Assembly (NCBI GenBank): GCA_019186825.1
Contig: JABARP010000012.1
Span: 197,532-261,531, forward strand
Reading direction: 5' to 3'
DNA from: Pyrinomonadaceae bacterium
GTDB lineage: Bacteria > Acidobacteriota > Blastocatellia > Pyrinomonadales > Pyrinomonadaceae
DNA: 64,000 nucleotides
A program made the position numbers and the translations under genes. Positions 1-64,000 of the stretch are shown here, in pieces. Under the pieces are notes generated by a model. It had not been told where the DNA came from and ran no database searches. It worked only from the letters and a program-made list of their open reading frames with translations. Each line of letters opens with the position of its first letter. Positions within the stretch are counted from its first letter, which is position 1.

Positions 1-1
1 C

Positions 2-1003
2 TACGGCCGGCGTTCCGCCCGCGTCAGCGCCGCACAGATCGCCATCGAGGCCAGCGAGGCGGAGGTGCGCAACCGCGAACGTGTGCTGGTCGCGAATGTG
101 CTGACGAACTACGCCGAAGCTCTGGGAGCCCTTCGGGAGCTAGACGTGACGGAGCGGCTCCTCGACCTCGACCTGCAGACCGCCCGTGTCGTTCAGATCC
201 GAGTGAACGAGGGTGAGATCGCGCCCTTGGAACTGAACCTTCTGCAGGCGGAGGTGGAGCGGATGCGGTCGCGGCGGCAGCTCGCCGAGGGGCGGCTGCA
301 GGCCGCGATCACGCAACTGAAACTGCTGAGCGGAGCCCCTTTCGACGAGCCGCTCCGGCTGCGGGAGCAGATCGACGCCGCAGCGCTGCCGACGCTGCCC
401 GCCACAAAGGAGGCGGCCGTGGATATCGGGCTGCGCACCAGGCCGGACGTCGCGCTCGCTCAGCTGGAGGAGCAAGTCGCCACGGCGGGGCTCCGCCTCG
501 TAAGGGCGCAAAGCCGTCCCGATCTCACCGCGTACACGCGTTACTCGCAGGGGCGATCGACGTACGACGCCCCGACCGCGCCGTTCTCCCAACGAGACCG
601 GAGCCTGACCTTCGGCGTCGCGATCGGCCTGCCGCTATTCAACAAAAACCAGGGGGCGAAGGCGGAGGCCGAGATCGCCATAAAGCAGGCGCAGACGAGG
701 CGCGAGTTCGCGGAACGGGTGGTGCGGGGGGAGATCCTCGCCGCTTACCAACGGTACGAGGCGGCGAGCCGGGCGGTGTCGACGCTCGAGATCGGGGCGA
801 TACCGCGTTCCACGCAGAACGTAGCGACGTTCCGGGAGGTTTACGCGATCGGGGAGATCAAGGTCACGGAATTGATCGCGGAGCAGCGGCGCCTGCTCGA
901 CGCGACGCGCGACCTGACGGAAGCGCTGACGCAGCGTTACCGCTCGCAAGCGGATCTTAGTATTGCACTCGGGGCCGGAGCGTTCCTCCCCGCACCGAAT
1001 TGA
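2..1003 (+). CDS. Outer-membrane efflux factor of an RND system (CzcC/TolC type), 5' end missing
   Basis: The frame is open back to the window edge and the coding sense continues upstream of the first internal start (GTG at 65), so the N-terminus lies outside; about 333 residues remain. The protein shows the long alternating hydrophilic helices of TolC-family channels. The segment GLPLFNKNQG, typical of CzcC-like beta strands, appears mid-protein, and a late IGEIKVTELIAEQRRLLDA segment matches the second barrel-helix repeat. It should form the outer-membrane exit duct for the adaptor that starts 13 bases downstream and the RND pump at 3714. Metal specificity cannot be told from this subunit. 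Family call is firm; gene name is not. Confidence 0.9.
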   Translation, partial: YGRRSARVSAAQIAIEASEAEVRNRERVLVANVLTNYAEALGALRELDVTERLLDLDLQTARVVQIRVNEGEIAPLELNLLQAEVERMRSRRQLAEGRLQAAITQLKLLSGAPFDEPLRLREQIDAAALPTLPATKEAAVDIGLRTRPDVALAQLEEQVATAGLRLVRAQSRPDLTAYTRYSQGRSTYDAPTAPFSQRDRSLTFGVAIGLPLFNKNQGAKAEAEIAIKQAQTRREFAERVVRGEILAAYQRYEAASRAVSTLEIGAIPRSTQNVATFREVYAIGEIKVTELIAEQRRLLDATRDLTEALTQRYRSQADLSIALGAGAFLPAPN

Positions 1004-1015
1004 GGTGGCCGGAGC

Positions 1016-2578
1016 ATGAATGACGAAACGAAAAAGAAGATCAACGATACGGAACAGCCGGAGATGACGAAAGAGAATATGGACAACCGAACGGGCCATC
1101 ACGAGCGCGACGAGGCGGAGCTCGCGCGGCTGGAAGACAACTTCGACCGCCGCCGCGACGCGGCCGGCCATCCCGCCGATGAAGAAGCGAAACCGAAAAG
1201 CATGTTCGCGTGGATCCTGACCGCTGTGATCGTCGCGGTTTTCGCGATCGCGGGGCTGGCCTGGATCGCGACGAGGGGTTCTTCCTCATCCACCAAGGTC
1301 GAGGTCGCGGCGGGCGAAGAAAAGAAAGAGGAAGGCCACTCCGAGGGTGAAGAGGGCCGCGAGGTCAAACTGGACCCGGAATCGGCCGCGTCGGCGGGCA
1401 TCGAGGTCGAGGGCGTCACGCAGCGCCCCGCCATCGCCAAACTCTACGTCACCGGGTCAGTGGAGTTGAACCCGGAGAGGACCGAGATGGCGACGCCGCT
1501 CGTCGGCGGGCGGATCGAGCAGGTGTTCTTCGGCGTCGGCGATTATGTGGAACAGGGCGCCATCCTGGCAACAATTTCTAGCCCCCAGCTTGCGGAGCTG
1601 CACGGTAAACTCAATGAAGCGAGGAACCGGTTGGACCTGGCGCAGAAGAATCTCGCCCGGGTGCAGAAAACCGAGAACCGCGTTTCGATACTGCAGGCGA
1701 AAGCCAAGCTCGATGAGGCCGATGCGACGCTCCGGCGGACTCGACGACTGATCGAACTGGGAGCGGGCGCGGGCAAAGATCTCATCGCGGCTGAGGCTAA
1801 TTACCGAACCGCGAAGGCCGATTACGACTTTCAGTCCAATATCGCCCTGAACCGCGAGCTTCAGCAGGCACAGGCGGAGGTGCAAACCGCCCGGGTCGAT
1901 TTCCAGCACACGCAAAATCAACTCAGGACGCTCGGTTCCAGCGAACAAAATCTTCAGCGCGACGACCACTCGAGGGACGCTTCGGTGGCCGTGGTCCGGG
2001 CTCCCCTGTCCGGGGTCGTGACCGAAAGGAAGTTTAACGCCGGGGCGGGCATCGACGCGGCAACGCCGCTCTTTGCGATTTCGAATCTCTCGAGCGTTTA
2101 CGTGATCGCGAACGTGCCCGAGGCCAACGTCGGCAAACTCGTCGTCGGGGCCGCGGCGGAGATTAGGTCCACCTCCGCCGGCACCATCAACGGACGGATC
2201 AGCTATATTGACCCGCGCCTGGACGAAGCGACCCGGACCGCTCGGGTCCGGCTCGAGGTCCCCAACCCGCAAGGGAGGCTTCGCGCTGGCACCTTCACGG
2301 AGGTGGGGTTTTACACCGGCACCAGCGAAGCGACCGGCGAGGAACTCGTCGTGCCCACCGGCGCCATCCAGCGTGAAGGGGACAAGACGATCGTGTTCGT
2401 CCCGGAGGAGGACGAACCGGGCGCGTTCGAGATCAGGGAGGTCGAAGTCGGAGGCGAGGTGGAAGGTTACACCGCGGTGAAAAGCGGTCTCAAACTCGGC
2501 GAGAAGGTTGTCTCGAAGGGGAGCTTCACGCTGAAGACCCAGATGCAGAAGGGCGAGATGGGTGAGCACGGCCATTAA
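1016..2578 (+). CDS. RND efflux periplasmic adaptor subunit (CzcB-like)
   Basis: Membrane-fusion protein of 520 residues that should bridge the inner-membrane pump and the outer-membrane channel. A charged cytoplasmic N-terminus of about 60 residues precedes one transmembrane helix (about 64-84) and a Glu/Lys/His-rich linker. The first barrel-sandwich half is near 160-185 (GGRIEQVFFGVGDYVEQGA), a coiled-coil hairpin runs from about 190 to 310, and the second half contains VRAPLSGVVTERKFNAGAGI. A beta-barrel and membrane-proximal domain follow. It ends in a His-containing tail (GEMGEHGH) that may bind metal. The start is ATG with a purine-rich GAGGTGGCCGGAG upstream. It sits between the outer-membrane factor and the rest of the efflux set, so one operon is likely. 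Confidence 0.93.
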   Translation: MNDETKKKINDTEQPEMTKENMDNRTGHHERDEAELARLEDNFDRRRDAAGHPADEEAKPKSMFAWILTAVIVAVFAIAGLAWIATRGSSSSTKVEVAAGEEKKEEGHSEGEEGREVKLDPESAASAGIEVEGVTQRPAIAKLYVTGSVELNPERTEMATPLVGGRIEQVFFGVGDYVEQGAILATISSPQLAELHGKLNEARNRLDLAQKNLARVQKTENRVSILQAKAKLDEADATLRRTRRLIELGAGAGKDLIAAEANYRTAKADYDFQSNIALNRELQQAQAEVQTARVDFQHTQNQLRTLGSSEQNLQRDDHSRDASVAVVRAPLSGVVTERKFNAGAGIDAATPLFAISNLSSVYVIANVPEANVGKLVVGAAAEIRSTSAGTINGRISYIDPRLDEATRTARVRLEVPNPQGRLRAGTFTEVGFYTGTSEATGEELVVPTGAIQREGDKTIVFVPEEDEPGAFEIREVEVGGEVEGYTAVKSGLKLGEKVVSKGSFTLKTQMQKGEMGEHGH

Positions 2579-2596
2579 TTGTAAGAGCAGTTGACT

Positions 2597-3598
2597 ATGA
2601 TTGACATTCGCGATCGAGGATCCTCGGCCCCTACCCCCGCAGGTATCGCGGCCATGCTTTTTGGGTTGCTGCTTCTCGCATCCACATCCCCGATTTTCGG
2701 GCAGATGGCCGAAGTCACCGCGGCTCGAGTTCAAGCTCCTGAGAGGAACGCATCCTCGCCAATCGGGTTGACGGAGGCACCGCCAAAGATCGCGGAGCAT
2801 CACTCGGCTGCCGTCCAGGACGAGGTACCGGTCTCGCGGCGGTTGGGCTTCTCCCGGATTGTAAACCCATCCGTTTTGGGGGAGGTAAATTTGACCGAAA
2901 CGCGAAAATGGCGGGAAGCGGAAAGTGGTCTCGATAAAATGAATGGGAAGTCCAAGCCCGATGATGATGAGGAGGAGGAGGAGAAATTTCATTGGAAGCC
3001 CGCTCTCGCTCAGTCGTCACTTTTCCTCGCGATCAAGCACGGCGCTCGTCTGTTTCAAAAGAAGACGTATCGCGAACTTGGCGGGCCATTTTTTCGCGAT
3101 TGGGGCAACTCGATAAAGAATCTTCGGGGTTGGAATGACGGCGACGGTCCGTTCACGAACAATTTAGCTCACCCGCTTCAGGGGAGCGTGACCGGGTGGA
3201 TCTTTATCAACAACAGCGACCGCGCAAAACGGCAGGAATTTGGTAAATCAAGGGAATACTGGAAAAGCCGTTTCAAAGCCCTTGCATGGTCTACGGTATG
3301 GAGCACGCAATTCGAATTTGGTCCTGTCAGCGAGGCGACGATCGGTAACGTAGGTTTGAGACGGAAAAATGGGCACAGCACGGCCGCATGGACGGACCTC
3401 GTCCTGACGCCGATTGTGGGGACCGCCATCGTCGTCGAAGAGGACATCGTCGACAAGTACATCCTCAAGAACTGGATCGAACGCAAATCCAATGGAGTCA
3501 CCACCCGGGTGAAGGTCCTTCGTAGCCTGTTGACCCCGACGGCGAGTTTCTCAAATCTTCTTCGCGGGAGGTACCCGTGGAAGCGAGAGGCGCGGTGA
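2597..3598 (+). CDS. Predicted exported protein, DUF3943-like outer-membrane family
   Basis: 333 residues from ATG 2597; a TTG two codons earlier is a less likely start. A signal peptide or anchor (about residues 17-36, hydrophobic and ending near FGQ) is followed by a low-complexity stretch and an acidic run (DDDEEEEE). The C-terminal 200 residues contain NNLAHPLQGSVTGWIFINN and a Gly/aromatic pattern resembling DUF3943-type proteins, which are thought to be beta-rich outer-membrane proteins; this match is from memory and is only moderate. It lies between adaptor and pump genes, so it may be an accessory of the efflux complex. No enzymatic motif was seen. Confidence 0.6.
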   Translation: MIDIRDRGSSAPTPAGIAAMLFGLLLLASTSPIFGQMAEVTAARVQAPERNASSPIGLTEAPPKIAEHHSAAVQDEVPVSRRLGFSRIVNPSVLGEVNLTETRKWREAESGLDKMNGKSKPDDDEEEEEKFHWKPALAQSSLFLAIKHGARLFQKKTYRELGGPFFRDWGNSIKNLRGWNDGDGPFTNNLAHPLQGSVTGWIFINNSDRAKRQEFGKSREYWKSRFKALAWSTVWSTQFEFGPVSEATIGNVGLRRKNGHSTAAWTDLVLTPIVGTAIVVEEDIVDKYILKNWIERKSNGVTTRVKVLRSLLTPTASFSNLLRGRYPWKREAR

Positions 3599-3713
3599 GA
3601 TCGAGCTTTCGTAAGGTGGCTGAACCGGGCGCCCTGCACCGAGTATCGCGGACATTTGTCTCAGTTGGCGCGGAATTGTTACATCGTTTTGGAAGTCCGC
3701 AATAAAGGTTCTT

Positions 3714-6700
3714 ATGATAAACGCACTTATCCGATTCTCTGTCGAAAACCGATTGATAGTTTTGCTGCTGGTGGCGATCATGTCCGCGGGCGGTGCGTAC
3801 AGCTTGATAAATCTGCCGATCGACGCCGTCCCTGACGTGACCAACGTGCAGGTGCAGGTGCTGACCGCCGCCCCTTCACTCGCGCCGTTGGAAATGGAAC
3901 GACAGGTGACGTTCCCGGTCGAGGTGGCGATGTCCGGGCTCCCAGACATCGAGGAGATCCGCTCCGTCTCGAAGTTCGGGCTGTCCGCGGTGACGGTGGT
4001 GTTCGACGAGTCGGTCGACACCTATTTCGCCCGTCAACTTGTACTGGAACGGCTCGCGCAGGCCCGCGAGCAGATCCCCGAATCGATAGGATCGCCCGAG
4101 ATGGGCCCGATCTCGACCGGGTTGGGCGAGATTTACCAGTACGAGCTTAAATCCCCCGACGGAAGCTACGACGCGAAGGCCCTGCGCACCGTGCAGGACT
4201 GGAATGTGCGGCGGCAGCTGCTCGGTGTCCCCGGGGCGACGGAGATCAACAGCTTCGGCGGGTACGAGAAGCAATACCAGGTCCGGCTCGACCCCGCGAA
4301 GCTGCAGTCGTTCGGGCTCACGATGCGCGACGTCTTCGAGGCGGTCAGCCGGAACAACGCCAACGTCGGCGGTGCGTACATACAAAAAGGGGCCGAACAG
4401 TACCTTCTCCGAGGGCTGGGTCTCGTCGAGAACCCCGAGGACATCGGCAACATCGTAGTGAAGACGGGGCCGGAGGGCGTGCCGGTTTACGTCAAGAACG
4501 TCGGCGAGATCGTCGAGGGCTCCACCGTCCGGCAAGGCGCCGTGACCGCGGACGGCAAGGGGGAGATTGTCGCGGGAATCGTCCTGATGCTCAAAGGGGC
4601 GAACTCCCGCACCGTCGTCGAGGCGGTGAAGGAACGGGTCGAGCAGGTGAAAAAATCGCTGCCGGCCGGGGTGGAACTCTCCCCATTTTACGATCGAACC
4701 GCTCTCATCGACCGGGCGATCGCGACGGTGGAGAAGAACCTGGTCGAGGGCGCGATCCTGGTCATCGTCGTGCTGATGCTCCTGCTCGGGAACTGGCGCG
4801 GGGCGCTGCTGGTCGCGACGATCATCCCGCTCTCGATGCTTTTCGCCGCGATCCTGATGCGGGCGTTCAACGTGTCCGGGAATCTCATGAGCCTCGGGGC
4901 ACTGGACTTCGGGCTGATCGTGGACGGGGCGGTCGTGATGGTGGAAAACACGATCCGGCGAAGGGCGGAGGCCCAACACGAAGCAGAGACTTTGGGGCAT
5001 CACGAAAACCCGCAGCGCACCATCCTCGAATCCTGCATTGAGGTCGCCCGGCCGGTGGTCTTCGCGGTCGCGATCATAGCGATCGTGTACCTGCCGATCC
5101 TCAGTCTGCGCGGGATCGAGGGGAAGATGTTCGTACCGATGGCGCTGACCGTGGTGTTCGCTCTTCTAGGGTCGCTGCTGTTGTCGCTCACCTACGTCCC
5201 CGCGATGATGACGCTGGTGCTCAGGGGGAAGGTGTCAGAGAAGGAGAGCTTCCTGATCCGCTGGGCGAAGCGGGCATACATCCCGGCGTTCGATTTCGTC
5301 GGCCGCTACCGGGCTCAGGCGCTCGCGCTCGCGGTCGGGTTGGTGGCGATCAGCGGGGCGATTTTCCCCTACCTCGGCTCGGAGTTCATCCCGCGCCTCG
5401 ACGAGGGCGACCTCGCGGTGCAGGTGCAGCGCCTCCCGAGCGTGTCGCTGGAGGAATCCGTGCGGAACACGACGGAAGTCGAGAAGGTGCTCATGGAGTT
5501 CCCCGAAGTGAAAACGGTGATCTCCAAGACCGGGCGGGCCGAGGTCGCGACCGATCCGATGAGCGTGGACTTTTCCGACCTCTACGTCGCGTTGAAACCG
5601 CACGACGAGTGGACGACCACGGAAGACAAGACCGAACTGGTGGAGAAGATGTCGGAGGCGCTTGAGCGGCGAGTGCCGGGGGCCATCGTCAGCTTCTCGC
5701 AGCCGATCGAATTGCGGGTCGCTGAACTGATCTCCGGTGTGCGCTCGGACGTCGCGATCAAGCTGTACGGGGACGATCTGAAGGTCCTGAAGGAGAAAGC
5801 GGACGAGATCGTGCGATCCGTTCAGGCCGTGCAGGGAGCCGAGGACGTCAAAGCCGAAGCGACCAGCGGGCTGCCGCAGCTGCAGATCAAACCGGACCGT
5901 GCCGCGATCGCCCGATACGGCCTCAACGTCGAGGACGTGAACGACATGGTCGAGTCCGTCGTGGCGGGCAAGGAAGCCGGGCAGGTTTACGAAGGGGAGC
6001 AGCGCTTCAACCTCGTCGTCCGGCTCGACGAGGCGTCCGGGCAGAACGTAGATGCGATCCGCAACCTGCTTCTTACGGCCCCGAACGGCTCGCGGGTTCC
6101 GCTCGCGCAGGTCGCCGACATCCAACTCGTCGAGGACGCCGCCCAGATCACCCGCGAGGACACCCGCCGCCGCATCGGCGTCGAGCTGAACGTGCGCGGG
6201 CGCGACATCGGATCGTTCGTCGAGGAGGCCCAGGCAAAGATCGCGCGGGAGGTGCAGCTTCCTCCCGGGTACTACCTGAAGTGGGGCGGCACGTTCGAGA
6301 ACCTGCAGCGCGCCTCGCAGCGGCTATTGATCGTCGTGCCGATCGCGCTCTTCCTGATCTTCGTGCTGCTGTACACGACGTTCAACTCCATCAAGCAGGC
6401 GCTGCTGATCTACACGGGGATCCCGTTCGCGATCGTGGGCGGGATCGTCGCCCTGGCCTTGCGCGGGATGCCGTTCTCGATCTCCGCGGGGGTTGGGTTC
6501 ATCGCCCTTTTCGGCGTCGCGGTGCTCAACGGCGTTGTGATGGTCAGCTTTATCAATCACCTGCGCGAAGAAGGAAAGACGGTTCTCGACGCGGTTCGCG
6601 AGGGGGCGGAAACGCGGTTGCGTCCCGTACTGATGACCGCGCTGGTAGCAAGTCTCGGGTTTATTCCGATGGCCCTTGCGACAAGTGCCGGTGCCGAGGT

Positions 6701-6833
6701 TCAGCGGCCGCTTGCGACGGTCGTTATCGGAGGGTTGATCACATCGACGCTTTTGACCCTGCTGATCTTGCCGACGCTATACGGCTGGGTAGAAAAAGAT
6801 CGCGAAGGCGAATTTACGGAGGATGAAATATGA
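3714..6833 (+). CDS. Heavy-metal RND efflux pump, CzcA-like
   Basis: Inner-membrane proton/metal antiporter of 1039 residues, the normal HME-RND length. It opens with INALIRFSVENRLIVLLLVA, carries the TM4 signature DFGLIVDGAVVMVENTIRR (acidic proton-relay residues as in CzcA/HME1) and has 12 predicted helices with two large periplasmic loops. At the places where CusA carries its copper-binding methionines this protein has RVAELISGVRS and DAAQITRED, with no Met, so a divalent substrate (Zn, Co, Cd, Ni) is more likely than Cu(I). Its stop overlaps the next start by four bases (ATGA). Substrate assignment is inference. Confidence 0.95.
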   Translation: MINALIRFSVENRLIVLLLVAIMSAGGAYSLINLPIDAVPDVTNVQVQVLTAAPSLAPLEMERQVTFPVEVAMSGLPDIEEIRSVSKFGLSAVTVVFDESVDTYFARQLVLERLAQAREQIPESIGSPEMGPISTGLGEIYQYELKSPDGSYDAKALRTVQDWNVRRQLLGVPGATEINSFGGYEKQYQVRLDPAKLQSFGLTMRDVFEAVSRNNANVGGAYIQKGAEQYLLRGLGLVENPEDIGNIVVKTGPEGVPVYVKNVGEIVEGSTVRQGAVTADGKGEIVAGIVLMLKGANSRTVVEAVKERVEQVKKSLPAGVELSPFYDRTALIDRAIATVEKNLVEGAILVIVVLMLLLGNWRGALLVATIIPLSMLFAAILMRAFNVSGNLMSLGALDFGLIVDGAVVMVENTIRRRAEAQHEAETLGHHENPQRTILESCIEVARPVVFAVAIIAIVYLPILSLRGIEGKMFVPMALTVVFALLGSLLLSLTYVPAMMTLVLRGKVSEKESFLIRWAKRAYIPAFDFVGRYRAQALALAVGLVAISGAIFPYLGSEFIPRLDEGDLAVQVQRLPSVSLEESVRNTTEVEKVLMEFPEVKTVISKTGRAEVATDPMSVDFSDLYVALKPHDEWTTTEDKTELVEKMSEALERRVPGAIVSFSQPIELRVAELISGVRSDVAIKLYGDDLKVLKEKADEIVRSVQAVQGAEDVKAEATSGLPQLQIKPDRAAIARYGLNVEDVNDMVESVVAGKEAGQVYEGEQRFNLVVRLDEASGQNVDAIRNLLLTAPNGSRVPLAQVADIQLVEDAAQITREDTRRRIGVELNVRGRDIGSFVEEAQAKIAREVQLPPGYYLKWGGTFENLQRASQRLLIVVPIALFLIFVLLYTTFNSIKQALLIYTGIPFAIVGGIVALALRGMPFSISAGVGFIALFGVAVLNGVVMVSFINHLREEGKTVLDAVREGAETRLRPVLMTALVASLGFIPMALATSAGAEVQRPLATVVIGGLITSTLLTLLILPTLYGWVEKDREGEFTEDEI

Positions 6834-7129
6834 AATTGATCGTCGCGATTGTGAGGCCATTCAAAGTGGACGAGATCATAACCGCATTCGAAGCGATCGA
6901 AGGCTTCCCCGGCATGACTGTTACGAACTCGGAGGGCTTTGGCCGGCGGTTCGGCACGGCTCTTTACGATTCGTTAGATCCGTTTATGCCGGGCAAGAGG
7001 CTCGAGATCGCGGCGAACGACGAACTCGTCGACCAAATCGTCGCTGCGATCAAGCAGCGGGCTCACACAGGCAGAAAGGGCGATGGCCTGATAGTCGTCC
7101 TCAACATCGAAAATGCTTTGCTCATTTAG
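6830..7129 (+). CDS. PII-like signalling protein linked to the RND pump (PII-NG type)
   Basis: 99 residues with the PII ferredoxin-like pattern: MKLIVAIVRPFKVDEIITAF at the N-terminus, a central T-loop region and GRKGDGLIVVLNIENALLI at the end. Classical GlnB/GlnK features around the T-loop uridylylated Tyr are not present in recognisable form. A separate PII group lying next to CusABC/CzcABC pumps has been described (PII-NG), and this gene fits it: the start codon overlaps the pump stop codon by four bases, which implies translational coupling. A role as a metal- or nucleotide-responsive regulator of the pump is inferred. Confidence 0.85.
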   Translation: MKLIVAIVRPFKVDEIITAFEAIEGFPGMTVTNSEGFGRRFGTALYDSLDPFMPGKRLEIAANDELVDQIVAAIKQRAHTGRKGDGLIVVLNIENALLI

Positions 7130-7159
7130 CTGATCGAGAACGACGAATAGGCAGAGAAC

Positions 7160-7651
7160 ATGGAAGTTATCTGGAGCGAACTATCGTCGGGCTTTCCTGA
7201 TACAACGCAACTGGTGCATGTATTGATACGTTTGGTTGCGGCTATCGTGCTCGGGGCGGTCATTGGATTACAGCGTGAGCAAGCGGGCAAGGAGGCGGGG
7301 CTGCGAACACACATCCTCGTGTCATTGGGTACAACCCTCTTTGTTCTTGCGGCAGCAGGAAGCGGTATGTCGTCCGACGGCGTTTCGCGGGTTGTTCAGG
7401 GGCTCGCAACCGGTATCGGCTTTATCGGAGCCGGGGCGATTCTGAAGCTGGAGCGGGAACGCGCGATCCACGGACTGACAACCTCCGCCGGCATCTGGAT
7501 GACCGCAGCCATCGGAGTTACTGTTGGCTTAGGTGGTCTGGGGTTAGCTTTGATAAGTACCTTCATGACATGGATCGTACTCGCGGTTCTGGGCTGGTTG
7601 GAACTGAACGTGGAGATGAAACAGGGCGCAAGGGAAGACAGGGAAATATAA
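7160..7651 (+). CDS. MgtC/SapB family membrane protein
   Basis: 163 residues with about five transmembrane helices. Family landmarks are a first basic turn (LGAVIGLQREQAGKEAGLRT), the motif GLRTHILVSLGTTLF and the glycine-rich GIGFIGAGAILK. It matches the N-terminal membrane domain of MgtC; the C-terminal cytoplasmic ACT-like domain of longer members is absent. MgtC proteins are linked to magnesium limitation and control of the F-ATPase in other bacteria. Here it follows the efflux operon by 30 bases and is probably co-transcribed, so it may support ion homeostasis under metal stress. Function in this host is inferred. Confidence 0.88.
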   Translation: MEVIWSELSSGFPDTTQLVHVLIRLVAAIVLGAVIGLQREQAGKEAGLRTHILVSLGTTLFVLAAAGSGMSSDGVSRVVQGLATGIGFIGAGAILKLERERAIHGLTTSAGIWMTAAIGVTVGLGGLGLALISTFMTWIVLAVLGWLELNVEMKQGAREDREI

Positions 7652-7672
7652 TGAGTTAGGGGAGAAAAATAA

Positions 7673-7930
7673 ATGAAATGTCCAATTGACACAAACACGG
7701 ATCTTCAAATGTCGGAGCGGCAGGGTATCGAGATCGATTTTTGCCCTGAATGCCGTGGCGTGTGGTTAGACCGCGGCGAGATCGACAAGATCATCAAACG
7801 GTCAATGGCGACCGCCCCTGCCGCGCCGGCCAAATACGACGACTATCAAGATCGCTCGCGCGATGATCATTCGAGAGATCACCATTCGCGAAAACGGCGC
7901 AAAGGTTTTTTAAGCGAACTATTCGATTGA
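7673..7930 (+). CDS. Small zinc-ribbon (TFIIB-type zf) protein
   Basis: 85 residues. The N-terminus MKCPIDTNTDL with a downstream FCPECRGVWLDRGEIDKI gives the CPxD...CPxCxGVWLDRGEL pattern of the bacterial zf-TFIIB family. The C-terminus is charged and His-rich (DDHSRDHHSRKRRK), which could bind divalent metals. It is preceded by AGGGGAGAAA. The molecular role of this family is unknown; its place at the end of the efflux cluster suggests metal sensing or buffering but nothing proves it. Confidence 0.8.
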   Translation: MKCPIDTNTDLQMSERQGIEIDFCPECRGVWLDRGEIDKIIKRSMATAPAAPAKYDDYQDRSRDDHSRDHHSRKRRKGFLSELFD

Positions 7931-8063
7931 TGTGCATCGGTACCGGCGGGTGCGGATCGAGAGCGGTTGCTGAATCTGAATGTCCTTGGCTTAATAACCG
8001 TTAGGTCAGCGTACGGAAAAAGAAGTCAGTCTGTACCATCAACTCGTTGAACATCCGATCATC

Positions 8064-8192
8064 GTGTTTTTGGTGGGATCTCTCCTCCTGATGTTGTTGG
8101 TGATACTCTTCGGAATATGGTGGCACCGCCGCGACAGGCGCCGGGAAGAGGGAGCGATGAAAACCAAGAGTTCGAATCAAGAGTTCGAATAA
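8064..8192 (+). CDS. Possible very small single-pass membrane protein
   Basis: An in-frame stretch reads as one strongly hydrophobic helix (VFLVGSLLLMLLVILFGIWW) followed by HRRDRRREEGAMKT and a stop at 8190-8192. This is the form of a bitopic small protein of about 42 residues if a GTG at 8064 is used; the open frame extends back to about 8000 with only weak starts. No good ribosome-binding site was found. It may also be a remnant. The rest of 7931-8238 holds nothing else I can support. Confidence 0.3.
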   Translation: MFLVGSLLLMLLVILFGIWWHRRDRRREEGAMKTKSSNQEFE

Positions 8193-8238
8193 GGATACGA
8201 AGCCGGTGATCTAAGTTCCACCCGGCGGTTAGGTTTTT

Positions 8239-9129
8239 ATGGGACACGGACACGTGCAGAGCGCCTCCGCGCGCAACAAGAGAAGTTTGGCCATAGTCTT
8301 CGGCCTGACCTCATTCTACTTAATCGTGGAGGTCGTTGGCGGGTTGTGGACAGGGAGTCTTGCGCTGCTCGCCGATGCCGGTCATATGTTAACGGACGTA
8401 GCCGGGGTCGGCCTTGCGCTGCTCGCGATCTGGTTCGCGGAAAAACCCGCATCCCCGGAGCGAACCTACGGGTACTACCGCGTGGAGATCCTCGCGGCCC
8501 TGACGAACGCGGTCGTGCTGATCCTGATCTCGCTCTACATTTTGTACGAAGCCTATCAGCGTTTCAAGAACCCGCCGGAGGTCGAAAGCGCGGCGATGCT
8601 CGGCGTAGCATCCGTCGGGTTGATCATCAACATCATCGGGATGTGTATCCTCCGTGCCGGTTCGAAAGAGAGCCTCAACATGAAGGGCGCGTATTTCGAG
8701 GTGCTGTCGGATATGCTGACCTCCATCGGCGTGATCGTCGCCGGCGTGATCATGCTGACGACCGGGTGGTATTACGCCGACCCGATCATCTCGGCGGGGA
8801 TCGGGCTGTTCATTTTGCCGCGCACGTGGGCGTTGCTCAAAGACGCGGTCGGAGTCCTGATCGAAGGGACCCCGGCGGACGTGAACATCGCCGCTTTGCG
8901 CGAAAGTTTGTCGCAGATCGAGGGCGTCGCGGGCGTCCACGATCTGCACGTTTGGAGTTTGACCTCCGGCGTCAACGCGATGAGCGTGCACGCCGTGCTG
9001 GCCGACGAGGCGGAGCACGACGAGGTTCTGGCGCGGGTGCACGAGCGTTGCACGAAGAACTTCAAAATCTCTCACGTCACCGTGCAGACGGAACGCGGGG
9101 ATTTTGCGACGCACGAAACGCATCTTTGA
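8239..9129 (+). CDS. czcD: Cation diffusion facilitator (CzcD-like Zn/Co/Cd exporter)
   Basis: 296-residue CDF antiporter with six predicted helices and a cytoplasmic C-terminal ferredoxin-like domain. It begins with a short His motif (GHGHVQ). TM2 carries LLADAGHMLTDVAGVGLAL, the HxxxD half of the transport site, and TM5 carries YFEVLSDMLTSIGVI, giving the acidic partner with the E-for-H pattern I recall from CzcD-type members. The C-terminal region has GVHDLHVWSLTSG, a conserved metal-binding segment. It would export Zn2+, Co2+ or Cd2+ from cytosol to periplasm in exchange for protons and so feed the RND pumps. The specific ion is not settled by sequence. Confidence 0.93.
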   Translation: MGHGHVQSASARNKRSLAIVFGLTSFYLIVEVVGGLWTGSLALLADAGHMLTDVAGVGLALLAIWFAEKPASPERTYGYYRVEILAALTNAVVLILISLYILYEAYQRFKNPPEVESAAMLGVASVGLIINIIGMCILRAGSKESLNMKGAYFEVLSDMLTSIGVIVAGVIMLTTGWYYADPIISAGIGLFILPRTWALLKDAVGVLIEGTPADVNIAALRESLSQIEGVAGVHDLHVWSLTSGVNAMSVHAVLADEAEHDEVLARVHERCTKNFKISHVTVQTERGDFATHETHL

Positions 9130-9248
9130 AGGGCGGCAAGATGAGGGAGCTTTTCGTCGGGCCGCAAGGTGGAGGTTGTATATGCGTAAGCAGATCAGCT
9201 TGGTGAGGAAACCCGAAGATTTAAAAGAGCTGGGAGGACAACAAAAGG

Positions 9249-9461
9249 ATGTATCTGCAGCACGACGACCCGCACCGCCACACGGCACCGGGAATTGAAA
9301 CCTTTTACTTGTTCTTGATCCTAGCTCCGATTCTGGTCGCCCTTTTAGTGTTTCTGCTGTGGAAAGTATTGAATCACTTAGAAAACGAAAAGCCTCCGAT
9401 CCCTCAAAAAAACCGGACCAACCCGGACGGCGCCAATGAGAAACATGTCCGAAACGCTTAG
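9249..9461 (+). CDS. Small membrane protein of unknown function
   Basis: 70 residues with a His-rich N-terminus (YLQHDDPHRHTAPG), one clear transmembrane helix (FYLFLILAPILVALLVFLLW) and a hydrophilic tail. A strong site (GGGAGGACAACAAAAGG) precedes the ATG. Its stop codon abuts the next start, so it probably belongs to the operon with the DsbB-like protein. I do not recognise a family. The His cluster could bind metal. The 119 bases before it, after the CDF gene, hold only a short 38-codon frame (9182-9298) that I do not support. Confidence 0.6.
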   Translation: MYLQHDDPHRHTAPGIETFYLFLILAPILVALLVFLLWKVLNHLENEKPPIPQKNRTNPDGANEKHVRNA

Positions 9462-9917
9462 ATGAAGGCAAGAAAATCGTTCGGGAAAATGGAATTTACC
9501 TCAATAAGAGAAACCCTTTCATACTTTGCATGGACCACCGCGCTTGTCGCGACCACTGGTAGCCTCTTCTTCAGCGAGGTGATGGAGCTGCCGCCGTGCG
9601 TTTTGTGTTGGTATCAGCGGATCGCGATGTACCCGCTGGTCATCGTCCTCGGCGCGGGGATCATAATGCGCGACCCGCGTATGAAATATTACGCGCTACC
9701 ACTGGCTATGGTCGGCCTCCTAATTTCGATTTATCACAATTTGCTTTATTACGGGGTCGTCCCGGAAAGCATCATGCCGTGCCAACAGGGTATCTCGTGC
9801 ACGACGGTGCATATCGAGTGGCTCGGGTTTATCACGATTCCGCTGATGGCATTAGCGGCGTTCGCGGTGGTGAGCTTGTGCTTGTGGCTCCATAAGACGG
9901 GGCGTTTGGAAAAATGA
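9462..9917 (+). CDS. Disulfide bond formation protein DsbB/BdbC
   Basis: 151-residue four-helix membrane protein. The first periplasmic cysteine pair is in PPCVLCWYQRIAMYP (C46, C49), the hallmark of DsbB/BdbC, and the second pair is in MPCQQGISC (C107, C113). It should reoxidise the partner thiol oxidase using quinone. The gene starts immediately after the previous stop and ends one base before the DsbA-like gene, so the three are co-translated or co-transcribed. In this island the pair would help fold Cys-rich periplasmic metal proteins or repair metal-damaged thiols; this role is inferred. Confidence 0.92.
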   Translation: MKARKSFGKMEFTSIRETLSYFAWTTALVATTGSLFFSEVMELPPCVLCWYQRIAMYPLVIVLGAGIIMRDPRMKYYALPLAMVGLLISIYHNLLYYGVVPESIMPCQQGISCTTVHIEWLGFITIPLMALAAFAVVSLCLWLHKTGRLEK

Positions 9918-9918
9918 T

Positions 9919-10614
9919 ATGAGGAAAGAAGTAATTATCTTAGGGGCGATCGTCGCCCTCGTCATTGTCGGTGTCGTCGTGGGTTCGAACTATTATCGAA
10001 ACTCGCCGCAGAACGAGAGGGTCGCGACTAACACGGGCGCCAATTCAAATAAAACCGGCGTCAATCCCGAGACGCTTGTAAGGCCGGACAGCTATACCCT
10101 CGGTCCGGCGGGCGCGCCCGTGACCGTGGTCGAGTTTCTGGACCCGGAATGCGAAGCCTGCGCCGCTTTCAGCCCTGTGGTCAAAAAACTGCTCAAAGAT
10201 TACGAAGGCAAGATCCGCCTCGTCGTCCGTTACATGCCGCTCCATCCGAATTCGCTTGCCGCGGCGACCTTCACCGAAGCGGCGGGCGAGCAGGGTAAAT
10301 ATTGGCAGGCCCAAGAGATGCTTTTTCAAAAGCAGCCCGAATGGGGAACCAAGCACGGGCCGCAAGCCACCGCCGAAAATTTCGACATCACCGCGCTGTT
10401 CCGGAAGTACGCGATGGAACTGGGGCTGGATCTCGACAAAATGGACGCCGCGTTCGCCGAAAACCGCTACCAGGCGAAGATCCAACGTGATCTGAAGGAC
10501 GGGCAGTCGCTTGGAGTGCGTCAAACACCTACGTTCTTCGTCAATGGCAGACGGCTCGCGAGATTCAGCGAGGCGGACTTGAGGGCGCTCATCGATGATG
10601 AATTGCGTAATTGA
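9919..10614 (+). CDS. DsbA/BdbD-like membrane-anchored thiol oxidase
   Basis: 231 residues: an N-terminal anchor (about 5-23), a short linker, then a DsbA-type thioredoxin fold with an inserted helical region. The active site is EFLDPECEACAAF (C78-E-A-C81), and a cis-Pro loop RQTPTFFVNG lies near the C-terminus. It is the expected substrate oxidase for the DsbB-like protein encoded one base upstream. CEAC differs from the CPHC of E. coli DsbA, so its redox potential may differ. Family placement is firm; direction of thiol exchange is inferred from the DsbB neighbour. Confidence 0.92.
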   Translation: MRKEVIILGAIVALVIVGVVVGSNYYRNSPQNERVATNTGANSNKTGVNPETLVRPDSYTLGPAGAPVTVVEFLDPECEACAAFSPVVKKLLKDYEGKIRLVVRYMPLHPNSLAAATFTEAAGEQGKYWQAQEMLFQKQPEWGTKHGPQATAENFDITALFRKYAMELGLDLDKMDAAFAENRYQAKIQRDLKDGQSLGVRQTPTFFVNGRRLARFSEADLRALIDDELRN

Positions 10615-10635
10615 CCCCCTGGAAGGATTGCCCTG

Positions 10636-12570
10636 ATGAACATGAGCGAATCGACAACAACCACCGACGTAGCGAAGCCCGGTCTCTGGCAGGACCGAAA
10701 GTTTCAGTGGCTCATAGCGAGCGTCGCCCTCGTCGCCGTCTTCGAGTTCTTGTCGTTGATGGGGGACGACTACAAGCTTCGGCGCGATCTCGCATTCCCG
10801 TTTTTCGCGGCCCTGATCCTCGCGGTCGGGTGGCGGACGCTGTGGAGCGGGCTGAAGGCGTTATCGAAGCTCAATTTTCGCAGCATCAATCTCTTGATGA
10901 CGATCGCTGTCGTCGGCGCGTTTTACCTGGGCGAATACGAGGAAGCCGCGGTCGTAGTGGTGCTGTTCGCGCTTGGCGAGAGGCTGGAGAGTTTCGGCAT
11001 TCAGTCGAGCAAATCGGCTTTGCAGGCGTTGGTCGATCGCACGCCGAAAACTGCCCGCGTGCGGCGGGAGGGCGGTGAATCAGAGCTCCCGATCGAGGAG
11101 ATCAGCGTCGGCGACACTTTGATCCTGAAGCCCTCCGATATGATCGCGCTCGACGCGGAAGTGACGTCGGGCGCATCGAGCGTCGATGAGTCGGCCATCA
11201 CCGGCGAGCCGCTGCCGAAGGACAAGCACGCTGGCGACCGCGTTTTCGCGGGGACGCTGAATATGCAGGGCTATCTAGAAGCGAGAGTGGTGAAGACCGC
11301 AAAAGACACGACGCTCGCGAAGATCATCGAAACGACCTTCGCCGCGACGAAAACAAAAGCGGAAACCCAGAAATTCATCGAGGCGTTTGCGGGTTACTAT
11401 ACGCCGTCGATCATCGCGATCGCGACGCTGCTCGTCGTCATACCGTCGGTGTTTCTGGGCCAGCCGTTCAACCCCTGGTTCGAGCAGGCGATCACGATCC
11501 TCGTCATCGCGTGCCCGTGCTCGCTCGTGATCTCGACGCCGATCTCCATTTACGCCGCGATTGGCAACGCCTCGGCAAAGGGAGCGTTGGTTAAAGGCGG
11601 CAAGTACATCGAGGCAATCGGGCGCATCAAGGCCGTCGCGATGGACAAGACCCGCACGCTCACTTACGGAAAGCCGAAGGTCACCGACGTGCTGCCGTTC
11701 GGCGAGACCACGCGTGAGCACCTGCTCGCGTGCGCGGCCGGGATCGAGAGCTACTCGGAACATCCGCTGGCGGCCGCGATCGTCGCGGCGGCGAACGAGG
11801 AAAAGATCGACATCCACGGCGTCGAGAATTTCCAGGCCGTGATGGGCAAGGGGGCGAAGGCGGATTGCATCGTCTGCTACGACAAGCACCACTGCATCGG
11901 GAAACTGCCTTTCATAACGGAAGAACACGAGGTTCAGGAGGAGGTCGTCCGCCGCGTCGAGGCGTTGCAGAAGGAGGGCAAAACCTCGATCGTGGTGAGC
12001 AGTCAGTACGGAGTGGAGGGTGTGATCGCACTGACCGACGAGATCAAAACGGAAAGCCGCGCATCCGTCGCCGAATTGCAGGAACTGGGCATCGAGGTCG
12101 TGATGATGACCGGGGACAACCGCGCTCCCGCCGAAGCGGTCGCCAAAGAGGTCGGCATCCGCGAGGTGAAGGCGGAAATGCTTCCCGAGGACAAAGCAGA
12201 GGGCATCAAGGAACTGCTCGCCAAATATGGCCCCACCGCGATGGTCGGCGACGGCGTCAACGACGCCCCGGCCCTCGCCCTCTCCAGCGTCGGTGTGGCG
12301 ATGGGCGCAGCCGGCTCCGACACCGCTATCGAAGCGGCCTCGATCGCGATCCTGAACGACCGCCTCGAGCTGATCCCTTACCTCGTAAGGCTTGGCAGGC
12401 GGGCGGTCTCGACGATCCGAATCAACACGGTCGCCGCCATCGCCACGAAGCTCGTGTTCGTCGTCCTCGCGATCCTCGGATTAAGCAGCCTCGCCCTCGC
12501 GATCTTCGCGGACGTCGGAGTCACCGTGCTCGTGATTTTGAACAGCCTACGGCTGCTCAGCTACAAATAG
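10636..12570 (+). CDS. Heavy-metal P1B-type ATPase with altered DKTRTLT motif
   Basis: 644 residues, ZntA/CadA-like without an N-terminal HMA domain. Seen: actuator loop AITGEPLPK, translocation motif CPCS (C293, C295), SEHPLAAAI in the nucleotide domain and the hinge GDGVNDAPALAL. The phosphorylation motif reads DKTRTLT (D337), with CGC where all family members expect a glycine codon. Arg beside the phosphorylated Asp is expected to impair catalysis, so the pump could be inactive or specialised, or the base could be a sequencing change. A Cys/His-rich insertion CIVCYDKHHC follows HP. The gene lies 21 bases after the DsbA-like gene. Zn/Cd/Pb is the likely substrate class by similarity. Confidence 0.9.
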   Translation: MNMSESTTTTDVAKPGLWQDRKFQWLIASVALVAVFEFLSLMGDDYKLRRDLAFPFFAALILAVGWRTLWSGLKALSKLNFRSINLLMTIAVVGAFYLGEYEEAAVVVVLFALGERLESFGIQSSKSALQALVDRTPKTARVRREGGESELPIEEISVGDTLILKPSDMIALDAEVTSGASSVDESAITGEPLPKDKHAGDRVFAGTLNMQGYLEARVVKTAKDTTLAKIIETTFAATKTKAETQKFIEAFAGYYTPSIIAIATLLVVIPSVFLGQPFNPWFEQAITILVIACPCSLVISTPISIYAAIGNASAKGALVKGGKYIEAIGRIKAVAMDKTRTLTYGKPKVTDVLPFGETTREHLLACAAGIESYSEHPLAAAIVAAANEEKIDIHGVENFQAVMGKGAKADCIVCYDKHHCIGKLPFITEEHEVQEEVVRRVEALQKEGKTSIVVSSQYGVEGVIALTDEIKTESRASVAELQELGIEVVMMTGDNRAPAEAVAKEVGIREVKAEMLPEDKAEGIKELLAKYGPTAMVGDGVNDAPALALSSVGVAMGAAGSDTAIEAASIAILNDRLELIPYLVRLGRRAVSTIRINTVAAIATKLVFVVLAILGLSSLALAIFADVGVTVLVILNSLRLLSYK

Positions 12571-12597
12571 TCAAAAGTTTGGATCAGAACCGCGCCG

Positions 12598-12626
12598 TTG
12601 ACGGCAGGAAATTTCTGCGTTATTTT
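12598..12626 (+). promoter_or_regulatory. Sigma70-type promoter for feoB-arsR
   Basis: TTGACG at 12598-12603 and TATTTT at 12621-12626 are separated by exactly 17 bases. Transcription would begin near 12633, just before the inverted repeat at 12636, the usual place for a repressor site. Hexamers are imperfect but spacing and position are good. Confidence 0.55.
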
Positions 12627-12635
12627 GAAATATCG

Positions 12636-12653
12636 TATGAACGTCTGTTCATA
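12636..12653. promoter_or_regulatory. ArsR/SmtB-type operator palindrome
   Basis: TATGAACGTCTGTTCATA is a perfect 7-bp inverted repeat with a 4-base centre. Its TGAAC/GTTCA arms resemble operators of the SmtB/CadC/CzrA group. It overlaps the predicted transcript start and lies 17 bases before the FeoB start, and the same operon encodes an ArsR-family regulator, so autoregulation is likely. Confidence 0.65.
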
Positions 12654-12670
12654 TATGCAAATGCTAGGCT

Positions 12671-14722
12671 ATGCCGAAACCAGTATCACCCATGGCAACA
12701 ATTTCACCCGCACAAACTTCCGCGGTCGGTGGCAAGCTCACCATCACGCTCGCCGGAAATCCGAACGCCGGGAAAACGACGCTCTTCAACGCCCTGACGG
12801 GTATGCGGCAGAAGGTTGCAAACTACCCGGGTGTGACGGTGGAGCGCAAGGAGGGCATGTGGCGCCTCGGCGAAGAGTCGGTGCGGTTGATCGATTTGCC
12901 CGGGCTTTACAGTCTCAACGCGAATTCGATCGACGAGGAAATCGCCCGTGACGCGTTGACCGGTAAGATATCCGGCTTGAACGCGCCCCACTGCATCATC
13001 GCCGTCGTCGACGCGACGAATCTGGACAGAAATCTGTATCTCTTCACGCAGCTTCTTGAGTACCGGATCCCGATAGTCGTTGCGCTCACCATGATCGACG
13101 AAGCCGAAGCGCGTGAAACAAAAATCGACGCCACCAAGCTCTCTTCACATCTGAAGGTGCCGGTCGTCCCCGTCGTCGCGGGGAAGCGGCGCGGGCTCGA
13201 AGATTTAACGGAAGCGGTCGAGAAGGCCGTCAAAAGCGGCCCCCCCGCACAGGTGGAATTTCCGTTCTTGGATCGCGATGGTACGGAAGCGCAAAACGGC
13301 AACGCCTCGATTCTGGCGCGCTACAGTTGGATCGCTAATGCGGTGCAGGAGTCCGTCAATGAGCGCGAAGAATCCGGCGAGCGTTCCTTCAGCGAGAAAC
13401 TCGATGGCGTTCTGACACATAAAGTTTTCGGGTTGTTGATCCTCGTCGGAATCTTGTTGTTCGTCTTCCAGACGATTTTCTCGTGGGCGCAGTTGCCGAT
13501 GGATCTGCTCGATTCAGTGTTCGGGGCGCTGCAGAATGCCGCGAGAGACGCACTTCCGCCCGGGCTCCTAAACGACCTGATCGCCAACGGCATCATCGCT
13601 GGGGTCGGCGGCGTGATGATCTTTCTGCCGCAGATCGTTTTGCTGTTCCTCTTCATCTCGATTCTCGAAGACACCGGTTACATGGCGCGGGCGGCTTTTC
13701 TGCTCGATAAATTGATGAGCAAAGCCGGGTTGCACGGCAAAGCATTTGTGCCTTTGATGAGCAGCTTCGCGTGCGCTATCCCAGGCGTGATGGCGACCAG
13801 AACGATCGAGAACCCGAGAGACCGTCTGGCGACGATCATGATCGCGCCGTTCATGAGCTGCTCGGCCCGACTCCCCGTTTACACCATGATGGTCGGGGCG
13901 TTTTTCACCGGGCAATACGTGCTCGGCTTCATCTCAGTCGGCGCGGTGCTGATCCTGTCGATGTATGTCCTGGGCGTGGTGACGGCGATCGTCGTCGCGT
14001 TCGTTCTGAAACGGACGATCCTTAAAGGCCCCACGCCGCCGCTCTTGATGGAACTGCCGCCCTATCGGATACCGAATTTCAAGGTCGTTTTTCTGAACGT
14101 ATACCAACGCGCAGGGATGTTCGTTAAACGAGCCGGGACCGTGATTCTGGCGATCTCGATAATCCTCTGGGCGTTGGCGAACTTCCCGCGCCCGCCGAAA
14201 GTCGGGTCCGACGCGGCAGTCGCCGAGACGCATATCGAAAAAACTAACCAGTTGGACGAGGAGAAACAGAAGCAAGTAGAAACCGAGGCCGCCGCCGAGC
14301 AACTTCGGTACAGCATCGCCGGGCGGATGGGCAAAACGATCGAGCCGGTGATCGCCCCGCTCGGGTACGACTGGAAAATCGGTATCGGGCTTATTTCCAG
14401 TTTCGCAGCCCGTGAGACGTTCGTTTCGACGATGAGCATCCTGTACAACGTCGGCAAGGACGAGGAAGCGACCTCGCAGTCATTACTCCAAGCGATGCGC
14501 GATGCGAAACGGGACGATGGCTCGCCCGTGTGGACTCCTCTGCTCGCGCTGACGACGATGATGTTTTACTTGCTGGCGTTTCAGTGTATGTCCACGTTCG
14601 CGACCGTCAGGCGCGAAACCAACTCGTGGGGCTGGACGTTTTTTATGGTCGGCTATATGACCGCCCTGGCTTATGTCGTCACCTTCCTTGTTTATCAGGG
14701 CGGCAAGCTTTTGGGATTCTAA
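12671..14722 (+). CDS. feoB: FeoB-type metal transporter with N-terminal G domain
   Basis: 683 residues. The G domain shows the P-loop GNPNAGKTTLF, switch motif DLPGLYSL and a G4-like TMIDE (T in place of the usual N). The membrane domain has gate motif APFMSCSARLPVY and the repeat AARETFVSTMS. No FeoA is present. Known FeoB proteins import Fe2+, but here the gene is followed by an ArsR/SmtB regulator and preceded by a matching operator, so uptake or handling of another divalent ion is possible. The start is uncertain: ATG 12671 has a weak site, and ATG 12692 would also fit. The gene is complete at the C-terminus. Confidence 0.92.
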   Translation: MPKPVSPMATISPAQTSAVGGKLTITLAGNPNAGKTTLFNALTGMRQKVANYPGVTVERKEGMWRLGEESVRLIDLPGLYSLNANSIDEEIARDALTGKISGLNAPHCIIAVVDATNLDRNLYLFTQLLEYRIPIVVALTMIDEAEARETKIDATKLSSHLKVPVVPVVAGKRRGLEDLTEAVEKAVKSGPPAQVEFPFLDRDGTEAQNGNASILARYSWIANAVQESVNEREESGERSFSEKLDGVLTHKVFGLLILVGILLFVFQTIFSWAQLPMDLLDSVFGALQNAARDALPPGLLNDLIANGIIAGVGGVMIFLPQIVLLFLFISILEDTGYMARAAFLLDKLMSKAGLHGKAFVPLMSSFACAIPGVMATRTIENPRDRLATIMIAPFMSCSARLPVYTMMVGAFFTGQYVLGFISVGAVLILSMYVLGVVTAIVVAFVLKRTILKGPTPPLLMELPPYRIPNFKVVFLNVYQRAGMFVKRAGTVILAISIILWALANFPRPPKVGSDAAVAETHIEKTNQLDEEKQKQVETEAAAEQLRYSIAGRMGKTIEPVIAPLGYDWKIGIGLISSFAARETFVSTMSILYNVGKDEEATSQSLLQAMRDAKRDDGSPVWTPLLALTTMMFYLLAFQCMSTFATVRRETNSWGWTFFMVGYMTALAYVVTFLVYQGGKLLGF

Positions 14723-14748
14723 GAAAAGTGATTCGAACGAGTAAAGCT

Positions 14749-15126
14749 ATGAGCGAAAAAGCGGCACAACCGGTGGGCGATGCGTGCGAGATTCAATTCG
14801 TTGACGAAGGCAAAGTGGAAAACGTCCGCCGCGCGATGAAGTCGGCCGAAGCAATTGGTTTGCTCGCCGAGACTTTCAGAATATTGGGCGACCCGACGCG
14901 AATCAAAATCGCATTCGCTTTATCAAAAGAAGAATTGTGCGTCTGCGACATCGCCAATCTTTTGGGCGTCTCGCAGTCGGCGGTTTCGCATTCCTTGCGG
15001 ACGCTGCGGCAGATGAAACTCGTCCGTTTCCGCAAGGAAGGTAAAATCGCCTACTACACTCTCGACGACGAGCACATCGCCAATCTTTTCGACGAAGGCT
15101 TCCGGCACGTCGAAGAATTGTTGTAA
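14749..15126 (+). CDS. ArsR/SmtB-family metal-sensing repressor
   Basis: 125 residues, winged helix with recognition helix SQSAVSHSLRTLR. Two known metal sites appear intact. The alpha3N type has C13 plus ELCVCD (C64, C66), as in CadC; the alpha5 type has D107, H109, H120 and E123 with the same spacing as SmtB. Such proteins repress efflux or uptake genes and release DNA on binding Zn, Cd, Pb or Co. The start ATG 14749 lies 26 bases after feoB; a longer in-frame reading from inside feoB is an artefact. It probably binds the palindrome at 12636. Confidence 0.93.
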   Translation: MSEKAAQPVGDACEIQFVDEGKVENVRRAMKSAEAIGLLAETFRILGDPTRIKIAFALSKEELCVCDIANLLGVSQSAVSHSLRTLRQMKLVRFRKEGKIAYYTLDDEHIANLFDEGFRHVEELL

Positions 15127-15186
15127 GGCGCCGGATACATATTTTTGACCACGAGTGAAGGGGAAAACACTTGGTCGCGGGCAGCT

Positions 15187-15846
15187 ATGAAAACAGAGAG
15201 TAAAGAAAATTACATTCCAGCGTTAGGTCTGGATTTTCTCACGCCTTTTTACGACTTGGTGGTGAAGTGGACTACTCGGGAAAAAGTTTTCAAAGGAAAG
15301 TTGGTCGAGCAAGTCGAAATCGCTTCGAACGGGCGGCTGTTGGATTTGGCTTGCGGGACGGCGACCTTGACCGTCGCGTTGAAACGTAGATTTCCTCAGG
15401 CGGAAATTCATGGACTAGACGGTGACGCGAAAATTCTTCGCATTGCCCGCCGCAAAGCTGCCGCCAACGGTGCTGAAATAAATTTCAGCGAAGCCTTATC
15501 AACCGCACTGCCGTACCCGGACGAGCATTTCGACGCGATCGTGACGAGCTTGTTCTTTCATCATTTGACGCCCGCAAACAAGCGAAAGACTCTTGGGGAA
15601 GTGTTCAGGGTTTTAAAGACCGGAGGCACCTTGCACCTTGCCGATTGGGGTAAGGCCGCAAATATTCTGATGAAGGCAGCCTCGCAGCCGATCGTCTGGC
15701 TCGACGGCGCGACGACGGCGGACAGCCTGCAGGGAAGGTTGCCGGAACTTGCGGCGGGCGCGGGTTTTACTGAAATCCGCGAGACGGCAAATTTCGGAAC
15801 ATTTTTCGGCACGATTCGCATTCACAAAGCACGAAAACCACTTTAG
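15187..15846 (+). CDS. Class I SAM-dependent methyltransferase
   Basis: 219 residues from ATG 15187; a TTG at 15145 gives a longer, less likely form. The SAM-binding motif I is RLLDLACGTATLTVAL, motif II is an acidic HGLDGD, and FDAIVTSLFFHHLTP gives motif IV. It resembles UbiE-like and other small-molecule methylases. The three cysteines of ArsM arsenite methyltransferase are not seen. It follows the ArsR gene, and a close paralog lies at 61708 with the same opening (YIPAL...LTP-YD...WTTRE), also next to metal genes. The substrate is unknown. Confidence 0.85.
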   Translation: MKTESKENYIPALGLDFLTPFYDLVVKWTTREKVFKGKLVEQVEIASNGRLLDLACGTATLTVALKRRFPQAEIHGLDGDAKILRIARRKAAANGAEINFSEALSTALPYPDEHFDAIVTSLFFHHLTPANKRKTLGEVFRVLKTGGTLHLADWGKAANILMKAASQPIVWLDGATTADSLQGRLPELAAGAGFTEIRETANFGTFFGTIRIHKARKPL

Positions 15847-15905
15847 GATATGCAATCGAAAACGCTCGGGGCGGGCCGTACACATTCAGATGGCTGGAGA
15901 CGGAA

Positions 15906-16562
15906 ATGAATCTGCACCTGCGCGATATCGCAAATAAGCACGAATGGCATAACGTCCGATGGTTCCGCAGGATGGCGCCGGTTTATGACATCGTTGAGAT
16001 TTTCGCGCGTCACATACGAGAAAAGGTTGTGATCGATTCGGGGTTATCTCATGGCGCAAGGGTGTTGGATATGGCTTGCGGAACCGGGGCGCAGAGTGTC
16101 GCGTTCGCGAAATATGGATTTTCCGTCGTCGGGGTTGACTTATCACCGGACATGCTCGCACGCGCAAAAATGAAAGTCAGAAATGGTTACGACGTAACAT
16201 TTATTTGTCGGGACGCGTCGAGCGTCCCTTACGCCGATTCGCATTTCGACCTTTCGACCGTTTCCTTCGGACTTCACGACATGCCGGAGCAAATCGGTCT
16301 GGCGGTTTTGCGAGAAATGCGGCGGGTGACGAAACCGGACGGCAAGATCGTGATCGTGGACTACGACGTGCCGCGAAATGCACTTTCGGCTTTTCTGGGC
16401 CACGCCGTCGCAAAAACTTGGGAGACCGTATATTACGACCATTTTCTAAAAGCCGGCCTGCAGCACTACTTGGTCGAAGCGGAACTTTCGGCGGAAGAGA
16501 AAGAGAATTTTGTATTCGCGAATGTTCAAAAGGTGTTATGCACGAACCGTAAGCGGACCTGA
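15906..16562 (+). CDS. Class I SAM-dependent methyltransferase (UbiE-like)
   Basis: 218 residues. Motif I is ARVLDMACGTGAQSVAFA, followed by VVGVDLSPDMLARAK and the post-motif LREMRRVTKPDGKIVIVDYD. The last segment and a C-terminal GLQHYL match the UbiE/COQ5 type. It is preceded by GGAGACGG and lies 59 bases after another methyltransferase of a different subfamily. Quinone, tellurite or small-thiol methylation are all possible; no residue pattern decides. Probably in the feoB-arsR transcript. Confidence 0.85.
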   Translation: MNLHLRDIANKHEWHNVRWFRRMAPVYDIVEIFARHIREKVVIDSGLSHGARVLDMACGTGAQSVAFAKYGFSVVGVDLSPDMLARAKMKVRNGYDVTFICRDASSVPYADSHFDLSTVSFGLHDMPEQIGLAVLREMRRVTKPDGKIVIVDYDVPRNALSAFLGHAVAKTWETVYYDHFLKAGLQHYLVEAELSAEEKENFVFANVQKVLCTNRKRT

Positions 16563-16666
16563 TTAGTCTACGGACTCCCGCACCGTAGCATTCACGAGGT
16601 GGGAAGTTGACCCGACGATCATTTCGTCTGTTGGTAAAAGCGAAAGCCCGAAGGTTGATTTAAGGA

Positions 16667-17470
16667 ATGGAGAAGACAGTTTTTCACATACCGCAGATGG
16701 ATTGCCCGTCCGAAGAGAATCTGATCAGGCTTAGGCTCGACGGGATCGCCGAGATAAAGCACCTCGCGTTTGACATTCCGCAGCGACGACTGACCGTTCA
16801 TCACGAAGGGCGGCTAAGCGAAATCGAAAGTTCGATAGCGGATCTAAATTTGGGCGGCACCCGCGTCAGCACGGAGCAATCGGAAGAGGTCCAATTCGAA
16901 GAACCCGCGAAACAGCGGAAACTATTGTGGACGGTTCTCGCGATCAACTTCGGATTTTTCGCGATCGAGATGGCGACGGGTTTGATCTCAGGCTCGATGG
17001 GCCTGGTCGCCGACAGCCTCGACATGCTCGCCGACTCGTTCGTTTACGGAATTAGCTTGTTTGCGGTCGGAGCCACCCTGGCGCGAAAACAGCGCATCGC
17101 TACGCTTGCGGGCTATCTTCAGATCGCGCTCGCCACCATCGGCTTCGTCGAGGTTATCCGCAGATTCTTAGGCGTTGAGGAGATGCCGGACTTCGCCACG
17201 ATGATCGTCATTTCGATCCTCGCTCTGGTCGCGAACGGGCTCTGTCTTTATCTGCTGCAAAAATCCAAGAGCAACGAGGCGCACATGCAGGCGAGTGCCA
17301 TCTTCACGTCCAACGACGTGATCATCAACCTGGGCGTGATCGCGGCCGGAGTGCTGGTCTACTTGTTCGGATCGAACAAGCCGGATCTGATCGTCGGGAC
17401 CATCGTGTTCATGGTGGTCCTGCGCGGGGCATTGCGGATCCTGAGATTGGGGAAACCCGCCGATGGATAG
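16667..17470 (+). CDS. HMA-domain cation transporter of the CDF superfamily
   Basis: 267 residues. The N-terminal 75 residues form a ferredoxin-like HMA-type fold in which the metal loop reads MDCPSEENL, with one Cys rather than CxxC. Six helices follow. SGSMGLVADSLDMLADSFVYG is a CDF TM2 with DxxxD in place of HxxxD, and TM5 has SAIFTSNDVIINLGVI. The cytoplasmic C-terminal domain of CzcD is lacking. It may export a divalent metal delivered by its own N-domain; substrate is not determined. Its stop overlaps the next gene by eight bases. Confidence 0.85.
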   Translation: MEKTVFHIPQMDCPSEENLIRLRLDGIAEIKHLAFDIPQRRLTVHHEGRLSEIESSIADLNLGGTRVSTEQSEEVQFEEPAKQRKLLWTVLAINFGFFAIEMATGLISGSMGLVADSLDMLADSFVYGISLFAVGATLARKQRIATLAGYLQIALATIGFVEVIRRFLGVEEMPDFATMIVISILALVANGLCLYLLQKSKSNEAHMQASAIFTSNDVIINLGVIAAGVLVYLFGSNKPDLIVGTIVFMVVLRGALRILRLGKPADG

Positions 17471-17666
17471 ATCCGCTACATTTTGGGTCACCGTTGTCGT
17501 GGCTGTCATCCTTGCGGCGGTTCTTTACGCACTCGCGAGGCACGCATTGCGCCGGTTCAAGTTTTCGAAGCGGGACATGAAGGCGGCCGGGTTGAACCGC
17601 AAGGAGCGACGGCAATTCACGGCGCGGCGGAAGGGGGCACGGCGGAGCGGCAATAAGCGTTTCTAA
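17463..17666 (+). CDS. Small basic membrane protein, unknown function
   Basis: 67 residues: one N-terminal transmembrane helix (FWVTVVVAVILAAVLYALA) followed by a strongly basic tail (RRFKFSKRDMK...RKERRQFTARRKGARR). It overlaps the end of the HMA-CDF gene by eight bases, so translation is likely coupled. No known domain was recognised. The overlap and lysine/arginine bias argue for a real gene, but function is open. Confidence 0.6.
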   Translation: MDRSATFWVTVVVAVILAAVLYALARHALRRFKFSKRDMKAAGLNRKERRQFTARRKGARRSGNKRF

Positions 17667-17673
17667 AAAAAAC

Positions 17674-18264
17674 ATGGATCGTTACACGCTACTTACCTAC
17701 CTCATCGTTTACCTTACCGTCGCGTTCGTTCTGCCGACGTACCGGGTCTGGAAACGCACAGGGCTCAACCCCGTCACGTTCGGCGGAACCGATAGCGCCC
17801 ACGATTATGTGGGGATGCTGTTCAAGATGGTGATGCTGATCCTATTGCTCGCGACCGGCGCGAGGGCGTTGCTCCCCGCGGTCGATGAGTACCTGATACC
17901 GATATCCTGGCTTGAAATCGATCTCTTTCGGTACGTCGGCTACGCCCTGCTCCTCGCCTCGCTCGTATGGGTCGTGACGGCCCAGGTCCAAATGGCCGAC
18001 TCGTGGCGGATCGGGATCGACTCCTCGAAGACGCAACTCGCGAGTACGGGCCTTTTCGGTGTCTCGCGGAACCCGATCTTCCTCGGGATGGTGGGCACCT
18101 TGCTGGGCCTCTTGCTCGTGCTGCCGAACGCATTGACGCTTACGATTTTCGCTCTAGGTTTTGCACTGATGCAGATTCAGGTGCGTCTGGAAGAAGAATT
18201 CTTACGACGGTCGCAAGAGGGCGAATACGAGGAATACGCGAATCGAGTGCGGCGTTGGTTGTGA
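17674..18264 (+). CDS. Isoprenylcysteine carboxyl methyltransferase-like membrane protein
   Basis: 196 residues with about five helices and the family C-terminus: GVSRNPIFLGM near the SAM pocket and RLEEEFLRRSQEGEYEEYANRVRRWL (shown in part: EEYANRVRRWL). This is the ICMT/PEMT superfamily, which includes S- and N-methylating membrane enzymes such as MddA-type thiol methyltransferases. The substrate here is unknown. It starts seven bases after the small basic protein, so it is co-transcribed with the HMA-CDF gene. Confidence 0.82.
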   Translation: MDRYTLLTYLIVYLTVAFVLPTYRVWKRTGLNPVTFGGTDSAHDYVGMLFKMVMLILLLATGARALLPAVDEYLIPISWLEIDLFRYVGYALLLASLVWVVTAQVQMADSWRIGIDSSKTQLASTGLFGVSRNPIFLGMVGTLLGLLLVLPNALTLTIFALGFALMQIQVRLEEEFLRRSQEGEYEEYANRVRRWL

Positions 18265-18314
18265 GATCGGCCATCGGATACATTTGAGGCTCGCACGATC
18301 GCTGGAGGAATTTA

Positions 18315-18677
18315 ATGTTTTTGACCATAAAGGAACTTGTCACGTACGTCCCGTCCGAGGATTTCGGTGTTTCGCAGCGCTTTTACCGGGTCCTCGGTTT
18401 CGAATTGACGGAGGGCTGGGGCGGGACGATGGATTGCAGACTCGGAAACGCCGTCTTCCGACTGCAGAACTATTACAACAAGGACTGGGCGGAGAATTTC
18501 ATGATGAAGTTCGATGTCGATGACATCGAAGCGTGGCATGCGCACGCGAAAGTGGTGATCGACAACGGCGACTTCGGTAACGCACGGTACGATAAGGCGA
18601 TCGAGTTGGTGGGCGGCGATACGAAGATCTTTCACGTTTGGGACCCGTGCGGGGTTTTGCTGATTTTTATCGGCTAG
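18315..18677 (+). CDS. VOC (glyoxalase/bleomycin-resistance) family protein
   Basis: 120 residues with the paired beta-alpha-beta modules of the vicinal oxygen chelate fold: VTYVPSEDFGVSQRFYRVLGFEL at the start (seen in part) and HVWDPCGVLLIFIG at the end. A GGAGG site lies 8 bases before the ATG. The usual metal ligands are not clearly conserved, and this short form resembles antibiotic-binding or unknown VOC proteins. It ends the region-3 genes. Between it and the merR promoter (18678-18854) I see no supported feature. Confidence 0.8.
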   Translation: MFLTIKELVTYVPSEDFGVSQRFYRVLGFELTEGWGGTMDCRLGNAVFRLQNYYNKDWAENFMMKFDVDDIEAWHAHAKVVIDNGDFGNARYDKAIELVGGDTKIFHVWDPCGVLLIFIG

Positions 18678-18854
18678 CCGATTTAGAGGTCTCAGGAGCG
18701 CGGCGCATACATGATCACACTCACCCCCTAGGATCCAAATGCCGCCGCCCAGAATATCCCAAACGTCACGCTCAACGCTGTCAATCCACCAACCCCAGCG
18801 TATTGATAGGACAAAGACGCCGAATGGTGTAGCAACCATGGCGAAAAAACTGAC

Positions 18855-18886
18855 TTGACTCTGGAGTTAGGTCAAGGCTGTACAAT
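18855..18886 (+). promoter_or_regulatory. MerR-type promoter with 20-bp spacer
   Basis: TTGACT at 18855-18860 and TACAAT at 18881-18886 are separated by 20 bases, the over-long spacing that MerR-family activators correct by twisting DNA. TTGAC and GTCAA form an inverted repeat within the element (18855-18859 and 18871-18875). The merR start codon is only eight bases past the -10, so the transcript would be nearly leaderless. Confidence 0.7.
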
Positions 18887-18894
18887 GTTGCTTG

Positions 18895-19332
18895 ATGAAC
18901 AAGTCCTTCCGCATCGGTGAAGTTGCGGAGCGCTGCGACGTCAGCATCGACACGGTCCGGTATTACGAACGCCGCAGGCTACTCCCGGAAGCGCCGCGGA
19001 CCGCGGGCGGATATCGCCTGTTCGGTTCGGAGGCGATCGAACGCATCACCTTCATCAAGCAGGCACAGGATCTCGGTTTCACGCTGGAGGAGATCTCGAC
19101 GCTTCTTTCGGCCGATGGGACGAGCGATTGCCGACACGTCCACGACCTGCTCGACGTGAAGCTGGCGGACCTGGACGCGCGGTTGAAAGCGATGCAAGCG
19201 TTTCGCCGAAAACTCAAGCATTACCTCGACGAATGCGAGGTGGAATTGAAGGAGCATCCTAACTCGGAGGAATGTCCGGTCATCGATGAAATAGCACACT
19301 CATCCCGAGCTGATCACAAATTGAAGTACTAA
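18895..19332 (+). CDS. merR: MerR-family metal-responsive activator, mercury type
   Basis: 145 residues from ATG 18895 (a TTG one codon earlier is in frame). The winged helix reads FRIGEVAERCDVSIDTVRYYE and is followed by a dimerisation helix and a C-terminal metal loop. Three cysteines, C79 (DGTSDC), C114 (LDEC) and C127 (EECPVI), sit where MerR proteins bind Hg(II): one from one subunit and two from the other. This and the MerT-MerP fusion downstream support mercury. Other divalent metals (Pb, Cd) cannot be excluded. Its own long-spacer promoter lies directly upstream and would drive the whole module. Confidence 0.88.
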   Translation: MNKSFRIGEVAERCDVSIDTVRYYERRRLLPEAPRTAGGYRLFGSEAIERITFIKQAQDLGFTLEEISTLLSADGTSDCRHVHDLLDVKLADLDARLKAMQAFRRKLKHYLDECEVELKEHPNSEECPVIDEIAHSSRADHKLKY

Positions 19333-19343
19333 ATGACGCAATA

Positions 19344-19979
19344 ATGAATGAACTATCAGTTATGAGAAAAGAGAACGTATTAATGGGAGGCGGAGTCGCA
19401 GCGGCAATCGTCTCTAGTCTTTGTTGCATTTTGCCGTTGATCGCCGCTACTCTTGGCATCGGAAGCATCGGCATCGCGTCGGCTTCTGAAACGTTGCGAC
19501 CATATTTGTTGGTATTGGCGTCCGCGGCCCTCGCCTATGTATTTTACCGTGTTTATTTTCGCCGAGAGGAATGTGCTCCGGACGACAGTTGTGCCTCTAA
19601 GCCGGTCGATAAGATCAACCAGATCTCGCTTTGGATGGCGACTGCGGTTATAGTCGCGTTCGCACTAGCACCGTACTACACCGGCTATATCGCAGCGGCA
19701 ATCACCGCGCCGCGCCTTCCAACGACCGCATCCGCACCTGTTATCGCGCCGCCGCCGGATGAGTCTTCTTCTAAAAACACTATTGTCCTTAATGTACGCG
19801 GTATGACTTGCGACGCTTGTGAAACGCACATAGAGGTCCCGCTCAGAAGGCTGCATGGCGTTGCCTCGGCCGACGCCGATTATAAAAAACATAACGTGAC
19901 GGTCGTTTACGATCCCGCACAGGTCACGGTTGAGAGGATCAAGGAAACGATAACAGCGACTGGTTACGAGCTAATCTGA
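19344..19979 (+). CDS. MerT-MerP fusion mercuric ion transporter
   Basis: 211 residues. The N-terminal part is a MerT-like membrane protein with the vicinal pair in TM1 (SSLCCILPL, C27-C28) and a second pair on the loop (C77, C83). A third helix leads to a Pro/Ala-rich linker, and the C-terminal 65 residues are a MerP-type HMA domain with GMTCDACETHIE (C156, C159). Hg(II) would be passed from the HMA domain through the Cys pairs into the cytosol. MerT and MerP are separate proteins in Tn501-type operons; fused forms are known in some lineages. It lies 11 bases after merR. Confidence 0.88.
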   Translation: MNELSVMRKENVLMGGGVAAAIVSSLCCILPLIAATLGIGSIGIASASETLRPYLLVLASAALAYVFYRVYFRREECAPDDSCASKPVDKINQISLWMATAVIVAFALAPYYTGYIAAAITAPRLPTTASAPVIAPPPDESSSKNTIVLNVRGMTCDACETHIEVPLRRLHGVASADADYKKHNVTVVYDPAQVTVERIKETITATGYELI

Positions 19980-19985
19980 ATAAGC

Positions 19986-21338
19986 ATGGGAGACCATAAC
20001 TTTGATCTCGTCGTGATCGGAACCGGAGCGGGCGGGTCAACCGTGGCGCATAAATGTCGGAAGGCGGGCTGGAACGTCGCGATAGTCGATTCCAATCCGT
20101 TCGGCGGCACATGCGCGTTGCGTGGATGTGATCCTAAAAAAGTACTCGTCGGCGCCGCCGAGCTTATCGATTGGAATAGCCGCATGAAGGGAAAAGGCTT
20201 TTCCGCTAATGTGGAGATCGACTGGCAGCAGCTAATGGAGTTCAAGAACACTTTCACCGGGCCGGTTCCCGCAAGCACAGAAACGACATTTACAAAGGCG
20301 GGTATTGCCACGTTTCACGGTCGCGCGCGTTTACTCGATAAGACGATCGTTAAGATCGGTGCGGACACGCTGATAGGTCGACACATCCACGTTGCTGCCG
20401 GAGCTAAACCGGCCGTCTTGGGGATCGCGGGCGAGGAACATTTCACGACGAGCACCCAGTTTCTTGAAACCCAACAACTTCCGAAGCGGATCATTTTCAT
20501 CGGGGGCGGTTACATCTCTTTTGAATTCGCGCATGTCGCTGCGCGGGCCAACGCGAAGGTTCGAATCGTTCATCGTGGAACCCGTCCGCTCGAAGGTTTC
20601 GATTCGGACCTTGTGGACACATTGTTGCGGGCGACACGGGACTTGGGCGTCGAAGTCAATTTGGGCGCGACAGTGGAATCTGTTCGAAAGGACGGCGAGC
20701 AGTTTATCGTAACCGCGTCTACTTCCAATTCGAGCGAAACCTTTGAGGCTGACATGGTCGTACACGGAGCGGGGCGTGTTCCAGACATCGATGATATGCA
20801 TCTCGAAACCGCCGAGGTCGAGAGAGGAAAAAAGGGAATACTGGTGAATGAATTTTTACAGAGCGTCTCGAACCCGCTCGTATTTGCGGCGGGTGACGCG
20901 GCGGACGGCGGCGGATTGCCGCTTACGCCTGTCGCGACAATGCAGGGACACGTCGTAGCGAGCAACCTGCTAAAAGGTAATCATCGCCGGCCTGATTATC
21001 GTGGAATCGGCACCGCCGTTTTCACGATCCCGCCGATGGCTTCCGTCGGATTAATGGAAGATGATGCGACAAAGGAAGGCCTCGACTTCGACGTCAAGTA
21101 TGAAGACACTTCCGGCTGGTATTCGTCTAAACGGGTCGGATTGAAATATTCGGCTTATAAGACCCTGGTCGAAAAGGGCACTGGTCGAATCTTAGGGGCT
21201 CATCTTTTAGGTGCACACGCAGATGAGGCCATTAACATTTTCGCCCTCGCGATCCGTAACGGGCTAAGCGCCAAGGATTTGAAAACGATGGTCTATGCGT
21301 ATCCGACAAGCGCCTCGGACATCAGTTACATGGTTTAG
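19986..21338 (+). CDS. FAD-dependent pyridine-nucleotide disulfide oxidoreductase, MerA-related
   Basis: 450 residues. FAD-binding GTGAGGSTVAHKC begins the protein; the redox pair is FGGTCALRGCDPKK (C43, C48); a second Rossmann motif FIGGGYISFEFA binds NAD(P)H; and VFAAGDAADGGG closes the FAD site. It matches the glutathione reductase/MerA superfamily and sits in the mercury module. However, the C-terminus (YPTSASDISYMV) lacks the vicinal CC pair that MerA uses to take up Hg(II), and there is no N-terminal HMA domain. It may be a divergent mercuric reductase, or reduce a different disulfide or selenylsulfide, for example in the thioredoxin-like protein downstream. Confidence 0.85.
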   Translation: MGDHNFDLVVIGTGAGGSTVAHKCRKAGWNVAIVDSNPFGGTCALRGCDPKKVLVGAAELIDWNSRMKGKGFSANVEIDWQQLMEFKNTFTGPVPASTETTFTKAGIATFHGRARLLDKTIVKIGADTLIGRHIHVAAGAKPAVLGIAGEEHFTTSTQFLETQQLPKRIIFIGGGYISFEFAHVAARANAKVRIVHRGTRPLEGFDSDLVDTLLRATRDLGVEVNLGATVESVRKDGEQFIVTASTSNSSETFEADMVVHGAGRVPDIDDMHLETAEVERGKKGILVNEFLQSVSNPLVFAAGDAADGGGLPLTPVATMQGHVVASNLLKGNHRRPDYRGIGTAVFTIPPMASVGLMEDDATKEGLDFDVKYEDTSGWYSSKRVGLKYSAYKTLVEKGTGRILGAHLLGAHADEAINIFALAIRNGLSAKDLKTMVYAYPTSASDISYMV

Positions 21339-21345
21339 TGAATTT

Positions 21346-21585
21346 ATGATAAATGTTGCCGACAACACCGAATTCGAATCCGAAATTACATGTCCTCGGT
21401 GCGGTCACAAAAAGACCGAGATCATGCCCACGGACTCGTGCGTCTTTTTCTATGAGTGCGAAGGCTGCCAAGCCATGTTCAAACCTCTTCCCGGCGATTG
21501 CTGCGTATTTTGTTCCTACGGATCGATTCCGTGTCCGCCGAAAACGACGTGCGCGGTTTGTTCCGAACATTTACCGACGCTCTAA
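21346..21585 (+). CDS. Small Cys-rich GDCCVxC-domain protein
   Basis: 79 residues from ATG 21346, eight bases after the flavoprotein stop. It contains an N-terminal CPRCGHKK ribbon, a CVFFYECEGC segment and the signature LPGDCCVFCSYGSIPCPP, with a final CAVC. This family is often seen in mer operons, and some members replace Cys with Sec at the GDC position; here all are Cys codons. Its biochemical role is unknown; binding of Hg(II) or other soft metals is likely from the cysteine content. A second copy of the domain is fused to the gene at 21961. Confidence 0.85.
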   Translation: MINVADNTEFESEITCPRCGHKKTEIMPTDSCVFFYECEGCQAMFKPLPGDCCVFCSYGSIPCPPKTTCAVCSEHLPTL

Positions 21586-21595
21586 ACTATTAATC

Positions 21596-21973
21596 ATGGC
21601 CAGGAACATTCTCGATAAGGTCGGATCGGTCGGAGCCCTCGTGGCGGGCGCCGCGGTGCCTTGTTGTTTTCCGTTTCTCAGCCTCGCGGGATCCATCCTG
21701 GGGTTGAGTTTTCTCGCACCATACGAGAGCTACGTTCTATACGCGATGCAGGTGTTCGTGGTCGTCGCCTTGATCGGCGCGGTCGTCGCGTACCGGGGCC
21801 ATCGAAAGGTTCTTCCGTTGATCCTCGGCGTGTTGTCGGTACTGGCGGTGCTTTATTCGCTCAACGCCGGTATGAATGTCAAGATCTTGTACCCGGGTCT
21901 CGCCGGCCTCGTGGTCGTTGCGATTTGGAATTCAATTGAGGCTAGGCGTTGTGCAGAGACATGTCAGAGGTAA
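21596..21973 (+). CDS. MerC-like mercury transport membrane protein
   Basis: 125 residues from ATG 21596, with four predicted helices. TM1 carries GAAVPCCFPFLSLAGSILGL (C23-C24), the Cys pair and Pro of the MerC type, and a charged loop follows (YRGHRK). It would let Hg(II) cross the inner membrane, in addition to the MerT-MerP fusion. The final residues CAETCQR hold two more cysteines on the cytosolic side. The next gene starts inside its last codons. Assignment rests on the Cys motif, topology and context. Confidence 0.8.
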   Translation: MARNILDKVGSVGALVAGAAVPCCFPFLSLAGSILGLSFLAPYESYVLYAMQVFVVVALIGAVVAYRGHRKVLPLILGVLSVLAVLYSLNAGMNVKILYPGLAGLVVVAIWNSIEARRCAETCQR

Positions 21974-23589
21974 TGCCCGTTCTAGATCATAAGCAGGAAA
22001 CTAATACCGATAGTGTACACGAGAGTCTCTCGCACGCGGTGAGTCTGACCGTTCTGGAACTGGACGCTAACCCGCAGAAGTTGGTGCCGGCGTTTCTTCT
22101 TGCGAATCTCATGTCCCCGGCACTGTGGGATTGGCGGAACGAGAAACGCGCCGCAAACGAGCAAGGTGTCCTGAACAGCCCCCGCAACCGGTTGAATCAG
22201 ATCCAGCGATTTTTCCACCGATACACCTTCACAAACTTGCCCGATCAACCCGGCGGCGATCCGTGGGGGCTGATCTCGTTCAAAGAAGAGGAACAAAGAC
22301 TCGGTGTGGAGTTCGTTCGGAACATTCGGACCGAATACGACACAACGCTCCGACAATTGCATGTCGAGAATCCGGAGTCGCAGTTCGGCCAGATCGTGAA
22401 TGAGCCTTACTACGACCGGGGTCTTTTCCCGAGGCTCAAGAACGAAATATTAGAGGTGATGAACGCGTTCGCCACGACCAACGAGGAAGGGAAGGCTTCC
22501 GGGAAATGTTGGGGGCTCGCGGCGCTCTGGGCGGCGGCCCTGGTCGTTTGGGGCCGCTTTCCCTTGGACCAGGTGGTTATCACCGGGAATCGAGCGCATG
22601 TGTTCGTTTACCTCGACGTGGAGGACGGGCATCTGTTGAACAACACCAAATGGTTCAGCACAACGCGGATCAACAACCAGTCGGAATTGTCGGATTTTGT
22701 CAGGGCGGTTGCTTCCGGTCCGGAAACGACGTTCTTCTATAATCCGTCTTTGGGGATGTGCCATTGCATATCGCGCACTTCGCAGATTCCGCACCATCAG
22801 GTGAAAGACATCTATCGGCGAATAGGCGAGTTCGTCTCCAACCCACTAAAGCATCCCGACCCGGAACAGATTCGATACATCGAACCGTCGCACGCCGTCC
22901 CGGATCCCTTAGACCACGATTCCGCCGAGGGTTACCAGTCCGCGATCCACCAACTGGCTCGTGAATATCCGGGATCGATCTTCGAGTACGCACTTTACGC
23001 GTTCAGAAGTTTGCGCGTTCGGAACCCGGAGGTGTATATTCATGCCGCCCTGCGCGACCCTAACACCGCCGAACTGGCCGCAAAGGTAACGACGCTCGAC
23101 GATGCGTTGTCAATCGTTCACAACATCGAGGGAAATTCATCGATATTCGGGAGCCGCGACCGGATCGCCCTGCCGGATGAGGTCGTTTACTTTAATACCG
23201 GTCACGAGGCGGAAAAGGCGTTGCTTCTGTACACCTTGCTGCGTATGTCATCTATTGAAAATCTCGATAGTTCTCTTTTGCTTATGAAGGACCACAGCCT
23301 CGTGATGGTGAACGGAAGGCCTGTTTACCCGGAAAGCTACGTTTCGTTCGAACGGGATGAAAAGACGGTCGGGGCGGCCCCGACGACGATTAGCCTGAGC
23401 GCGATCATAACTTGCCCGAAGTGCGGATTCGTGAAGGCCGAACAGATGCCGACGAACGCTTGCGTCTTTTTTTACGAATGCACGAACTGCCTGGACCTCC
23501 TTAAGCCGCTCCCCGGCGATTGTTGCGTTTTCTGTTCGTACGGTTCGGTGCAGTGCCCGCCGAAAGGGGCGGGAAACGTCTGTTGTTAG
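21961..23589 (+). CDS. Transglutaminase-like domain fused to C-terminal GDCCVxC domain
   Basis: 542 residues from ATG 21961 (a TTG at 21949 is in frame); it overlaps the MerC-like gene by 13 bases. A helical N-terminus is followed by GKCWGLAALWAAALVVWGRF, then NRAHVFVYLDVEDGHLLNN. The Cys, His and Asn/Asp spacing (about C183, H213, N227/N228) fits a transglutaminase/papain-fold catalytic triad. A helical middle region follows. The last 70 residues (ITCPKCGF...LPGDCCVFCSYGSVQCPP) copy the neighbouring small protein. No signal peptide is visible. I know no described function for this fusion. A role in thiol or peptide chemistry under mercury stress is only a guess. Confidence 0.7.
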   Translation: MSEVMPVLDHKQETNTDSVHESLSHAVSLTVLELDANPQKLVPAFLLANLMSPALWDWRNEKRAANEQGVLNSPRNRLNQIQRFFHRYTFTNLPDQPGGDPWGLISFKEEEQRLGVEFVRNIRTEYDTTLRQLHVENPESQFGQIVNEPYYDRGLFPRLKNEILEVMNAFATTNEEGKASGKCWGLAALWAAALVVWGRFPLDQVVITGNRAHVFVYLDVEDGHLLNNTKWFSTTRINNQSELSDFVRAVASGPETTFFYNPSLGMCHCISRTSQIPHHQVKDIYRRIGEFVSNPLKHPDPEQIRYIEPSHAVPDPLDHDSAEGYQSAIHQLAREYPGSIFEYALYAFRSLRVRNPEVYIHAALRDPNTAELAAKVTTLDDALSIVHNIEGNSSIFGSRDRIALPDEVVYFNTGHEAEKALLLYTLLRMSSIENLDSSLLLMKDHSLVMVNGRPVYPESYVSFERDEKTVGAAPTTISLSAIITCPKCGFVKAEQMPTNACVFFYECTNCLDLLKPLPGDCCVFCSYGSVQCPPKGAGNVCC

Positions 23590-23599
23590 AGGTGTAAAT

Positions 23600-24157
23600 T
23601 TGAAACGCATTTATATCAAGATCGGCGTCGTCGCGGCGGTGCTGCTCGGGTTCGCCGCGCTTGCCCTTTATCAATTCAGCGGCGGGAGCGAGTTTTCCTC
23701 GAACGTCGGCGACCTCAAATCCCAATTCAACGAGGACAAGGGCAAGGTGAGGCTGGTGGTTCTGCTGGCCCCGACCTGAGGGCACTGCCTTCGGGGGGCT
23801 TCCGAAATTCATCAGGTTCTGATGAAGTTGAAAGATCAGGATATCGAGGTTTATTCGGTTTGGGTGCCCATCCTCCCGTCGGATTTCGAACTGACCGTCG
23901 GGCGGGCCACCAAAACGCTCCCCGACCCGCGCGTTCGTCACTACTGGGACGGCGGCGGCGAACTGGTCAAGGGCTATGCTGCCGTATTGGGGATCGACGA
24001 TCAGGCCTGGGACGTCTATCTGCTTTACGATAAAGATGCGGAGTGGAAAGACGGACCGCCGAAGCCTATCTATTGGCAGGAACAATTAGGAATATCGGAA
24101 GAAACGAAGCTGGACGGTGCGAAACTTACAGCCGAGATCAATAAACTGCTGAAATAG
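23600..24157 (+). CDS. Probable selenoprotein: anchored thioredoxin-like protein with UGHC motif
   Basis: Read through the in-frame TGA at 23777-23779, the frame gives 185 residues from TTG 23600. There is an N-terminal membrane anchor or signal (about 5-24), a linker, then VVLLAPT-Sec60-GHCLRGASE and a thioredoxin-like remainder including HYWDGGGEL and WDVYLLYDKDAEW. Sec replaces the first Cys of a CxxC site, the usual place in redox selenoproteins. Protein-like sequence continues in the same frame on both sides, and a hairpin with a G-rich loop follows the UGA. A GAGGTGT site precedes TTG. A nonsense mutation cannot be fully excluded. The start after the TGA (ATG 23822) would lack the active site. 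Confidence 0.75.
23774..23817 (+). other. Candidate bacterial SECIS hairpin
   Basis: The UGA at 23777 sits in an outer arm ACCTGA (23774-23779) that pairs with TCAGGT (23812-23817). An inner stem TTCGG (23790-23794) pairs with CCGAA (23802-23806), leaving a 7-base loop GGGGCTT 16-22 bases after the UGA. This is the place and form expected for SelB recognition in bacteria. Confidence 0.6.
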
Positions 24158-24171
24158 GTTTGTGGGGACGA

Positions 24172-24522
24172 ATGAGAACAGCCCAAAAGATCGCGAGCAT
24201 ACTCATCATCGCCCTCGGTCTCCTTCATTGCTCCTTCACGTTCCGAAACTACTACGGTATTTCGTATGAGGCGGCGTGGTTCCTAGGGACCGGCGTCGCG
24301 ATCGTGCTGGCGGGGTTCTTGAATATTGCTCTCCTCCGCACCGGAGCGCGGGACGTGGTTATCTGGACGATGGCCCTCATCGCGAACGTGTTTTTTCTAC
24401 TCGGGTTCGCCGCCTCGTCGTACATGATGCGGCAGCCGCAGGTGTTCGTGGGGGCCGCACTGTTCCTCACCGCAACGACCTACTGCTTCGTGGTCAAACC
24501 AGCTGAATCTAGGAATTGGTAA
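24172..24522 (+). CDS. Four-helix membrane protein of unknown function
   Basis: 116 residues from ATG 24172, after GGGGACGA. Four hydrophobic helices are evident (about 10-28, 36-58, 64-84, 88-110), with a Cys in the first (LGLLHCSFTF). It starts 14 bases after the selenoprotein and ends the mercury-type module. No family was recognised. It could be a redox partner or a carrier for the anchored selenoprotein; this is context only. Confidence 0.6.
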   Translation: MRTAQKIASILIIALGLLHCSFTFRNYYGISYEAAWFLGTGVAIVLAGFLNIALLRTGARDVVIWTMALIANVFFLLGFAASSYMMRQPQVFVGAALFLTATTYCFVVKPAESRNW

Positions 24523-24673
24523 CGCTGCTGTTCCTGCCCGATGAAACAGCGAGCCACCTCGACGAGCGAGAACTCGGCCCCGATCGGGAAGGGTTGCTGC
24601 TGTCCTTGTGACACGAAATGCAAGGATGGTAACTCCGTATGAAGTGATCGGGATCACTCTTATCCCATTGAAG

Positions 24674-24697
24674 TAGGGGCGACTTTGTTCGCCCCTA
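24674..24697 (+). terminator. Rho-independent terminator after the mercury-type module
   Basis: TAGGGGCGA and TCGCCCCTA form a perfect 9-bp stem with a 6-base loop, followed by ATCTTTT. A second hairpin (AGCGCC at 24707, GGCGCT at 24729) follows. The remainder of 24523-24852 holds no gene I can support. Confidence 0.7.
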
Positions 24698-24852
24698 ATC
24701 TTTTGGAGCGCCTCCCGGCTGAAGGAAGGGCGCTTCACCTTTTCGGTCTCACTGATACCAAGGCCGCCATCGCACTCCGCGCGAAAGCCCACCTAAATCG
24801 GGGTACTAAAGCGTGTCCGACTAGAGGCTTCGCTGGAGAACCATAAATGGGC

Positions 24853-24884
24853 TTGACTCAATACGCGACTACAGGGTTTATCAT
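24853..24884 (+). promoter_or_regulatory. MerR-type promoter of the second merR-family gene
   Basis: TTGACT at 24853-24858 and TATCAT at 24879-24884 are 20 bases apart. The element shares GACTACAG (24867-24874) with the promoter at 25492, at the same distance from the -35, so both are probably bound by the same MerR protein. Confidence 0.6.
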
Positions 24885-24937
24885 TGAATGGTAACCAGAA
24901 TTGCGCTGGGAATTTGTGTAACAGGGGGACAAAAACT

Positions 24938-25462
24938 ATGGCGATAAGGAAAAACACGGCGACGACGATCGTTGGTCGCACTGATCGGCTTTCGCCCCGG
25001 ACTTCGATGAAGATCGGCGAGGTTTCACAGGAATCGGGGGTAGGCGTCGAGGCCTTGAGATTCTACGAGCGCAGCGGGCTTCTGGGGAGACCCGCACGTT
25101 CGCAGAGCGGCTACCGGCTTTACGACGAGGGGGTGCTGGAGCGCCTCGCGTTCATCCGGAAGGCGCAATTCCTCGGTTTCTCGCTCGACGAGATCCGGCA
25201 CATCATCAGCGACGCCGAGAAGGGCGCGAGCCCGTGCGACAATGTCCGGGCGATCGTGCGGCGGCGCCTCGCGGAGGTGTCGGAGCGTATCAAGGAAATG
25301 CAGCGGCACCACCGGGAACTTACGCGCACTCTGGAAGAATGGGACGAGGTGGGCCGGGCACCGGGCAATATATGCGGTCTTATCGAAGGCACTCAGATGC
25401 AAAACCCATCGCCGACTAGCGTGCGCGTCACGCCGAAAAAGCAGAGAAAAAAGACGGCGTAG
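24938..25462 (+). CDS. MerR-family metal-responsive regulator
   Basis: 174 residues from ATG 24938, which has AGGGGGAC upstream; longer in-frame starts fall on the promoter. The DNA-binding head is MKIGEVSQESGVGVEALRFYE, preceded by a 23-residue basic extension. Metal-loop cysteines are C100 (GASPC) and C146 (NICGLIE). The Cys at the first position is typical of divalent sensors (ZntR, MerR, PbrR) rather than CueR, which has Ser there, although the genes it probably controls look like copper genes. A basic tail (PKKQRKKTA) ends the protein. The activator probably acts on its own promoter and the one at 25492. Confidence 0.88.
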   Translation: MAIRKNTATTIVGRTDRLSPRTSMKIGEVSQESGVGVEALRFYERSGLLGRPARSQSGYRLYDEGVLERLAFIRKAQFLGFSLDEIRHIISDAEKGASPCDNVRAIVRRRLAEVSERIKEMQRHHRELTRTLEEWDEVGRAPGNICGLIEGTQMQNPSPTSVRVTPKKQRKKTA

Positions 25463-25491
25463 ATTCTTTTCACATTTCTAGAAAAAAGGGC

Positions 25492-25523
25492 TTGACACTG
25501 TACTTGACTACAGAGAATAGACT
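25492..25523 (+). promoter_or_regulatory. MerR-type promoter for the copper chaperone/ATPase genes
   Basis: TTGACA at 25492-25497 and TAGACT at 25518-25523 are 20 bases apart. CTGTA and TACAG (25498-25502 and 25509-25513) form an inverted repeat inside the spacer, the place where MerR proteins bind. The first gene starts at 25580. Confidence 0.65.
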
Positions 25524-25579
25524 TTATCTATCGGGCGATTTTTCCCGAAATTATTACTGAGATCAATGAGGTATCAAAA

Positions 25580-25828
25580 ATGAAAGTAGCTAACGAATCA
25601 ACGAGCGAGCCGCGAAAGAATGACAATGGTTTCACGACGGTGACGGCTCCGGAAATAGTCTGCGGCGGCTGTGCGAGTTCGATCACGAAAGCGTTCGCGG
25701 ACGTCGAGGGCGTGTCCGCGGTCGAGGTGGATGTACAGACGAAAAGGGTGACGGTGCACCACGACCAGGCGACCTCGCGGGAAAAGATCGTCGAGGTGCT
25801 CGATCGCGCCGGTTATTCGGCGGAGTGA
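25580..25828 (+). CDS. HMA-domain metallochaperone (CopZ-like)
   Basis: 82 residues: a short polar lead and one ferredoxin-like HMA domain with the metal loop VCGGCASS (C28, C31) in the CxxC register. The usual Met before the first Cys is replaced by Ile-Val. It would carry Cu(I) or another soft metal to the P-type ATPase encoded 50 bases downstream. The MerR-type promoter directly upstream suggests metal induction of both. Confidence 0.88.
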   Translation: MKVANESTSEPRKNDNGFTTVTAPEIVCGGCASSITKAFADVEGVSAVEVDVQTKRVTVHHDQATSREKIVEVLDRAGYSAE

Positions 25829-25878
25829 GCGTACTTGATCGCGGTGCTGGTGGATCCGCGGGTGAACGGGAGGGATAA

Positions 25879-28623
25879 ATGATTACGACGAAAACGATCG
25901 ACCCGGTGTGCGGGATGGAGATCGATCCGGCGACCGCGGCGGGGCGGAGCGAGTACGAAGGCGAAACGTTCCACTTCTGTTCCCCCGCGTGCAAGGAGAA
26001 ATTCGACGCGGCACCGGAAGAATTCGCGGGTGCGAAGGAGGTCGAGAGCGTAGGCGGCAACAAGGAAGTTAGCAATGGGTTGACCACCAAACAAGCCACG
26101 GACGGAACGCACAACGACCATTCGCTTCCGGATGGTGCGGGCCAACGGGTCGACCTGCCGATTACGGGGATGACCTGCGCGGCGTGTGCGAACCGGATCG
26201 AGAAGCAGCTGAAAAAGCAGCCGGGGGTGGACGCTTGCTCGGTCAACTTCGCCACCGCGAAGGCGACCGTCAATTACGACCCAGCCAAGACAAATGTCGC
26301 CGCCCTGGTGCAGACCGTCAAAGACACCGGCTACGACACGGCTGGGACGGCACGCGCGGAGTTTGTGGTCGACGATTCCGCGCGTCCATCCGGCTCGGGC
26401 ATCCCTCTTGAAAATCATTTGATGAAACTGGGTGGCGTCGTAAAGGCGGGTTTCAACCTCGCCACGACGACCGTCGCGGTCGACTATTTACCCAGTTCCG
26501 CGGACGTGAAAGGGATTCGGGCGGCGATCGAGGACTTCGGCTACAAGGTTCGCGAAGTGTCCGGGAATTCCGACGGGGGAGAGGATTCGCTCGAACACGC
26601 CCACGCGGAGGAGTACCGAGATCTGAAGAAGAAGTTCTGGATCGCGGCGGTGCTCTCGCTGCCCGTGCTGATCATCGCGATGTCGCACGGGACCATCGAG
26701 TTTCTCGACTTTCCCGGCGTCAACTGGCTGCAGTTGGCGCTGACCGTCCCTGTCGTTTTTTACTGCGGGGCCCAATTTTACCGCGGCGCTTGGGCGGCAT
26801 TCCGGCACCGGGCGGCTGACATGAACACCCTGATCGCGGTAGGGACCGGGGCGGCATTCATATATTCGGTCCTCGCGACCGCGTTCCCCTCGTTTTTCAT
26901 GACCGCGACGCACGAAGCAATGGGCGGGGTGGCCGGAACGATGGCGGTGCCGGTTTATTTCGAGGCGGCGAGCGTGATCATCGCCCTGATCCTGCTCGGG
27001 CGGATGCTCGAAGCGAGGGCGAAGGGCCGCACCGGCGAGGCGATCAAAAAGCTCGTCGGCCTGCAGGCGAAAACCGCCCGCGTGATCCGCGACGGGCGCG
27101 AGATCGAGATCGAAACCGAGGAGGTCGTTCCGGACGACATCGTCCTGGTGCGACCGGGCGACAAGATTCCCGTCGATGGTGTGTTGACGGAAGGTTCGTC
27201 GGCGGTCGACGAGTCGATGCTCACGGGCGAGTCTATCCCGGTTGAAAAGAAGGTCGGGGACGAAATCTTCGGCGCAACGATCAACAAGACGGGAGCCTTT
27301 TCCTTCCGGGCGACGAAGGTGGGCAAAGACACGGCACTGCAGCAGATCGTCCGGCTCGTGCAGGACGCGCAGGGGTCCAAGCCGCCCATCGCAAAGCTCG
27401 CGGACACGATCAGCGGGATATTCACCCCTATCGTGATCTCCGTCGCGATCGCGACGTTCGTGGTGTGGTTCGTCGCTGCCTCGCCGGAGGTGCGGTTCGC
27501 GATGGCTCTGGTGAATTTCGTTTCGGTGCTGATCATCGCGTGCCCGTGTGCGCTCGGCCTCGCGACGCCGACGGCGATCATGGTCGGCACGGGCCGCGGC
27601 GCAGAGAACGGCATATTGATCAAGGGCGGCGACAGCCTGGAGACCGCTCACAAGCTCGACACGATCGTCCTCGACAAGACCGGCACGATCACCAAGGGCG
27701 AACCGGCTCTCACGGATATAGTCGCGGCCGACGGTTTCGCGGAGAACGAGTTTCTAAGAATAGTCGCGTCCGCCGAAAGGCAAAGCGAACATCCGCTTGC
27801 CGCCGCGATCGTGCGCGGCGCAGAGGAACGCGGGTTGGATTTTGCCAAACCGGAAAGCTTCAACGCCCTCGAAGGGCGCGGGATCGAATCGCGGGTCGCT
27901 GGCAAAGATCTGCTGCTCGGGAACGTGCGACTGATGAACGAACGGAAAATCGGACTCAACGGCGCAGAGACGACGGCGGAGAAACTTGCAACGGAGGGCA
28001 AAACGCCGATGTTCGCGGTGATCGACGGCAAGTTCGCCGGCGTGGTCGCCGTAGCCGACACCATCAAACCGGAATCAGCGGAAGCGATTGCCTCGCTGCG
28101 AAAGCTGGGGCTGGAAGTCGTTATGATGACCGGCGACAACCGCCGAACTGCAGAAGCGGTAGCGAGCGAGGTGGGGATCATCCGCGTGCTCGCGGAGGTG
28201 CTGCCGGAAGGCAAATCGGGCGAGATCAAACGCTTGCAGTCCGAGAAGAAACTGGTGGGGATGGTCGGGGACGGCATCAATGACGCTCCCGCTCTCGCGC
28301 AGGCGGACGTTGGGATCGCCATCGGCACGGGAACGGACGTCGCGATCGAGGCGAGCGACATAACACTGATCAAGGGCGATCTGCGCGGGGTGGTCACCGC
28401 GATCGGGTTGTCGAAGGCGACGATCCGTTCGGTCAAACAAAATTTGTTCTGGGCTTTCATCTACAACGTGATCGGGATCCCCATTGCGGCGGGGTTGCTA
28501 TACCCGCTCACAGGTTGGCTGCTCTCGCCGATCATCGCTTCGGCGGCGATGTCGCTTTCTTCGGTCTCGGTGGTGGCGAACAGCTTGCGACTGCGCAAAT
28601 TCGGCGCGCCGGTGGTTGGCTAA
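25879..28623 (+). CDS. copA: Copper-type P1B-1 ATPase with N-terminal YHS and HMA domains
   Basis: 914 residues. Residues 8-52 are a YHS domain (DPVCGMEID...[12 protein letters not shown]), residues 93-155 an HMA domain with [11 protein letters not shown] (C100, C103), and residues 170-225 an HMA-like fold without its cysteines. The core has [10 protein letters not shown], translocation motif [12 protein letters not shown] (C555, C557), [11 protein letters not shown] (D599), SEHPLAAAI and [23 protein letters not shown] with these helices marks Cu(I)/Ag(I) export. It is longer than usual CopA because of the YHS domain. The separate 49-residue YHS protein at 41035 closely resembles its first domain. 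Confidence 0.94.
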
Positions 28624-28640
28624 CCACTAAGAGGACTTAT

Positions 28641-29015
28641 ATGGACACAATGGAGATTGTCGTGATCGTGGGCGGCGTCGCTCTAATCGGTTTGACGCTG
28701 TGGTATTTCTTCGGTGAGCGCGAAAAGGTCGCTGCCGAAACGAACGAGACGGGCGTGCAGGAGATCAAGGTGACCGTTAAGGGCGGATACGCCCCTGACG
28801 TGATCGTGGTCAAGAAAGATGTGCCCGTGCGTCTGAATTTTTACCGTGACGAAACGTCGTCGTGCAGCGAGCAGGTGGTTTTCGGCGACTTCGGGATCGC
28901 CCGCGACCTCCCGGCTTTCAAGACCACCCCGATCGAGTTCACCCCGGCGGAAACGGGCGAGTTCACGTTCGCGTGCGGGATGAACATGCTCCGGGGGAAG
29001 CTGATCGTGCAGTAG
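28641..29015 (+). CDS. Membrane-anchored cupredoxin-like protein
   Basis: 124 residues from ATG 28641, 17 bases after the ATPase. One N-terminal helix (about 5-22) is followed by a single cupredoxin domain. SCSEQVVFGDFG and FACGMNMLRGKLIVQ supply Cys and Met ligands typical of the EfeO/Cupredoxin_1 group. It would bind copper on the periplasmic side, perhaps receiving ions from the ATPase. The same C-terminal motif ends the proteins at 34149 and 35421. Confidence 0.82.
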   Translation: MDTMEIVVIVGGVALIGLTLWYFFGEREKVAAETNETGVQEIKVTVKGGYAPDVIVVKKDVPVRLNFYRDETSSCSEQVVFGDFGIARDLPAFKTTPIEFTPAETGEFTFACGMNMLRGKLIVQ

Positions 29016-29234
29016 TTCGAAGAATCTCAGATGAAGTTGCGCCTGCTTGATAACAGACAGGTGTGTTCGATAGCGGGCGCTTTTCCAGGTTCGATTGTGC
29101 GATCGCCGGGTTCTTTAAAACGGTGTTTCTACTAGGTTTACCTGCGCTTGGGGCTGGATAGCAACGGCCTTCTGCCGAGGCACACTCATTGCACTAATCG
29201 TGGGATTACCAACCTGGTCGTTTAGGAGGATTGC

Positions 29235-29867
29235 GTGAAGGAGAAATTTGGAAAAAGGTTGAAGGCCCGGCTGGCGGCGTTACTTTGCGTTCTGGCGATC
29301 GGCTCGCCGGCCGGAGTGGTGCGGGTCTCGGCTCACGGTGGAGAGGATCATGGCGATCAGAAGCCGAAAACCGAGACGACCGCCAAAGGCGCGGTCCTCA
29401 GAACGACCCGCCTCAGCGATTTCGAGGTCACGGTGAAGCACCCGCCTCTGGAGCCGGGCACGATCGCCCATGGAAGTTTGTTCGTGACCAGGTATGCCAC
29501 TAATGAACCCGTCGACGCGGGTAACGTTCAGGTGGCCCTCGAGGCGCCGGGCGGTTCGATCTCCGAAGTCGCCGTCGCGAAATCCGCTACGGCCGGAAGC
29601 TACGCTCTCGACATCCCTGCCCTCACCGATGGGGGATACACGCTCCGCGTAACGTTAACGGTCGGCGGTAAAGCGAGCACCGCTACTTTCTCTGGCGTCG
29701 AGGTGCTCAACGGAGCGCCCGCGGCCGGTGCCGCTGCGTCCTGGTCAGGCTTTTTGTTGACCTCGATTTTCCTGATCGTGGGAATCGGCCTTTTTGCGGC
29801 CCTCGTTTACCTGTCGGTGCGGGTCGCGGGGCGCCGGACGCTCAGGGAGGAGACCGTTTCCGCGTGA
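29235..29867 (+). CDS. Exported single-pass protein of unknown function, RND-linked
   Basis: 210 residues from GTG 29235, with AGGAGGA upstream. A signal sequence (about 12-33) is followed by AHGGEDHGDQKP, then an immunoglobulin-like beta domain resembling FixH/YtkA folds (VTVKHPPLEPG...GGYTLRVTL) and a C-terminal membrane helix (about 175-195). Its stop overlaps the next GTG (GTGA). The N-terminal domain of the adaptor at 32137 has the same arrangement, so both probably sense or bind the metal of this RND set. The 219 bases before it hold nothing I can support. Confidence 0.65.
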   Translation: MKEKFGKRLKARLAALLCVLAIGSPAGVVRVSAHGGEDHGDQKPKTETTAKGAVLRTTRLSDFEVTVKHPPLEPGTIAHGSLFVTRYATNEPVDAGNVQVALEAPGGSISEVAVAKSATAGSYALDIPALTDGGYTLRVTLTVGGKASTATFSGVEVLNGAPAAGAAASWSGFLLTSIFLIVGIGLFAALVYLSVRVAGRRTLREETVSA

Positions 29868-31444
29868 GAACATTTCTCGTTCCACAATTCTTAGATTTTT
29901 TTTCGAACCGGGGAAGTTTCAAGGTGAAGGCATCAAGACGCGTTTGGACGTGGGGGGCGCCCCTCTTTTTTCTGACCGTTCCGGTCCTTGCACAGCAGCA
30001 ACCCATTCTTGTGCCGACTCAGCCGGCCGTTAAGCTCAGCTCCGTGGAGTCGGTCGCTCAGGATGGCCTGCCCGTCGAACGATTGATCTCGCTCGGTGCG
30101 AGCCGTCGTGCGGATCTCTTGGCGGCTCGACAAAGGCTGGCCGTCGCGGAGGGGCGGCTGCAGCAGGCGCGGCTTCGCCCCAATCCGACCTTGGACGCAG
30201 AATACGGATCACCTCGATTTTTGGGCGGTGAGGCGGAAAGCGATTTCTCGGTCGGCGTCACGCAGGTTTTCGAACTCGGCAGGAAACGCAGCCGCCGCGC
30301 GGCGGTCGCGGAGCTCGAGCTGAATCAGATACGCGCAGAGGTCGCCGCGCTGGAGCGGGAGTTGGCAATCGGCATCCGCTCGGCGTACATCGCCGCGATC
30401 GCGTCCGCCCGGCAGCTAGACGTGCTTGAGAGATTGATCGCCGGGAATGAGGAATTGGTTCGGGCGACCGACGCGAGGTTGAAAGAAGGCGACGTTGCAC
30501 CGCTGGATCTTAACTTGGTAAGGGTCGAGAACGACAGGCTCAAGGTGCAGGCGATCCAGGCGCGCGGGGAACTCGATACGCAGCTTTTACAGCTGCGAAC
30601 GCTCATTGGGGCGGACATAGCGGAGCCTCTGCGGATCGCGCCGCAGCCTGACCGTCCGCCGCGCTTCGACACGGGATTGAACGAACTGACCGAGATCGCC
30701 CTTCGGGAACGATCGGATCTCCGGGCTGCTCGGATCGGCGAGGAGCTTGGCTCGGCACGTATAAATCTGGCGCGCGCGAACGCAGTCCCGAACGTTTCGG
30801 CGGGAATCAGATACTCACGCACGAAGGGGATCGTCGATCTGCCCGGGCCGGTCAACGGCCGCGATTTCGCGACCGATCTAGACAACGAGCTTACTTTCGG
30901 GGTGTCGATCGACATCCCCGTCTTCAATCGCAATCAGGGCGAGATTGCCTCCGCGACCGGCGAACGGCTTCAAGCCACGCGCCAGCGCGAGTTTCTCGAA
31001 ACCACGATCAAACGCGACGTCGCCGTCGCGTTTCGCAAATACCGCGCCGCCGCCGAGGCTCTGGTGCTCAGCACTACGCAGATAATCCCGAGGTCGGAGG
31101 CGAACCTGCAAACGGTCCGCGCGGCGTACGGGGCCGGTGAGTTCTCGATCTTCGAGGTGGTCAACGAACAGCGGCGGTTGACGGAGAGCGTGACCACGCT
31201 GAACCAGGTGACGCGGGATTATTACAACGCCCTGACGGAACTGGAAACTGCAATCGGCCGCGAGCTGCCCGCGACGGGGTTTGCACCGAGCAGTTCCGTT
31301 CTGCCGGATGAACGGTTGAAACTGTCGCCGGAAGATCGGGCGAAGTTTCTCAAATCGATCCGGGATGTAGCGCCGAAAAACGATTTTGATGTGCTGAAGG
31401 GTCAGCAAACCCTATCTACGAAACAGGAGAAAGAGAATGACTAG
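29864..31444 (+). CDS. RND outer-membrane factor (CzcC/TolC family)
   Basis: 526 residues from GTG 29864, or about 506 from GTG 29923, which gives a cleaner signal peptide ending VLAQQQ. It has two TolC repeats, with RLRPNPTLDAEYGSPRF in the first and FGVSIDIPVFNRNQGEI in the second; YGAGEFSIFEVVNEQRRLTES marks the late helical hairpin. It should form the outer-membrane channel for the pump at 36535. The start overlaps the previous gene and the stop overlaps the next. Confidence 0.9.
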   Translation: MRTFLVPQFLDFFSNRGSFKVKASRRVWTWGAPLFFLTVPVLAQQQPILVPTQPAVKLSSVESVAQDGLPVERLISLGASRRADLLAARQRLAVAEGRLQQARLRPNPTLDAEYGSPRFLGGEAESDFSVGVTQVFELGRKRSRRAAVAELELNQIRAEVAALERELAIGIRSAYIAAIASARQLDVLERLIAGNEELVRATDARLKEGDVAPLDLNLVRVENDRLKVQAIQARGELDTQLLQLRTLIGADIAEPLRIAPQPDRPPRFDTGLNELTEIALRERSDLRAARIGEELGSARINLARANAVPNVSAGIRYSRTKGIVDLPGPVNGRDFATDLDNELTFGVSIDIPVFNRNQGEIASATGERLQATRQREFLETTIKRDVAVAFRKYRAAAEALVLSTTQIIPRSEANLQTVRAAYGAGEFSIFEVVNEQRRLTESVTTLNQVTRDYYNALTELETAIGRELPATGFAPSSSVLPDERLKLSPEDRAKFLKSIRDVAPKNDFDVLKGQQTLSTKQEKEND

Positions 31445-32072
31445 GATGACGTTAATGACGATTACGGGGGTCGCCGTGCTGTCGGCCCTCGCGGCCGGAT
31501 GCTCGACCGATTCGGTGGCAAATAACGCTACACAAGGAACGCGGCCTGCTGCCAACACGAATGCGGCCATTGCGAATACCGCCGCGGCGAACTCGGCCCA
31601 CGCTCAGACAGGCGACGAAACCCCGGCCCAGGTGAAAAGCGCATTGCCGGACGCTCAGAGCTTTACTACGCAGCACAAGGACGTTCCGCAAAATGCCATC
31701 GCGGACATCGAGAAGGATACCGGCGGCAAGGTGCCCGGGACGGACCACCATTCGTATCTCGCGTTTTCGACTGGGGGCGGAACGCGCAAGCAGATCGGAG
31801 CGGCGACCGTCGTGAAAGCGGATGGAAAAGATCTCGTGATCGTGTACGAGAACAAGGACGGATCGCCCTACATCAAGGAAGTGAAGGCAGATGGGGTTCC
31901 TGCACCTTTTCTCGCACAGTTCGCCGGAAAGGGCCACGACGACAAGTTCGCCTTCGGCACCGAGATAAAAGCCAACGGCGTGGACGAGGCCGCGGCGAAG
32001 GCGATCACGACGGCCGTTAAGGTCGATGTGTTGACGATGCAGGCGCTTTACGGCAAGGCACATACCCACTAA
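31437..32072 (+). CDS. Lipoprotein of unknown function in the RND operon
   Basis: 211 residues starting inside the last codons of the outer-membrane factor. A lipobox LAAGC follows a hydrophobic stretch (about 5-22), then a low-complexity Ala/Asn linker. The conserved-looking part runs from about 65, with GTDHHSYLAFSTGG, VKADGKDLVIVYENKDGSPYI and a His-containing end (GKAHTH). I do not recognise a domain; a distant likeness to FMN-binding-type beta sheets is too weak to use. It is likely exposed in the periplasm. Confidence 0.55.
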   Translation: MTRMTLMTITGVAVLSALAAGCSTDSVANNATQGTRPAANTNAAIANTAAANSAHAQTGDETPAQVKSALPDAQSFTTQHKDVPQNAIADIEKDTGGKVPGTDHHSYLAFSTGGGTRKQIGAATVVKADGKDLVIVYENKDGSPYIKEVKADGVPAPFLAQFAGKGHDDKFAFGTEIKANGVDEAAAKAITTAVKVDVLTMQALYGKAHTH

Positions 32073-32136
32073 ACGGAGATGAAGGCGGAGCGTAGGGTGT
32101 GTGCCTTTTGCACCCGCTCGAAAGTCCTACGAAACA

Positions 32137-34122
32137 ATGAAACTCGCGCTGTACCGATCTAAATTATTCCGACTGCCGGCGACCGTGGTGGTCATCGTGG
32201 CGTCGCTTTTGGGTGTCGTGCTCGCGAATGGTGAAGACGATCACGGCCCGCCCGCGTCCGCTTCGTCGGCCGCCGCGACTGGAACGATCGCGGTCGCGCG
32301 TGCCGAGCGGAACATCGACACCGACTCAGGGAAGTTTCTCGTGCGCATCGAGCGGTACCCGGCCGATCCGAGGGAAGGCGAGCTCGTTCAGATCGCCGTG
32401 AGGGTGCTGGAGAAAGTGGAGGGCGGCTTCGGCGCGAACGAGCCGATCGCGATCGAAGACGCCGTTGTTTCCATCACCGTGACGACCGCGGACGGCGGAA
32501 GCGTCGCCGCGAACGTCCCCGCGATCTTCGAAAAAGGCTTTTACCGCGCCGATCATTCCTTCGCGGGCGACGGGGATTTCAAGATCGTAGCCAACGTCGC
32601 CCCCAAAGACAATCGGACATTTTCGGCCGACTTTCCGGTCAGCGTCGCGAACGCCCCAATCCGTTGGAGTTTCTGGTTGGGGCTGTTGATCCTAAGTCTC
32701 GTCAGTTTCGGAACGGTCGGGGCCGTTTATTACTCGATGCGCAACGTGGAGGATCGGGGAGCGAAAATGAGACGGCTTGCCCCGGTCACGGCGCTTGCAC
32801 TTCTTTTTTTCGCGTTCGGGGTCGTCGCGTTGGCCTATCTTTCCCCGCCCCGCGAAACGCGGGCGATGGGGAATTTCGTCCCGAGCGGCGAGGCCGCGAC
32901 TAACGCGGCCGACACCGGAACGTTGTCAGTTTTGACCATCCCGAAAGAGTCCCAGCTTCTTTTCGGCATAAAGACCGAACCCGTCTCCACGCGACGGATC
33001 ACGAGCGGCATGAACGTCACCGGAACGGTGCGATCGCGCCCCGATGCCCGTGCCGTTATCGTGCCTCCGGTAGCTGGGCGTGTCGTCCTTCGCGAGGGGT
33101 TGTCGCTCGGAGCGGCGGTCGGACGCGGGGAGCAGATCGGTTACGTAGAGCAGGTGCTGGACGTTTCCGGTCAGACCGAACTCGAATCGCAACGGTTGGA
33201 GGTCGCCGCGCAGCAGCGCGAGGTGGAGGCCCGCAGACTCGAGATCCGTAATTCGGTTTTGCAACTTCAAGGGCAACAGGCCGAGCAGCGGGCGAAAGCA
33301 CAGCAGTCCCGCACGCAACTCGCTCAGGCCCAGCGTGAGCTTCGAAGGGCGGCGAATTTGGTGGAGGTTGGAGCCGTCCCGGTCAAGCGTCTCGAAGAGG
33401 CCCGAACCGCCGTCAGCGTCGCCGAGCAGGATGTTTCGGCGGCCGACCAGCAGGTCCGCTCGCTCGAATCGCAGATCAGGCAGACCCGCGCAGGCGAGAC
33501 GATCTTTCAATCGCCGCGGGTGAACGCGCCGTCGAGGAGTTTCCCCCTCACTTCCCCCGTGACCGGCATCGTCAACGACATCAAGGCGACGAGCGGGCAG
33601 GTGGTGGAGACCGGCGCGGAACTGATGTCGGTGGTCAATCTCTCGACCGTTCTGATCGAGGCTCAGGTTTTCGAGCGCGATCTTCCCGCGGTTCGCGAGT
33701 CCACGCGGGCGAGTTTCACCAGCGCGGCCCTGGGGGACGAGGTTTACACGGTCGGCACGCCGGACGGGGACGGGCGGCTGGTTTCAATCGGCCAAGCGGT
33801 GAACGAGCAGACTCGCACGGTGCCGGTCATCTATGAGGTGAAGAATCCGCTGAACCGACTGAAGGACGGGATGTTCGTCGAGATCACGATCGATACGAGT
33901 GGCGAGCGGCAGGTGCTCGCGGTTCCAAAATCCGCCGTGGTGAACGAGCAGGGCCAAACGTTCGTGTTCGTCTTCGACGGCGGAGAGACTTTTAGAAAAC
34001 GTGCCGTCGCGCTCGGTTCCGAGGGGGCCGACTATTTCGAGGTGAACTCCGGTTTGGAGGAGGGCGAGCGGGTCGTCACGGAGGGGATATACCAGCTCCG
34101 CTCGACGCAGCCTTCGGCGTAA
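32137..34122 (+). CDS. RND periplasmic adaptor with extra N-terminal sensor-like domain
   Basis: 661 residues from ATG 32137 (GTG 32101 is an alternative). After a signal helix and NGEDDHGPPA, an immunoglobulin-like domain (about 50-160) and two membrane helices (about 185-205 and 222-240) precede a normal adaptor: a barrel-sandwich (VPPVAGRVVLREGLSLGAAV), a coiled-coil hairpin (about 345-465), then TSPVTGIVNDIKATSGQVVE and the C-terminal domains. Usual CzcB adaptors are 400-500 residues, so the front part is an added module. It belongs with the outer-membrane factor upstream and pump at 36535. Confidence 0.88.
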   Translation: MKLALYRSKLFRLPATVVVIVASLLGVVLANGEDDHGPPASASSAAATGTIAVARAERNIDTDSGKFLVRIERYPADPREGELVQIAVRVLEKVEGGFGANEPIAIEDAVVSITVTTADGGSVAANVPAIFEKGFYRADHSFAGDGDFKIVANVAPKDNRTFSADFPVSVANAPIRWSFWLGLLILSLVSFGTVGAVYYSMRNVEDRGAKMRRLAPVTALALLFFAFGVVALAYLSPPRETRAMGNFVPSGEAATNAADTGTLSVLTIPKESQLLFGIKTEPVSTRRITSGMNVTGTVRSRPDARAVIVPPVAGRVVLREGLSLGAAVGRGEQIGYVEQVLDVSGQTELESQRLEVAAQQREVEARRLEIRNSVLQLQGQQAEQRAKAQQSRTQLAQAQRELRRAANLVEVGAVPVKRLEEARTAVSVAEQDVSAADQQVRSLESQIRQTRAGETIFQSPRVNAPSRSFPLTSPVTGIVNDIKATSGQVVETGAELMSVVNLSTVLIEAQVFERDLPAVRESTRASFTSAALGDEVYTVGTPDGDGRLVSIGQAVNEQTRTVPVIYEVKNPLNRLKDGMFVEITIDTSGERQVLAVPKSAVVNEQGQTFVFVFDGGETFRKRAVALGSEGADYFEVNSGLEEGERVVTEGIYQLRSTQPSA

Positions 34123-34148
34123 CTTTAGTTGTGATCGTTAATGAAATT

Positions 34149-35393
34149 ATGTTTACGAGAATTCTTCTAACTGTACTTTGCTTCTCGGTCTTTGCCTTTT
34201 TGCTCGCAGCGTGCGGCGGCACGGCCGCCACCTCGACTGCGGAAAGCCAAAACACCGCGAGTGGGCACGACATGTCTACGCATAACGGTACCACGACCGA
34301 ACTCGGTCGAGCTTTCAAAGCCGATTTCACTAGCGAGCCCGGAACGATCCAGGCTGGCGCACCGGCGACGCTGACATTCACAGTGAAGGACAAGCAAGGT
34401 ACGACCGTGAAGGACTTGCAGATCGTCCACGAGAAGCCGATGCACCTTTTGATCGTTTCCAAGGACTTGGCCGAGTTCTACCATGTCCATCCGGAGCAAT
34501 CGGCGGATGGCTCATACCGCGTGCAGCACACGTTCCCGAACGGCGGAGACTACAAACTGTACGCCGATTTCACTCCGAAAGATTCCGTGCAGGTGGTCGA
34601 GCAAGTTGACGTCAAAGTTGCGGGAACCGAACGGGCGAAAGTTCCGCTCTTAGCCGATACGAGTCTCATGAAAACCGAGAACGGTTTGAAGGTCGTGATG
34701 AAACCGGACGGTGAACTGAAAGGCGGGGCCGAAGTGATGCTCAATTTCCAAACGTTCGACGCGGCCAGCGGGAAACCCGCGACCGATCTGCAGAACTACC
34801 TAGGCGAGCTAGCCCACTTCGTCATCATCAGCGAGGACATGAAAGATTTCGTTCACGCGCACCCGATGTCGAAGGGGGAGCACGACAAGGGGGGTAAAAC
34901 GGAACCGGGCGGCGAGCACAACGCTGACGGGCACCAGCATTCTACGATGGAGGGCACGACCGTAAAGCCGAGCGCGTCGGAAGTCGCCGCCCACACTTCC
35001 TTTCCACGCTCCGGTCTATACAAGATCTGGGCGCAATTCCAACGCGGCGGGCAGGTAATAACGGTGCCGTTCGTGGTAGATATCGCCCCCGGTGAGCGGC
35101 GAGCCGAACTGAACCCCGCGGACGTTCCGGCCGGCGCGACATTGATCACGCTTTCCGCGAACGGTTACGAGCCAGCTTCGGTCACGGTGAATAAGGGGCA
35201 GCTTGTCAAACTCGCATTCTACCGGACGGACGCGGACAACTGCGGCGGCGAGGTTGTGTTCGCGTCCCGAAGGATCACGAAGAAGCTGCCGGTCGGCAAG
35301 CCCGTCGTGGTTGAGTTTACACCCGAAACGGCCGGCGAGATCGCGTTCGCATGCGGGATGGGGATGTACAAGGGGAAACTGATCGTGCAGTAA
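34149..35393 (+). CDS. Periplasmic copper-type lipoprotein with C-terminal cupredoxin domain
   Basis: 414 residues from ATG 34149, with lipobox FLLAAC. Two related beta domains are visible: FHVHP-like EFYHVHPEQSADG near 115 and DFVHAHPMSKGEHDKGG near 235, both rich in His and resembling YtkA/FixH-type domains. A His-rich linker is followed by a cupredoxin domain ending GEIAFACGMGMYKGKLIVQ, with NCGGEVVF earlier. It probably binds copper at the outer face of the inner membrane or in the periplasm and hands it to efflux partners. The domain order is not one I know as a named family. Confidence 0.75.
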   Translation: MFTRILLTVLCFSVFAFLLAACGGTAATSTAESQNTASGHDMSTHNGTTTELGRAFKADFTSEPGTIQAGAPATLTFTVKDKQGTTVKDLQIVHEKPMHLLIVSKDLAEFYHVHPEQSADGSYRVQHTFPNGGDYKLYADFTPKDSVQVVEQVDVKVAGTERAKVPLLADTSLMKTENGLKVVMKPDGELKGGAEVMLNFQTFDAASGKPATDLQNYLGELAHFVIISEDMKDFVHAHPMSKGEHDKGGKTEPGGEHNADGHQHSTMEGTTVKPSASEVAAHTSFPRSGLYKIWAQFQRGGQVITVPFVVDIAPGERRAELNPADVPAGATLITLSANGYEPASVTVNKGQLVKLAFYRTDADNCGGEVVFASRRITKKLPVGKPVVVEFTPETAGEIAFACGMGMYKGKLIVQ

Positions 35394-35420
35394 GAAATCA
35401 AACAGGAGACACACAACAAA

Positions 35421-35762
35421 ATGAGAATCGCTAAATCTGCGGCCGCCTGCCTGCTCGTCTTCGCGTTCACCGTATCAAGCATAGAGGCTCACCCGAAAAC
35501 GGTTCGCATCAGCGTGACAAAGAAGGGCTTCAGCAGCAGTTCGATAAGTGCCGAGGTCGGGTCGCCGTTGACGCTGATCTTCACCCGGCGCTCGAAGGAG
35601 GGCTGCGGCAACAAGGTGGTATTCCCGTCGCTCGGGATAACGAAAAACTTGCCGGTCGGCAAGGCCGTCACCGTCAAGTTCACGCCCCGACAGGAAGGAA
35701 CTATCAGCTTCACCTGCGGAATGGGTATGTATAAGGGCAGCATCGTTGCGGCCGAGCATTAA
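35421..35762 (+). CDS. Exported cupredoxin-like protein
   Basis: 113 residues: a signal peptide ending near IEAHPKT, then one cupredoxin domain with GCGNKVVFPSLG and the metal-site end FTCGMGMYKGSIV. It resembles the C-terminal domain of the preceding gene and the protein at 28641, pointing to duplication. It starts 27 bases after the preceding gene. It should act as a periplasmic copper carrier. Confidence 0.82.
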   Translation: MRIAKSAAACLLVFAFTVSSIEAHPKTVRISVTKKGFSSSSISAEVGSPLTLIFTRRSKEGCGNKVVFPSLGITKNLPVGKAVTVKFTPRQEGTISFTCGMGMYKGSIVAAEH

Positions 35763-35784
35763 AAACAGAGGAAGGGGGGCAGAA

Positions 35785-36465
35785 ATGAAAAATACATTGT
35801 TAGTGGTCGTTTTAACTATCGCTGCGATCGCTTTCGCGGCTTGTAACCAAACCACTTCCAACGGCAACTCAGCGGCAAATCACGGTGGAATGCATAACGG
35901 CTCATCGAATTCGATGAATCACAACTCGATGCCGATGAATTCCAACATGTCGGGGATGGATCACGGATCGATGCAATCCTCGCCGAACGCCGCGAGCCAG
36001 CCGTACGATCTGCAGTTCATCGACACGATGACGAATCACCATCAGGGTGCGATCGAGATGGCGGAGATGGCACTCAAGAAATCGAACAACGCCGAGCTCA
36101 GAGCCTTCGCCCAAAAGATCATCGACGACCAGAAAAAGGAAATCGCGCAGATGAAGGACTGGCGCGAAAAATGGTACGCGGGGAAACCTGAGGCGGTGAA
36201 TATGCAAATGCCCGGGATGATGGACTCGATGAAGATGATGGCGGGTGACGAGATGAAGAAAATGGAAACCGCAAGCGGCAAGGATTTCGACGTTCATTTT
36301 CTCGATATGATGACCCCGCACCACGCGGGCGCCGTAACAATGGCGAAAGAGGCCTTGGCACGCGCTGAGCACCCGGAAATCAAGACGCTGGCCAATCAAG
36401 TCATCAAGGAGCAGGAAGCAGAAATCAAAGAGATGGCTGACTGGAAATCGAAGTGGTCGAAATAG
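35785..36465 (+). CDS. DUF305 lipoprotein (Met/His-rich, ferritin-like)
   Basis: 226 residues from ATG 35785 with GAAGGGGGGCAG upstream. Lipobox AFAAC leads into a Met/His/Asn-rich linker (NHGGMHNGSSN, MSGMDHGSMQ) and then two DUF305 repeats, each starting with an aspartate and a His pair: FIDTMTNHHQGAIEMAEMAL and FLDMMTPHHAGAVTMAKEAL. DUF305 proteins form helical bundles and recur in copper clusters. Copper binding by Met and His is likely but not shown. Confidence 0.88.
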   Translation: MKNTLLVVVLTIAAIAFAACNQTTSNGNSAANHGGMHNGSSNSMNHNSMPMNSNMSGMDHGSMQSSPNAASQPYDLQFIDTMTNHHQGAIEMAEMALKKSNNAELRAFAQKIIDDQKKEIAQMKDWREKWYAGKPEAVNMQMPGMMDSMKMMAGDEMKKMETASGKDFDVHFLDMMTPHHAGAVTMAKEALARAEHPEIKTLANQVIKEQEAEIKEMADWKSKWSK

Positions 36466-36534
36466 TTGGGAGCTAATGTGAAAGGTGAAAAATAAGGGAA
36501 GGATCCACTGGTTACGCCTCATCCTCACTGACCT

Positions 36535-39500
36535 ATGAACGCAATTATTAAATGGGCACTGCAGAACCGGTTGATCGTCGTCGCGATCGCCGCGTTGTTG
36601 CTCGTGTGGGGCGGCTACGTCGCGTTCAACCTGCCTGTGGATGTTTTCCCTGACCTCAACAAACCGACGATCACGATCCTGACCGAGGCCGAGGGCCTCG
36701 CTCCCGAGGAGGTCGAGACGCAGGTTTCGTACCCGATCGAGACGGTGATGAACGGCGTTCCGGGCGTTACGCGCGTGCGCTCGCAGAGCGGCATCGGTCT
36801 TTCGATCGTGTACGTCGAGTTCGATTGGGGCACCGACATCTACCGCAACCGCCAGCTCGTCGCCGAAAAGATCACGGAGGCGCGCGAGCAGCTTCCCGTG
36901 GGCGTATCGCCGTTCCTCGCCCCGATCTCGTCGATCATGGGCGAGATCATGCTGATCTCGATCACCTCGGAAGGCGGGAAAACTAGCCCGCTCGACGTGC
37001 GCACTTTGGCCGACTGGACGGTGCGCCCGCGGCTGCTTACTATCACCGGCGTCTCTCAGGTGATCCCCATCGGCGGCGGGGTCAAGCAGTACCAGGCACT
37101 CGTCTCCCCGGAAAAGCTCAAGCAGTTCGGCGTCACGATCGAGGACGTCTCGACGGCCCTCGAAAAATCGAACTCGAACTCGACCGGCGGGTTCGTCGAT
37201 GCGCAGTCGCAGGAGTATCTGGTCCGGAACCTCGGTCGGTTCTATTCCATCGACGAGCTCAAGAACACCGTAGTCGCTTACCGAAATAATACCCCGATCC
37301 GGCTCGGCGATGTCGCGACGGTGGAGTTCGGCCCGCGCATCAAACGCGGCGACGCCGGCTCGAACGGGCAGCCGGCTGTGATCATGTCGGTACAAAAGCA
37401 GCCCGGCGCATCGACGATCGAGCTGACCGAAAAGGTCGAGACCGCGATAAAGGATCTGCAAACGACCCTGCCACCCGATATCGTCATCAACACAAATCTT
37501 TTCCGCCAGTCGAATTTCATCGAGGCGTCCATCGGGAACGTCGTCGAAGCCCTCCGCGACGGGGCTATCCTTGTGGCGATCGTCCTCTTCCTGTTCCTGC
37601 TCAACTTCCGGACGACCGCGATAACGCTAACCGCGATCCCGCTTTCGTTTGTGGTAACCTTCCTGGTTCTCTGGGCGTTCGGGATCTCGATCAACACGAT
37701 GACTCTTGGCGGTTTAGCCGTCGCTATCGGCGAACTCGTGGACGACGCGATCGTCGATATCGAGAACATCTATCGCCGGCTTCGTGAGAACTACGCGTTG
37801 CCTGATCCCCGTCCTTCGCTCGAGGTAATCTATCACGCATCGCTGGAGATCCGTTCTTCGATCGTGTTCGCGACCATCATCGTCGCGCTGGTCTTTCTCC
37901 CGCTCTTCATGCTCACCGGGGTCGAGGGAAGGCTGCTTGCCCCGCTGGGTCTCGCGTACATCACGTCCTTGGTCGCATCGCTTTTCGTCAGCCTGACGAT
38001 CACCCCGGTTCTGGCGTCGTACCTGCTCCCACAGCTTTTCAAAGTGAAGAGGGGGCGTGGAGTTTTGGCCAGCTGGTTCGGAGCATTGAAGGCGAGATTC
38101 TACGGAGCCGGGACCACGGATGAACCCCAGGCATTTGAGGACGGCGAAGATGCAAAAGACGGCGGCCATTCCGAGGAGGACAGCTTCGTCGTTCGCAGGT
38201 TGAAAAAGTGGGACGAGCGGCTCCTTCACTGGACGCTGCGCCACCCGTACAAGGTGATGATCGGGGCGGCTATGCTGTTCCTCGCGACGATGGGGACGTT
38301 GCCGTTCGTGGGCACTTCCTTTCTGCCCGAGTTCAACGAAGGCACGTTAACGATCAACGTGCTCGCGCAGCCGGGCACTTCGCTCGCCGAATCGAACCGA
38401 ATCGGCGCAATATCGGAAAAACTCGTTTTGGAGGTTCCTGAGGTCATCTCGACCGGGCGACGTACGGGACGCGCGGAGCTCGATGAGCACGCCGAAGGCG
38501 TGCATTACTCCGAGATCGATGTGGACCTTAGAGAGTCCGACCGATCGCGCGATGAGATCTTGGCGCACATCCGCGAACGGCTCGCGGTCGTCCCGGGGGT
38601 TTCCGTGAGCGTCGGGCAGCCGATCTCGCACCGTCTCGACCATTTGCAGTCGGGCGTGCGGGCGCAGATCGCCGTTAAGCTTTTCGGCGACGACTTGTCC
38701 GTTCTGCGTTCGAAAGCGGAAGAGATCCGCAACGTGATGGCGACGGTCGAGGGCGCGGCGGACGTCCAGATCGAAAGGCAAGTGCTGATCCCGCAGATTA
38801 GGTTCAACATCGACCGCGCCCGCGCCGCCCAATACGGTCTGCAGCCGGGCGAGGTCACCGACACGCTCGAAACGGCGCTAAACGGACGAACCGTCTCGCA
38901 GGCGATCGAGGGGGCTCGACGGTACGACGTCGTAGTCCGGTTCGATGACGCGTCGCGCAACAGTCTTGAGGCCCTGCGCAGCGCGACCGTCGATACGCCG
39001 CAAGGAGTGCAGATTCCGGTGTCCGCGGTTGCCACCATCGAAAATCTGCCGGGCCCGAATCAAATTTTGCGAGAGAACACGCAGCGGCGAATCGTGATCT
39101 CGTCCAACACGGCTGACCGCGACCTCGGCTCCGTCGTCCGCGACATGGAGAACCGCATCGCGGCGCAGGTCGATCTTCCGCAAGGGTACTTTCTCGAGTT
39201 CGGCGGGCAGTTCCAGGCATCGCAGGAAGCGACCCGAACGCTATCGCTTCTCACCATCTTTTCCCTCATCGCGATCTTCTTTCTTTTGATAAAGGCGCTC
39301 GGCGACTGGCGTTCCGCATTGCAGGTGATGATCAACATCCCGCTCGCCCTGATCGGGGCGGTCATCGCGCTTCTTCTGAGCGGTGGCGTCTTCTCAGTCG
39401 CCACGCTCGTTGGGTTCATATCGCTCGTCGGCATAACGTCGCGCAACGGGATCATGATGATCTCGCACTACCTGCACCTGATGCGCGAGGAGGGCGAGAA

Positions 39501-39834
39501 CTTCACCGAGGAGATGATCATCCGCGGCTCGTTGGAAAGGCTCGTTCCCGTGATGATGACCGCCCTAACCGCGGGCCTCTCGCTCGTCCCTTTCATTTTG
39601 GCAGCGGACGCACCGGGTAAGGAGATCCTTCACCCGCTCGCGGTCGTCGTGCTCGGAGGCATCCTGACATCGACGCTGCTCGATCAGCTCGTCACGCCGG
39701 CGGTGTTTTATAAGTTTGGGAAGCCCACCGCGGACCGCGTCATCGCCGAACGCGAGGGCCGCGCTGAGAGTGCGCTCGGCGACGCCGACGTCCCACCGTT
39801 CGGCGCACGTATGCCGCAGTGGAAGGAAGAATAA
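36535..39834 (+). CDS. Heavy-metal RND efflux pump, second set
   Basis: 1099 residues. It starts MNAIIKWALQNRLIVVAIAA and has the TM4 signature AIGELVDDAIVDIENIYRRL, different from the CzcA-like pump at 3714. The extra length is a charged cytoplasmic loop (about 500-550, EDGEDAKDGGHSEED) between the two repeats. The CusA methionines are not conserved: DHLQSGVRAQ and GPNQILREN stand at those places. A divalent or unknown substrate is therefore open, even though the flanking proteins look copper-related. It lies 69 bases after the DUF305 gene, in line with its outer-membrane factor and adaptor. Confidence 0.94.
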   Translation: MNAIIKWALQNRLIVVAIAALLLVWGGYVAFNLPVDVFPDLNKPTITILTEAEGLAPEEVETQVSYPIETVMNGVPGVTRVRSQSGIGLSIVYVEFDWGTDIYRNRQLVAEKITEAREQLPVGVSPFLAPISSIMGEIMLISITSEGGKTSPLDVRTLADWTVRPRLLTITGVSQVIPIGGGVKQYQALVSPEKLKQFGVTIEDVSTALEKSNSNSTGGFVDAQSQEYLVRNLGRFYSIDELKNTVVAYRNNTPIRLGDVATVEFGPRIKRGDAGSNGQPAVIMSVQKQPGASTIELTEKVETAIKDLQTTLPPDIVINTNLFRQSNFIEASIGNVVEALRDGAILVAIVLFLFLLNFRTTAITLTAIPLSFVVTFLVLWAFGISINTMTLGGLAVAIGELVDDAIVDIENIYRRLRENYALPDPRPSLEVIYHASLEIRSSIVFATIIVALVFLPLFMLTGVEGRLLAPLGLAYITSLVASLFVSLTITPVLASYLLPQLFKVKRGRGVLASWFGALKARFYGAGTTDEPQAFEDGEDAKDGGHSEEDSFVVRRLKKWDERLLHWTLRHPYKVMIGAAMLFLATMGTLPFVGTSFLPEFNEGTLTINVLAQPGTSLAESNRIGAISEKLVLEVPEVISTGRRTGRAELDEHAEGVHYSEIDVDLRESDRSRDEILAHIRERLAVVPGVSVSVGQPISHRLDHLQSGVRAQIAVKLFGDDLSVLRSKAEEIRNVMATVEGAADVQIERQVLIPQIRFNIDRARAAQYGLQPGEVTDTLETALNGRTVSQAIEGARRYDVVVRFDDASRNSLEALRSATVDTPQGVQIPVSAVATIENLPGPNQILRENTQRRIVISSNTADRDLGSVVRDMENRIAAQVDLPQGYFLEFGGQFQASQEATRTLSLLTIFSLIAIFFLLIKALGDWRSALQVMINIPLALIGAVIALLLSGGVFSVATLVGFISLVGITSRNGIMMISHYLHLMREEGENFTEEMIIRGSLERLVPVMMTALTAGLSLVPFILAADAPGKEILHPLAVVVLGGILTSTLLDQLVTPAVFYKFGKPTADRVIAEREGRAESALGDADVPPFGARMPQWKEE

Positions 39835-39883
39835 GAACTTGAATTTTTCCGGCTCGGCTTTGGAATTTCGCAAGGAGGGTTGT

Positions 39884-40330
39884 ATGCAACATTCAATGTG
39901 GCTGCGGCTAGCCGTAATGACGGTCGTCGGGTTCGTGGCAATGTATTTGCTGATGTTCACGATGATCGACACGGGGGCCGATTTCTACCAGAACCTGAAC
40001 ATGGCGTACATGGCGGGGAGCATGACGGCTGCGATGGTGGTGATCGAGCTGATCGTGATGAGCGTGATGTACAAGAACGCGAAGTTACGGAACCTCCTGA
40101 TCGGAGTCAGCGCCGTGTTGCTGGTTGTGACGGTTTTGTGCACGCGCTACCAGACGGGGATCGGCGACGTCGGGTTCCTCCGATCGATGATCCCGCACCA
40201 TTCGGGGGCGATTCTGATGTGCCGGGAGGCCGCGATTACGGATCCGGAACTCGTAAAGCTCTGTGGCGAGATCACGGAGAGTCAGCGGCGGGAGATCGAC
40301 CAGATGAACCGGATATTGGAGGGCAAGTAG
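39884..40330 (+). CDS. DUF305 membrane protein
   Basis: 148 residues from ATG 39884, with AAGGAGG upstream. Three membrane helices (about 8-26, 42-62 and 70-88) precede a half DUF305 domain with FLRSMIPHHSGAILMCREAA and a C-terminal SQRREIDQMNRIL helix. Only one repeat is present, unlike the two-repeat proteins at 35785 and 41723. It lies 49 bases after the RND pump and may be co-transcribed. Copper binding is inferred from the family. Confidence 0.85.
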   Translation: MQHSMWLRLAVMTVVGFVAMYLLMFTMIDTGADFYQNLNMAYMAGSMTAAMVVIELIVMSVMYKNAKLRNLLIGVSAVLLVVTVLCTRYQTGIGDVGFLRSMIPHHSGAILMCREAAITDPELVKLCGEITESQRREIDQMNRILEGK

Positions 40331-40394
40331 CGTCGTCGTTTCGGTAGATAGCGGCCCCGGGAGCATCCGGAGGGATTAAGGTTTCCGGTCGCTG

Positions 40395-40694
40395 CTACGT
40401 CAGCTTCCGCAGATGGGCGGATATCTCGTCGGCGAGCGACCGACGTTCGCTCTCTGATAGATCTCCGGCCACTGACTTTTCGCCCAGGGCGGCCAAGTGC
40501 TTCTGCAGCATGTCCACCTGCACGCGGCGCAGGGCGTTGATGGACGCCGATATTTGGTGGGTGACATCGAGGCAGTCACGCTCGTTTTGGATCATCTGCT
40601 GCAGGCCGCGTATCTGGCCTTCGATGCGGCGGAGTCGGGGCAACTGCTCGCGGTGGGATGCCCCGCTTGCCGGGTTCGCTGTTTTTCGAGTCAA
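40395..40694 (-). CDS. CsoR/FrmR-family transcriptional repressor
   Basis: 99 residues, all-helical family with PRLRRIEGQIRGLQQMI. CsoR uses Cys-His-Cys to bind Cu(I); here C41 (ERDC) and H66 (LQKHL) are present but the second Cys position is Leu70. That is closer to the reduced sites of FrmR/RcnR relatives, so copper sensing may be altered. Three copper-type genes (41035, 41271 and 41723) lie on the other strand beyond a CsoR-like operator, so divergent control is likely. No good alternative start is seen. Confidence 0.85.
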   Translation of the reverse strand: MTRKTANPASGASHREQLPRLRRIEGQIRGLQQMIQNERDCLDVTHQISASINALRRVQVDMLQKHLAALGEKSVAGDLSESERRSLADEISAHLRKLT

Positions 40695-40779
40695 GCTTCG
40701 CAGCCTCCTTTGACCATTAAAGGGACGCGGCGATGATGCGGAGTGTTTTCAGTTACCGGCTGACACACTCCGACAAAAG

Positions 40780-40812
40780 AGTAGCGGAGGCGTCGCCAAC
40801 GCTTCCGCTACT
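40780..40812 (-). terminator. Strong hairpin in the csoR leader
   Basis: A 13-bp stem (one G-T pair) with a 7-base loop: AGTAGCGGA at 40780-40788 pairs with TCCGCTACT at 40804-40812. On the minus strand it is followed by CTTTTGT, like an intrinsic terminator. It would lie between a minus-strand promoter near 40900 and the csoR start, so it could attenuate csoR, or stop antisense transcription. Confidence 0.5.
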
Positions 40813-40897
40813 TGCACAATAGCACATTTCGTACCCCCAAAAATACCCTCGAGCTCGAACCGCCACCGTCACGCCGGAGCCTATACTTGCTTTTCGC

Positions 40898-40914
40898 ATA
40901 CTCCCTGGGGGTAT
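40898..40914. promoter_or_regulatory. CsoR-type operator
   Basis: ATACTCCCTGGGGGTAT is a nearly perfect inverted repeat with the TACCCCC/GGGGGTA core recognised by CsoR-family proteins. Two further half-sites (TACCCCC at 40832 and ATACCC at 40843) lie closer to the csoR gene. The rest of 40695-41034 holds no other supported feature. Confidence 0.65.
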
Positions 40915-41034
40915 GTCCGCGAGTATACATTTCTAGCCATCCCTTTTCGCTAATCTTGGTTAATTGAGTTTCATCCGCGGAGGACGAAAGTTTGCCCAAT
41001 ATGCCCGAAGCGGTATCCCAGGGAGGTTGCCCGA

Positions 41035-41184
41035 ATGGAAAAACGCACAGACCCCATTTGCGGGATGCAGATCGACGAATCCGACGCAGTTGGGACGACG
41101 GAGTATCACGGAACGACCTATTACTTCTGCTCGCCCTCGTGCAAGCAGAAGTTCGAAGAAAGCCCGGAGGATTACGCAGAGTAG
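41035..41184 (+). CDS. YHS-domain protein, 49 residues
   Basis: A very short gene from ATG 41035 with GGGAGG upstream. Translation begins MEKRTDPICGMQIDES and ends KFEESPEDYAE, covering one complete YHS domain; FCSPSCKQKF holds the Cys pair. It matches the N-terminal domain of the CopA-like ATPase at 25879 in pattern. It should bind copper or another soft metal and may act as a detached donor domain. Confidence 0.8.
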   Translation: MEKRTDPICGMQIDESDAVGTTEYHGTTYYFCSPSCKQKFEESPEDYAE

Positions 41185-41270
41185 CTGCAGGGGACGCATC
41201 GTGGCCGTCCGATAACGGCTTTGATCAATAGCCGGTTAACTGTTTTTTAGAGAATTCAAGGAGGAAAATA

Positions 41271-41642
41271 ATGCCACATCAAGAAATGAGTCAGGAGATG
41301 CGGGACTGCATCAGCAATTGCATGACCTGCCACGCGGTTTGCCTGGAAACCATCAGCCACTGCTTGGAGATGGGCGGGGAACACGCCTCGCCCCAGCACA
41401 TTAGACTTTTGCAGGACTGTGCGCAGATCTGCGTGACCAGCGCGGACTTCATGCTCAGGATGAGCGATCACCACCCGCAGGTTTGCGGCGTTTGCGCCGA
41501 CATTTGCGACGCGTGTGCCCGCGAGTGCGAAAGTATGGCGGACGGGGCCGAATTCATGCGGCGCTGCGCCGACGCCTGCCGGCGCTGCGCGGAAAGCTGC
41601 CGCAGGATGTCCTCGGGGGCGTCATCGACGGCTTCAATGTAA
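41271..41642 (+). CDS. Csp-type four-helix copper storage protein
   Basis: 123 residues with 16 Cys spaced in helices: CISNCMTCHAVC, CAQIC, CGVCADICDACAREC and CADACRRCAESC. This matches the DUF326/Csp family, whose four-helix bundles bind many Cu(I) ions through Cys lining the core. There is no signal peptide, as in cytosolic Csp3. It starts after AAGGAGGAAA, 86 bases after the YHS gene, and a strong terminator follows. Confidence 0.9.
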   Translation: MPHQEMSQEMRDCISNCMTCHAVCLETISHCLEMGGEHASPQHIRLLQDCAQICVTSADFMLRMSDHHPQVCGVCADICDACARECESMADGAEFMRRCADACRRCAESCRRMSSGASSTASM

Positions 41643-41650
41643 TGGTCAGT

Positions 41651-41690
41651 TGGCGGCCGGATCGCGGGATTGTTTCCCGCACGGCCGCCA
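41651..41690 (+). terminator. Terminator hairpin after the Csp-like gene
   Basis: TGGCGGCCG (41651-41659) pairs with CGGCCGCCA (41682-41690), and an inner GCGGGA pairs with TCCCGC around a 5-base loop. The T-run after it is weak (TCACTATTATT). It lies nine bases past the Csp stop and before the next gene. Confidence 0.6.
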
Positions 41691-41722
41691 TCACTATTAT
41701 TTATCGAATTAATGGGGGAGCT

Positions 41723-42313
41723 ATGAACTTTGGAAATGGAAAGCCGACCATATCATTGATAGTGCTTTCTTTCGTGCTATTTCTTGGATTGTGCGTCACT
41801 TCAGTGAACGCCCAGTCGCAGGAAAGTGGACCGGCGCCGGATAAAGCGACGGCGAAGTACGAAATCGATTTCATGCAGGACATGATCGACCACCACGCGA
41901 TGGCGGTGCAGATGGCGAACATGTGCGTCGAAAAAGCGATCCATGTGGAACTGCGGACGCTTTGTCAGGAAATCATCGCCGCCCAGTCGGCGGAGATTCA
42001 GCAGATGCAGACGTGGTTGATGGAATGGTACGGCATCTCCTATTCGCCGGAGATGAAACCGGGCGACATGCGGATGATGGAAAAAATGGCGGAGCTTTCA
42101 GGCGCCGAGTTTGAGATCGAATTCATGGAGATGATGATCAAGCACCATTTGAAAGCGATCCGGAAAGCCTCCAAATGTGTCGACCGTGTTTTCCATGACC
42201 AACTGCGCGAGATGTGCGAAAACATAATCGTCACGCAAGCCGCTGAAATAGAGCAAATGCGGACGTGGCTGTGCGATTGGTACGGCATCTGCAAGGACAG
42301 GCCGGCGGTTTGA
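41723..42313 (+). CDS. DUF305 exported protein, two repeats
   Basis: 196 residues from ATG 41723 with GGGGGAG upstream. A signal peptide ends near VNAQSQ. Two repeats follow, each with an aspartate/His motif (FMQDMIDHHAMAVQMANMCV and FMEMMIKHHLKAIRKASKCV) and a WL-x-(E/D)WYGI end. Each repeat has extra Cys residues compared with the copies at 35785 and 39884. It is likely a periplasmic copper-binding protein. Confidence 0.87.
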   Translation: MNFGNGKPTISLIVLSFVLFLGLCVTSVNAQSQESGPAPDKATAKYEIDFMQDMIDHHAMAVQMANMCVEKAIHVELRTLCQEIIAAQSAEIQQMQTWLMEWYGISYSPEMKPGDMRMMEKMAELSGAEFEIEFMEMMIKHHLKAIRKASKCVDRVFHDQLREMCENIIVTQAAEIEQMRTWLCDWYGICKDRPAV

Positions 42314-42379
42314 AAGTGTTGTTGACGAGAAAGCGGTAAATGGGCACCGTAGATGTTAAAAAATTTGTCTCGGAACGCT

Positions 42380-42466
42380 ATGAAGAAACTAGGAGCGATT
42401 TCAGGTGCCGAGTACTACGGGATGTTCCTCGACACGTTCATCAACCATCATCGGATGAGCGAATGA
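42380..42466 (+). pseudogene. Remnant of a DUF305 gene
   Basis: A 28-codon frame reads MKKLGAISGAEYYGMFLDTF then INHHRMSE and stops. This is the same segment as the second half of the 41723 protein (LSGAEFEIEFMEMMIKHH). It is too short to be functional and shares the reading of its neighbour, so it is a decayed duplicate. Nothing convincing lies from 42467 to 42708. Confidence 0.55.
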
Positions 42467-42708
42467 TACGGCGCGGGAGAGAATCGCGAAGCACACGCCG
42501 CGGACGTCTCGCAGATAGGTAATTCAGAACCCGGGCGGGAGCGCGCGTAGGGCCGTGCATTTAGTGGAATCTCTACGATCGAGAATCGCCGGGCACACAC
42601 AGAAAACGCGGACCCGCCGGAGCCCTGCGGAGTGCGGAGCGCAAAACTGCCGTTTCGAGATCGCCGATTCGCTTTGGAACGGGCGCGACTCGCGTCATGG
42701 TTCCTGGA

Positions 42709-43200
42709 TTACCGGCCGTACTGCTTGATGATCGCGTCCCGGATCTCCCTCCCGCTCATTTTGGTTTCCTTTTTCATCTTGTATGCGGCAATCGCTTCGT
42801 TGATGCATATGCTGCAGTTGGCACCGTGGTCGTCCTTGAAGCAGCTATGCAAGCTCTTGTGCCCGAACCCGCGATCGCAGTGGCAATAGCACGGGACCTC
42901 CGCGAGGGTTTCAGGGATCTCCTTGGCGATTTTGTAGGCGGTCTGTGCCGAGCCGGTGAACATTGCCGGATCGAGGGTCGGCCCGAGGCTCGCGGCCGTC
43001 GGTGCGATCTGGAACGCAGGGACGGGTTTCTTCGATTCCGGTGCTTCCGTTGGGGTGCGCTTTTCCATCGGCGCCGACGTCCACGCGGGTCGACCGGCAC
43101 GTGTGACCTGTTCCTGTTGATTCAGTTTCCACATGGCCGCAACGGCGGCTGCGAGTAACATTACGATTCCTAAGACAATCAAAATCCCTTTCTTTTTCAT
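42709..43200 (-). CDS. PCYCxC-motif anchored protein
   Basis: 163 residues. There is an N-terminal anchor helix (about 5-22), a Pro/Lys/Thr-rich linker, then EVPCYCHCDRGFGHKSLHSC and CSICINEAIAAY. The CYCxC...C...CxxC cluster is the mark of the PCYCGC-motif proteins found near copper and mercury genes. The cysteines probably bind metal. It stands apart from the genes on both sides, and its own promoter was not found. Confidence 0.78.
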   Translation of the reverse strand: MKKKGILIVLGIVMLLAAAVAAMWKLNQQEQVTRAGRPAWTSAPMEKRTPTEAPESKKPVPAFQIAPTAASLGPTLDPAMFTGSAQTAYKIAKEIPETLAEVPCYCHCDRGFGHKSLHSCFKDDHGANCSICINEAIAAYKMKKETKMSGREIRDAIIKQYGR

Positions 43201-43514
43201 ATCTTTTTAGGGGAGTAGCGGACCGTCCCGTTCGTGGCCTTTTTCGTCAGGCGGCAGGGTTGAATCCGCTCCCACGTGCGCATATGCAAGATCCGTGCCC
43301 TCTCCAAGGCTCGCAGAAGTCGGTCCAGCGCATTGGCGGGAGCCTGAGGCGTCAAAGGGAGCATGGTAGTTGGTGGGCGGCTCTGCGGCTCCATCGCCCG
43401 CGATGAAACTGCGCGGGACTGCGGACTTCTCCGCAACCGATACGTGATCCTCCACGGCAGCGGATATTGTGACGTTCCGACCGTTCCGCCGGTCGTCATC
43501 GCACACACGGCGAC

Positions 43515-43893
43515 ATCAGCGTGTCCGTGATCGACGTGTCGGAAAGCGAAAGAGGAAGCCGGATCCCGGTCGGCGAAGCTCCGGAGCAGGTCGAGTTCAC
43601 GCCCGGCGGCCGCTAAGGTTGCGTCGCCCACGAAGGCACCGGGAGAATCCCGACAACACCGTGTCGGTGATAGATACGGGGCCGATCAGGTCGTGACGAC
43701 CGCCGAGACGGGGAGGGGAGCGCACGGCGTGGTCGTAAGCGACGATGGGAGCCGCGCTTTTATAGAGAACACGGTCGACGGCACCGTTTCGGTGATAGAC
43801 ACCGCGACTCAGACGGTGACGCGCAACATAAAGGTCGGGAAAGGTTCGGGTTGCATCTTGTTCAGGAGCGCCGATCGGCAATGTACGCCTTAG
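43515..43893 (+). pseudogene. Decayed YVTN beta-propeller gene
   Basis: Three pieces in different frames resemble YVTN/YncE-type propeller blades: ISVSVIDVSESERGSRIPVG (43515, stop at 43614), NTVSVIDTGPIR (about 43655) and GTVSVIDTATQTVTRNIKVG inside 43693-43893. Stops and frameshifts separate them. No intact propeller gene exists. The stretch 43201-43514 contains no supported gene. Confidence 0.6.
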
Positions 43894-43912
43894 AACCCGG
43901 TCGAACCCGCCC

Positions 43913-44944
43913 TCATAGGAAGCGACTCTTGATCCCGAGGCTCGTGTTGGTCTTTTCGATCGACCTCTCGGCGGACTCCTCGATCCCCGTCAACGCCCGG
44001 ATGGCATCGATCGTTTCCGGGATCACGATCGCCTGGTTGTCTACAAGGTACGCGTAAAACAGCTCGTCACCGATCACTTTGACCATGTCCTCCCAAATCG
44101 CGACCTCGTACATATCCCCGTACGGACGCCCGAGGCTCAGCATGAGCTCTTTCACCGTGTTGTTCGCCGGCAAGCCATCGGAGTACTTTATGAATGCTGT
44201 GCGTGTCGAGGAAGCGAACGCTTCGAGCACTTCTTCAGAGGTGGACGTTCTTGTCAGTTGCACGTTCCAGTAATGAAGGTGACTGAGCGTTTCGGGGACC
44301 TTCACCGCCGCCGTGATTACATCGAGTTCCGGATCGACGGTCTGGGCGTCGGGGCCTTGGTGGCTCGGGATCTCCTTCTCAGGGACAAGCGTGTTCATTA
44401 TGCCGCCGAGATGACTCTCCCACGGGTCGGTCGCGCGCCGCAGCAGCGTGCCGCGGGCCTTCGCAAGCAGCCCTGCCGATTTCAGTGCGGTGAGCGTCCT
44501 CACGATCGACGTGGTGTTGCAGGAGACGACGCGTGTGCTGTCGCGCCCCAGAGCCGTCCCGTAATTGTTTTCCGCACTGAACGAGTGCCCGGTCGTCTCG
44601 TGCTTTTCGCCCCCCTGAACGACGAATTTCAGCTTCCGGGAACGGTACAGATCGATGTTCTGCGCCGCGATCTTTTTCGGGGTGCAGTCGACCACGATAT
44701 CGCTCCCGTCGAGCATAGCCGAGAGCGTGCCGGAGGTCCCGATACCGGCGTCAGCCATCCGTTGATTTGAGCCGTCATCGAACGCGAAAACCGGGTAGCC
44801 CTTCTCAACCGCGACCCTTATCCGCCAGTCCGCGGACACATCGCACACCCCGGCCAGTTCCATATCGTCCTGCAACTCAACCGCGTCCGTCACCCGCTTT
44901 CCGATCACTCCGTAGCCATTTACGCCAACCTTAAGTTTGCTCAT
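43913..44944 (-). CDS. Type II (archaeal-type) glyceraldehyde-3-phosphate dehydrogenase
   Basis: 343 residues from ATG 44944 (GGGAGAAAAGAA upstream). The NAD(P) fold opens with KVGVNGYGVIGKRVTDAV, and the catalytic Cys lies in VVSCNTTSIVRTL (C142). This is the class II enzyme found in Archaea and a limited set of bacteria, not the usual bacterial Gap. It would oxidise glyceraldehyde-3-phosphate. Placed last in the long minus-strand cluster, it may support carbon flow from pentose phosphate products of nucleotide breakdown; this is inference. Confidence 0.92.
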   Translation of the reverse strand: MSKLKVGVNGYGVIGKRVTDAVELQDDMELAGVCDVSADWRIRVAVEKGYPVFAFDDGSNQRMADAGIGTSGTLSAMLDGSDIVVDCTPKKIAAQNIDLYRSRKLKFVVQGGEKHETTGHSFSAENNYGTALGRDSTRVVSCNTTSIVRTLTALKSAGLLAKARGTLLRRATDPWESHLGGIMNTLVPEKEIPSHQGPDAQTVDPELDVITAAVKVPETLSHLHYWNVQLTRTSTSEEVLEAFASSTRTAFIKYSDGLPANNTVKELMLSLGRPYGDMYEVAIWEDMVKVIGDELFYAYLVDNQAIVIPETIDAIRALTGIEESAERSIEKTNTSLGIKSRFL

Positions 44945-44977
44945 TTCTTTTCTCCCTATCGATACGATATTCATCGA

Positions 44978-46234
44978 TCATCCCGCGTCTTGTTTCCTTA
45001 TGGGCCGCTCGAGAGCAGCTGAAAATGGTGCCGACCCGCTAGTCCATACCACCATGCCGGCCAGAACGAGCAGCGCGCCTGTAAGTAAGAAAGGCATGCC
45101 TGCGTTCCAGCCGAATAGCACGCCGCCAAGCACGGGACCAACGAACTGCCCCAAACTGTTCGCTACGCTTTGCACACCCAGTGCCGCGCCCGTGTTCGCC
45201 GAACCGGCACGTTTGGATATCAGGGCAGAAAGATTCGGCGCGATCATGGCCATGCCCAAGGCTAGCGCGCCAACCAGACCGATGACGGTCGAGAAATTCT
45301 TGGTCATACCTAAGGACGCTAAGCTTATCCCCATCAAAACGAAGCCGATCGCGATTCGGAAAATTTCAGAAATACGCTCGGTAAAATAACCGATGATCAG
45401 AAGCGATTGGAAAATCGCCATAACCAGCCCGCACACGATGAAGACCGCTCCGACTTCGGCCGGTCCGTAATCGAATCTCGCACCTGCAAAGAGCGCGATG
45501 ATCGCCTCGAAAAGTGCTAAACCGAACTGGCCGATGAACGCTAGAATGAGCAGCGGGCGCAACCTGTTCGCAAGTTCTCTCCAGCCAGGTCTCTCCGGCT
45601 CAACGATCGAAATCACCTTTATGCCGAGCGATTCGGGAAGCCACTTTGCTGCTACAAACAATACGAGGAAAGCCAAAACAGCGGCCGCAAAAAATGGAAC
45701 GGAGAAGCTGTCAACAACAAAATGCCCCCAGCTTGCCGAAAAGTGCCACTCGCGGCGGGCTAGTGTGCCGCCAAGAGCAGGACCCACGACGACCCCAAGG
45801 CTTGCGGCTGTCCCAAGCCATGCCATACCCCGATTGCGGTTCTCTGCAGTCGTTTCGTCAGAAACGTAAGCCGCCGCAGCCGGAAGGGCCGCCGAAGAAA
45901 GCGCGCCACCAACGATCCGCGCGGCATAGAGCAACCAAAGATCGGACGCGGCACCGAACAATAAATTAGCGACCGCATACCCGGCGATCCCAAGCAACAG
46001 AAGCGGTTTGCGTCCTATGTTGTCTGACCATCTTCCCCAGACCGGGGCGAAAAGCAGCTGCATTAACGAATAGATCCCGGTCAGAAGACCGACGTGCAAC
46101 CCAACGGAATTCTGCGAAGCTCCCTCTGACAAAGCTAATCTTTCCGCATAAAACGGCAGCACCGGCAATGTGATCCCGAAGCCGATATTTACGACGAACA
46201 GACAAAACAGCAAGACGAACAATCGTTTATTCAT
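44978..46234 (-). CDS. MFS drug/proton antiporter, DHA1 type
   Basis: 418 residues with 12 predicted helices. The TM2-TM3 motif A is GRWSDNIGRKPLLLLGI and motif C in TM5 is LGVVVGPALGGTLA, both marks of 12-TM DHA1 exporters such as TetA. Substrate is unknown; tetracycline, metal-chelate or metabolite export are all possible. It lies between CopB and GAPDH genes with gaps of about 35 bases. Confidence 0.88.
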   Translation of the reverse strand: MNKRLFVLLFCLFVVNIGFGITLPVLPFYAERLALSEGASQNSVGLHVGLLTGIYSLMQLLFAPVWGRWSDNIGRKPLLLLGIAGYAVANLLFGAASDLWLLYAARIVGGALSSAALPAAAAYVSDETTAENRNRGMAWLGTAASLGVVVGPALGGTLARREWHFSASWGHFVVDSFSVPFFAAAVLAFLVLFVAAKWLPESLGIKVISIVEPERPGWRELANRLRPLLILAFIGQFGLALFEAIIALFAGARFDYGPAEVGAVFIVCGLVMAIFQSLLIIGYFTERISEIFRIAIGFVLMGISLASLGMTKNFSTVIGLVGALALGMAMIAPNLSALISKRAGSANTGAALGVQSVANSLGQFVGPVLGGVLFGWNAGMPFLLTGALLVLAGMVVWTSGSAPFSAALERPIRKQDAG

Positions 46235-46272
46235 TTCGCTAAACTCTTCGCTTCGTCATTTATGGGCTGATA

Positions 46273-48324
46273 TCAAATCTGCCTTTTAAGAAGCTGCGCG
46301 TTGAGCGCCACGATTATCGTGCTGAGGCTCATGAACACTGCCCCGATCGCGGGGTTCAGCACGAACCCCCACTGGTAAAGAACCCCGGCAGCGAGCGGTA
46401 TCGCTACGACGTTATAGCCCGTCGCCCACAGGAGGTTCTGGATCATCTTCTTGTAGGTCGCCCGCCCGAAATTGATAAGGTTCAGGATATCCTTAGGGTT
46501 CGAGTTGACCAGGATGATATCCGCTGTCTCCGCCGCGATGTCGGTACCCGAGCCGACCGCGATGCCGATGTCCGCCTGCGCGAGAGCCGGTGCGTCATTG
46601 ACGCCGTCGCCGGTCATCGAAACGAACTCGCCTTTCCCCTGGAGTTCCTTGACGAGGTCGACCTTCTGGTGCGGCAGCACCTCGGCGTAGTAGCCGTCGA
46701 GCCCCATATTGTTGGAAACTGCCTTCGCGACCTTCTCGTTGTCGCCGGTCGCCATCAACACCTTTACGCCGAGGTTCTTAAATGCCCTGATCGCGCCGGC
46801 GGATTCCTCGCGCACCTCGTCGGCGAGAGCTATAAATCCCGCGAGGCGGTCGTCCAAAAGGACGAAGACGACCGTCTCCGCAGCGTCGGAATAAGCATTC
46901 TCCGGTATCTCGATCGAGGCGTCGCGCAGGAACCCCGGGCTCACCACCTTCACGTCGCGGCCGTCGACGGTCGCTTCAATGCCCTTGCCCGTGAGCGCCT
47001 GAAAACTTTCCGCGCTGGGTATATCGAGCTTCTGCTCTTTCGCCTTTCGGATTATTCCGACCGCGATGGGGTGCTCTGAGTTCTGTTCGAGAGCGGCTGC
47101 CGTTCTGAGGAGTGTTTCCTTATCGATCGCCGGATCGATCGTTTCGATACGCGTTACGCCGAACTCTCCCTTCGTCAGCGTGCCCGTCTTGTCGAATATC
47201 ATCGCGGTTATCAGTCTTGCGTTCTCGAAGGCGGTCCGGTTCCGTATCAAAAGACCGTGCTGGGCGGAGATGGCGGTGGAGATCGCCACCACCAGCGGCA
47301 CGGCGAGGCCGAGAGCGTGGGGGCAGGAGATCACCATCACCGTGACCATCCGTTCGACTGCGAAGTTGAAGCTCTCGCCGAGCAGCAGCCACACAACCAA
47401 AGTGCCGACGCCGACGACCACCGCGACGACGGTCAAAATCTTTGCGGCGCGATCCGCAAGATGCTGCGTTTTCGACTTTGTCTTCTGGGCCTCCTCGACG
47501 AGCTTGATCACCTTGCTCAGGTAGCTGTCCTTCCCGGTGTGCTCTACCCTCACGTGGATCGAACCGTTCCCATTCACCGATCCGCCGATCACCTCGGAGA
47601 ACTTTTCCTTCTTCACCGGTTTGCTCTCCCCGGTAAGCATGCTCTCATTCAGGTAGCTCTCCCCGTCCGTTACTACGCCGTCGGCGGGGACTTTCTCTCC
47701 CGGCCGGACGAGGATTATGTCCCCTTTCTGGAGATCTTCCAGACTGATGTCTTCAACTTTCCCATCGACGACCCGGTGGGCCTCGGCGGGCATCATGCTG
47801 ACGAGAAGCTGGAGTGCCTTCGATGCACCGAGCACCGATTTCATCTCCATCCAGTGCCCGAGGAGCATGATGTCGATCAGTGTCGCCAGCTCCCAGAAAA
47901 AATCTTCGCCGGGGAACCCGAACACGACCGCGCTGCTGAAAACGTACGCCACCGTGATCGCGAGGGCGATCAGCGTCATCATCCCGAACGAGAGGGTCTT
48001 GAATTCGCCGACAGCTCCTTTCAGGAACGGCCAGCCGCCGTAAAAGAACACCACGGACGAGATCGCGAAGAGCAGCAGGCTGTCCCCGGGGAAACGGAGT
48101 TCGAAACCCAGCCACATCTGAATCATCGGGGACAGGAGGAGGATCGGTGCGGTCAAAAGGAGCGACACCCAGAAACGGCGCTTGAAATCCTCGATCATCA
48201 TCCTGTGGTGGTCGTGCTCGGCGTGCCCCATCGGCGGGTTCGCGCCGTGGCCGGCATCGTGCCGCGATCGCCCCGCTCCGTTCTGCGGCTCCTTCGCAGT
48301 GTGGTGCGCGTGTTGATGGTCCAT
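46273..48324 (-). CDS. copB: Copper P1B-3 ATPase (CopB type)
   Basis: 683 residues. The N-terminus is His-rich (MDHQHAHHTAKEP, HAEHDHHRMM) instead of an HMA domain. Translocation motif SCPHALGLAVP (C334, H336) defines the CPH group, which transports Cu2+, Cu+ or Ag+. Also seen: TGESKPVKKE, DKTGTLTKGE (D378), SEHPIAVGI and [20 protein letters not shown]. It is separated by 59 bases from the PRPP synthetase gene, in the same direction. Confidence 0.95.
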   Translation of the reverse strand: MDHQHAHHTAKEPQNGAGRSRHDAGHGANPPMGHAEHDHHRMMIEDFKRRFWVSLLLTAPILLLSPMIQMWLGFELRFPGDSLLLFAISSVVFFYGGWPFLKGAVGEFKTLSFGMMTLIALAITVAYVFSSAVVFGFPGEDFFWELATLIDIMLLGHWMEMKSVLGASKALQLLVSMMPAEAHRVVDGKVEDISLEDLQKGDIILVRPGEKVPADGVVTDGESYLNESMLTGESKPVKKEKFSEVIGGSVNGNGSIHVRVEHTGKDSYLSKVIKLVEEAQKTKSKTQHLADRAAKILTVVAVVVGVGTLVVWLLLGESFNFAVERMVTVMVISCPHALGLAVPLVVAISTAISAQHGLLIRNRTAFENARLITAMIFDKTGTLTKGEFGVTRIETIDPAIDKETLLRTAAALEQNSEHPIAVGIIRKAKEQKLDIPSAESFQALTGKGIEATVDGRDVKVVSPGFLRDASIEIPENAYSDAAETVVFVLLDDRLAGFIALADEVREESAGAIRAFKNLGVKVLMATGDNEKVAKAVSNNMGLDGYYAEVLPHQKVDLVKELQGKGEFVSMTGDGVNDAPALAQADIGIAVGSGTDIAAETADIILVNSNPKDILNLINFGRATYKKMIQNLLWATGYNVVAIPLAAGVLYQWGFVLNPAIGAVFMSLSTIIVALNAQLLKRQI

Positions 48325-48382
48325 AGTTTTGTTCTCCCTTTCTCTCTTGTGCTGAAATCTCGGTTACGTTTCTTCAACGAGG

Positions 48383-49282
48383 TCAAATATGTCCGGTAAT
48401 AAAATCCACGAACAACCCGGAAACGTCGATCCCGTTCGTCGGGTGGGGGATCGTGTTGCATGTCACGACGCGGGCAGCCCCCGCTCCCATCAACTCATCG
48501 TAAGCGTCACCGGCGAAGATGGCGTGAACGCCGATGCAAACAGGCGCGGCGATATCGAGCTCCCGCAGGCGGTGGACGGTTTCGATCATCGTCCGGGCGG
48601 TGGAGATTATATCGTCCACCAGCACGGGCGTGCGGTCGCGGTGCGGCCCGTCAAGCTCTATCGGGGAGACGCTCACGTCGCGATCGCCGCGGCGGGTTTT
48701 TTCGAGAACCACAAATGGGGCCCCCGCCATTTGTGCGACCTCCGACACCCATTGCTCGCTTTCCGAGTCCGGCCCGACGATTACGGGGTCGCGGACGTTG
48801 TTTCTCACCCACTCGGAGATTTCGCCCGCGGCTGCCGCGTTGAGGTTAGGTATCGAGTAGATCTCCGAAAGTGATTCACGGCGATGGAGATGCGTGTCGA
48901 CCGTCGCGATACTGTCCGCGAACGAGCAGATCAGTCCGGCGAAGTACTCTGACGTGACCGCCTCTCCGGGCCGGAACGCCTTATCCTGCCTCATGTACGC
49001 CAGATAGGGCGCGGCGAGGCAAACGTGAGCGGCCCCCAACGATTTGAGGCTCTTCCCCAGGAAATACAAGGGCGCCAACTTTTCGTCCGGCTGGACCAGG
49101 GTGCTGACGACCACTGTCAATCTACCCTCGACGTCCGAGCGGATCCGCAGGTACGTCTCCCCGTCGGGGAAGCGGCGAATGTCCATCTCGCCGATTTCCG
49201 CACCAAGGCGGCCGGCGAGGAGCGCAGCGAACTCATCATTACCGGGCATTGCGAAGAATACCGGCTTGTCGGATATTGTCAT
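48383..49282 (-). CDS. prs: Ribose-phosphate pyrophosphokinase (PRPP synthetase)
   Basis: 299 residues from ATG 49282; a GTG at 49285 is also possible. The ATP/ribose-phosphate region has YMRQDKAFRPGEAVTS, and the PRPP loop reads PVLVDDIISTARTM, a variant of the usual VDDIIDTGGT. It forms or uses PRPP from ribose-5-phosphate and ATP. The start overlaps the phosphorylase stop (TGATG), so the two are translated together. Substitutions in the PRPP loop suggest a divergent enzyme. Confidence 0.9.
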   Translation of the reverse strand: MTISDKPVFFAMPGNDEFAALLAGRLGAEIGEMDIRRFPDGETYLRIRSDVEGRLTVVVSTLVQPDEKLAPLYFLGKSLKSLGAAHVCLAAPYLAYMRQDKAFRPGEAVTSEYFAGLICSFADSIATVDTHLHRRESLSEIYSIPNLNAAAAGEISEWVRNNVRDPVIVGPDSESEQWVSEVAQMAGAPFVVLEKTRRGDRDVSVSPIELDGPHRDRTPVLVDDIISTARTMIETVHRLRELDIAAPVCIGVHAIFAGDAYDELMGAGAARVVTCNTIPHPTNGIDVSGLFVDFITGHI

Positions 49283-50799
49283 CACTTTATCTCCAACACG
49301 TCAGTGTTTTCCTTCAGGTATTCCAGCGAATAGGCAAGTTCGCCTTCAGCTTCCGCGTGGACCTCGAACAGTGTGTCCCCGGCCCGGACCGGATCGTCCA
49401 GCTTGATATTCAGCAGTATCCCAGCCGCTGGAGATCCCGGCGCCCCGGAAAGCTTTGCGGTTCTCGAGAGTTTCCGGTTGTTTATGGACACGACGGTGCC
49501 GCTCCGGTCCGCCTTCACCTCGAAACGGTGGCGGGCCGTCGGCGGCTGTTTGAGTCCGCCCTGCGCCTCGCAGATCCTCACGAACTTCTCCCACGCCTCG
49601 CCCGACTCGAGTATCCCGCGGGCGATCGCGTAGCCGGATCCGGCGTTGCCCTCCCGTGACATTCCGATCAGCCTGCCCGCAAGCATGAACGACTTCTCGG
49701 CCAGGTCTAGCGGAGCATCTGTTTCGTTCCTTAGCACGGCGAGCACTTCGCGTGCTTCGAGTGCCGGCCCGATCCCGCGTCCGACCGGTTGCGAGCCGTC
49801 CGTTATGACCGCGTCAATTTGCAGGCCGACCTCTCGTCCCACTGCACCCATGACTTCCGCCAGGCTTTCCCCGGCTTCCCGGCTTCTCACCTTCGCGGTG
49901 GGCCCGACCGGGATGTCGATCACGACGGAGGTCGACCCGGCCGCCGCTTTCTTCGAGAGCACCGAGGCGATCATCTGCCCCTCGCTGTCGATGTCGAGAG
50001 CCCGCTGCACGCGCACCAGGATGTCGTCCGCCGGACTAAGTTTCACGGCGCCGCCCCAGGCCAGGCAGCCTCCCTCAAGTTCCACAACCTTCCTGATCTC
50101 GTCGATGCCGAGATCAACATTGGTGAGCGTCTCCATCGTGTCCGCCGTTCCCGCGGGAGATGTGATCGCACGCGAAGAAGTTTTCGGGATCGTCAGGCCC
50201 GCCGCGGCGGCGATCGCGACGACGATCGGTGTCGTGCGGTTCCCCGGCAGCCCGCCCACGCTGTGCTTGTCGAAGACGGCGGGTTTGTCCCAGTACAGGC
50301 GGTCCCCAACCCCGATCATCGAGCGGGTCAGAAAAACGACCTCGTCCGCGCTCATGCGGTCCGCCGCACACGCCGTGATGAAGGCGGAGAGCTGGACGTT
50401 CGAAAGGCTCAGGTTCGTCACGTCCGCGACGATACGCCGGAACGAATCCTCGTCGAGAGTTCCGCCGAAGATCTTCCGCCTGATATCGCTCATCGAGGCG
50501 AGATCGCCCAGATGGGAAAGCGTCAGCAGGTCGCCTTCGGCAGCGTTGAGAAACCGGATCGCCCCGGTCGACAGTCCAAGTTCGTCCGCCCGAAGGCGGC
50601 CCGGATCGTCGACAACGATCAGCGAGGCGGCCAGGCGCTTGTTCGGCGATGCGACCCGCACGCGGCTCAGCGCGTTGAAGCCCTCGGCCACGCACACGGG
50701 GCAATCCCGACGCATGAAGACGAGATGCTCGTTCCGCGAGTCGATGCCGAGGTCTCTCAACCGCAACGCGTTGGTGATGTTCGGTTCGTGATGCTCCAT
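49282..50799 (-). CDS. Archaeal-type NMP/thymidine phosphorylase
   Basis: 505 residues. An N-terminal domain of about 80 residues, absent from bacterial DeoA, precedes the phosphorylase core with FDKHSVGGLPGNRTTPIVVA and TSSRAITSPAGTADTMETL. This is the DeoA subgroup of which Thermococcus AMP phosphorylase is the characterised example, so it may convert AMP (or NMPs) to base and ribose 1,5-bisphosphate rather than cleave thymidine. No R15P isomerase or type III RubisCO is in the window. It begins six bases after the ATP-cone gene. Confidence 0.88.
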   Translation of the reverse strand: MEHHEPNITNALRLRDLGIDSRNEHLVFMRRDCPVCVAEGFNALSRVRVASPNKRLAASLIVVDDPGRLRADELGLSTGAIRFLNAAEGDLLTLSHLGDLASMSDIRRKIFGGTLDEDSFRRIVADVTNLSLSNVQLSAFITACAADRMSADEVVFLTRSMIGVGDRLYWDKPAVFDKHSVGGLPGNRTTPIVVAIAAAAGLTIPKTSSRAITSPAGTADTMETLTNVDLGIDEIRKVVELEGGCLAWGGAVKLSPADDILVRVQRALDIDSEGQMIASVLSKKAAAGSTSVVIDIPVGPTAKVRSREAGESLAEVMGAVGREVGLQIDAVITDGSQPVGRGIGPALEAREVLAVLRNETDAPLDLAEKSFMLAGRLIGMSREGNAGSGYAIARGILESGEAWEKFVRICEAQGGLKQPPTARHRFEVKADRSGTVVSINNRKLSRTAKLSGAPGSPAAGILLNIKLDDPVRAGDTLFEVHAEAEGELAYSLEYLKENTDVLEIK

Positions 50800-50805
50800 T
50801 GTCGT

Positions 50806-51648
50806 TCAATCCTCAGCCGTGACCGTTTCGCAGATCGCGTACGCCTCATCGATGACATCGTCGATGTTTTGCTTCGAAAGGCCGATTTCGGCCAGGATCC
50901 CGGGCGAACCCTTCAGCTCTCGGCACAGCACGATCCCCCTTTCGAGCAACTGCCGTTTCAACTTCACCGAAAGAGTTGTGAGGCTGGTGACGGGGTGCAG
51001 CCCGGCGGAATCGATCCACCCCCGTAGACTTTTCTCTTGCGGATAGTCCCAGCTCAGCAGCCCGAGACCGGCACATGTCCCGTACGTGATCGCATCGCTG
51101 GTCATGCGCGTGTTGGTCGCAAGCATTCCCTTGTAGATCCGGCCTTTGTGGGGAGCCTCCGATGCGAACCCCTTTTCGATGTCGACGAAACGGGCGTGCG
51201 CGTAGAGTGCGTGCTTTATGTCACAGACTCTTCCGAGGAAACTGTGGAATTTGCATTCGGCATGGTAGAGAAGATCGCCTTTCGCCGCGACGACGTCGAC
51301 CTCGTGGCCGACGCAGCGGCCCTTGACGATCTGGCCGGTCGACGCGGTGTACCCGTCCGCCCCGAAAAGCGCGGCGATCAACTTTTCGAAGGGGTAGCCG
51401 GTCGGACCCAACTGCATGATCGCCCTCTTCAGGTTGTATTTTCCAGCCGAACGCCTTTGCAGACCTTTCAGCTCCGCGAAAACGATGGAATACAGATCCG
51501 ATGTGGTGATCCGGTCGTACATCTTCTCGGTGACCCGCTCGATAACGATGTCGACCACGTCCGGGTCCGCCTTTACGCGGCGGAGCGATCGCCGTATTTT
51601 CTCTTCATCGAAAGTGACTTCGTCACCGTTGGCTTTTATTACATTCAT
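50806..51648 (-). CDS. ATP-cone protein with PD-(D/E)XK nuclease-like domain
   Basis: 280 residues. Residues 1-85 are an ATP-cone (VIKANGDEVTFDEEKIRRSL), the nucleotide-sensing module of ribonucleotide reductases and NrdR. Residues 87-200 have YPFEKLIAALFGADGY, HEVDVVA (D118) and HAECKFH (E131, K133), which fits a PD-(D/E)XK nuclease core of the Mrr type. The last 60 residues resemble a helix-hairpin-helix. Its start overlaps the protease stop (ATGA). Function is unknown; ATP- or dATP-gated nucleic acid cleavage is the simplest reading. Confidence 0.78.
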   Translation of the reverse strand: MNVIKANGDEVTFDEEKIRRSLRRVKADPDVVDIVIERVTEKMYDRITTSDLYSIVFAELKGLQRRSAGKYNLKRAIMQLGPTGYPFEKLIAALFGADGYTASTGQIVKGRCVGHEVDVVAAKGDLLYHAECKFHSFLGRVCDIKHALYAHARFVDIEKGFASEAPHKGRIYKGMLATNTRMTSDAITYGTCAGLGLLSWDYPQEKSLRGWIDSAGLHPVTSLTTLSVKLKRQLLERGIVLCRELKGSPGILAEIGLSKQNIDDVIDEAYAICETVTAED

Positions 51649-52745
51649 ATCTTGTTGCGTTCCTTAAGCGTCCGTTGCACCAGCAACTTCTCTTCAATGT
51701 TCTCCCGGTCGATCAAGCCGAGAATGGAACCGCCTTCCATCACGGCCGCCGCGCCGCCCTTGGCGGAAAGCTGCTCCATGAGGTCCTGGAGTTTCATCTC
51801 CGGACCGGCGACTACGAAATCCGTATTCATGAAACCGGAAATCAGGGCGTCCTTACCCTGTTCAGATAATCCTCTAATGAGCTCCGTCCGGCTCAGCGTC
51901 CCGACAGGTCTGTCAGCGTCCGCGACCAGGAAAACAGTCTCTTGGCTGTTGAGGAGCACATCCGCTGCTCGTCCTAGAGTGTCGTCCGGCCGGAGAAGGG
52001 TGAAACGCCGCATGACTGCATCCCTAACCTTAAGGCCGGAGAGGGCAGCACGCATGGTTTCCGCAGCAGCCTCGCCTCCGGCGCCGAGGAAAACGAAAAG
52101 GCCAATGAACACGAGCCAGAAGTTATAAAAGAAACCGAAAAACACGAACATGATCGCAAGGAACTGTCCCAGGGCCGCGGCAGCCCGCGTTGCGTTCGAC
52201 TTGTCCATCATGAACGACAGCAAGCTCCGAAGCACCCGCCCGCCGTCCATCGGGAAGGCTGGAATTAGATTGAAAACGGCTAGCACCACGTTCGCGAAAA
52301 GCAGGTTCCACAGGAAGGGCACGCTCGCCATATCGTCCGAGCCCGCCACCGCCGCAAGACCCGGCAGTTGACCGGTGGCACTAAGGTAAACCCAGATGAC
52401 GAGGGCAATACCCAGATTGACCAACGGGCCGGCAAGTCCGACGAGCAATTCTTCGCTGGGCTTTTCCGGCATACCTTCGAGGCTAGCTATCCCGCCGATC
52501 GGATAAAGGGTAATGTCCTTTGTCTTGATGCCGAAGCGGGCGGCCGTCAAGGCGTGACCGAATTCGTGAAGGACGACGCAAGCGAAGAGCGCCAAAACGA
52601 AAAATACGCCTGCAATGCCCCCGGCCGCCCCGTGGCCGCCCGAGATGTGCATCAGAAATATCCAGACGAGAAGTATCGAGAAAGTCCAATGGACAAACAC
52701 ATCGATCCCGAAGAACCTGCCCAGCCGCAACGACCACGACCTCAT
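51645..52745 (-). CDS. Site-2 protease-like M50 metalloprotease with two CBS domains
   Basis: 366 residues from ATG 52745; a longer in-frame reading upstream is unlikely because it overlaps the small membrane gene. The zinc site is VVLHEFGHALTAAR (H60, E61, H64), with the Asp ligand in NLIPAFPMDGGR (D167). CBS pairs follow at about 240-360 (DAVMRRFTLLRPDD and MNTDFVVAGPEMK). CBS domains often bind AMP/ATP, which fits the adenylate theme of the operon. It would cut membrane or membrane-near substrates. It shares ATGA overlaps with both neighbours. Confidence 0.9.
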   Translation of the reverse strand: MRSWSLRLGRFFGIDVFVHWTFSILLVWIFLMHISGGHGAAGGIAGVFFVLALFACVVLHEFGHALTAARFGIKTKDITLYPIGGIASLEGMPEKPSEELLVGLAGPLVNLGIALVIWVYLSATGQLPGLAAVAGSDDMASVPFLWNLLFANVVLAVFNLIPAFPMDGGRVLRSLLSFMMDKSNATRAAAALGQFLAIMFVFFGFFYNFWLVFIGLFVFLGAGGEAAAETMRAALSGLKVRDAVMRRFTLLRPDDTLGRAADVLLNSQETVFLVADADRPVGTLSRTELIRGLSEQGKDALISGFMNTDFVVAGPEMKLQDLMEQLSAKGGAAAVMEGGSILGLIDRENIEEKLLVQRTLKERNKI

Positions 52746-53020
52746 GCTCGCCCCCCCGTCGCGGCGTTGTAGATCGCGGCGATCGACGCGCCGGAAAGCC
52801 AGGCGATAACGAACGTCTCGATCAGCCCGAACAGTGCCTCCAACAATGGAATGTCCGTCCGGATGATCCCGGAGATATCCAGCCCGTGTAGCAGACTGTT
52901 CCCGAACCTCACCGCGGTTTCGTGTCCCGCCACCATCAGCACGACCACGCACCCGAGGTAAAGCAGCGCAACCGTGCTCCCGACCGCGAAACCGAATATC
53001 TTGACATCAATTTTGTTCAT
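52742..53020 (-). CDS. DUF5676-like small membrane protein
   Basis: 92 residues with two to three helices: FGFAVGSTVALLYLGCVVVL and ALFGLIETFVIAWLSGASIA. The overall pattern fits the DUF5676 family of small membrane proteins found in metal and plasmid clusters. It overlaps the genes on both sides by four bases. No function is known. Confidence 0.7.
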   Translation of the reverse strand: MNKIDVKIFGFAVGSTVALLYLGCVVVLMVAGHETAVRFGNSLLHGLDISGIIRTDIPLLEALFGLIETFVIAWLSGASIAAIYNAATGGRA

Positions 53021-53229
53021 CTCTCAGCCTCCCCGCCCTCGCCGAAGTGCTTGTCGCTGTGGCCGCCGCTCACGCCGAAATGCATCGGCATCAGCAGATG
53101 ACAAAGGAACATCGCGATCACGAATATAAGAAGCGAGATCTTCCCGTCCAAACCGATCAGTGGTGCGAGAAAGATCAGAAGCAGCGGCAGGACACACCCG
53201 ATCACCATCAGGACCATATGCTTGTTCAT
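53017..53229 (-). CDS. Small membrane protein, DUF2933-like
   Basis: 70 residues: two helices (about 5-24 and 32-50) and a CHLLMPMHFG segment with His and Met, then a His/Gly tail (GGHSDKHFGEGG). This resembles DUF2933-type proteins often seen with copper genes. It starts the minus-strand operon. A GGAGG-like site (AAAGGAGGATG) precedes the ATG. Confidence 0.65.
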   Translation of the reverse strand: MNKHMVLMVIGCVLPLLLIFLAPLIGLDGKISLLIFVIAMFLCHLLMPMHFGVSGGHSDKHFGEGGEAER

Positions 53230-53830
53230 AAAACATCCTCCTTTCGATAATTGCCGGCCGCGACATTGTTATTCGCGCATCAAGAGACTGTACAGGCTCA
53301 ATATGACGAAATAGCGTCGCTTCCGGTGCGGCATTTCTTTCCGGCCTGGCTGCTCGACACCTCATATTCGGGATAGGTTCGCGCTCACTGCGGAAATTTT
53401 CACGCCTTCTAAGCTTTTGCCTAGCGGCCTGCATGGCCCTCGGGTCCGCTTCATGCGCGAAGCCCTCCGCTCCAGACTTTCTTCATCCGACCGTGGATTG
53501 CATCTGCAAATGGACCAGCCGAACAACACAACGGCGAGGCCGGAACTCCCGAAAAATTAATGAATCCGCCGATCAAGTGGGCCGGCGGAACATATCACTC
53601 CAAAGACCCCAGATGTCTGAGAACAGACTGAACTGCTTGAAAGTGAACAATTCACCCGGCGCCAGAACCTAAGACATTTCCGTTGAACGCGGCTGAGACG
53701 CCCTATATCTCTCGGTTTCTTGATTCATATCGAAATTGGCACATTACTTGCGGTTTACATTAAGGAAAATCTCGTGCCATGGGGCGGGCGCAATTAGATG
53801 AAAGGGAAAGCACGGCGAAGCGGGAATCAG
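53230..53830. other. Intergenic region without supported gene
   Basis: Divergent region of about 600 bases between the minus-strand operon and the small plus-strand genes. A 79-codon frame at 53433 has no domain and poor composition. The promoter of the minus operon should be here but I could not place it. Confidence 0.4.
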
Positions 53831-53917
53831 ATGAGTGTCTGGCTTTACTGGCTCTGCTGGGCCGTCATCGCGGGCGTGATTACCTATTTGGCCCTCCGGG
53901 TCACGGGGGTGGTGTGA
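53831..53917 (+). CDS. Very small membrane peptide
   Basis: 28 residues, MSVWLYWLCWAVIAGVITYL and ALRVTGVV, forming one membrane helix with Trp at the interface. Its stop overlaps the GTG of the next gene by four bases (GTGA), suggesting translational coupling. A GCGGGAA site lies close upstream. Gene status is tentative. Confidence 0.4.
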   Translation: MSVWLYWLCWAVIAGVITYLALRVTGVV

Positions 53918-54105
53918 GCGAGGTGGACCTCCAGACGGCGAAGGCTTCTGAATTCCGGGCTTCCGCTTTCGGCGCTGGGATCGCGGGATTCGGACTCGGT
54001 GTAATGTTTGCGGAATATTTCCAGCCTTTAGCTGTGCTCCTGATACTCGCCGGATTTGCCGTTCACGGGTGGGGGATGTACAGGATCCACGTCCGCAATG
54101 GATAA
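53914..54105 (+). CDS. Small two-helix membrane protein
   Basis: 63 residues from GTG 53914. A polar N-terminus (SEVDLQTAKASEFRAS) is followed by FGAGIAGFGLGVMFAEYF and LAVLLILAGFAVHGWGMY, two helices. A longer frame from 53779 runs over the tiny gene before it and is less likely. The family was not recognised. It could belong to a metal-linked small membrane protein group, but nothing shows a function. Confidence 0.5.
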   Translation: MSEVDLQTAKASEFRASAFGAGIAGFGLGVMFAEYFQPLAVLLILAGFAVHGWGMYRIHVRNG

Positions 54106-54160
54106 GGATTCATTACCGAACCGTTTTGCTTGGTATGTAGATTGCTAGTGACTCAAATTA

Positions 54161-54172
54161 GTGAATATTCAC
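54161..54172. promoter_or_regulatory. Perfect 12-bp palindrome upstream of the Cys-rich gene
   Basis: GTGAATATTCAC is self-complementary and lies 46 bases before the start at 54219, in an AT-rich stretch. It may be an operator, but no cognate regulator can be named. Confidence 0.35.
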
Positions 54173-54218
54173 CGCCAAGGCCGACAGAGGAATTGGTAAA
54201 CCGCTCAGAAAGTTTAAC

Positions 54219-54596
54219 GTGAAAAAACGGCTCACTTCCATTCTCTTGCTTCTCGCGATCGCCGGAGGCGTCGCGGCGGGGATGCCGCTCCATTCGGGAG
54301 GCAACGGCAAGATGGCGAGCTGCTGCAAAAAGGCGAAGAGCGGGGAGCAATCTGCTGCCGCGACGGCCGCTCGTTTATGCTGTGCGGCGAACTGCACGGA
54401 ACCCGCAGAAACGACGTCGGGACCGAGCGTGCCGTTACCGGTTGTGCTCAAGGCGGCCCAGTCTGCCATCGAACGAAACAGGGCGCTGCCACCTGCTAAG
54501 CCGGTTTCTCACACCTTCCACTATCAGTCCGAGAATAGGATTCGTGCCAAGGAACACCTGCCCCTATTTCTACGTCACCACTCATTCCTGATTTAG
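54219..54596 (+). CDS. Exported Cys-rich protein of unknown function
   Basis: 125 residues from GTG 54219. A signal peptide (about 4-22) is followed by ASCCKKAKSGEQ and RLCCAANCTE, two CC pairs plus one Cys, then a Pro-rich middle and a His-containing end (LPLFLRHHSFLI). Soft-metal binding is likely from the Cys pairs. The family was not recognised. It stands before the FixH-like and CusA-like genes. Confidence 0.6.
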   Translation: MKKRLTSILLLLAIAGGVAAGMPLHSGGNGKMASCCKKAKSGEQSAAATAARLCCAANCTEPAETTSGPSVPLPVVLKAAQSAIERNRALPPAKPVSHTFHYQSENRIRAKEHLPLFLRHHSFLI

Positions 54597-54731
54597 CTTC
54601 AGGGGCGCAGAGCGCCTGAATTTCACAATTCCGTATCAAAAGGCTTCCGCGATCGAGTAAAAATACGCTCTTTCGCCGATCCGGCTGACGGACTCGGTAG
54701 AAGTCCATCAATTTTAAGAGAGGAAAGTTTA

Positions 54732-55160
54732 ATGAAAAGAATAGCTATCGTTTTAGTGTTTTTGGCTGCCGCAGTCGTTTTGGCCGCATGCGGGTCCAGC
54801 ACGGACAGCTCGGCTGTCAGCGGGAAGGTCATCAAGAACGGCCCGGCGGGCAACAACCTCACGGTCTCGCTGGCGAACACGGACGGCGTGCTGCGCGATG
54901 GGAAGCAAGACCTTATTTTGACGTTTGCGGACGCCTCAGGGAAGCCCGTCGATGCCGGGGCTGCGTCGCTGAATTTCTTCATGCCGGCGATGGGAACAAT
55001 GGCCGCGATGAACAATGCCGCAGTGCTGACCACGACCGGGACGCCAGGTGTGTACAAAGCGTCTGTAGATCTTGAAATGGCGGGTGAGTGGCAAGCGCAG
55101 GTCTCGTATGAAGGCCCTGTCGGAAAGGGGAAAGCCAACCTCGCGGTAACGGCACAATAG
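54732..55160 (+). CDS. FixH/YtkA-like lipoprotein
   Basis: 142 residues with lipobox VLAAC. One immunoglobulin-like beta domain with [36 protein letters not shown] and [19 protein letters not shown] fits the FixH/YtkA-like family seen with copper delivery and RND pumps. The Met-rich loop could bind Cu(I). It starts after AGAGGAAAG and precedes the pump by 40 bases. Confidence 0.82.
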
Positions 55161-55200
55161 TTTCGCGCAAGCTCTAGAACAGCTAGGCAAATCCAATGTC

Positions 55201-58200
55201 ATGATCAACTGGCTAATCGAATGGTCGCTTAAGAATCGCGTTATCGTGATCGCTATTTATATCGGGTTGGCGATCGCTGGGTACTACGCATTGGTGAACA
55301 CACCGATCGACGCGATTCCCGATCTTTCCGATAACCAGGTGATCGTCTTTACGGATTGGGCGGGCCGCTCGCCGAAGGAGGTCGAGGACCAGGTCACCTA
55401 CCCGCTCGTCACCAACCTTCAGGGGTTGCCCGGCGTCCGCACGGTGCGGGCGAGTTCCGCCTTCAGTTTTTCGATGGTCAACGTTATTTTTGAGGACAAC
55501 GTTGATCTTTACTGGGCGCGAACGCGGGTTCTCGAACGGCTCAATCTGGTATCGAAACAACTTCCGGAGGGCGTCACGCCGACGTTGGGGCCGGATGCGA
55601 CGGGTCTCGGTCAGGTCTACTGGTACACGCTCGAATCGGAAACGATGAACCTTCGTGACCTGCGGACGCTCCAGGATTGGTTCGTGCGGTATCAGTTGAA
55701 TTCGACGCCGGGAATTGCTGAGGTTGCCAGCGTCGGCGGTTACATTCAGCAGTATCAGGTCAATGTTGATCCGAACAAGCTCCGCGCTTACAACCTTCCT
55801 TTATCAACAGTTGTTGAAGCCGTCTCACGGTCAAACAACAACGTCGGCGGGAACGTCGTCGAGCAGGCCGGTGAGTGGGCGGTCGTTCGAGGTATCGGCC
55901 TTGTTGAATCGGTCGCTGACGTCGAAAACATCGTAGTCGGCTCGCAAAACGGCACACCGATCTACGTCCGGAGTCTCGGCGAGGTGGAGCTCGGCAACGC
56001 GTTCAGGACCGGAGCACTCGATAAAAACGGCAAGGAAACTGTCGGCGGCGTCGTAATAATGCGCTACGGCGTCAGCGCTCTCGAGGCCATCGAGAACATC
56101 AAGCAAAAGATCGAAGAGATCAAGCCCGGCCTCCCTCCCGGCGTCGAACTCGTACCCTTCTACGACCGCACCGACCTCATCAACCGCACAGCGGACACGC
56201 TTAAGGAAGCTCTGATCGAAGAGTTGATCCTCGTTACTCTAGTTAACCTGATTTTCCTTGCGCATTTCCGATCAATTCTGATCGTGACGGTCCCACTCCC
56301 GCTTGCGGCTCTTGCGTCGTTCCTGTTCATGTATTTCTTCGGGATCACTTCGAACATCATGTCGCTGGCGGGCATCGCGATCGCGGTGTCCGACCTCGTC
56401 GACGCCGGGATCGTCGTGACGGAGAACGCGTACCGGGCGATCGAAAAGGAAGGGGTCAACATGACCGACAAGAAGCGCGTCTGGGAGATCGTCCTGGAGG
56501 CGACTAAAATGGTCGGCCGCCCGATCTTCTCGTCGATGGCGATAATTGTCATTGCGTTCATCCCGGTTTTCGCATTGACCGGCCAGGAAGGAAAACTCTT
56601 CCACCCGCTTGCTTATACGAAGACCTTCGCAATGATCGCCGCGGCGTTCATGGCGGTAACGCTGGTGCCGGTACTTTGCGGTTATCTGCTCGGCGGAAAG
56701 CTGCGGCCGGAGGAATGGAACCCGATAATGCGATTTCTGCGGGGGGTTTACAAGCCCGTTCTTGTTACCGCCCTAAGGAACCGCCCCGCCACGGTTCTCA
56801 TCGCTCTGACGTTCTTCGCAGGTGCGATGTTCGTCGCCACCAAGATCGGGAGCGAGTTCATGCCGCCATTGAACGAGGGCGACCTGTTGTACATGCCGGT
56901 AACAGATCCGGCCATCTCGATCGACGAAGCTTTGCGGATCATGAGCAGGCAGGACGAGATACTGAAGAGCTTCCCGGAGGTCGAGTGGGCAGTCGGGAAG
57001 GCGGGGCGGGCGGAAACGTCAACTGATCCGTCGCCGATAAACATGAACGAGACCATCATCCACCTGAAGCCGGAGGATCAGTGGCGCGATGGGATGACGC
57101 GGGAGAAACTCGTCGCCGAGATGGACGCCGCGTTGAGGATGCCAGGCGTGACCAATATCTGGACGCAGCCGATCATCAACCGCATCGAGATGCTCGCGAC
57201 CGGGATACGTTCGCAGGTGGGGATCAAGATATTCGGGAATGACCTCGACACCCTTGAGGAAACTGCCCAGCACATCGCGGCGGTCGTGAAGGACGTTCCC
57301 GGTGCCGCGGACGTCTACCCCGAGCAGATCGGCGGGGCCCCGTACATCGATATTGTCATCAATCGCACGGCTGCCGCACGTTACGGCATCGAGGTCTCGA
57401 TGATACAGGACGTCATCGAAAAGGGTATCGGCGAAACGAACTTGACGGTGACGATCGAAGGGCGAAGGCGTTTCCCGATCCGGGTGCGCTACGGGGAAGA
57501 GTTCCGGTCATCAGCCGAGGCGATCGGGCGCATCCCGGTGACGTCGCCGGCGGGGGAATCCATTCCACTTTCGCAACTCGCCGAGATTCGCTCAGTCGAA
57601 GGACCGTCCATGATTCAAAGCGAGAACGGACTCCTGCGCGGCACGGTGCTTCTTAATGTGCGCGGCCGCGACATCGGAAGTTTCGTCGACGAGGCCAAAC
57701 AGGCGATCGCCCAGAAGATACAGCTCCCGGAAGGTTACTACGTTGCCTGGAGCGGGCAGTACGAGAACCAGGAGCGTGCACGGAAACGATTGACGATCGT
57801 GGTCCCGATCGTGATCCTGATCATTTTCGGGACGCTGTACATGACCTACCATTCGTTCCTCGAAGCCGCTCACGTTTTGCTTGCCGTCCCGTTCGCGTTG
57901 ACCGGCGGTTTTTATTTGTTGTGGCTGCTTCAGTACAACTTCTCCGTAGCGGTGTGGGTCGGGTTCATAGCACTGTTCGGAGCCGCGGTGCAAACGGGTA
58001 TCGTCATGGTCGTTTATCTGGAGGAAGCTGTTAAGAGGAAGAAGGAAGAGCTTGGCCAACTCGACCGGGAAAGCCTGCTTGACGCCGTTACCGAGGGAGC
58101 GCTTCTACGTCTCCGCCCGAAGGTGATGACCGTGACGACGATCGTCGCCGGATTGCTCCCGATCATGCTGAGCACGGGCGCCGGGTCGGAACTGATGAAA

Positions 58201-58356
58201 CCGCTTGCGACCCCGGTTTTCGGCGGTATGGTGTCGAGCCTCGTGCACGTCCTGATCGTGACGCCAGTGATCTTTTACTGGATGCGGCTATGGGAACTGA
58301 AGCGCGAAGCGGCAGGTGTGATGCGGGATGATAACTCTAAAGGCGACTGGACCTAG
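55201..58356 (+). CDS. CusA-like copper/silver RND efflux pump
   Basis: 1051 residues. The opening [20 protein letters not shown] and [20 protein letters not shown] match CusA, as does [17 protein letters not shown]. Of the three CusA periplasmic methionines, two have counterparts ([11 protein letters not shown] and [10 protein letters not shown]); the third reads [12 protein letters not shown], with Met shifted by three residues. The TM4 segment is [20 protein letters not shown]. Cu(I)/Ag(I) efflux is therefore most likely. The gene order is pump, channel, adaptor, unlike the other two sets. Confidence 0.94.
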
Positions 58357-58365
58357 CATAAAGTG

Positions 58366-59751
58366 ATGGAACATTTCTCGATAGGTTTGTCGAAGCGTGC
58401 GCTGTTAGCGGTGATCACCGTCCTTTTGGTGATACCCGGTTGCCTCACAGTCCGCCCGCAAGTGCCCACCCGTCCGCAAGTGAGTACGCCCGACGCCCAA
58501 CCGCTTTCTCACCTGAAATATTTGGATCAAACCGGCGGCCGGACGGCGGACGATCTTGTGAAATTCGCGATCGCCAACAATGCCGAGATCGCGGCGATGC
58601 GCAATGAAGCGGAGGCCGGCGAAGCCCTGATCCGACAGGCCCGGCTGCGGCCGAACCCCAGCGTCGAGGTCAGCGGCACACGCATGATCGGTGGGCCCGA
58701 CAATAGCCTGATGGTCGAGGGCGGGTTGCCGCTCGAACTGGGCGGCAGGCGCGGTTCTCGCATCCGGGTCGCCGAGCGCGAGTCCGAGATAAGAAAGCTT
58801 GCGGTCGCCGAACGGGAGCGGCAAGTTGCCGCCGAGGTGCGAGCGAAGTTTGGTGAAACATTGGCCGCGGCACTTAAGCTGAGGTTCACGGAAGAGATGC
58901 TCGCAAGGGCGCTGGAGAATTTCAGCTTGGTCGCCGCGAGGGTGGAAGAAGGCCGGACGCCGCCGCTCGAGCGGAGCATGGAAACGGTCGAGCTCAATCG
59001 CATCCGTGCGACCCGTGAGACCAGCGAAGGAGCCGTCGAGATTCGCCTTCTGGAGCTGAGGAATCTGACCGGTATGCCGCCGGAGGAACCGCTCCGGATA
59101 CGCGGCGATTTCGGTGATCTGATCGACCAGCTTCCCCCGGCGGACGAGGCGACGAGGCAGGCTCTGGAACGCCGGACAGACCTCGCGGGTGCACGGGCGG
59201 TCGAGCAACTCGCCGCGGCAAGGACCGCGCAAGCACGGACCGAAGGACGCATTGATGCGGATGTTATGGTCGGCTATCAACGGATGAGGTCGGGGTTCCC
59301 GCTCTCGGGGATCGACGAGGCCGGCGCGCTGCAGCCGATCGAAATGCGATCGAACTTCTTCACGTTCGGTGTGCGGCTGAACCTCCCCGTCAGGAACCGC
59401 AATCAGGGCATGATCGAGGCCGCGATCCTTGAGGAAGAAGCTGCCAGGAAGCGTCGAGAATTCGGCGAACTCACGATCCGAAGGGAAGTCGCAGCCGCCT
59501 ACGTCCGGTACAACCGTTCGACCCGTTCGATGGAGATATACCGCGTGGGTGTGCGTGATCAGGCGGCACAGAACCTTGCGGTAGTGCGGCAAACTTACGA
59601 GTTAGGGTCCAAAACGCTTCTGGACTTCATTGCGGAGCATCACCGCTTTATCGAGACCGAAAGCGGATTTATCGATTCCCAGCTTGAATCTTATCTGTCT
59701 CGCGTGGAGATCCTCCGCGTCGTGAACGCATCGGAACTGATAAGCAAATGA
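58366..59751 (+). CDS. Outer-membrane efflux lipoprotein (CusC/CzcC-like)
   Basis: 461 residues from ATG 58366 (GTG 58363 in frame). The signal ends in VIPGC, a lipobox, so it is probably acylated like CusC. TolC repeats show LIRQARLRPNPSVEVSGTR and FGVRLNLPVRNRNQGMIEA. It should pair with the CusA-like pump nine bases upstream, and its stop overlaps the adaptor start (ATGA). Confidence 0.9.
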   Translation: MEHFSIGLSKRALLAVITVLLVIPGCLTVRPQVPTRPQVSTPDAQPLSHLKYLDQTGGRTADDLVKFAIANNAEIAAMRNEAEAGEALIRQARLRPNPSVEVSGTRMIGGPDNSLMVEGGLPLELGGRRGSRIRVAERESEIRKLAVAERERQVAAEVRAKFGETLAAALKLRFTEEMLARALENFSLVAARVEEGRTPPLERSMETVELNRIRATRETSEGAVEIRLLELRNLTGMPPEEPLRIRGDFGDLIDQLPPADEATRQALERRTDLAGARAVEQLAAARTAQARTEGRIDADVMVGYQRMRSGFPLSGIDEAGALQPIEMRSNFFTFGVRLNLPVRNRNQGMIEAAILEEEAARKRREFGELTIRREVAAAYVRYNRSTRSMEIYRVGVRDQAAQNLAVVRQTYELGSKTLLDFIAEHHRFIETESGFIDSQLESYLSRVEILRVVNASELISK

Positions 59752-61361
59752 ACGAGAAAGACGAAAACAACATCCCTGAGCCGGATCGCCCCTTATTGGA
59801 GACGGAGAACACAGTGTTCGACGATGACGGAACTGTCATTTCGCACACGGAGCAAACGATCACCGACCCGCCCCGGTCAAGGCGAGTTCACCCCGGCGTG
59901 ATCGCTGCCACCATATCTGCGGCCGGGCTGATCCTCCTGCTCGTTTGGTATTTCGCCCTGCGCGACAGCAGTGCCGGGCGGCCGGTACCGGCCCCGCGTT
60001 CCACCGCTATGGACGATCTCCCGGCGGGCGAGCCCATGACGAGGCAAACTCTGACGATCACGCCTGAACAGCTTGCCACCTCCGGCATCTCCATCGAAAC
60101 CGTCGGCGAACAGCTCGCCGCTGAGGTCGGCCTTACCGCGTCGACGGGCGTGATCGAAGCCAACGCTTACCGCAACACGCCGGCCCTGGCACTCGTGGGC
60201 GGCGTTGTTCGCGCAGTACCGCCGGAACTCGGTGAAAACGTGAACAGGGGACAGACCGTCGCCGTTGTCTTCAGTAACGAATTCGCGGAAGCACAGTCGC
60301 GTTACATCGCTCTTCAGACTGAAACGGAAAACGCCCGGCAGAACTACGAACGCACGCAACGTTTGGTCGGAATAAATCAGCCCGGGCGAACCGAACTCGA
60401 CCAGGCAGCAAAGCAATTAAAAGCCGCGGAAGCCGCGCTTGCCGAGATGCAAAACCGATACCAGCGAACCACGCGCCTTATAAAAATAGGCGCGGCGAGC
60501 CGAGAGGAACTCGAACAGGACAACACCAAGTTGCGGACCGCCGAGGCTGAAGTGACCGAGGCGCGGCGCCGCCATGAAAGGGCGGGGCGGCTTGTGGAAA
60601 TCAATCCCGAAACGCGAACGCAGAACGAAGAGGCCCTGAACAAACTCCGCTCCTCCGAAAGCGAATTGGCGACCTCGCGGCAGAGGTTGATCCTTTACGG
60701 GATGTCGCCGGACCGGGTGAGTTCGCTCCGAAACGCGTCACAGGTCACCTCCGAGCTCGCGGTCCTGGCCCCGATCGGTGGTACGGTAACAAGCCGTACG
60801 GTGAACGCCGGTGAAGTCGTGGAAGCGAACAAGGAGCTCTTGCGCGTAACCGACCTGTCGAACGTGTGGGTGATCGCCCAAGTTTTCGAACAGGACCTTC
60901 CCCGCCTGCGCGTCGGAAGCGGAGCAAGCGTCACGGCCGGAGCCTTCCCTGATCGGCTCTTTCGCGGGCATGTGACGTACATCGATCCTTCAATAGATCA
61001 GGCGACTCGCACTGCGAAAGTGCGCGTAGAATTGGCGAACGCCGACCGGGCGCTGAAACTCGGGACATACGTGAACGTCGCTTTCGGCTCACTTGGCCAG
61101 AGCGAGCGGACGGTGCCTGTTGTGCCGTCGGCCGCTGTACAGAATATCGAGAACCGCCAGGTCGTCTTTATCGCCACATCGGACCCGAACGTGTTCGAAT
61201 TAAGGCCGGTCCGATTGGGGAGCGAGGTGGACGGGCGGTTCCCCGTTCTCGAAGGCGTGAATGTCGGTGATCGTGTTGTAACGAATGGAAGCTTCATGCT
61301 CCGCGCCGAGTGGCTCAAGACAAAACTCGGCAGTGGCGATCACCAGCAGCACGGCTCTTGA
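59748..61361 (+). CDS. RND periplasmic adaptor subunit (CusB-like)
   Basis: 537 residues. A cytoplasmic N-terminus of about 45 residues precedes a membrane helix (about 50-68). Barrel-sandwich halves are PALALVGGVVRAVPPELGEN and VLAPIGGTVTSRTVNAGEVV, separated by an unusually long coiled-coil region (about 190-320). The C-terminus is VVTNGSFMLRAEWLKTKLGS with a His tail. The lone Met residues are few, so copper is carried by the pump rather than by clear CusB Met sites here. Confidence 0.9.
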   Translation: MNEKDENNIPEPDRPLLETENTVFDDDGTVISHTEQTITDPPRSRRVHPGVIAATISAAGLILLLVWYFALRDSSAGRPVPAPRSTAMDDLPAGEPMTRQTLTITPEQLATSGISIETVGEQLAAEVGLTASTGVIEANAYRNTPALALVGGVVRAVPPELGENVNRGQTVAVVFSNEFAEAQSRYIALQTETENARQNYERTQRLVGINQPGRTELDQAAKQLKAAEAALAEMQNRYQRTTRLIKIGAASREELEQDNTKLRTAEAEVTEARRRHERAGRLVEINPETRTQNEEALNKLRSSESELATSRQRLILYGMSPDRVSSLRNASQVTSELAVLAPIGGTVTSRTVNAGEVVEANKELLRVTDLSNVWVIAQVFEQDLPRLRVGSGASVTAGAFPDRLFRGHVTYIDPSIDQATRTAKVRVELANADRALKLGTYVNVAFGSLGQSERTVPVVPSAAVQNIENRQVVFIATSDPNVFELRPVRLGSEVDGRFPVLEGVNVGDRVVTNGSFMLRAEWLKTKLGSGDHQQHGS

Positions 61362-61707
61362 TCCGGGTAGGCAAAGCGTAAAGCCGAGATCGTAAGCGAT
61401 CAAACCGATCTTGAGTTCCTGTACATGATAGAGATGCACTACGCTGACGGCGCCGTGAAGATGTCGAAGTTCAGGGAGAACAAATCGCAGGCGTGAAGGC
61501 ACCCCGGGCAAAGCGTTAGCGTGCAGGGAAATATCTGTTAATAGATGTGCGTTAGCAGACACTCATGTCTGCTAACGCACATCTGCGCACTGCGTGCCCG
61601 AATAATCGCATCGTTTCCTTGAGAATGCCGGGGAACGTAATTTGCACGACTAAGTGTCAGCGGTCTACCTTACTAGTCCCATTAACGATCTCTGATCCAG
61701 CGCCCCG
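61362..61707. other. Intergenic region with a short unsupported frame
   Basis: About 345 bases between the adaptor and methyltransferase. A short frame (LYMIEMHYADGAVKMSKFRE, ending near 61496) has no recognised family. The main element is the perfect inverted repeat at 61543. Confidence 0.4.
61543..61584. repeat. Perfect 19-bp inverted repeat
   Basis: AGATGTGCGTTAGCAGACA (61543-61561) is mirrored by TGTCTGCTAACGCACATCT (61566-61584) with a 4-base spacer CTCA. A related piece, GCGTTAGCGTGCAG, occurs at 61513. No U-run follows, so it is not a standard terminator. A REP-like or small mobile element is possible. Confidence 0.75.
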
Positions 61708-62361
61708 ATGAATGATGACCGGTATATTCCTGCTCTGTCTTATCACGCGTTGACGCCTCTCTACGATACGGTTGTGGGCTGGACGACCCGGGAGCGGTTA
61801 TTCAAGGACGCGCTCGTCGAGCATGCGAGGATAACGGCGGGTCATAGCGTTTTGGACTTAGGATGCGGTACCGGCACGCTTGCGCTACTCATCCATGAGC
61901 AGGAGCCGCAAGCGGGGGTTGTCGGTATCGACGGCGATTCGAAGATTCTCGGCATAGCGAAGAAGAAAGCCCGCCATCGGAACGTTGCGGTTCGGTACGT
62001 TCAGGCGATGTCCTTCGATCTGCCGTATGAGGACGAGTCGTTCGATCGCGTCGTCTCCAGCCTTTTCTTTCATCACTTGTCCGAGAAGAGCAAGGCACGC
62101 TCCCTGGCTGAAGCAAGACGGGTTTTGAAATCGGATGGCGAACTGCATATTGCGGATTGGGGGAAGCCGGCGAATCTGCTAATGAAGCTGGGTTCGCGGT
62201 TCATCCAGGTGCTCGATGGTTCGGAGACGACCAAAGACAATTTCGAGGGGCGGCTGCCGGATATGGTCGTGCAGGAAGGCTTCGTCGAGGTCGAGGAGAC
62301 TGATTTCTTCAACAGCTTGTTCGGCACGATCCGGCTCTTAAAAGCGGTCAAAGAAACATGA
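61708..62361 (+). CDS. Class I SAM-dependent methyltransferase, paralog of 15187
   Basis: 217 residues. YIPALSYHALTPLYDTVVGW begins the protein. SAM motif I is SVLDLGCGTGTLALLIHE and the acidic motif is VVGIDGDSK. FDRVVSSLFFHHLSEKSK and ELHIADWGKPANLLMKLGS match the methyltransferase at 15187 over the whole length. Both lie near metal genes. Substrate unknown. It may be co-transcribed with the DUF4198 genes. Confidence 0.85.
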   Translation: MNDDRYIPALSYHALTPLYDTVVGWTTRERLFKDALVEHARITAGHSVLDLGCGTGTLALLIHEQEPQAGVVGIDGDSKILGIAKKKARHRNVAVRYVQAMSFDLPYEDESFDRVVSSLFFHHLSEKSKARSLAEARRVLKSDGELHIADWGKPANLLMKLGSRFIQVLDGSETTKDNFEGRLPDMVVQEGFVEVEETDFFNSLFGTIRLLKAVKET

Positions 62362-62376
62362 TTCGACGGAGGATAA

Positions 62377-63186
62377 ATGAAACGAAAAATCGTTAGCTTT
62401 ATGCTGATCGCGGTTTTGCTTGCTTTGCCGGCGTTCGGGCACGATCTGTTCTTGAAGCCGGAGAACTTTTTTACCAAACCGGGCGGGACGGTGCGGTTGA
62501 GCGTGATGAACGGCACGTTTATGAGTAGCGAAGCCGCAGTCGCGTTCGCTAGGCTGACGGACGTTAGCGTTGTGTCTCCGGGCGGCAAGCGTTTGAGCCC
62601 GAAAGAGGCCGACTTCACCAAGAACGAGACGACCGCGTTCCTGACCGTAGCGACGCCGGAGGCAGGAAACTACGTCGTCGGGCTTTCGACCAATTGGCGT
62701 GAGAACGCGCTCGCCGCGAAGGAGTTCAACGAATACCTTACACTCGAAGGCATCCCGGACGTCCTGGACAACCGCACGCGGGACAAAGAACTTGATAAGG
62801 ACGCGCGGTACCGCTACTCGAAATTCGTCAAAACTATCCTGCAGGCCGGCGAAACGCAGACGGACGATTACAAGGCCGTTCTGGGCCGCGCGGCCGAGAT
62901 GATCCCGCAGCAAAACCCGTATCGATCGAAGCGGGGCGAGAGCATCGATGTACTATGCTTGAAAGACGGCAAGCCTCTTGTCGGTCAAACCGTCCTGGTC
63001 GGGTACGAATCGAGCGGAAAACTCGCTACTGAAAAATCCCTCCGGAGCGACGCGAAGGGGATGATCAAGATTAAACTTGAAGGCGTCGGCAAGTGGTACG
63101 CGAAGTTCATCAATATGGTCAAGGTAGACGACCCCAAAGTGAATTACGAATCGAAATGGGCCACGTTGACGTTCGAGATAAAATAG
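62377..63186 (+). CDS. DUF4198 exported protein
   Basis: 269 residues: a signal peptide ending LPAFGHD, then a DUF4198 domain with HDLFLKPENFFTKPGG, FTKNETTAFLTVATPEAGNY and a C-terminal YESKWATLTFEI. The family is found with nickel/cobalt uptake genes and other metal loci and is thought to be periplasmic with beta-sandwich folds. It lies 15 bases after the methyltransferase. A second copy follows directly. Confidence 0.85.
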   Translation: MKRKIVSFMLIAVLLALPAFGHDLFLKPENFFTKPGGTVRLSVMNGTFMSSEAAVAFARLTDVSVVSPGGKRLSPKEADFTKNETTAFLTVATPEAGNYVVGLSTNWRENALAAKEFNEYLTLEGIPDVLDNRTRDKELDKDARYRYSKFVKTILQAGETQTDDYKAVLGRAAEMIPQQNPYRSKRGESIDVLCLKDGKPLVGQTVLVGYESSGKLATEKSLRSDAKGMIKIKLEGVGKWYAKFINMVKVDDPKVNYESKWATLTFEIK

Positions 63187-63197
63187 AAGGAGCGATT

Positions 63198-64000
63198 ATG
63201 AAGAGAAAAGCCTTATTCACTGCGGTACTTGCGTTGGTTCTTTTGACCGCGCAGGTTTTCGGTCATGATCTTTTTCTCAAGCTCGACAGCTTTTTCGTCG
63301 CGGCGAATTCGAAGGTGACGATAAACATCCTGAACGGGACATTCATGGCGAGCGAGGGGGCGGTGAGTTTCGCCCGGTTGCGGGACGTGAGCCTTGTCGC
63401 GCCGGACGGCGTTCGGATGAAACCGGTAGAGGCGAATTTCACCAAGAACGAGACGACCTCTTTTCTCAACTTAGACATCAAAGACGCGGGCACATACGTA
63501 GCCGGTCTGTCCACAATGGAACGCGAGATTGATCTGGAGGGCAAAGACTTCAACGATTACCTGTCGCATGACGGTATCCCGGACACTCTCGCCGAGAGAA
63601 AGGAGAAAAAGGAACTCGACAAAAAAGTGCGCGAAAGATATTCCAAGCACGTAAAGGCGATCTTTCAGGCCGGCGATGTGCGAACCGATAGCTTCAAAGC
63701 GGTTCTCGGGTATCCGGTCGAGCTCGTCCCACAGGAGAACCCGTACAAGTTGAAGCCCGGCGATACCATCGAGATACTTTGCCTGAAAGACGGAAAGCCG
63801 CTGGTGAATCAGTTCGTTCAGTCCGGACGCGAGACGGATGGAAAAGTTGTGACCGGTCGGGATGTTCGAACCGATAAGAAGGGCATCGCGAGATTCAAGC
63901 TTGACGGCGCTGGCAAGTGGTACGTGCGGTTCATCAACATGACGCGGTTGGACGACCCGAAGCTCAACTACGAATCCAAGTGGGCGACGCTGACGTTTGA
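63198..64000 (+). CDS. DUF4198 exported protein, second copy, cut by window end
   Basis: 267 residues are visible from ATG 63198 (GAAGGAGCG upstream). The signal peptide ends near QVFGHD. HDLFLKLDSFFVAANSK and SFARLRDVSLVAPDG align with the neighbour, and the last visible residues (YESKWATLTF) suggest that only about three codons are missing. It is a tandem duplicate of the 62377 gene with clear divergence in the middle. Confidence 0.85.
   Translation, partial: MKRKALFTAVLALVLLTAQVFGHDLFLKLDSFFVAANSKVTINILNGTFMASEGAVSFARLRDVSLVAPDGVRMKPVEANFTKNETTSFLNLDIKDAGTYVAGLSTMEREIDLEGKDFNDYLSHDGIPDTLAERKEKKELDKKVRERYSKHVKAIFQAGDVRTDSFKAVLGYPVELVPQENPYKLKPGDTIEILCLKDGKPLVNQFVQSGRETDGKVVTGRDVRTDKKGIARFKLDGAGKWYVRFINMTRLDDPKLNYESKWATLTF

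Follow-up and report, generated by a model that had tools for sequence, protein, structure and literature searches.

Does a UGA codon lying among genes of mercury-operon type in the genome of a Pyrinomonadaceae bacterium direct the insertion of selenocysteine and, if so, what would a selenoprotein contribute at such a place? Both questions are raised by a plus-strand frame at 23600-24157 of the window (i.e. the whole stretch of 64,000 nucleotides analysed here), whose sole in-frame stop is the TGA at 23777-23779. Judged from the sequence, this gene very likely encodes a selenoprotein, because the site is occupied by TGA or Cys codons only, is followed by a covarying hairpin and has repeatedly been exchanged between Sec and Cys, and because the selenocysteine machinery is present.

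The in-frame UGA and its family

The motif around the codon is APT-U-GHC, with the TGA standing in for the first Cys in a CxxC pair, just as the first-pass annotation had it. A relative with 91% identity carries Met at the position of the TTG start, and the upstream reading frame ends 10 nt before that start, which places the gene in an operon-like row (Table 1). The same annotation saw coding sense on either side of the UGA, a view upheld by the comparison with L084, the one pair with dS clear of saturation (the others have reached it or come close): dN/dS is 0.039/0.15 before the UGA and 0.043/0.21 after it. Purifying selection, as seen in this one informative pair, acts on both sides of the codon; the comparison with L087, for the part downstream of the UGA only, gave dN/dS values of 0.048/0.94.

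Table 1. Features of the selenoprotein gene and of its mercury-type surroundings (positions in the window).
Feature	Position	Strand	Basis
MerR-family regulator	18892..19332	+	profile scans
MerT fused to HMA (MerP-like) domain	19344..19979	+	Pfam MerT 54.7 bits, HMA 61.4 bits, both over cut-off
MerA/glutathione-reductase-like flavoprotein	19986..21338	+	below each curated cut-off shown
Small GDCCVxC protein (Cys form)	21346..21585	+	profile evidence
MerC-like protein	21596..21973	+	Pfam MerC 48.1 bits
546-aa ORF ending in GDCCVxC domain (23404-23565)	21949..23589	+	ORF list, scan
Shine-Dalgarno-like AGAGG	23588..23592	+	read from sequence
Selenoprotein gene (predicted)	23600..24157	+	185 residues, Sec = residue 60, TTG start, TAG stop
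Codons of predicted membrane helix, residues 2-27	23603..23680	+	AlphaFold2 model
In-frame TGA, predicted Sec codon	23777..23779	+	TGA in 55/67, Cys in 12/67 genes
Cys63, partner of Sec60 in UxxC motif	23786..23788	+	Cys in 65/67 genes, TGA in 2/67
bSECIS-like hairpin (stem 23790-23794 with 23802-23806, G-rich loop)	23790..23806	+	comparison, covariation, lone fold
Small hydrophobic protein, no family over cut-off	24160..24522	+	ORF list, scan, tblastn
Second MerR-family regulator	24884..25462	+	profile scans
HMA metal-binding protein	25580..25828	+	profile scan
P-type ATPase ORF, CopA-like by reading	25879..28623	+	ORF list

The genome search retrieved family matches in 24 of the 162 genomes of the class and in 49 of the 396 of the phylum, two of the latter being weak or fragmentary. 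From 67 fetched regions, the motif was aligned for the window gene and 66 others. Before this count two broken copies on L096 (G114; a TGA copy with a frame break and a TGC copy interrupted by a stop) and three fragments lacking the site were dropped, and the matches G049:C361, G137:C133 and G071:C64 (all TGA), as well as the weak or fragmentary G146 and G371, are not among the 67. All aligned genes carry Sec or Cys codons at the site, as the proposal of a selenoprotein had anticipated for its homologues: TGA in 55 and TGT or TGC in 12, with TAA, TAG or any other residue in none of the 67. The codon of the second Cys is also TGA in two of the 55 TGA genes (L141 and L147), which thereby encode UxxU variants of sequence PTUPKU with two TGA codons (L141 4396-4440 and L147 309-353, minus strand; G386 and G265).

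The nearest Cys forms in the database (P0002 and P0005) are about 60% identical. On a tree of 83 rows (the 67 genes and 16 Cys proteins from the database), built by a quick method with SH-aLRT support, parsimony counts 18 interchanges between Sec and Cys, at least nine of them on well-supported branches. L119, L133 and L137 share one contig of G303; TGA is the codon in two of these family genes and TGT in the third. A scan of assembled contigs found three loci, all TGA and the same as those in G093, G095 and G088; plasmid records gave no family match, and viral contigs no confirmed relative of the family. The G088 copy (L020 6001-6559 and L087) changes frame between residues 1-50 and 53-187, just before the UGA, which reflects either decay or an assembly error.

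The database annotation treats such genes otherwise, with the TGA as a true stop and the downstream part as the relic of a pseudogene or as a protein with its own start. It agrees with the length of 109 of the 120 listed database relatives (102-129 aa, about the size of the post-UGA part). Against it, 55 of the 67 genes share a single type of stop at a single position and the remaining genes have Cys there; selection on both sides of the UGA also counts against it, as does the ATG at 23822, beyond the UGA, which is not retained in relatives such as L086 and L088. The RNA evidence below bears on the same alternative, to which we assign a very small probability.

A conserved hairpin and the selenocysteine machinery

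A hairpin with a G-rich apical loop had been announced 11 bases past the UGA, and it is found there, TTCGG (23790-23794) pairing with CCGAA (23802-23806). Counted from the U of the UGA, the family register pairs bases 14-20 with 24-30. The 54 distinct Sec genes form on average 6.24 of these seven pairs (all seven in 34, at least one missing in 20) and the 11 distinct Cys genes 2.91 (all seven in none). Synonymous recoding of the same proteins predicts 3.92 pairs for the Sec genes (z 16.8) and reveals no pairing excess in the Cys genes (z 0.6), so the hairpin exceeds the demands of the protein in the former, at odds with a true stop; a stricter shuffle among the codons seen in each column still gave z 5.1. 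Scored over eight pairs, the Sec alignment A3 has 84.3% of its cells paired (34.0 to 61.3% in registers slid along it), a covariation score of 0.578 and 70 cells with both sides changed, where shuffles have 20.3; none of 500 shuffles reached any of these three values, and 246 of 500 reached the same count of pairs with any double change. The Cys alignment A4 is 46.6% paired, a value equalled or exceeded in 20 of 500 shuffles. Stem variants that occur are UUCGG/CCGAA, UUGGG/CCCAA, GUCGG/CCGAC, GUUGG/CCAAC and UGCAG/CUGCA; the hairpin is shifted in L085 and L086, and the family hairpin does not fit L141 and L147. The core stem is part of the minimum-energy fold of bases 10-40 for 41 of 55 Sec genes and 2 of 12 Cys genes.

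Folding of single sequences was discarded as proof of the hairpin, which it did not single out; the comparison did. Folded alone from the UGA, the window RNA favours a competing hairpin (z 0.41, -1.56 and -0.45 against shuffles), and the addition of 17 upstream bases lowers z to -2.33, yet that fold also contains the competitor. This behaviour is what the true-stop alternative could draw upon. The consensus bSECIS, as outlined in PMC13188914, has a small loop with G in its first two places, lies 16-37 nt from the UGA and has a minimum free energy of at most -7.5 kcal/mol. The window agrees in loop and in spacing (16 nt); its conserved hairpin by itself reaches -5.8 kcal/mol, and bases 4-36 reach -8.1 with two hairpins. 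The downstream hairpin called for by the first-pass annotation is conserved and covaries among Sec genes; the window RNA alone is scarcely more stable than its shuffles. The case for this putative element is built on comparison across genes and not on the energy of the window sequence.

The sel genes that were to be sought elsewhere in the genome of the window were all found: selA (529 bits), selB (383) and selD (357), together with a tRNA-Sec on L002 (Rfam, 65.3 bits, UCA in the anticodon loop), although ARAGORN reported no tRNA on L002. The selD gene (L052 1501-2424, minus strand) has its own in-frame TGA at CAG-U-VAK, and SelD is therefore probably a selenoprotein itself. Among the 61 carrier genomes, selA was checked in 44 and exceeded its cut-off in 37, and the remaining 17 carriers have selB over cut-off. 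The seven with selA below cut-off comprise two carriers of the Cys form, G455 (99% complete in 2 contigs, best selA match 27 bits) and G126 (a piece at a contig end), and five of the Sec form (G113, G118, G257, G289 and G400), drafts of 300-750 contigs and 67-91% completeness in which we read the missing selA, short of proof, as assembly gaps. The selB profile at E <= 0.001 matches all 162 genomes of the class, surely due to related GTPases, and exceeds its own cut-off in 132 of 162.

Mercury-type neighbours, predicted fold and possible function

The surroundings had been described as a mercury-type operon, and profile scans did identify MerR, MerT-HMA, MerC and GDCCVxC neighbours; a MerR regulator and MerT/MerP-type transport, features of mer operons, are present in the window. 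A true MerA was not recovered there, the product of 19986-21338 scoring 272.4 against a curated cut-off of 454.45. MerA proteins end in a Cys pair at their C-terminus; this flavoprotein ends in SDISYMV, with no such pair, and its score is closer to glutathione reductase. The first 480 residues encoded by 21949-23589 have no Pfam or NCBIfam match and display, by eye, a Cys...His...Asn pattern like that of transglutaminase-type cysteine enzymes; L084 and L087 have related reading frames ahead of the Sec gene, and relatives of the hydrophobic protein of 24160-24522 occupy the same place in L084, L086 and L087.

In the 61 carrier genomes MerT (PF02411) is represented by 25 genes in 22 genomes, and for 16 of the 25 the distance to a family gene is no more than 7 kb, against 0.09 expected from bases alone, a count that replaces an earlier tblastn neighbour test with a hand-made set (17 of 67 loci). 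From the side of the family, 16 of 71 genes (fragments included), in 15 of the 61 genomes, have MerT within this distance and 55 do not. The mercury link of the family is real but partial: the setting claimed at first holds for the window, with its mer-like neighbours, and those 55 genes have no MerT so near, for which reason a mercury role cannot be that of the whole family. A scan of 111 of the 286 called same-strand neighbours (proteins of at least 700 aa left out) returned 6 MerR, 5 MerT, 5 zf_CopZ, 4 MerC and 2 HMA, besides 5 hydrolases, 4 PilM, 3 alanine racemases and 3 M19 peptidases. The family domain is itself fused to MerT in L097 (Sec) and L092 (Cys; 31.7 bits for a cut-off of 32.9), to HMA in L091 (Sec), L115, P0126 and P0145 (Cys), and to GDCCVxC in P0009 and P0127 (both Cys); L098 (6632-7627, minus strand) joins a Sec-thioredoxin domain in one frame to a downstream DF-family (seleno)protein domain (84.8 bits, cut-off 70).

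The AlphaFold2 model (pLDDT 94.4) has one N-terminal membrane helix and a thioredoxin fold with the CxxC-type pair (Sec60/Cys63) at a helix start, in keeping with the membrane-anchored thioredoxin-like protein that had been suggested. Its closest folds are oxidoreductases of ResA and DsbF type. The lowest Foldseek E-values belong to poplar glutathione peroxidase 5 (2p5q, 6.2e-6) and would suit a selenocysteine peroxidase of the glutathione-peroxidase kind, which we consider improbable. At the place expected for the cis-proline, assigned by strand order in the predicted model, the family has A/V-W-D, with Trp in 44 of 45 members and Pro in one of 45 at position 136 and in none at 137 and 138, so that the cis-proline seems to be missing. 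In a profile comparison, seven redoxins of the genome could be aligned over no more than the first half of the domain, and the only match to PDB sequences in a profile search was weak (1a8l, E 0.02). According to the atlas PMC2757866, the cis-proline may prevent metal binding to CxxC.

We propose that the UGA at 23777 would be read as selenocysteine, helped by the conserved downstream hairpin, that the product would be a membrane-anchored thioredoxin-fold protein, presumably periplasmic, and that its selenocysteine-cysteine pair may bind Hg(II), which would likely be passed to the neighbouring MerT-type transporter. Taken as a whole, this statement has in our estimation an even chance of being right; capture and hand-over of Hg(II) as the main role of the window gene falls slightly short of that. 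Two observations make us prefer it for the window operon: two lineages have the family domain fused to MerT, which elsewhere is joined to MerP-like domains in the same way, and the cis-proline is apparently absent. The same selenoprotein might instead act, much as ResA or CcmG do, as a selenol-thiol reductase bound to the membrane, reducing disulfides in the same pathway and keeping the Cys pairs of MerT, HMA, GDCCVxC or other exported proteins reduced. This role, a serious contender if a somewhat less probable one, is favoured by the ResA-like predicted fold and the many family members distant from mer genes, and the HMA domain that the MerT of the window operon already has speaks against hand-over by the window protein; the Trp at the cis-proline place tells against the reductase, and the direct MerT and HMA fusions suit metal hand-over at least equally. 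Hand-over of Hg(II) and disulfide reduction are close to evenly balanced. It is more tentatively that we take the hand-over further, to a thioredoxin fold devoid of cis-proline and endowed with selenium which would have become a mercury carrier, its selenolate-thiolate pair feeding MerT and doing the job of MerP; the spread of the family across Acidobacteriota would then have gone unseen because the UGA is annotated as a stop.

Relation to known families and significance

No curated Pfam or NCBIfam family over its cut-off covers the 45 members scanned. The window protein reaches 15.7 bits with Pfam Thioredoxin (cut-off 23.5), a Pfam scan of member 1 gave no family at E <= 0.01, and PF00085 matched 3 of the 45 (best E 0.00054). 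Thioredoxin-like and mercury-linked selenoproteins are known kinds in Table 1 of PMC13188914 (a 2026 review), where Trx (PF00085), GOS_C (NF045500), SaoT (NF040730) and HUIPC (NF047660) share with our family a UxxC in a thioredoxin-like protein; the profiles of the last three match none of the 45 members at E <= 0.01. That table contains no recognisable match to the family; nor does Table 1 of PMC9312934, and among the titles and abstracts searched none describes it. The catalogues and literature searched, PMC12013277, PMC2398784, PMC5029168 and PMC2757866 included, do not contain the family with its fusions and its odd residue where the cis-proline is expected.

With the membrane-anchored oxidoreductases of the TlpA/ResA/CcmG type the window protein shares, as predicted, a thioredoxin fold with a CxxC-type pair; it differs in Sec for the first Cys, and its family in Trp at the expected cis-proline and in lacking a Pfam or NCBIfam match. 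The mercury-linked selenoproteins (MerT with C/SxxU, UxxU NF041115 and the MerT/CopZ fusion NF045683) likewise bring selenium into mercury or heavy-metal transport, but they have MerT or HMA folds, whereas our family is predicted to have a thioredoxin fold, and the MerT and HMA domains of the window use Cys, the family domain standing beside MerT/HMA or fused to them. The likeness to MerP lies in the proposed hand-over of Hg(II) to MerT and in MerT as fusion partner; MerP has an HMA fold, unlike the window protein. The GDCCVxC (seleno)protein GOS_B (NF041374), an operon neighbour and the partner in two of the Cys-form fusions, is a separate small domain and no homologue of the thioredoxin-like family.

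Our findings add a selenoprotein family whose members, with Sec or with Cys, occur in 49 of the 396 phylum genomes sampled (two of them by weak or fragmentary matches) and whose proteins annotation tends to cut at the UGA. They provide, inside one family, nine or more Sec/Cys switches as a natural series, and they tie selenium to mercury handling through proximity and gene fusion, whereby the use of a selenol for Hg(II) becomes testable.
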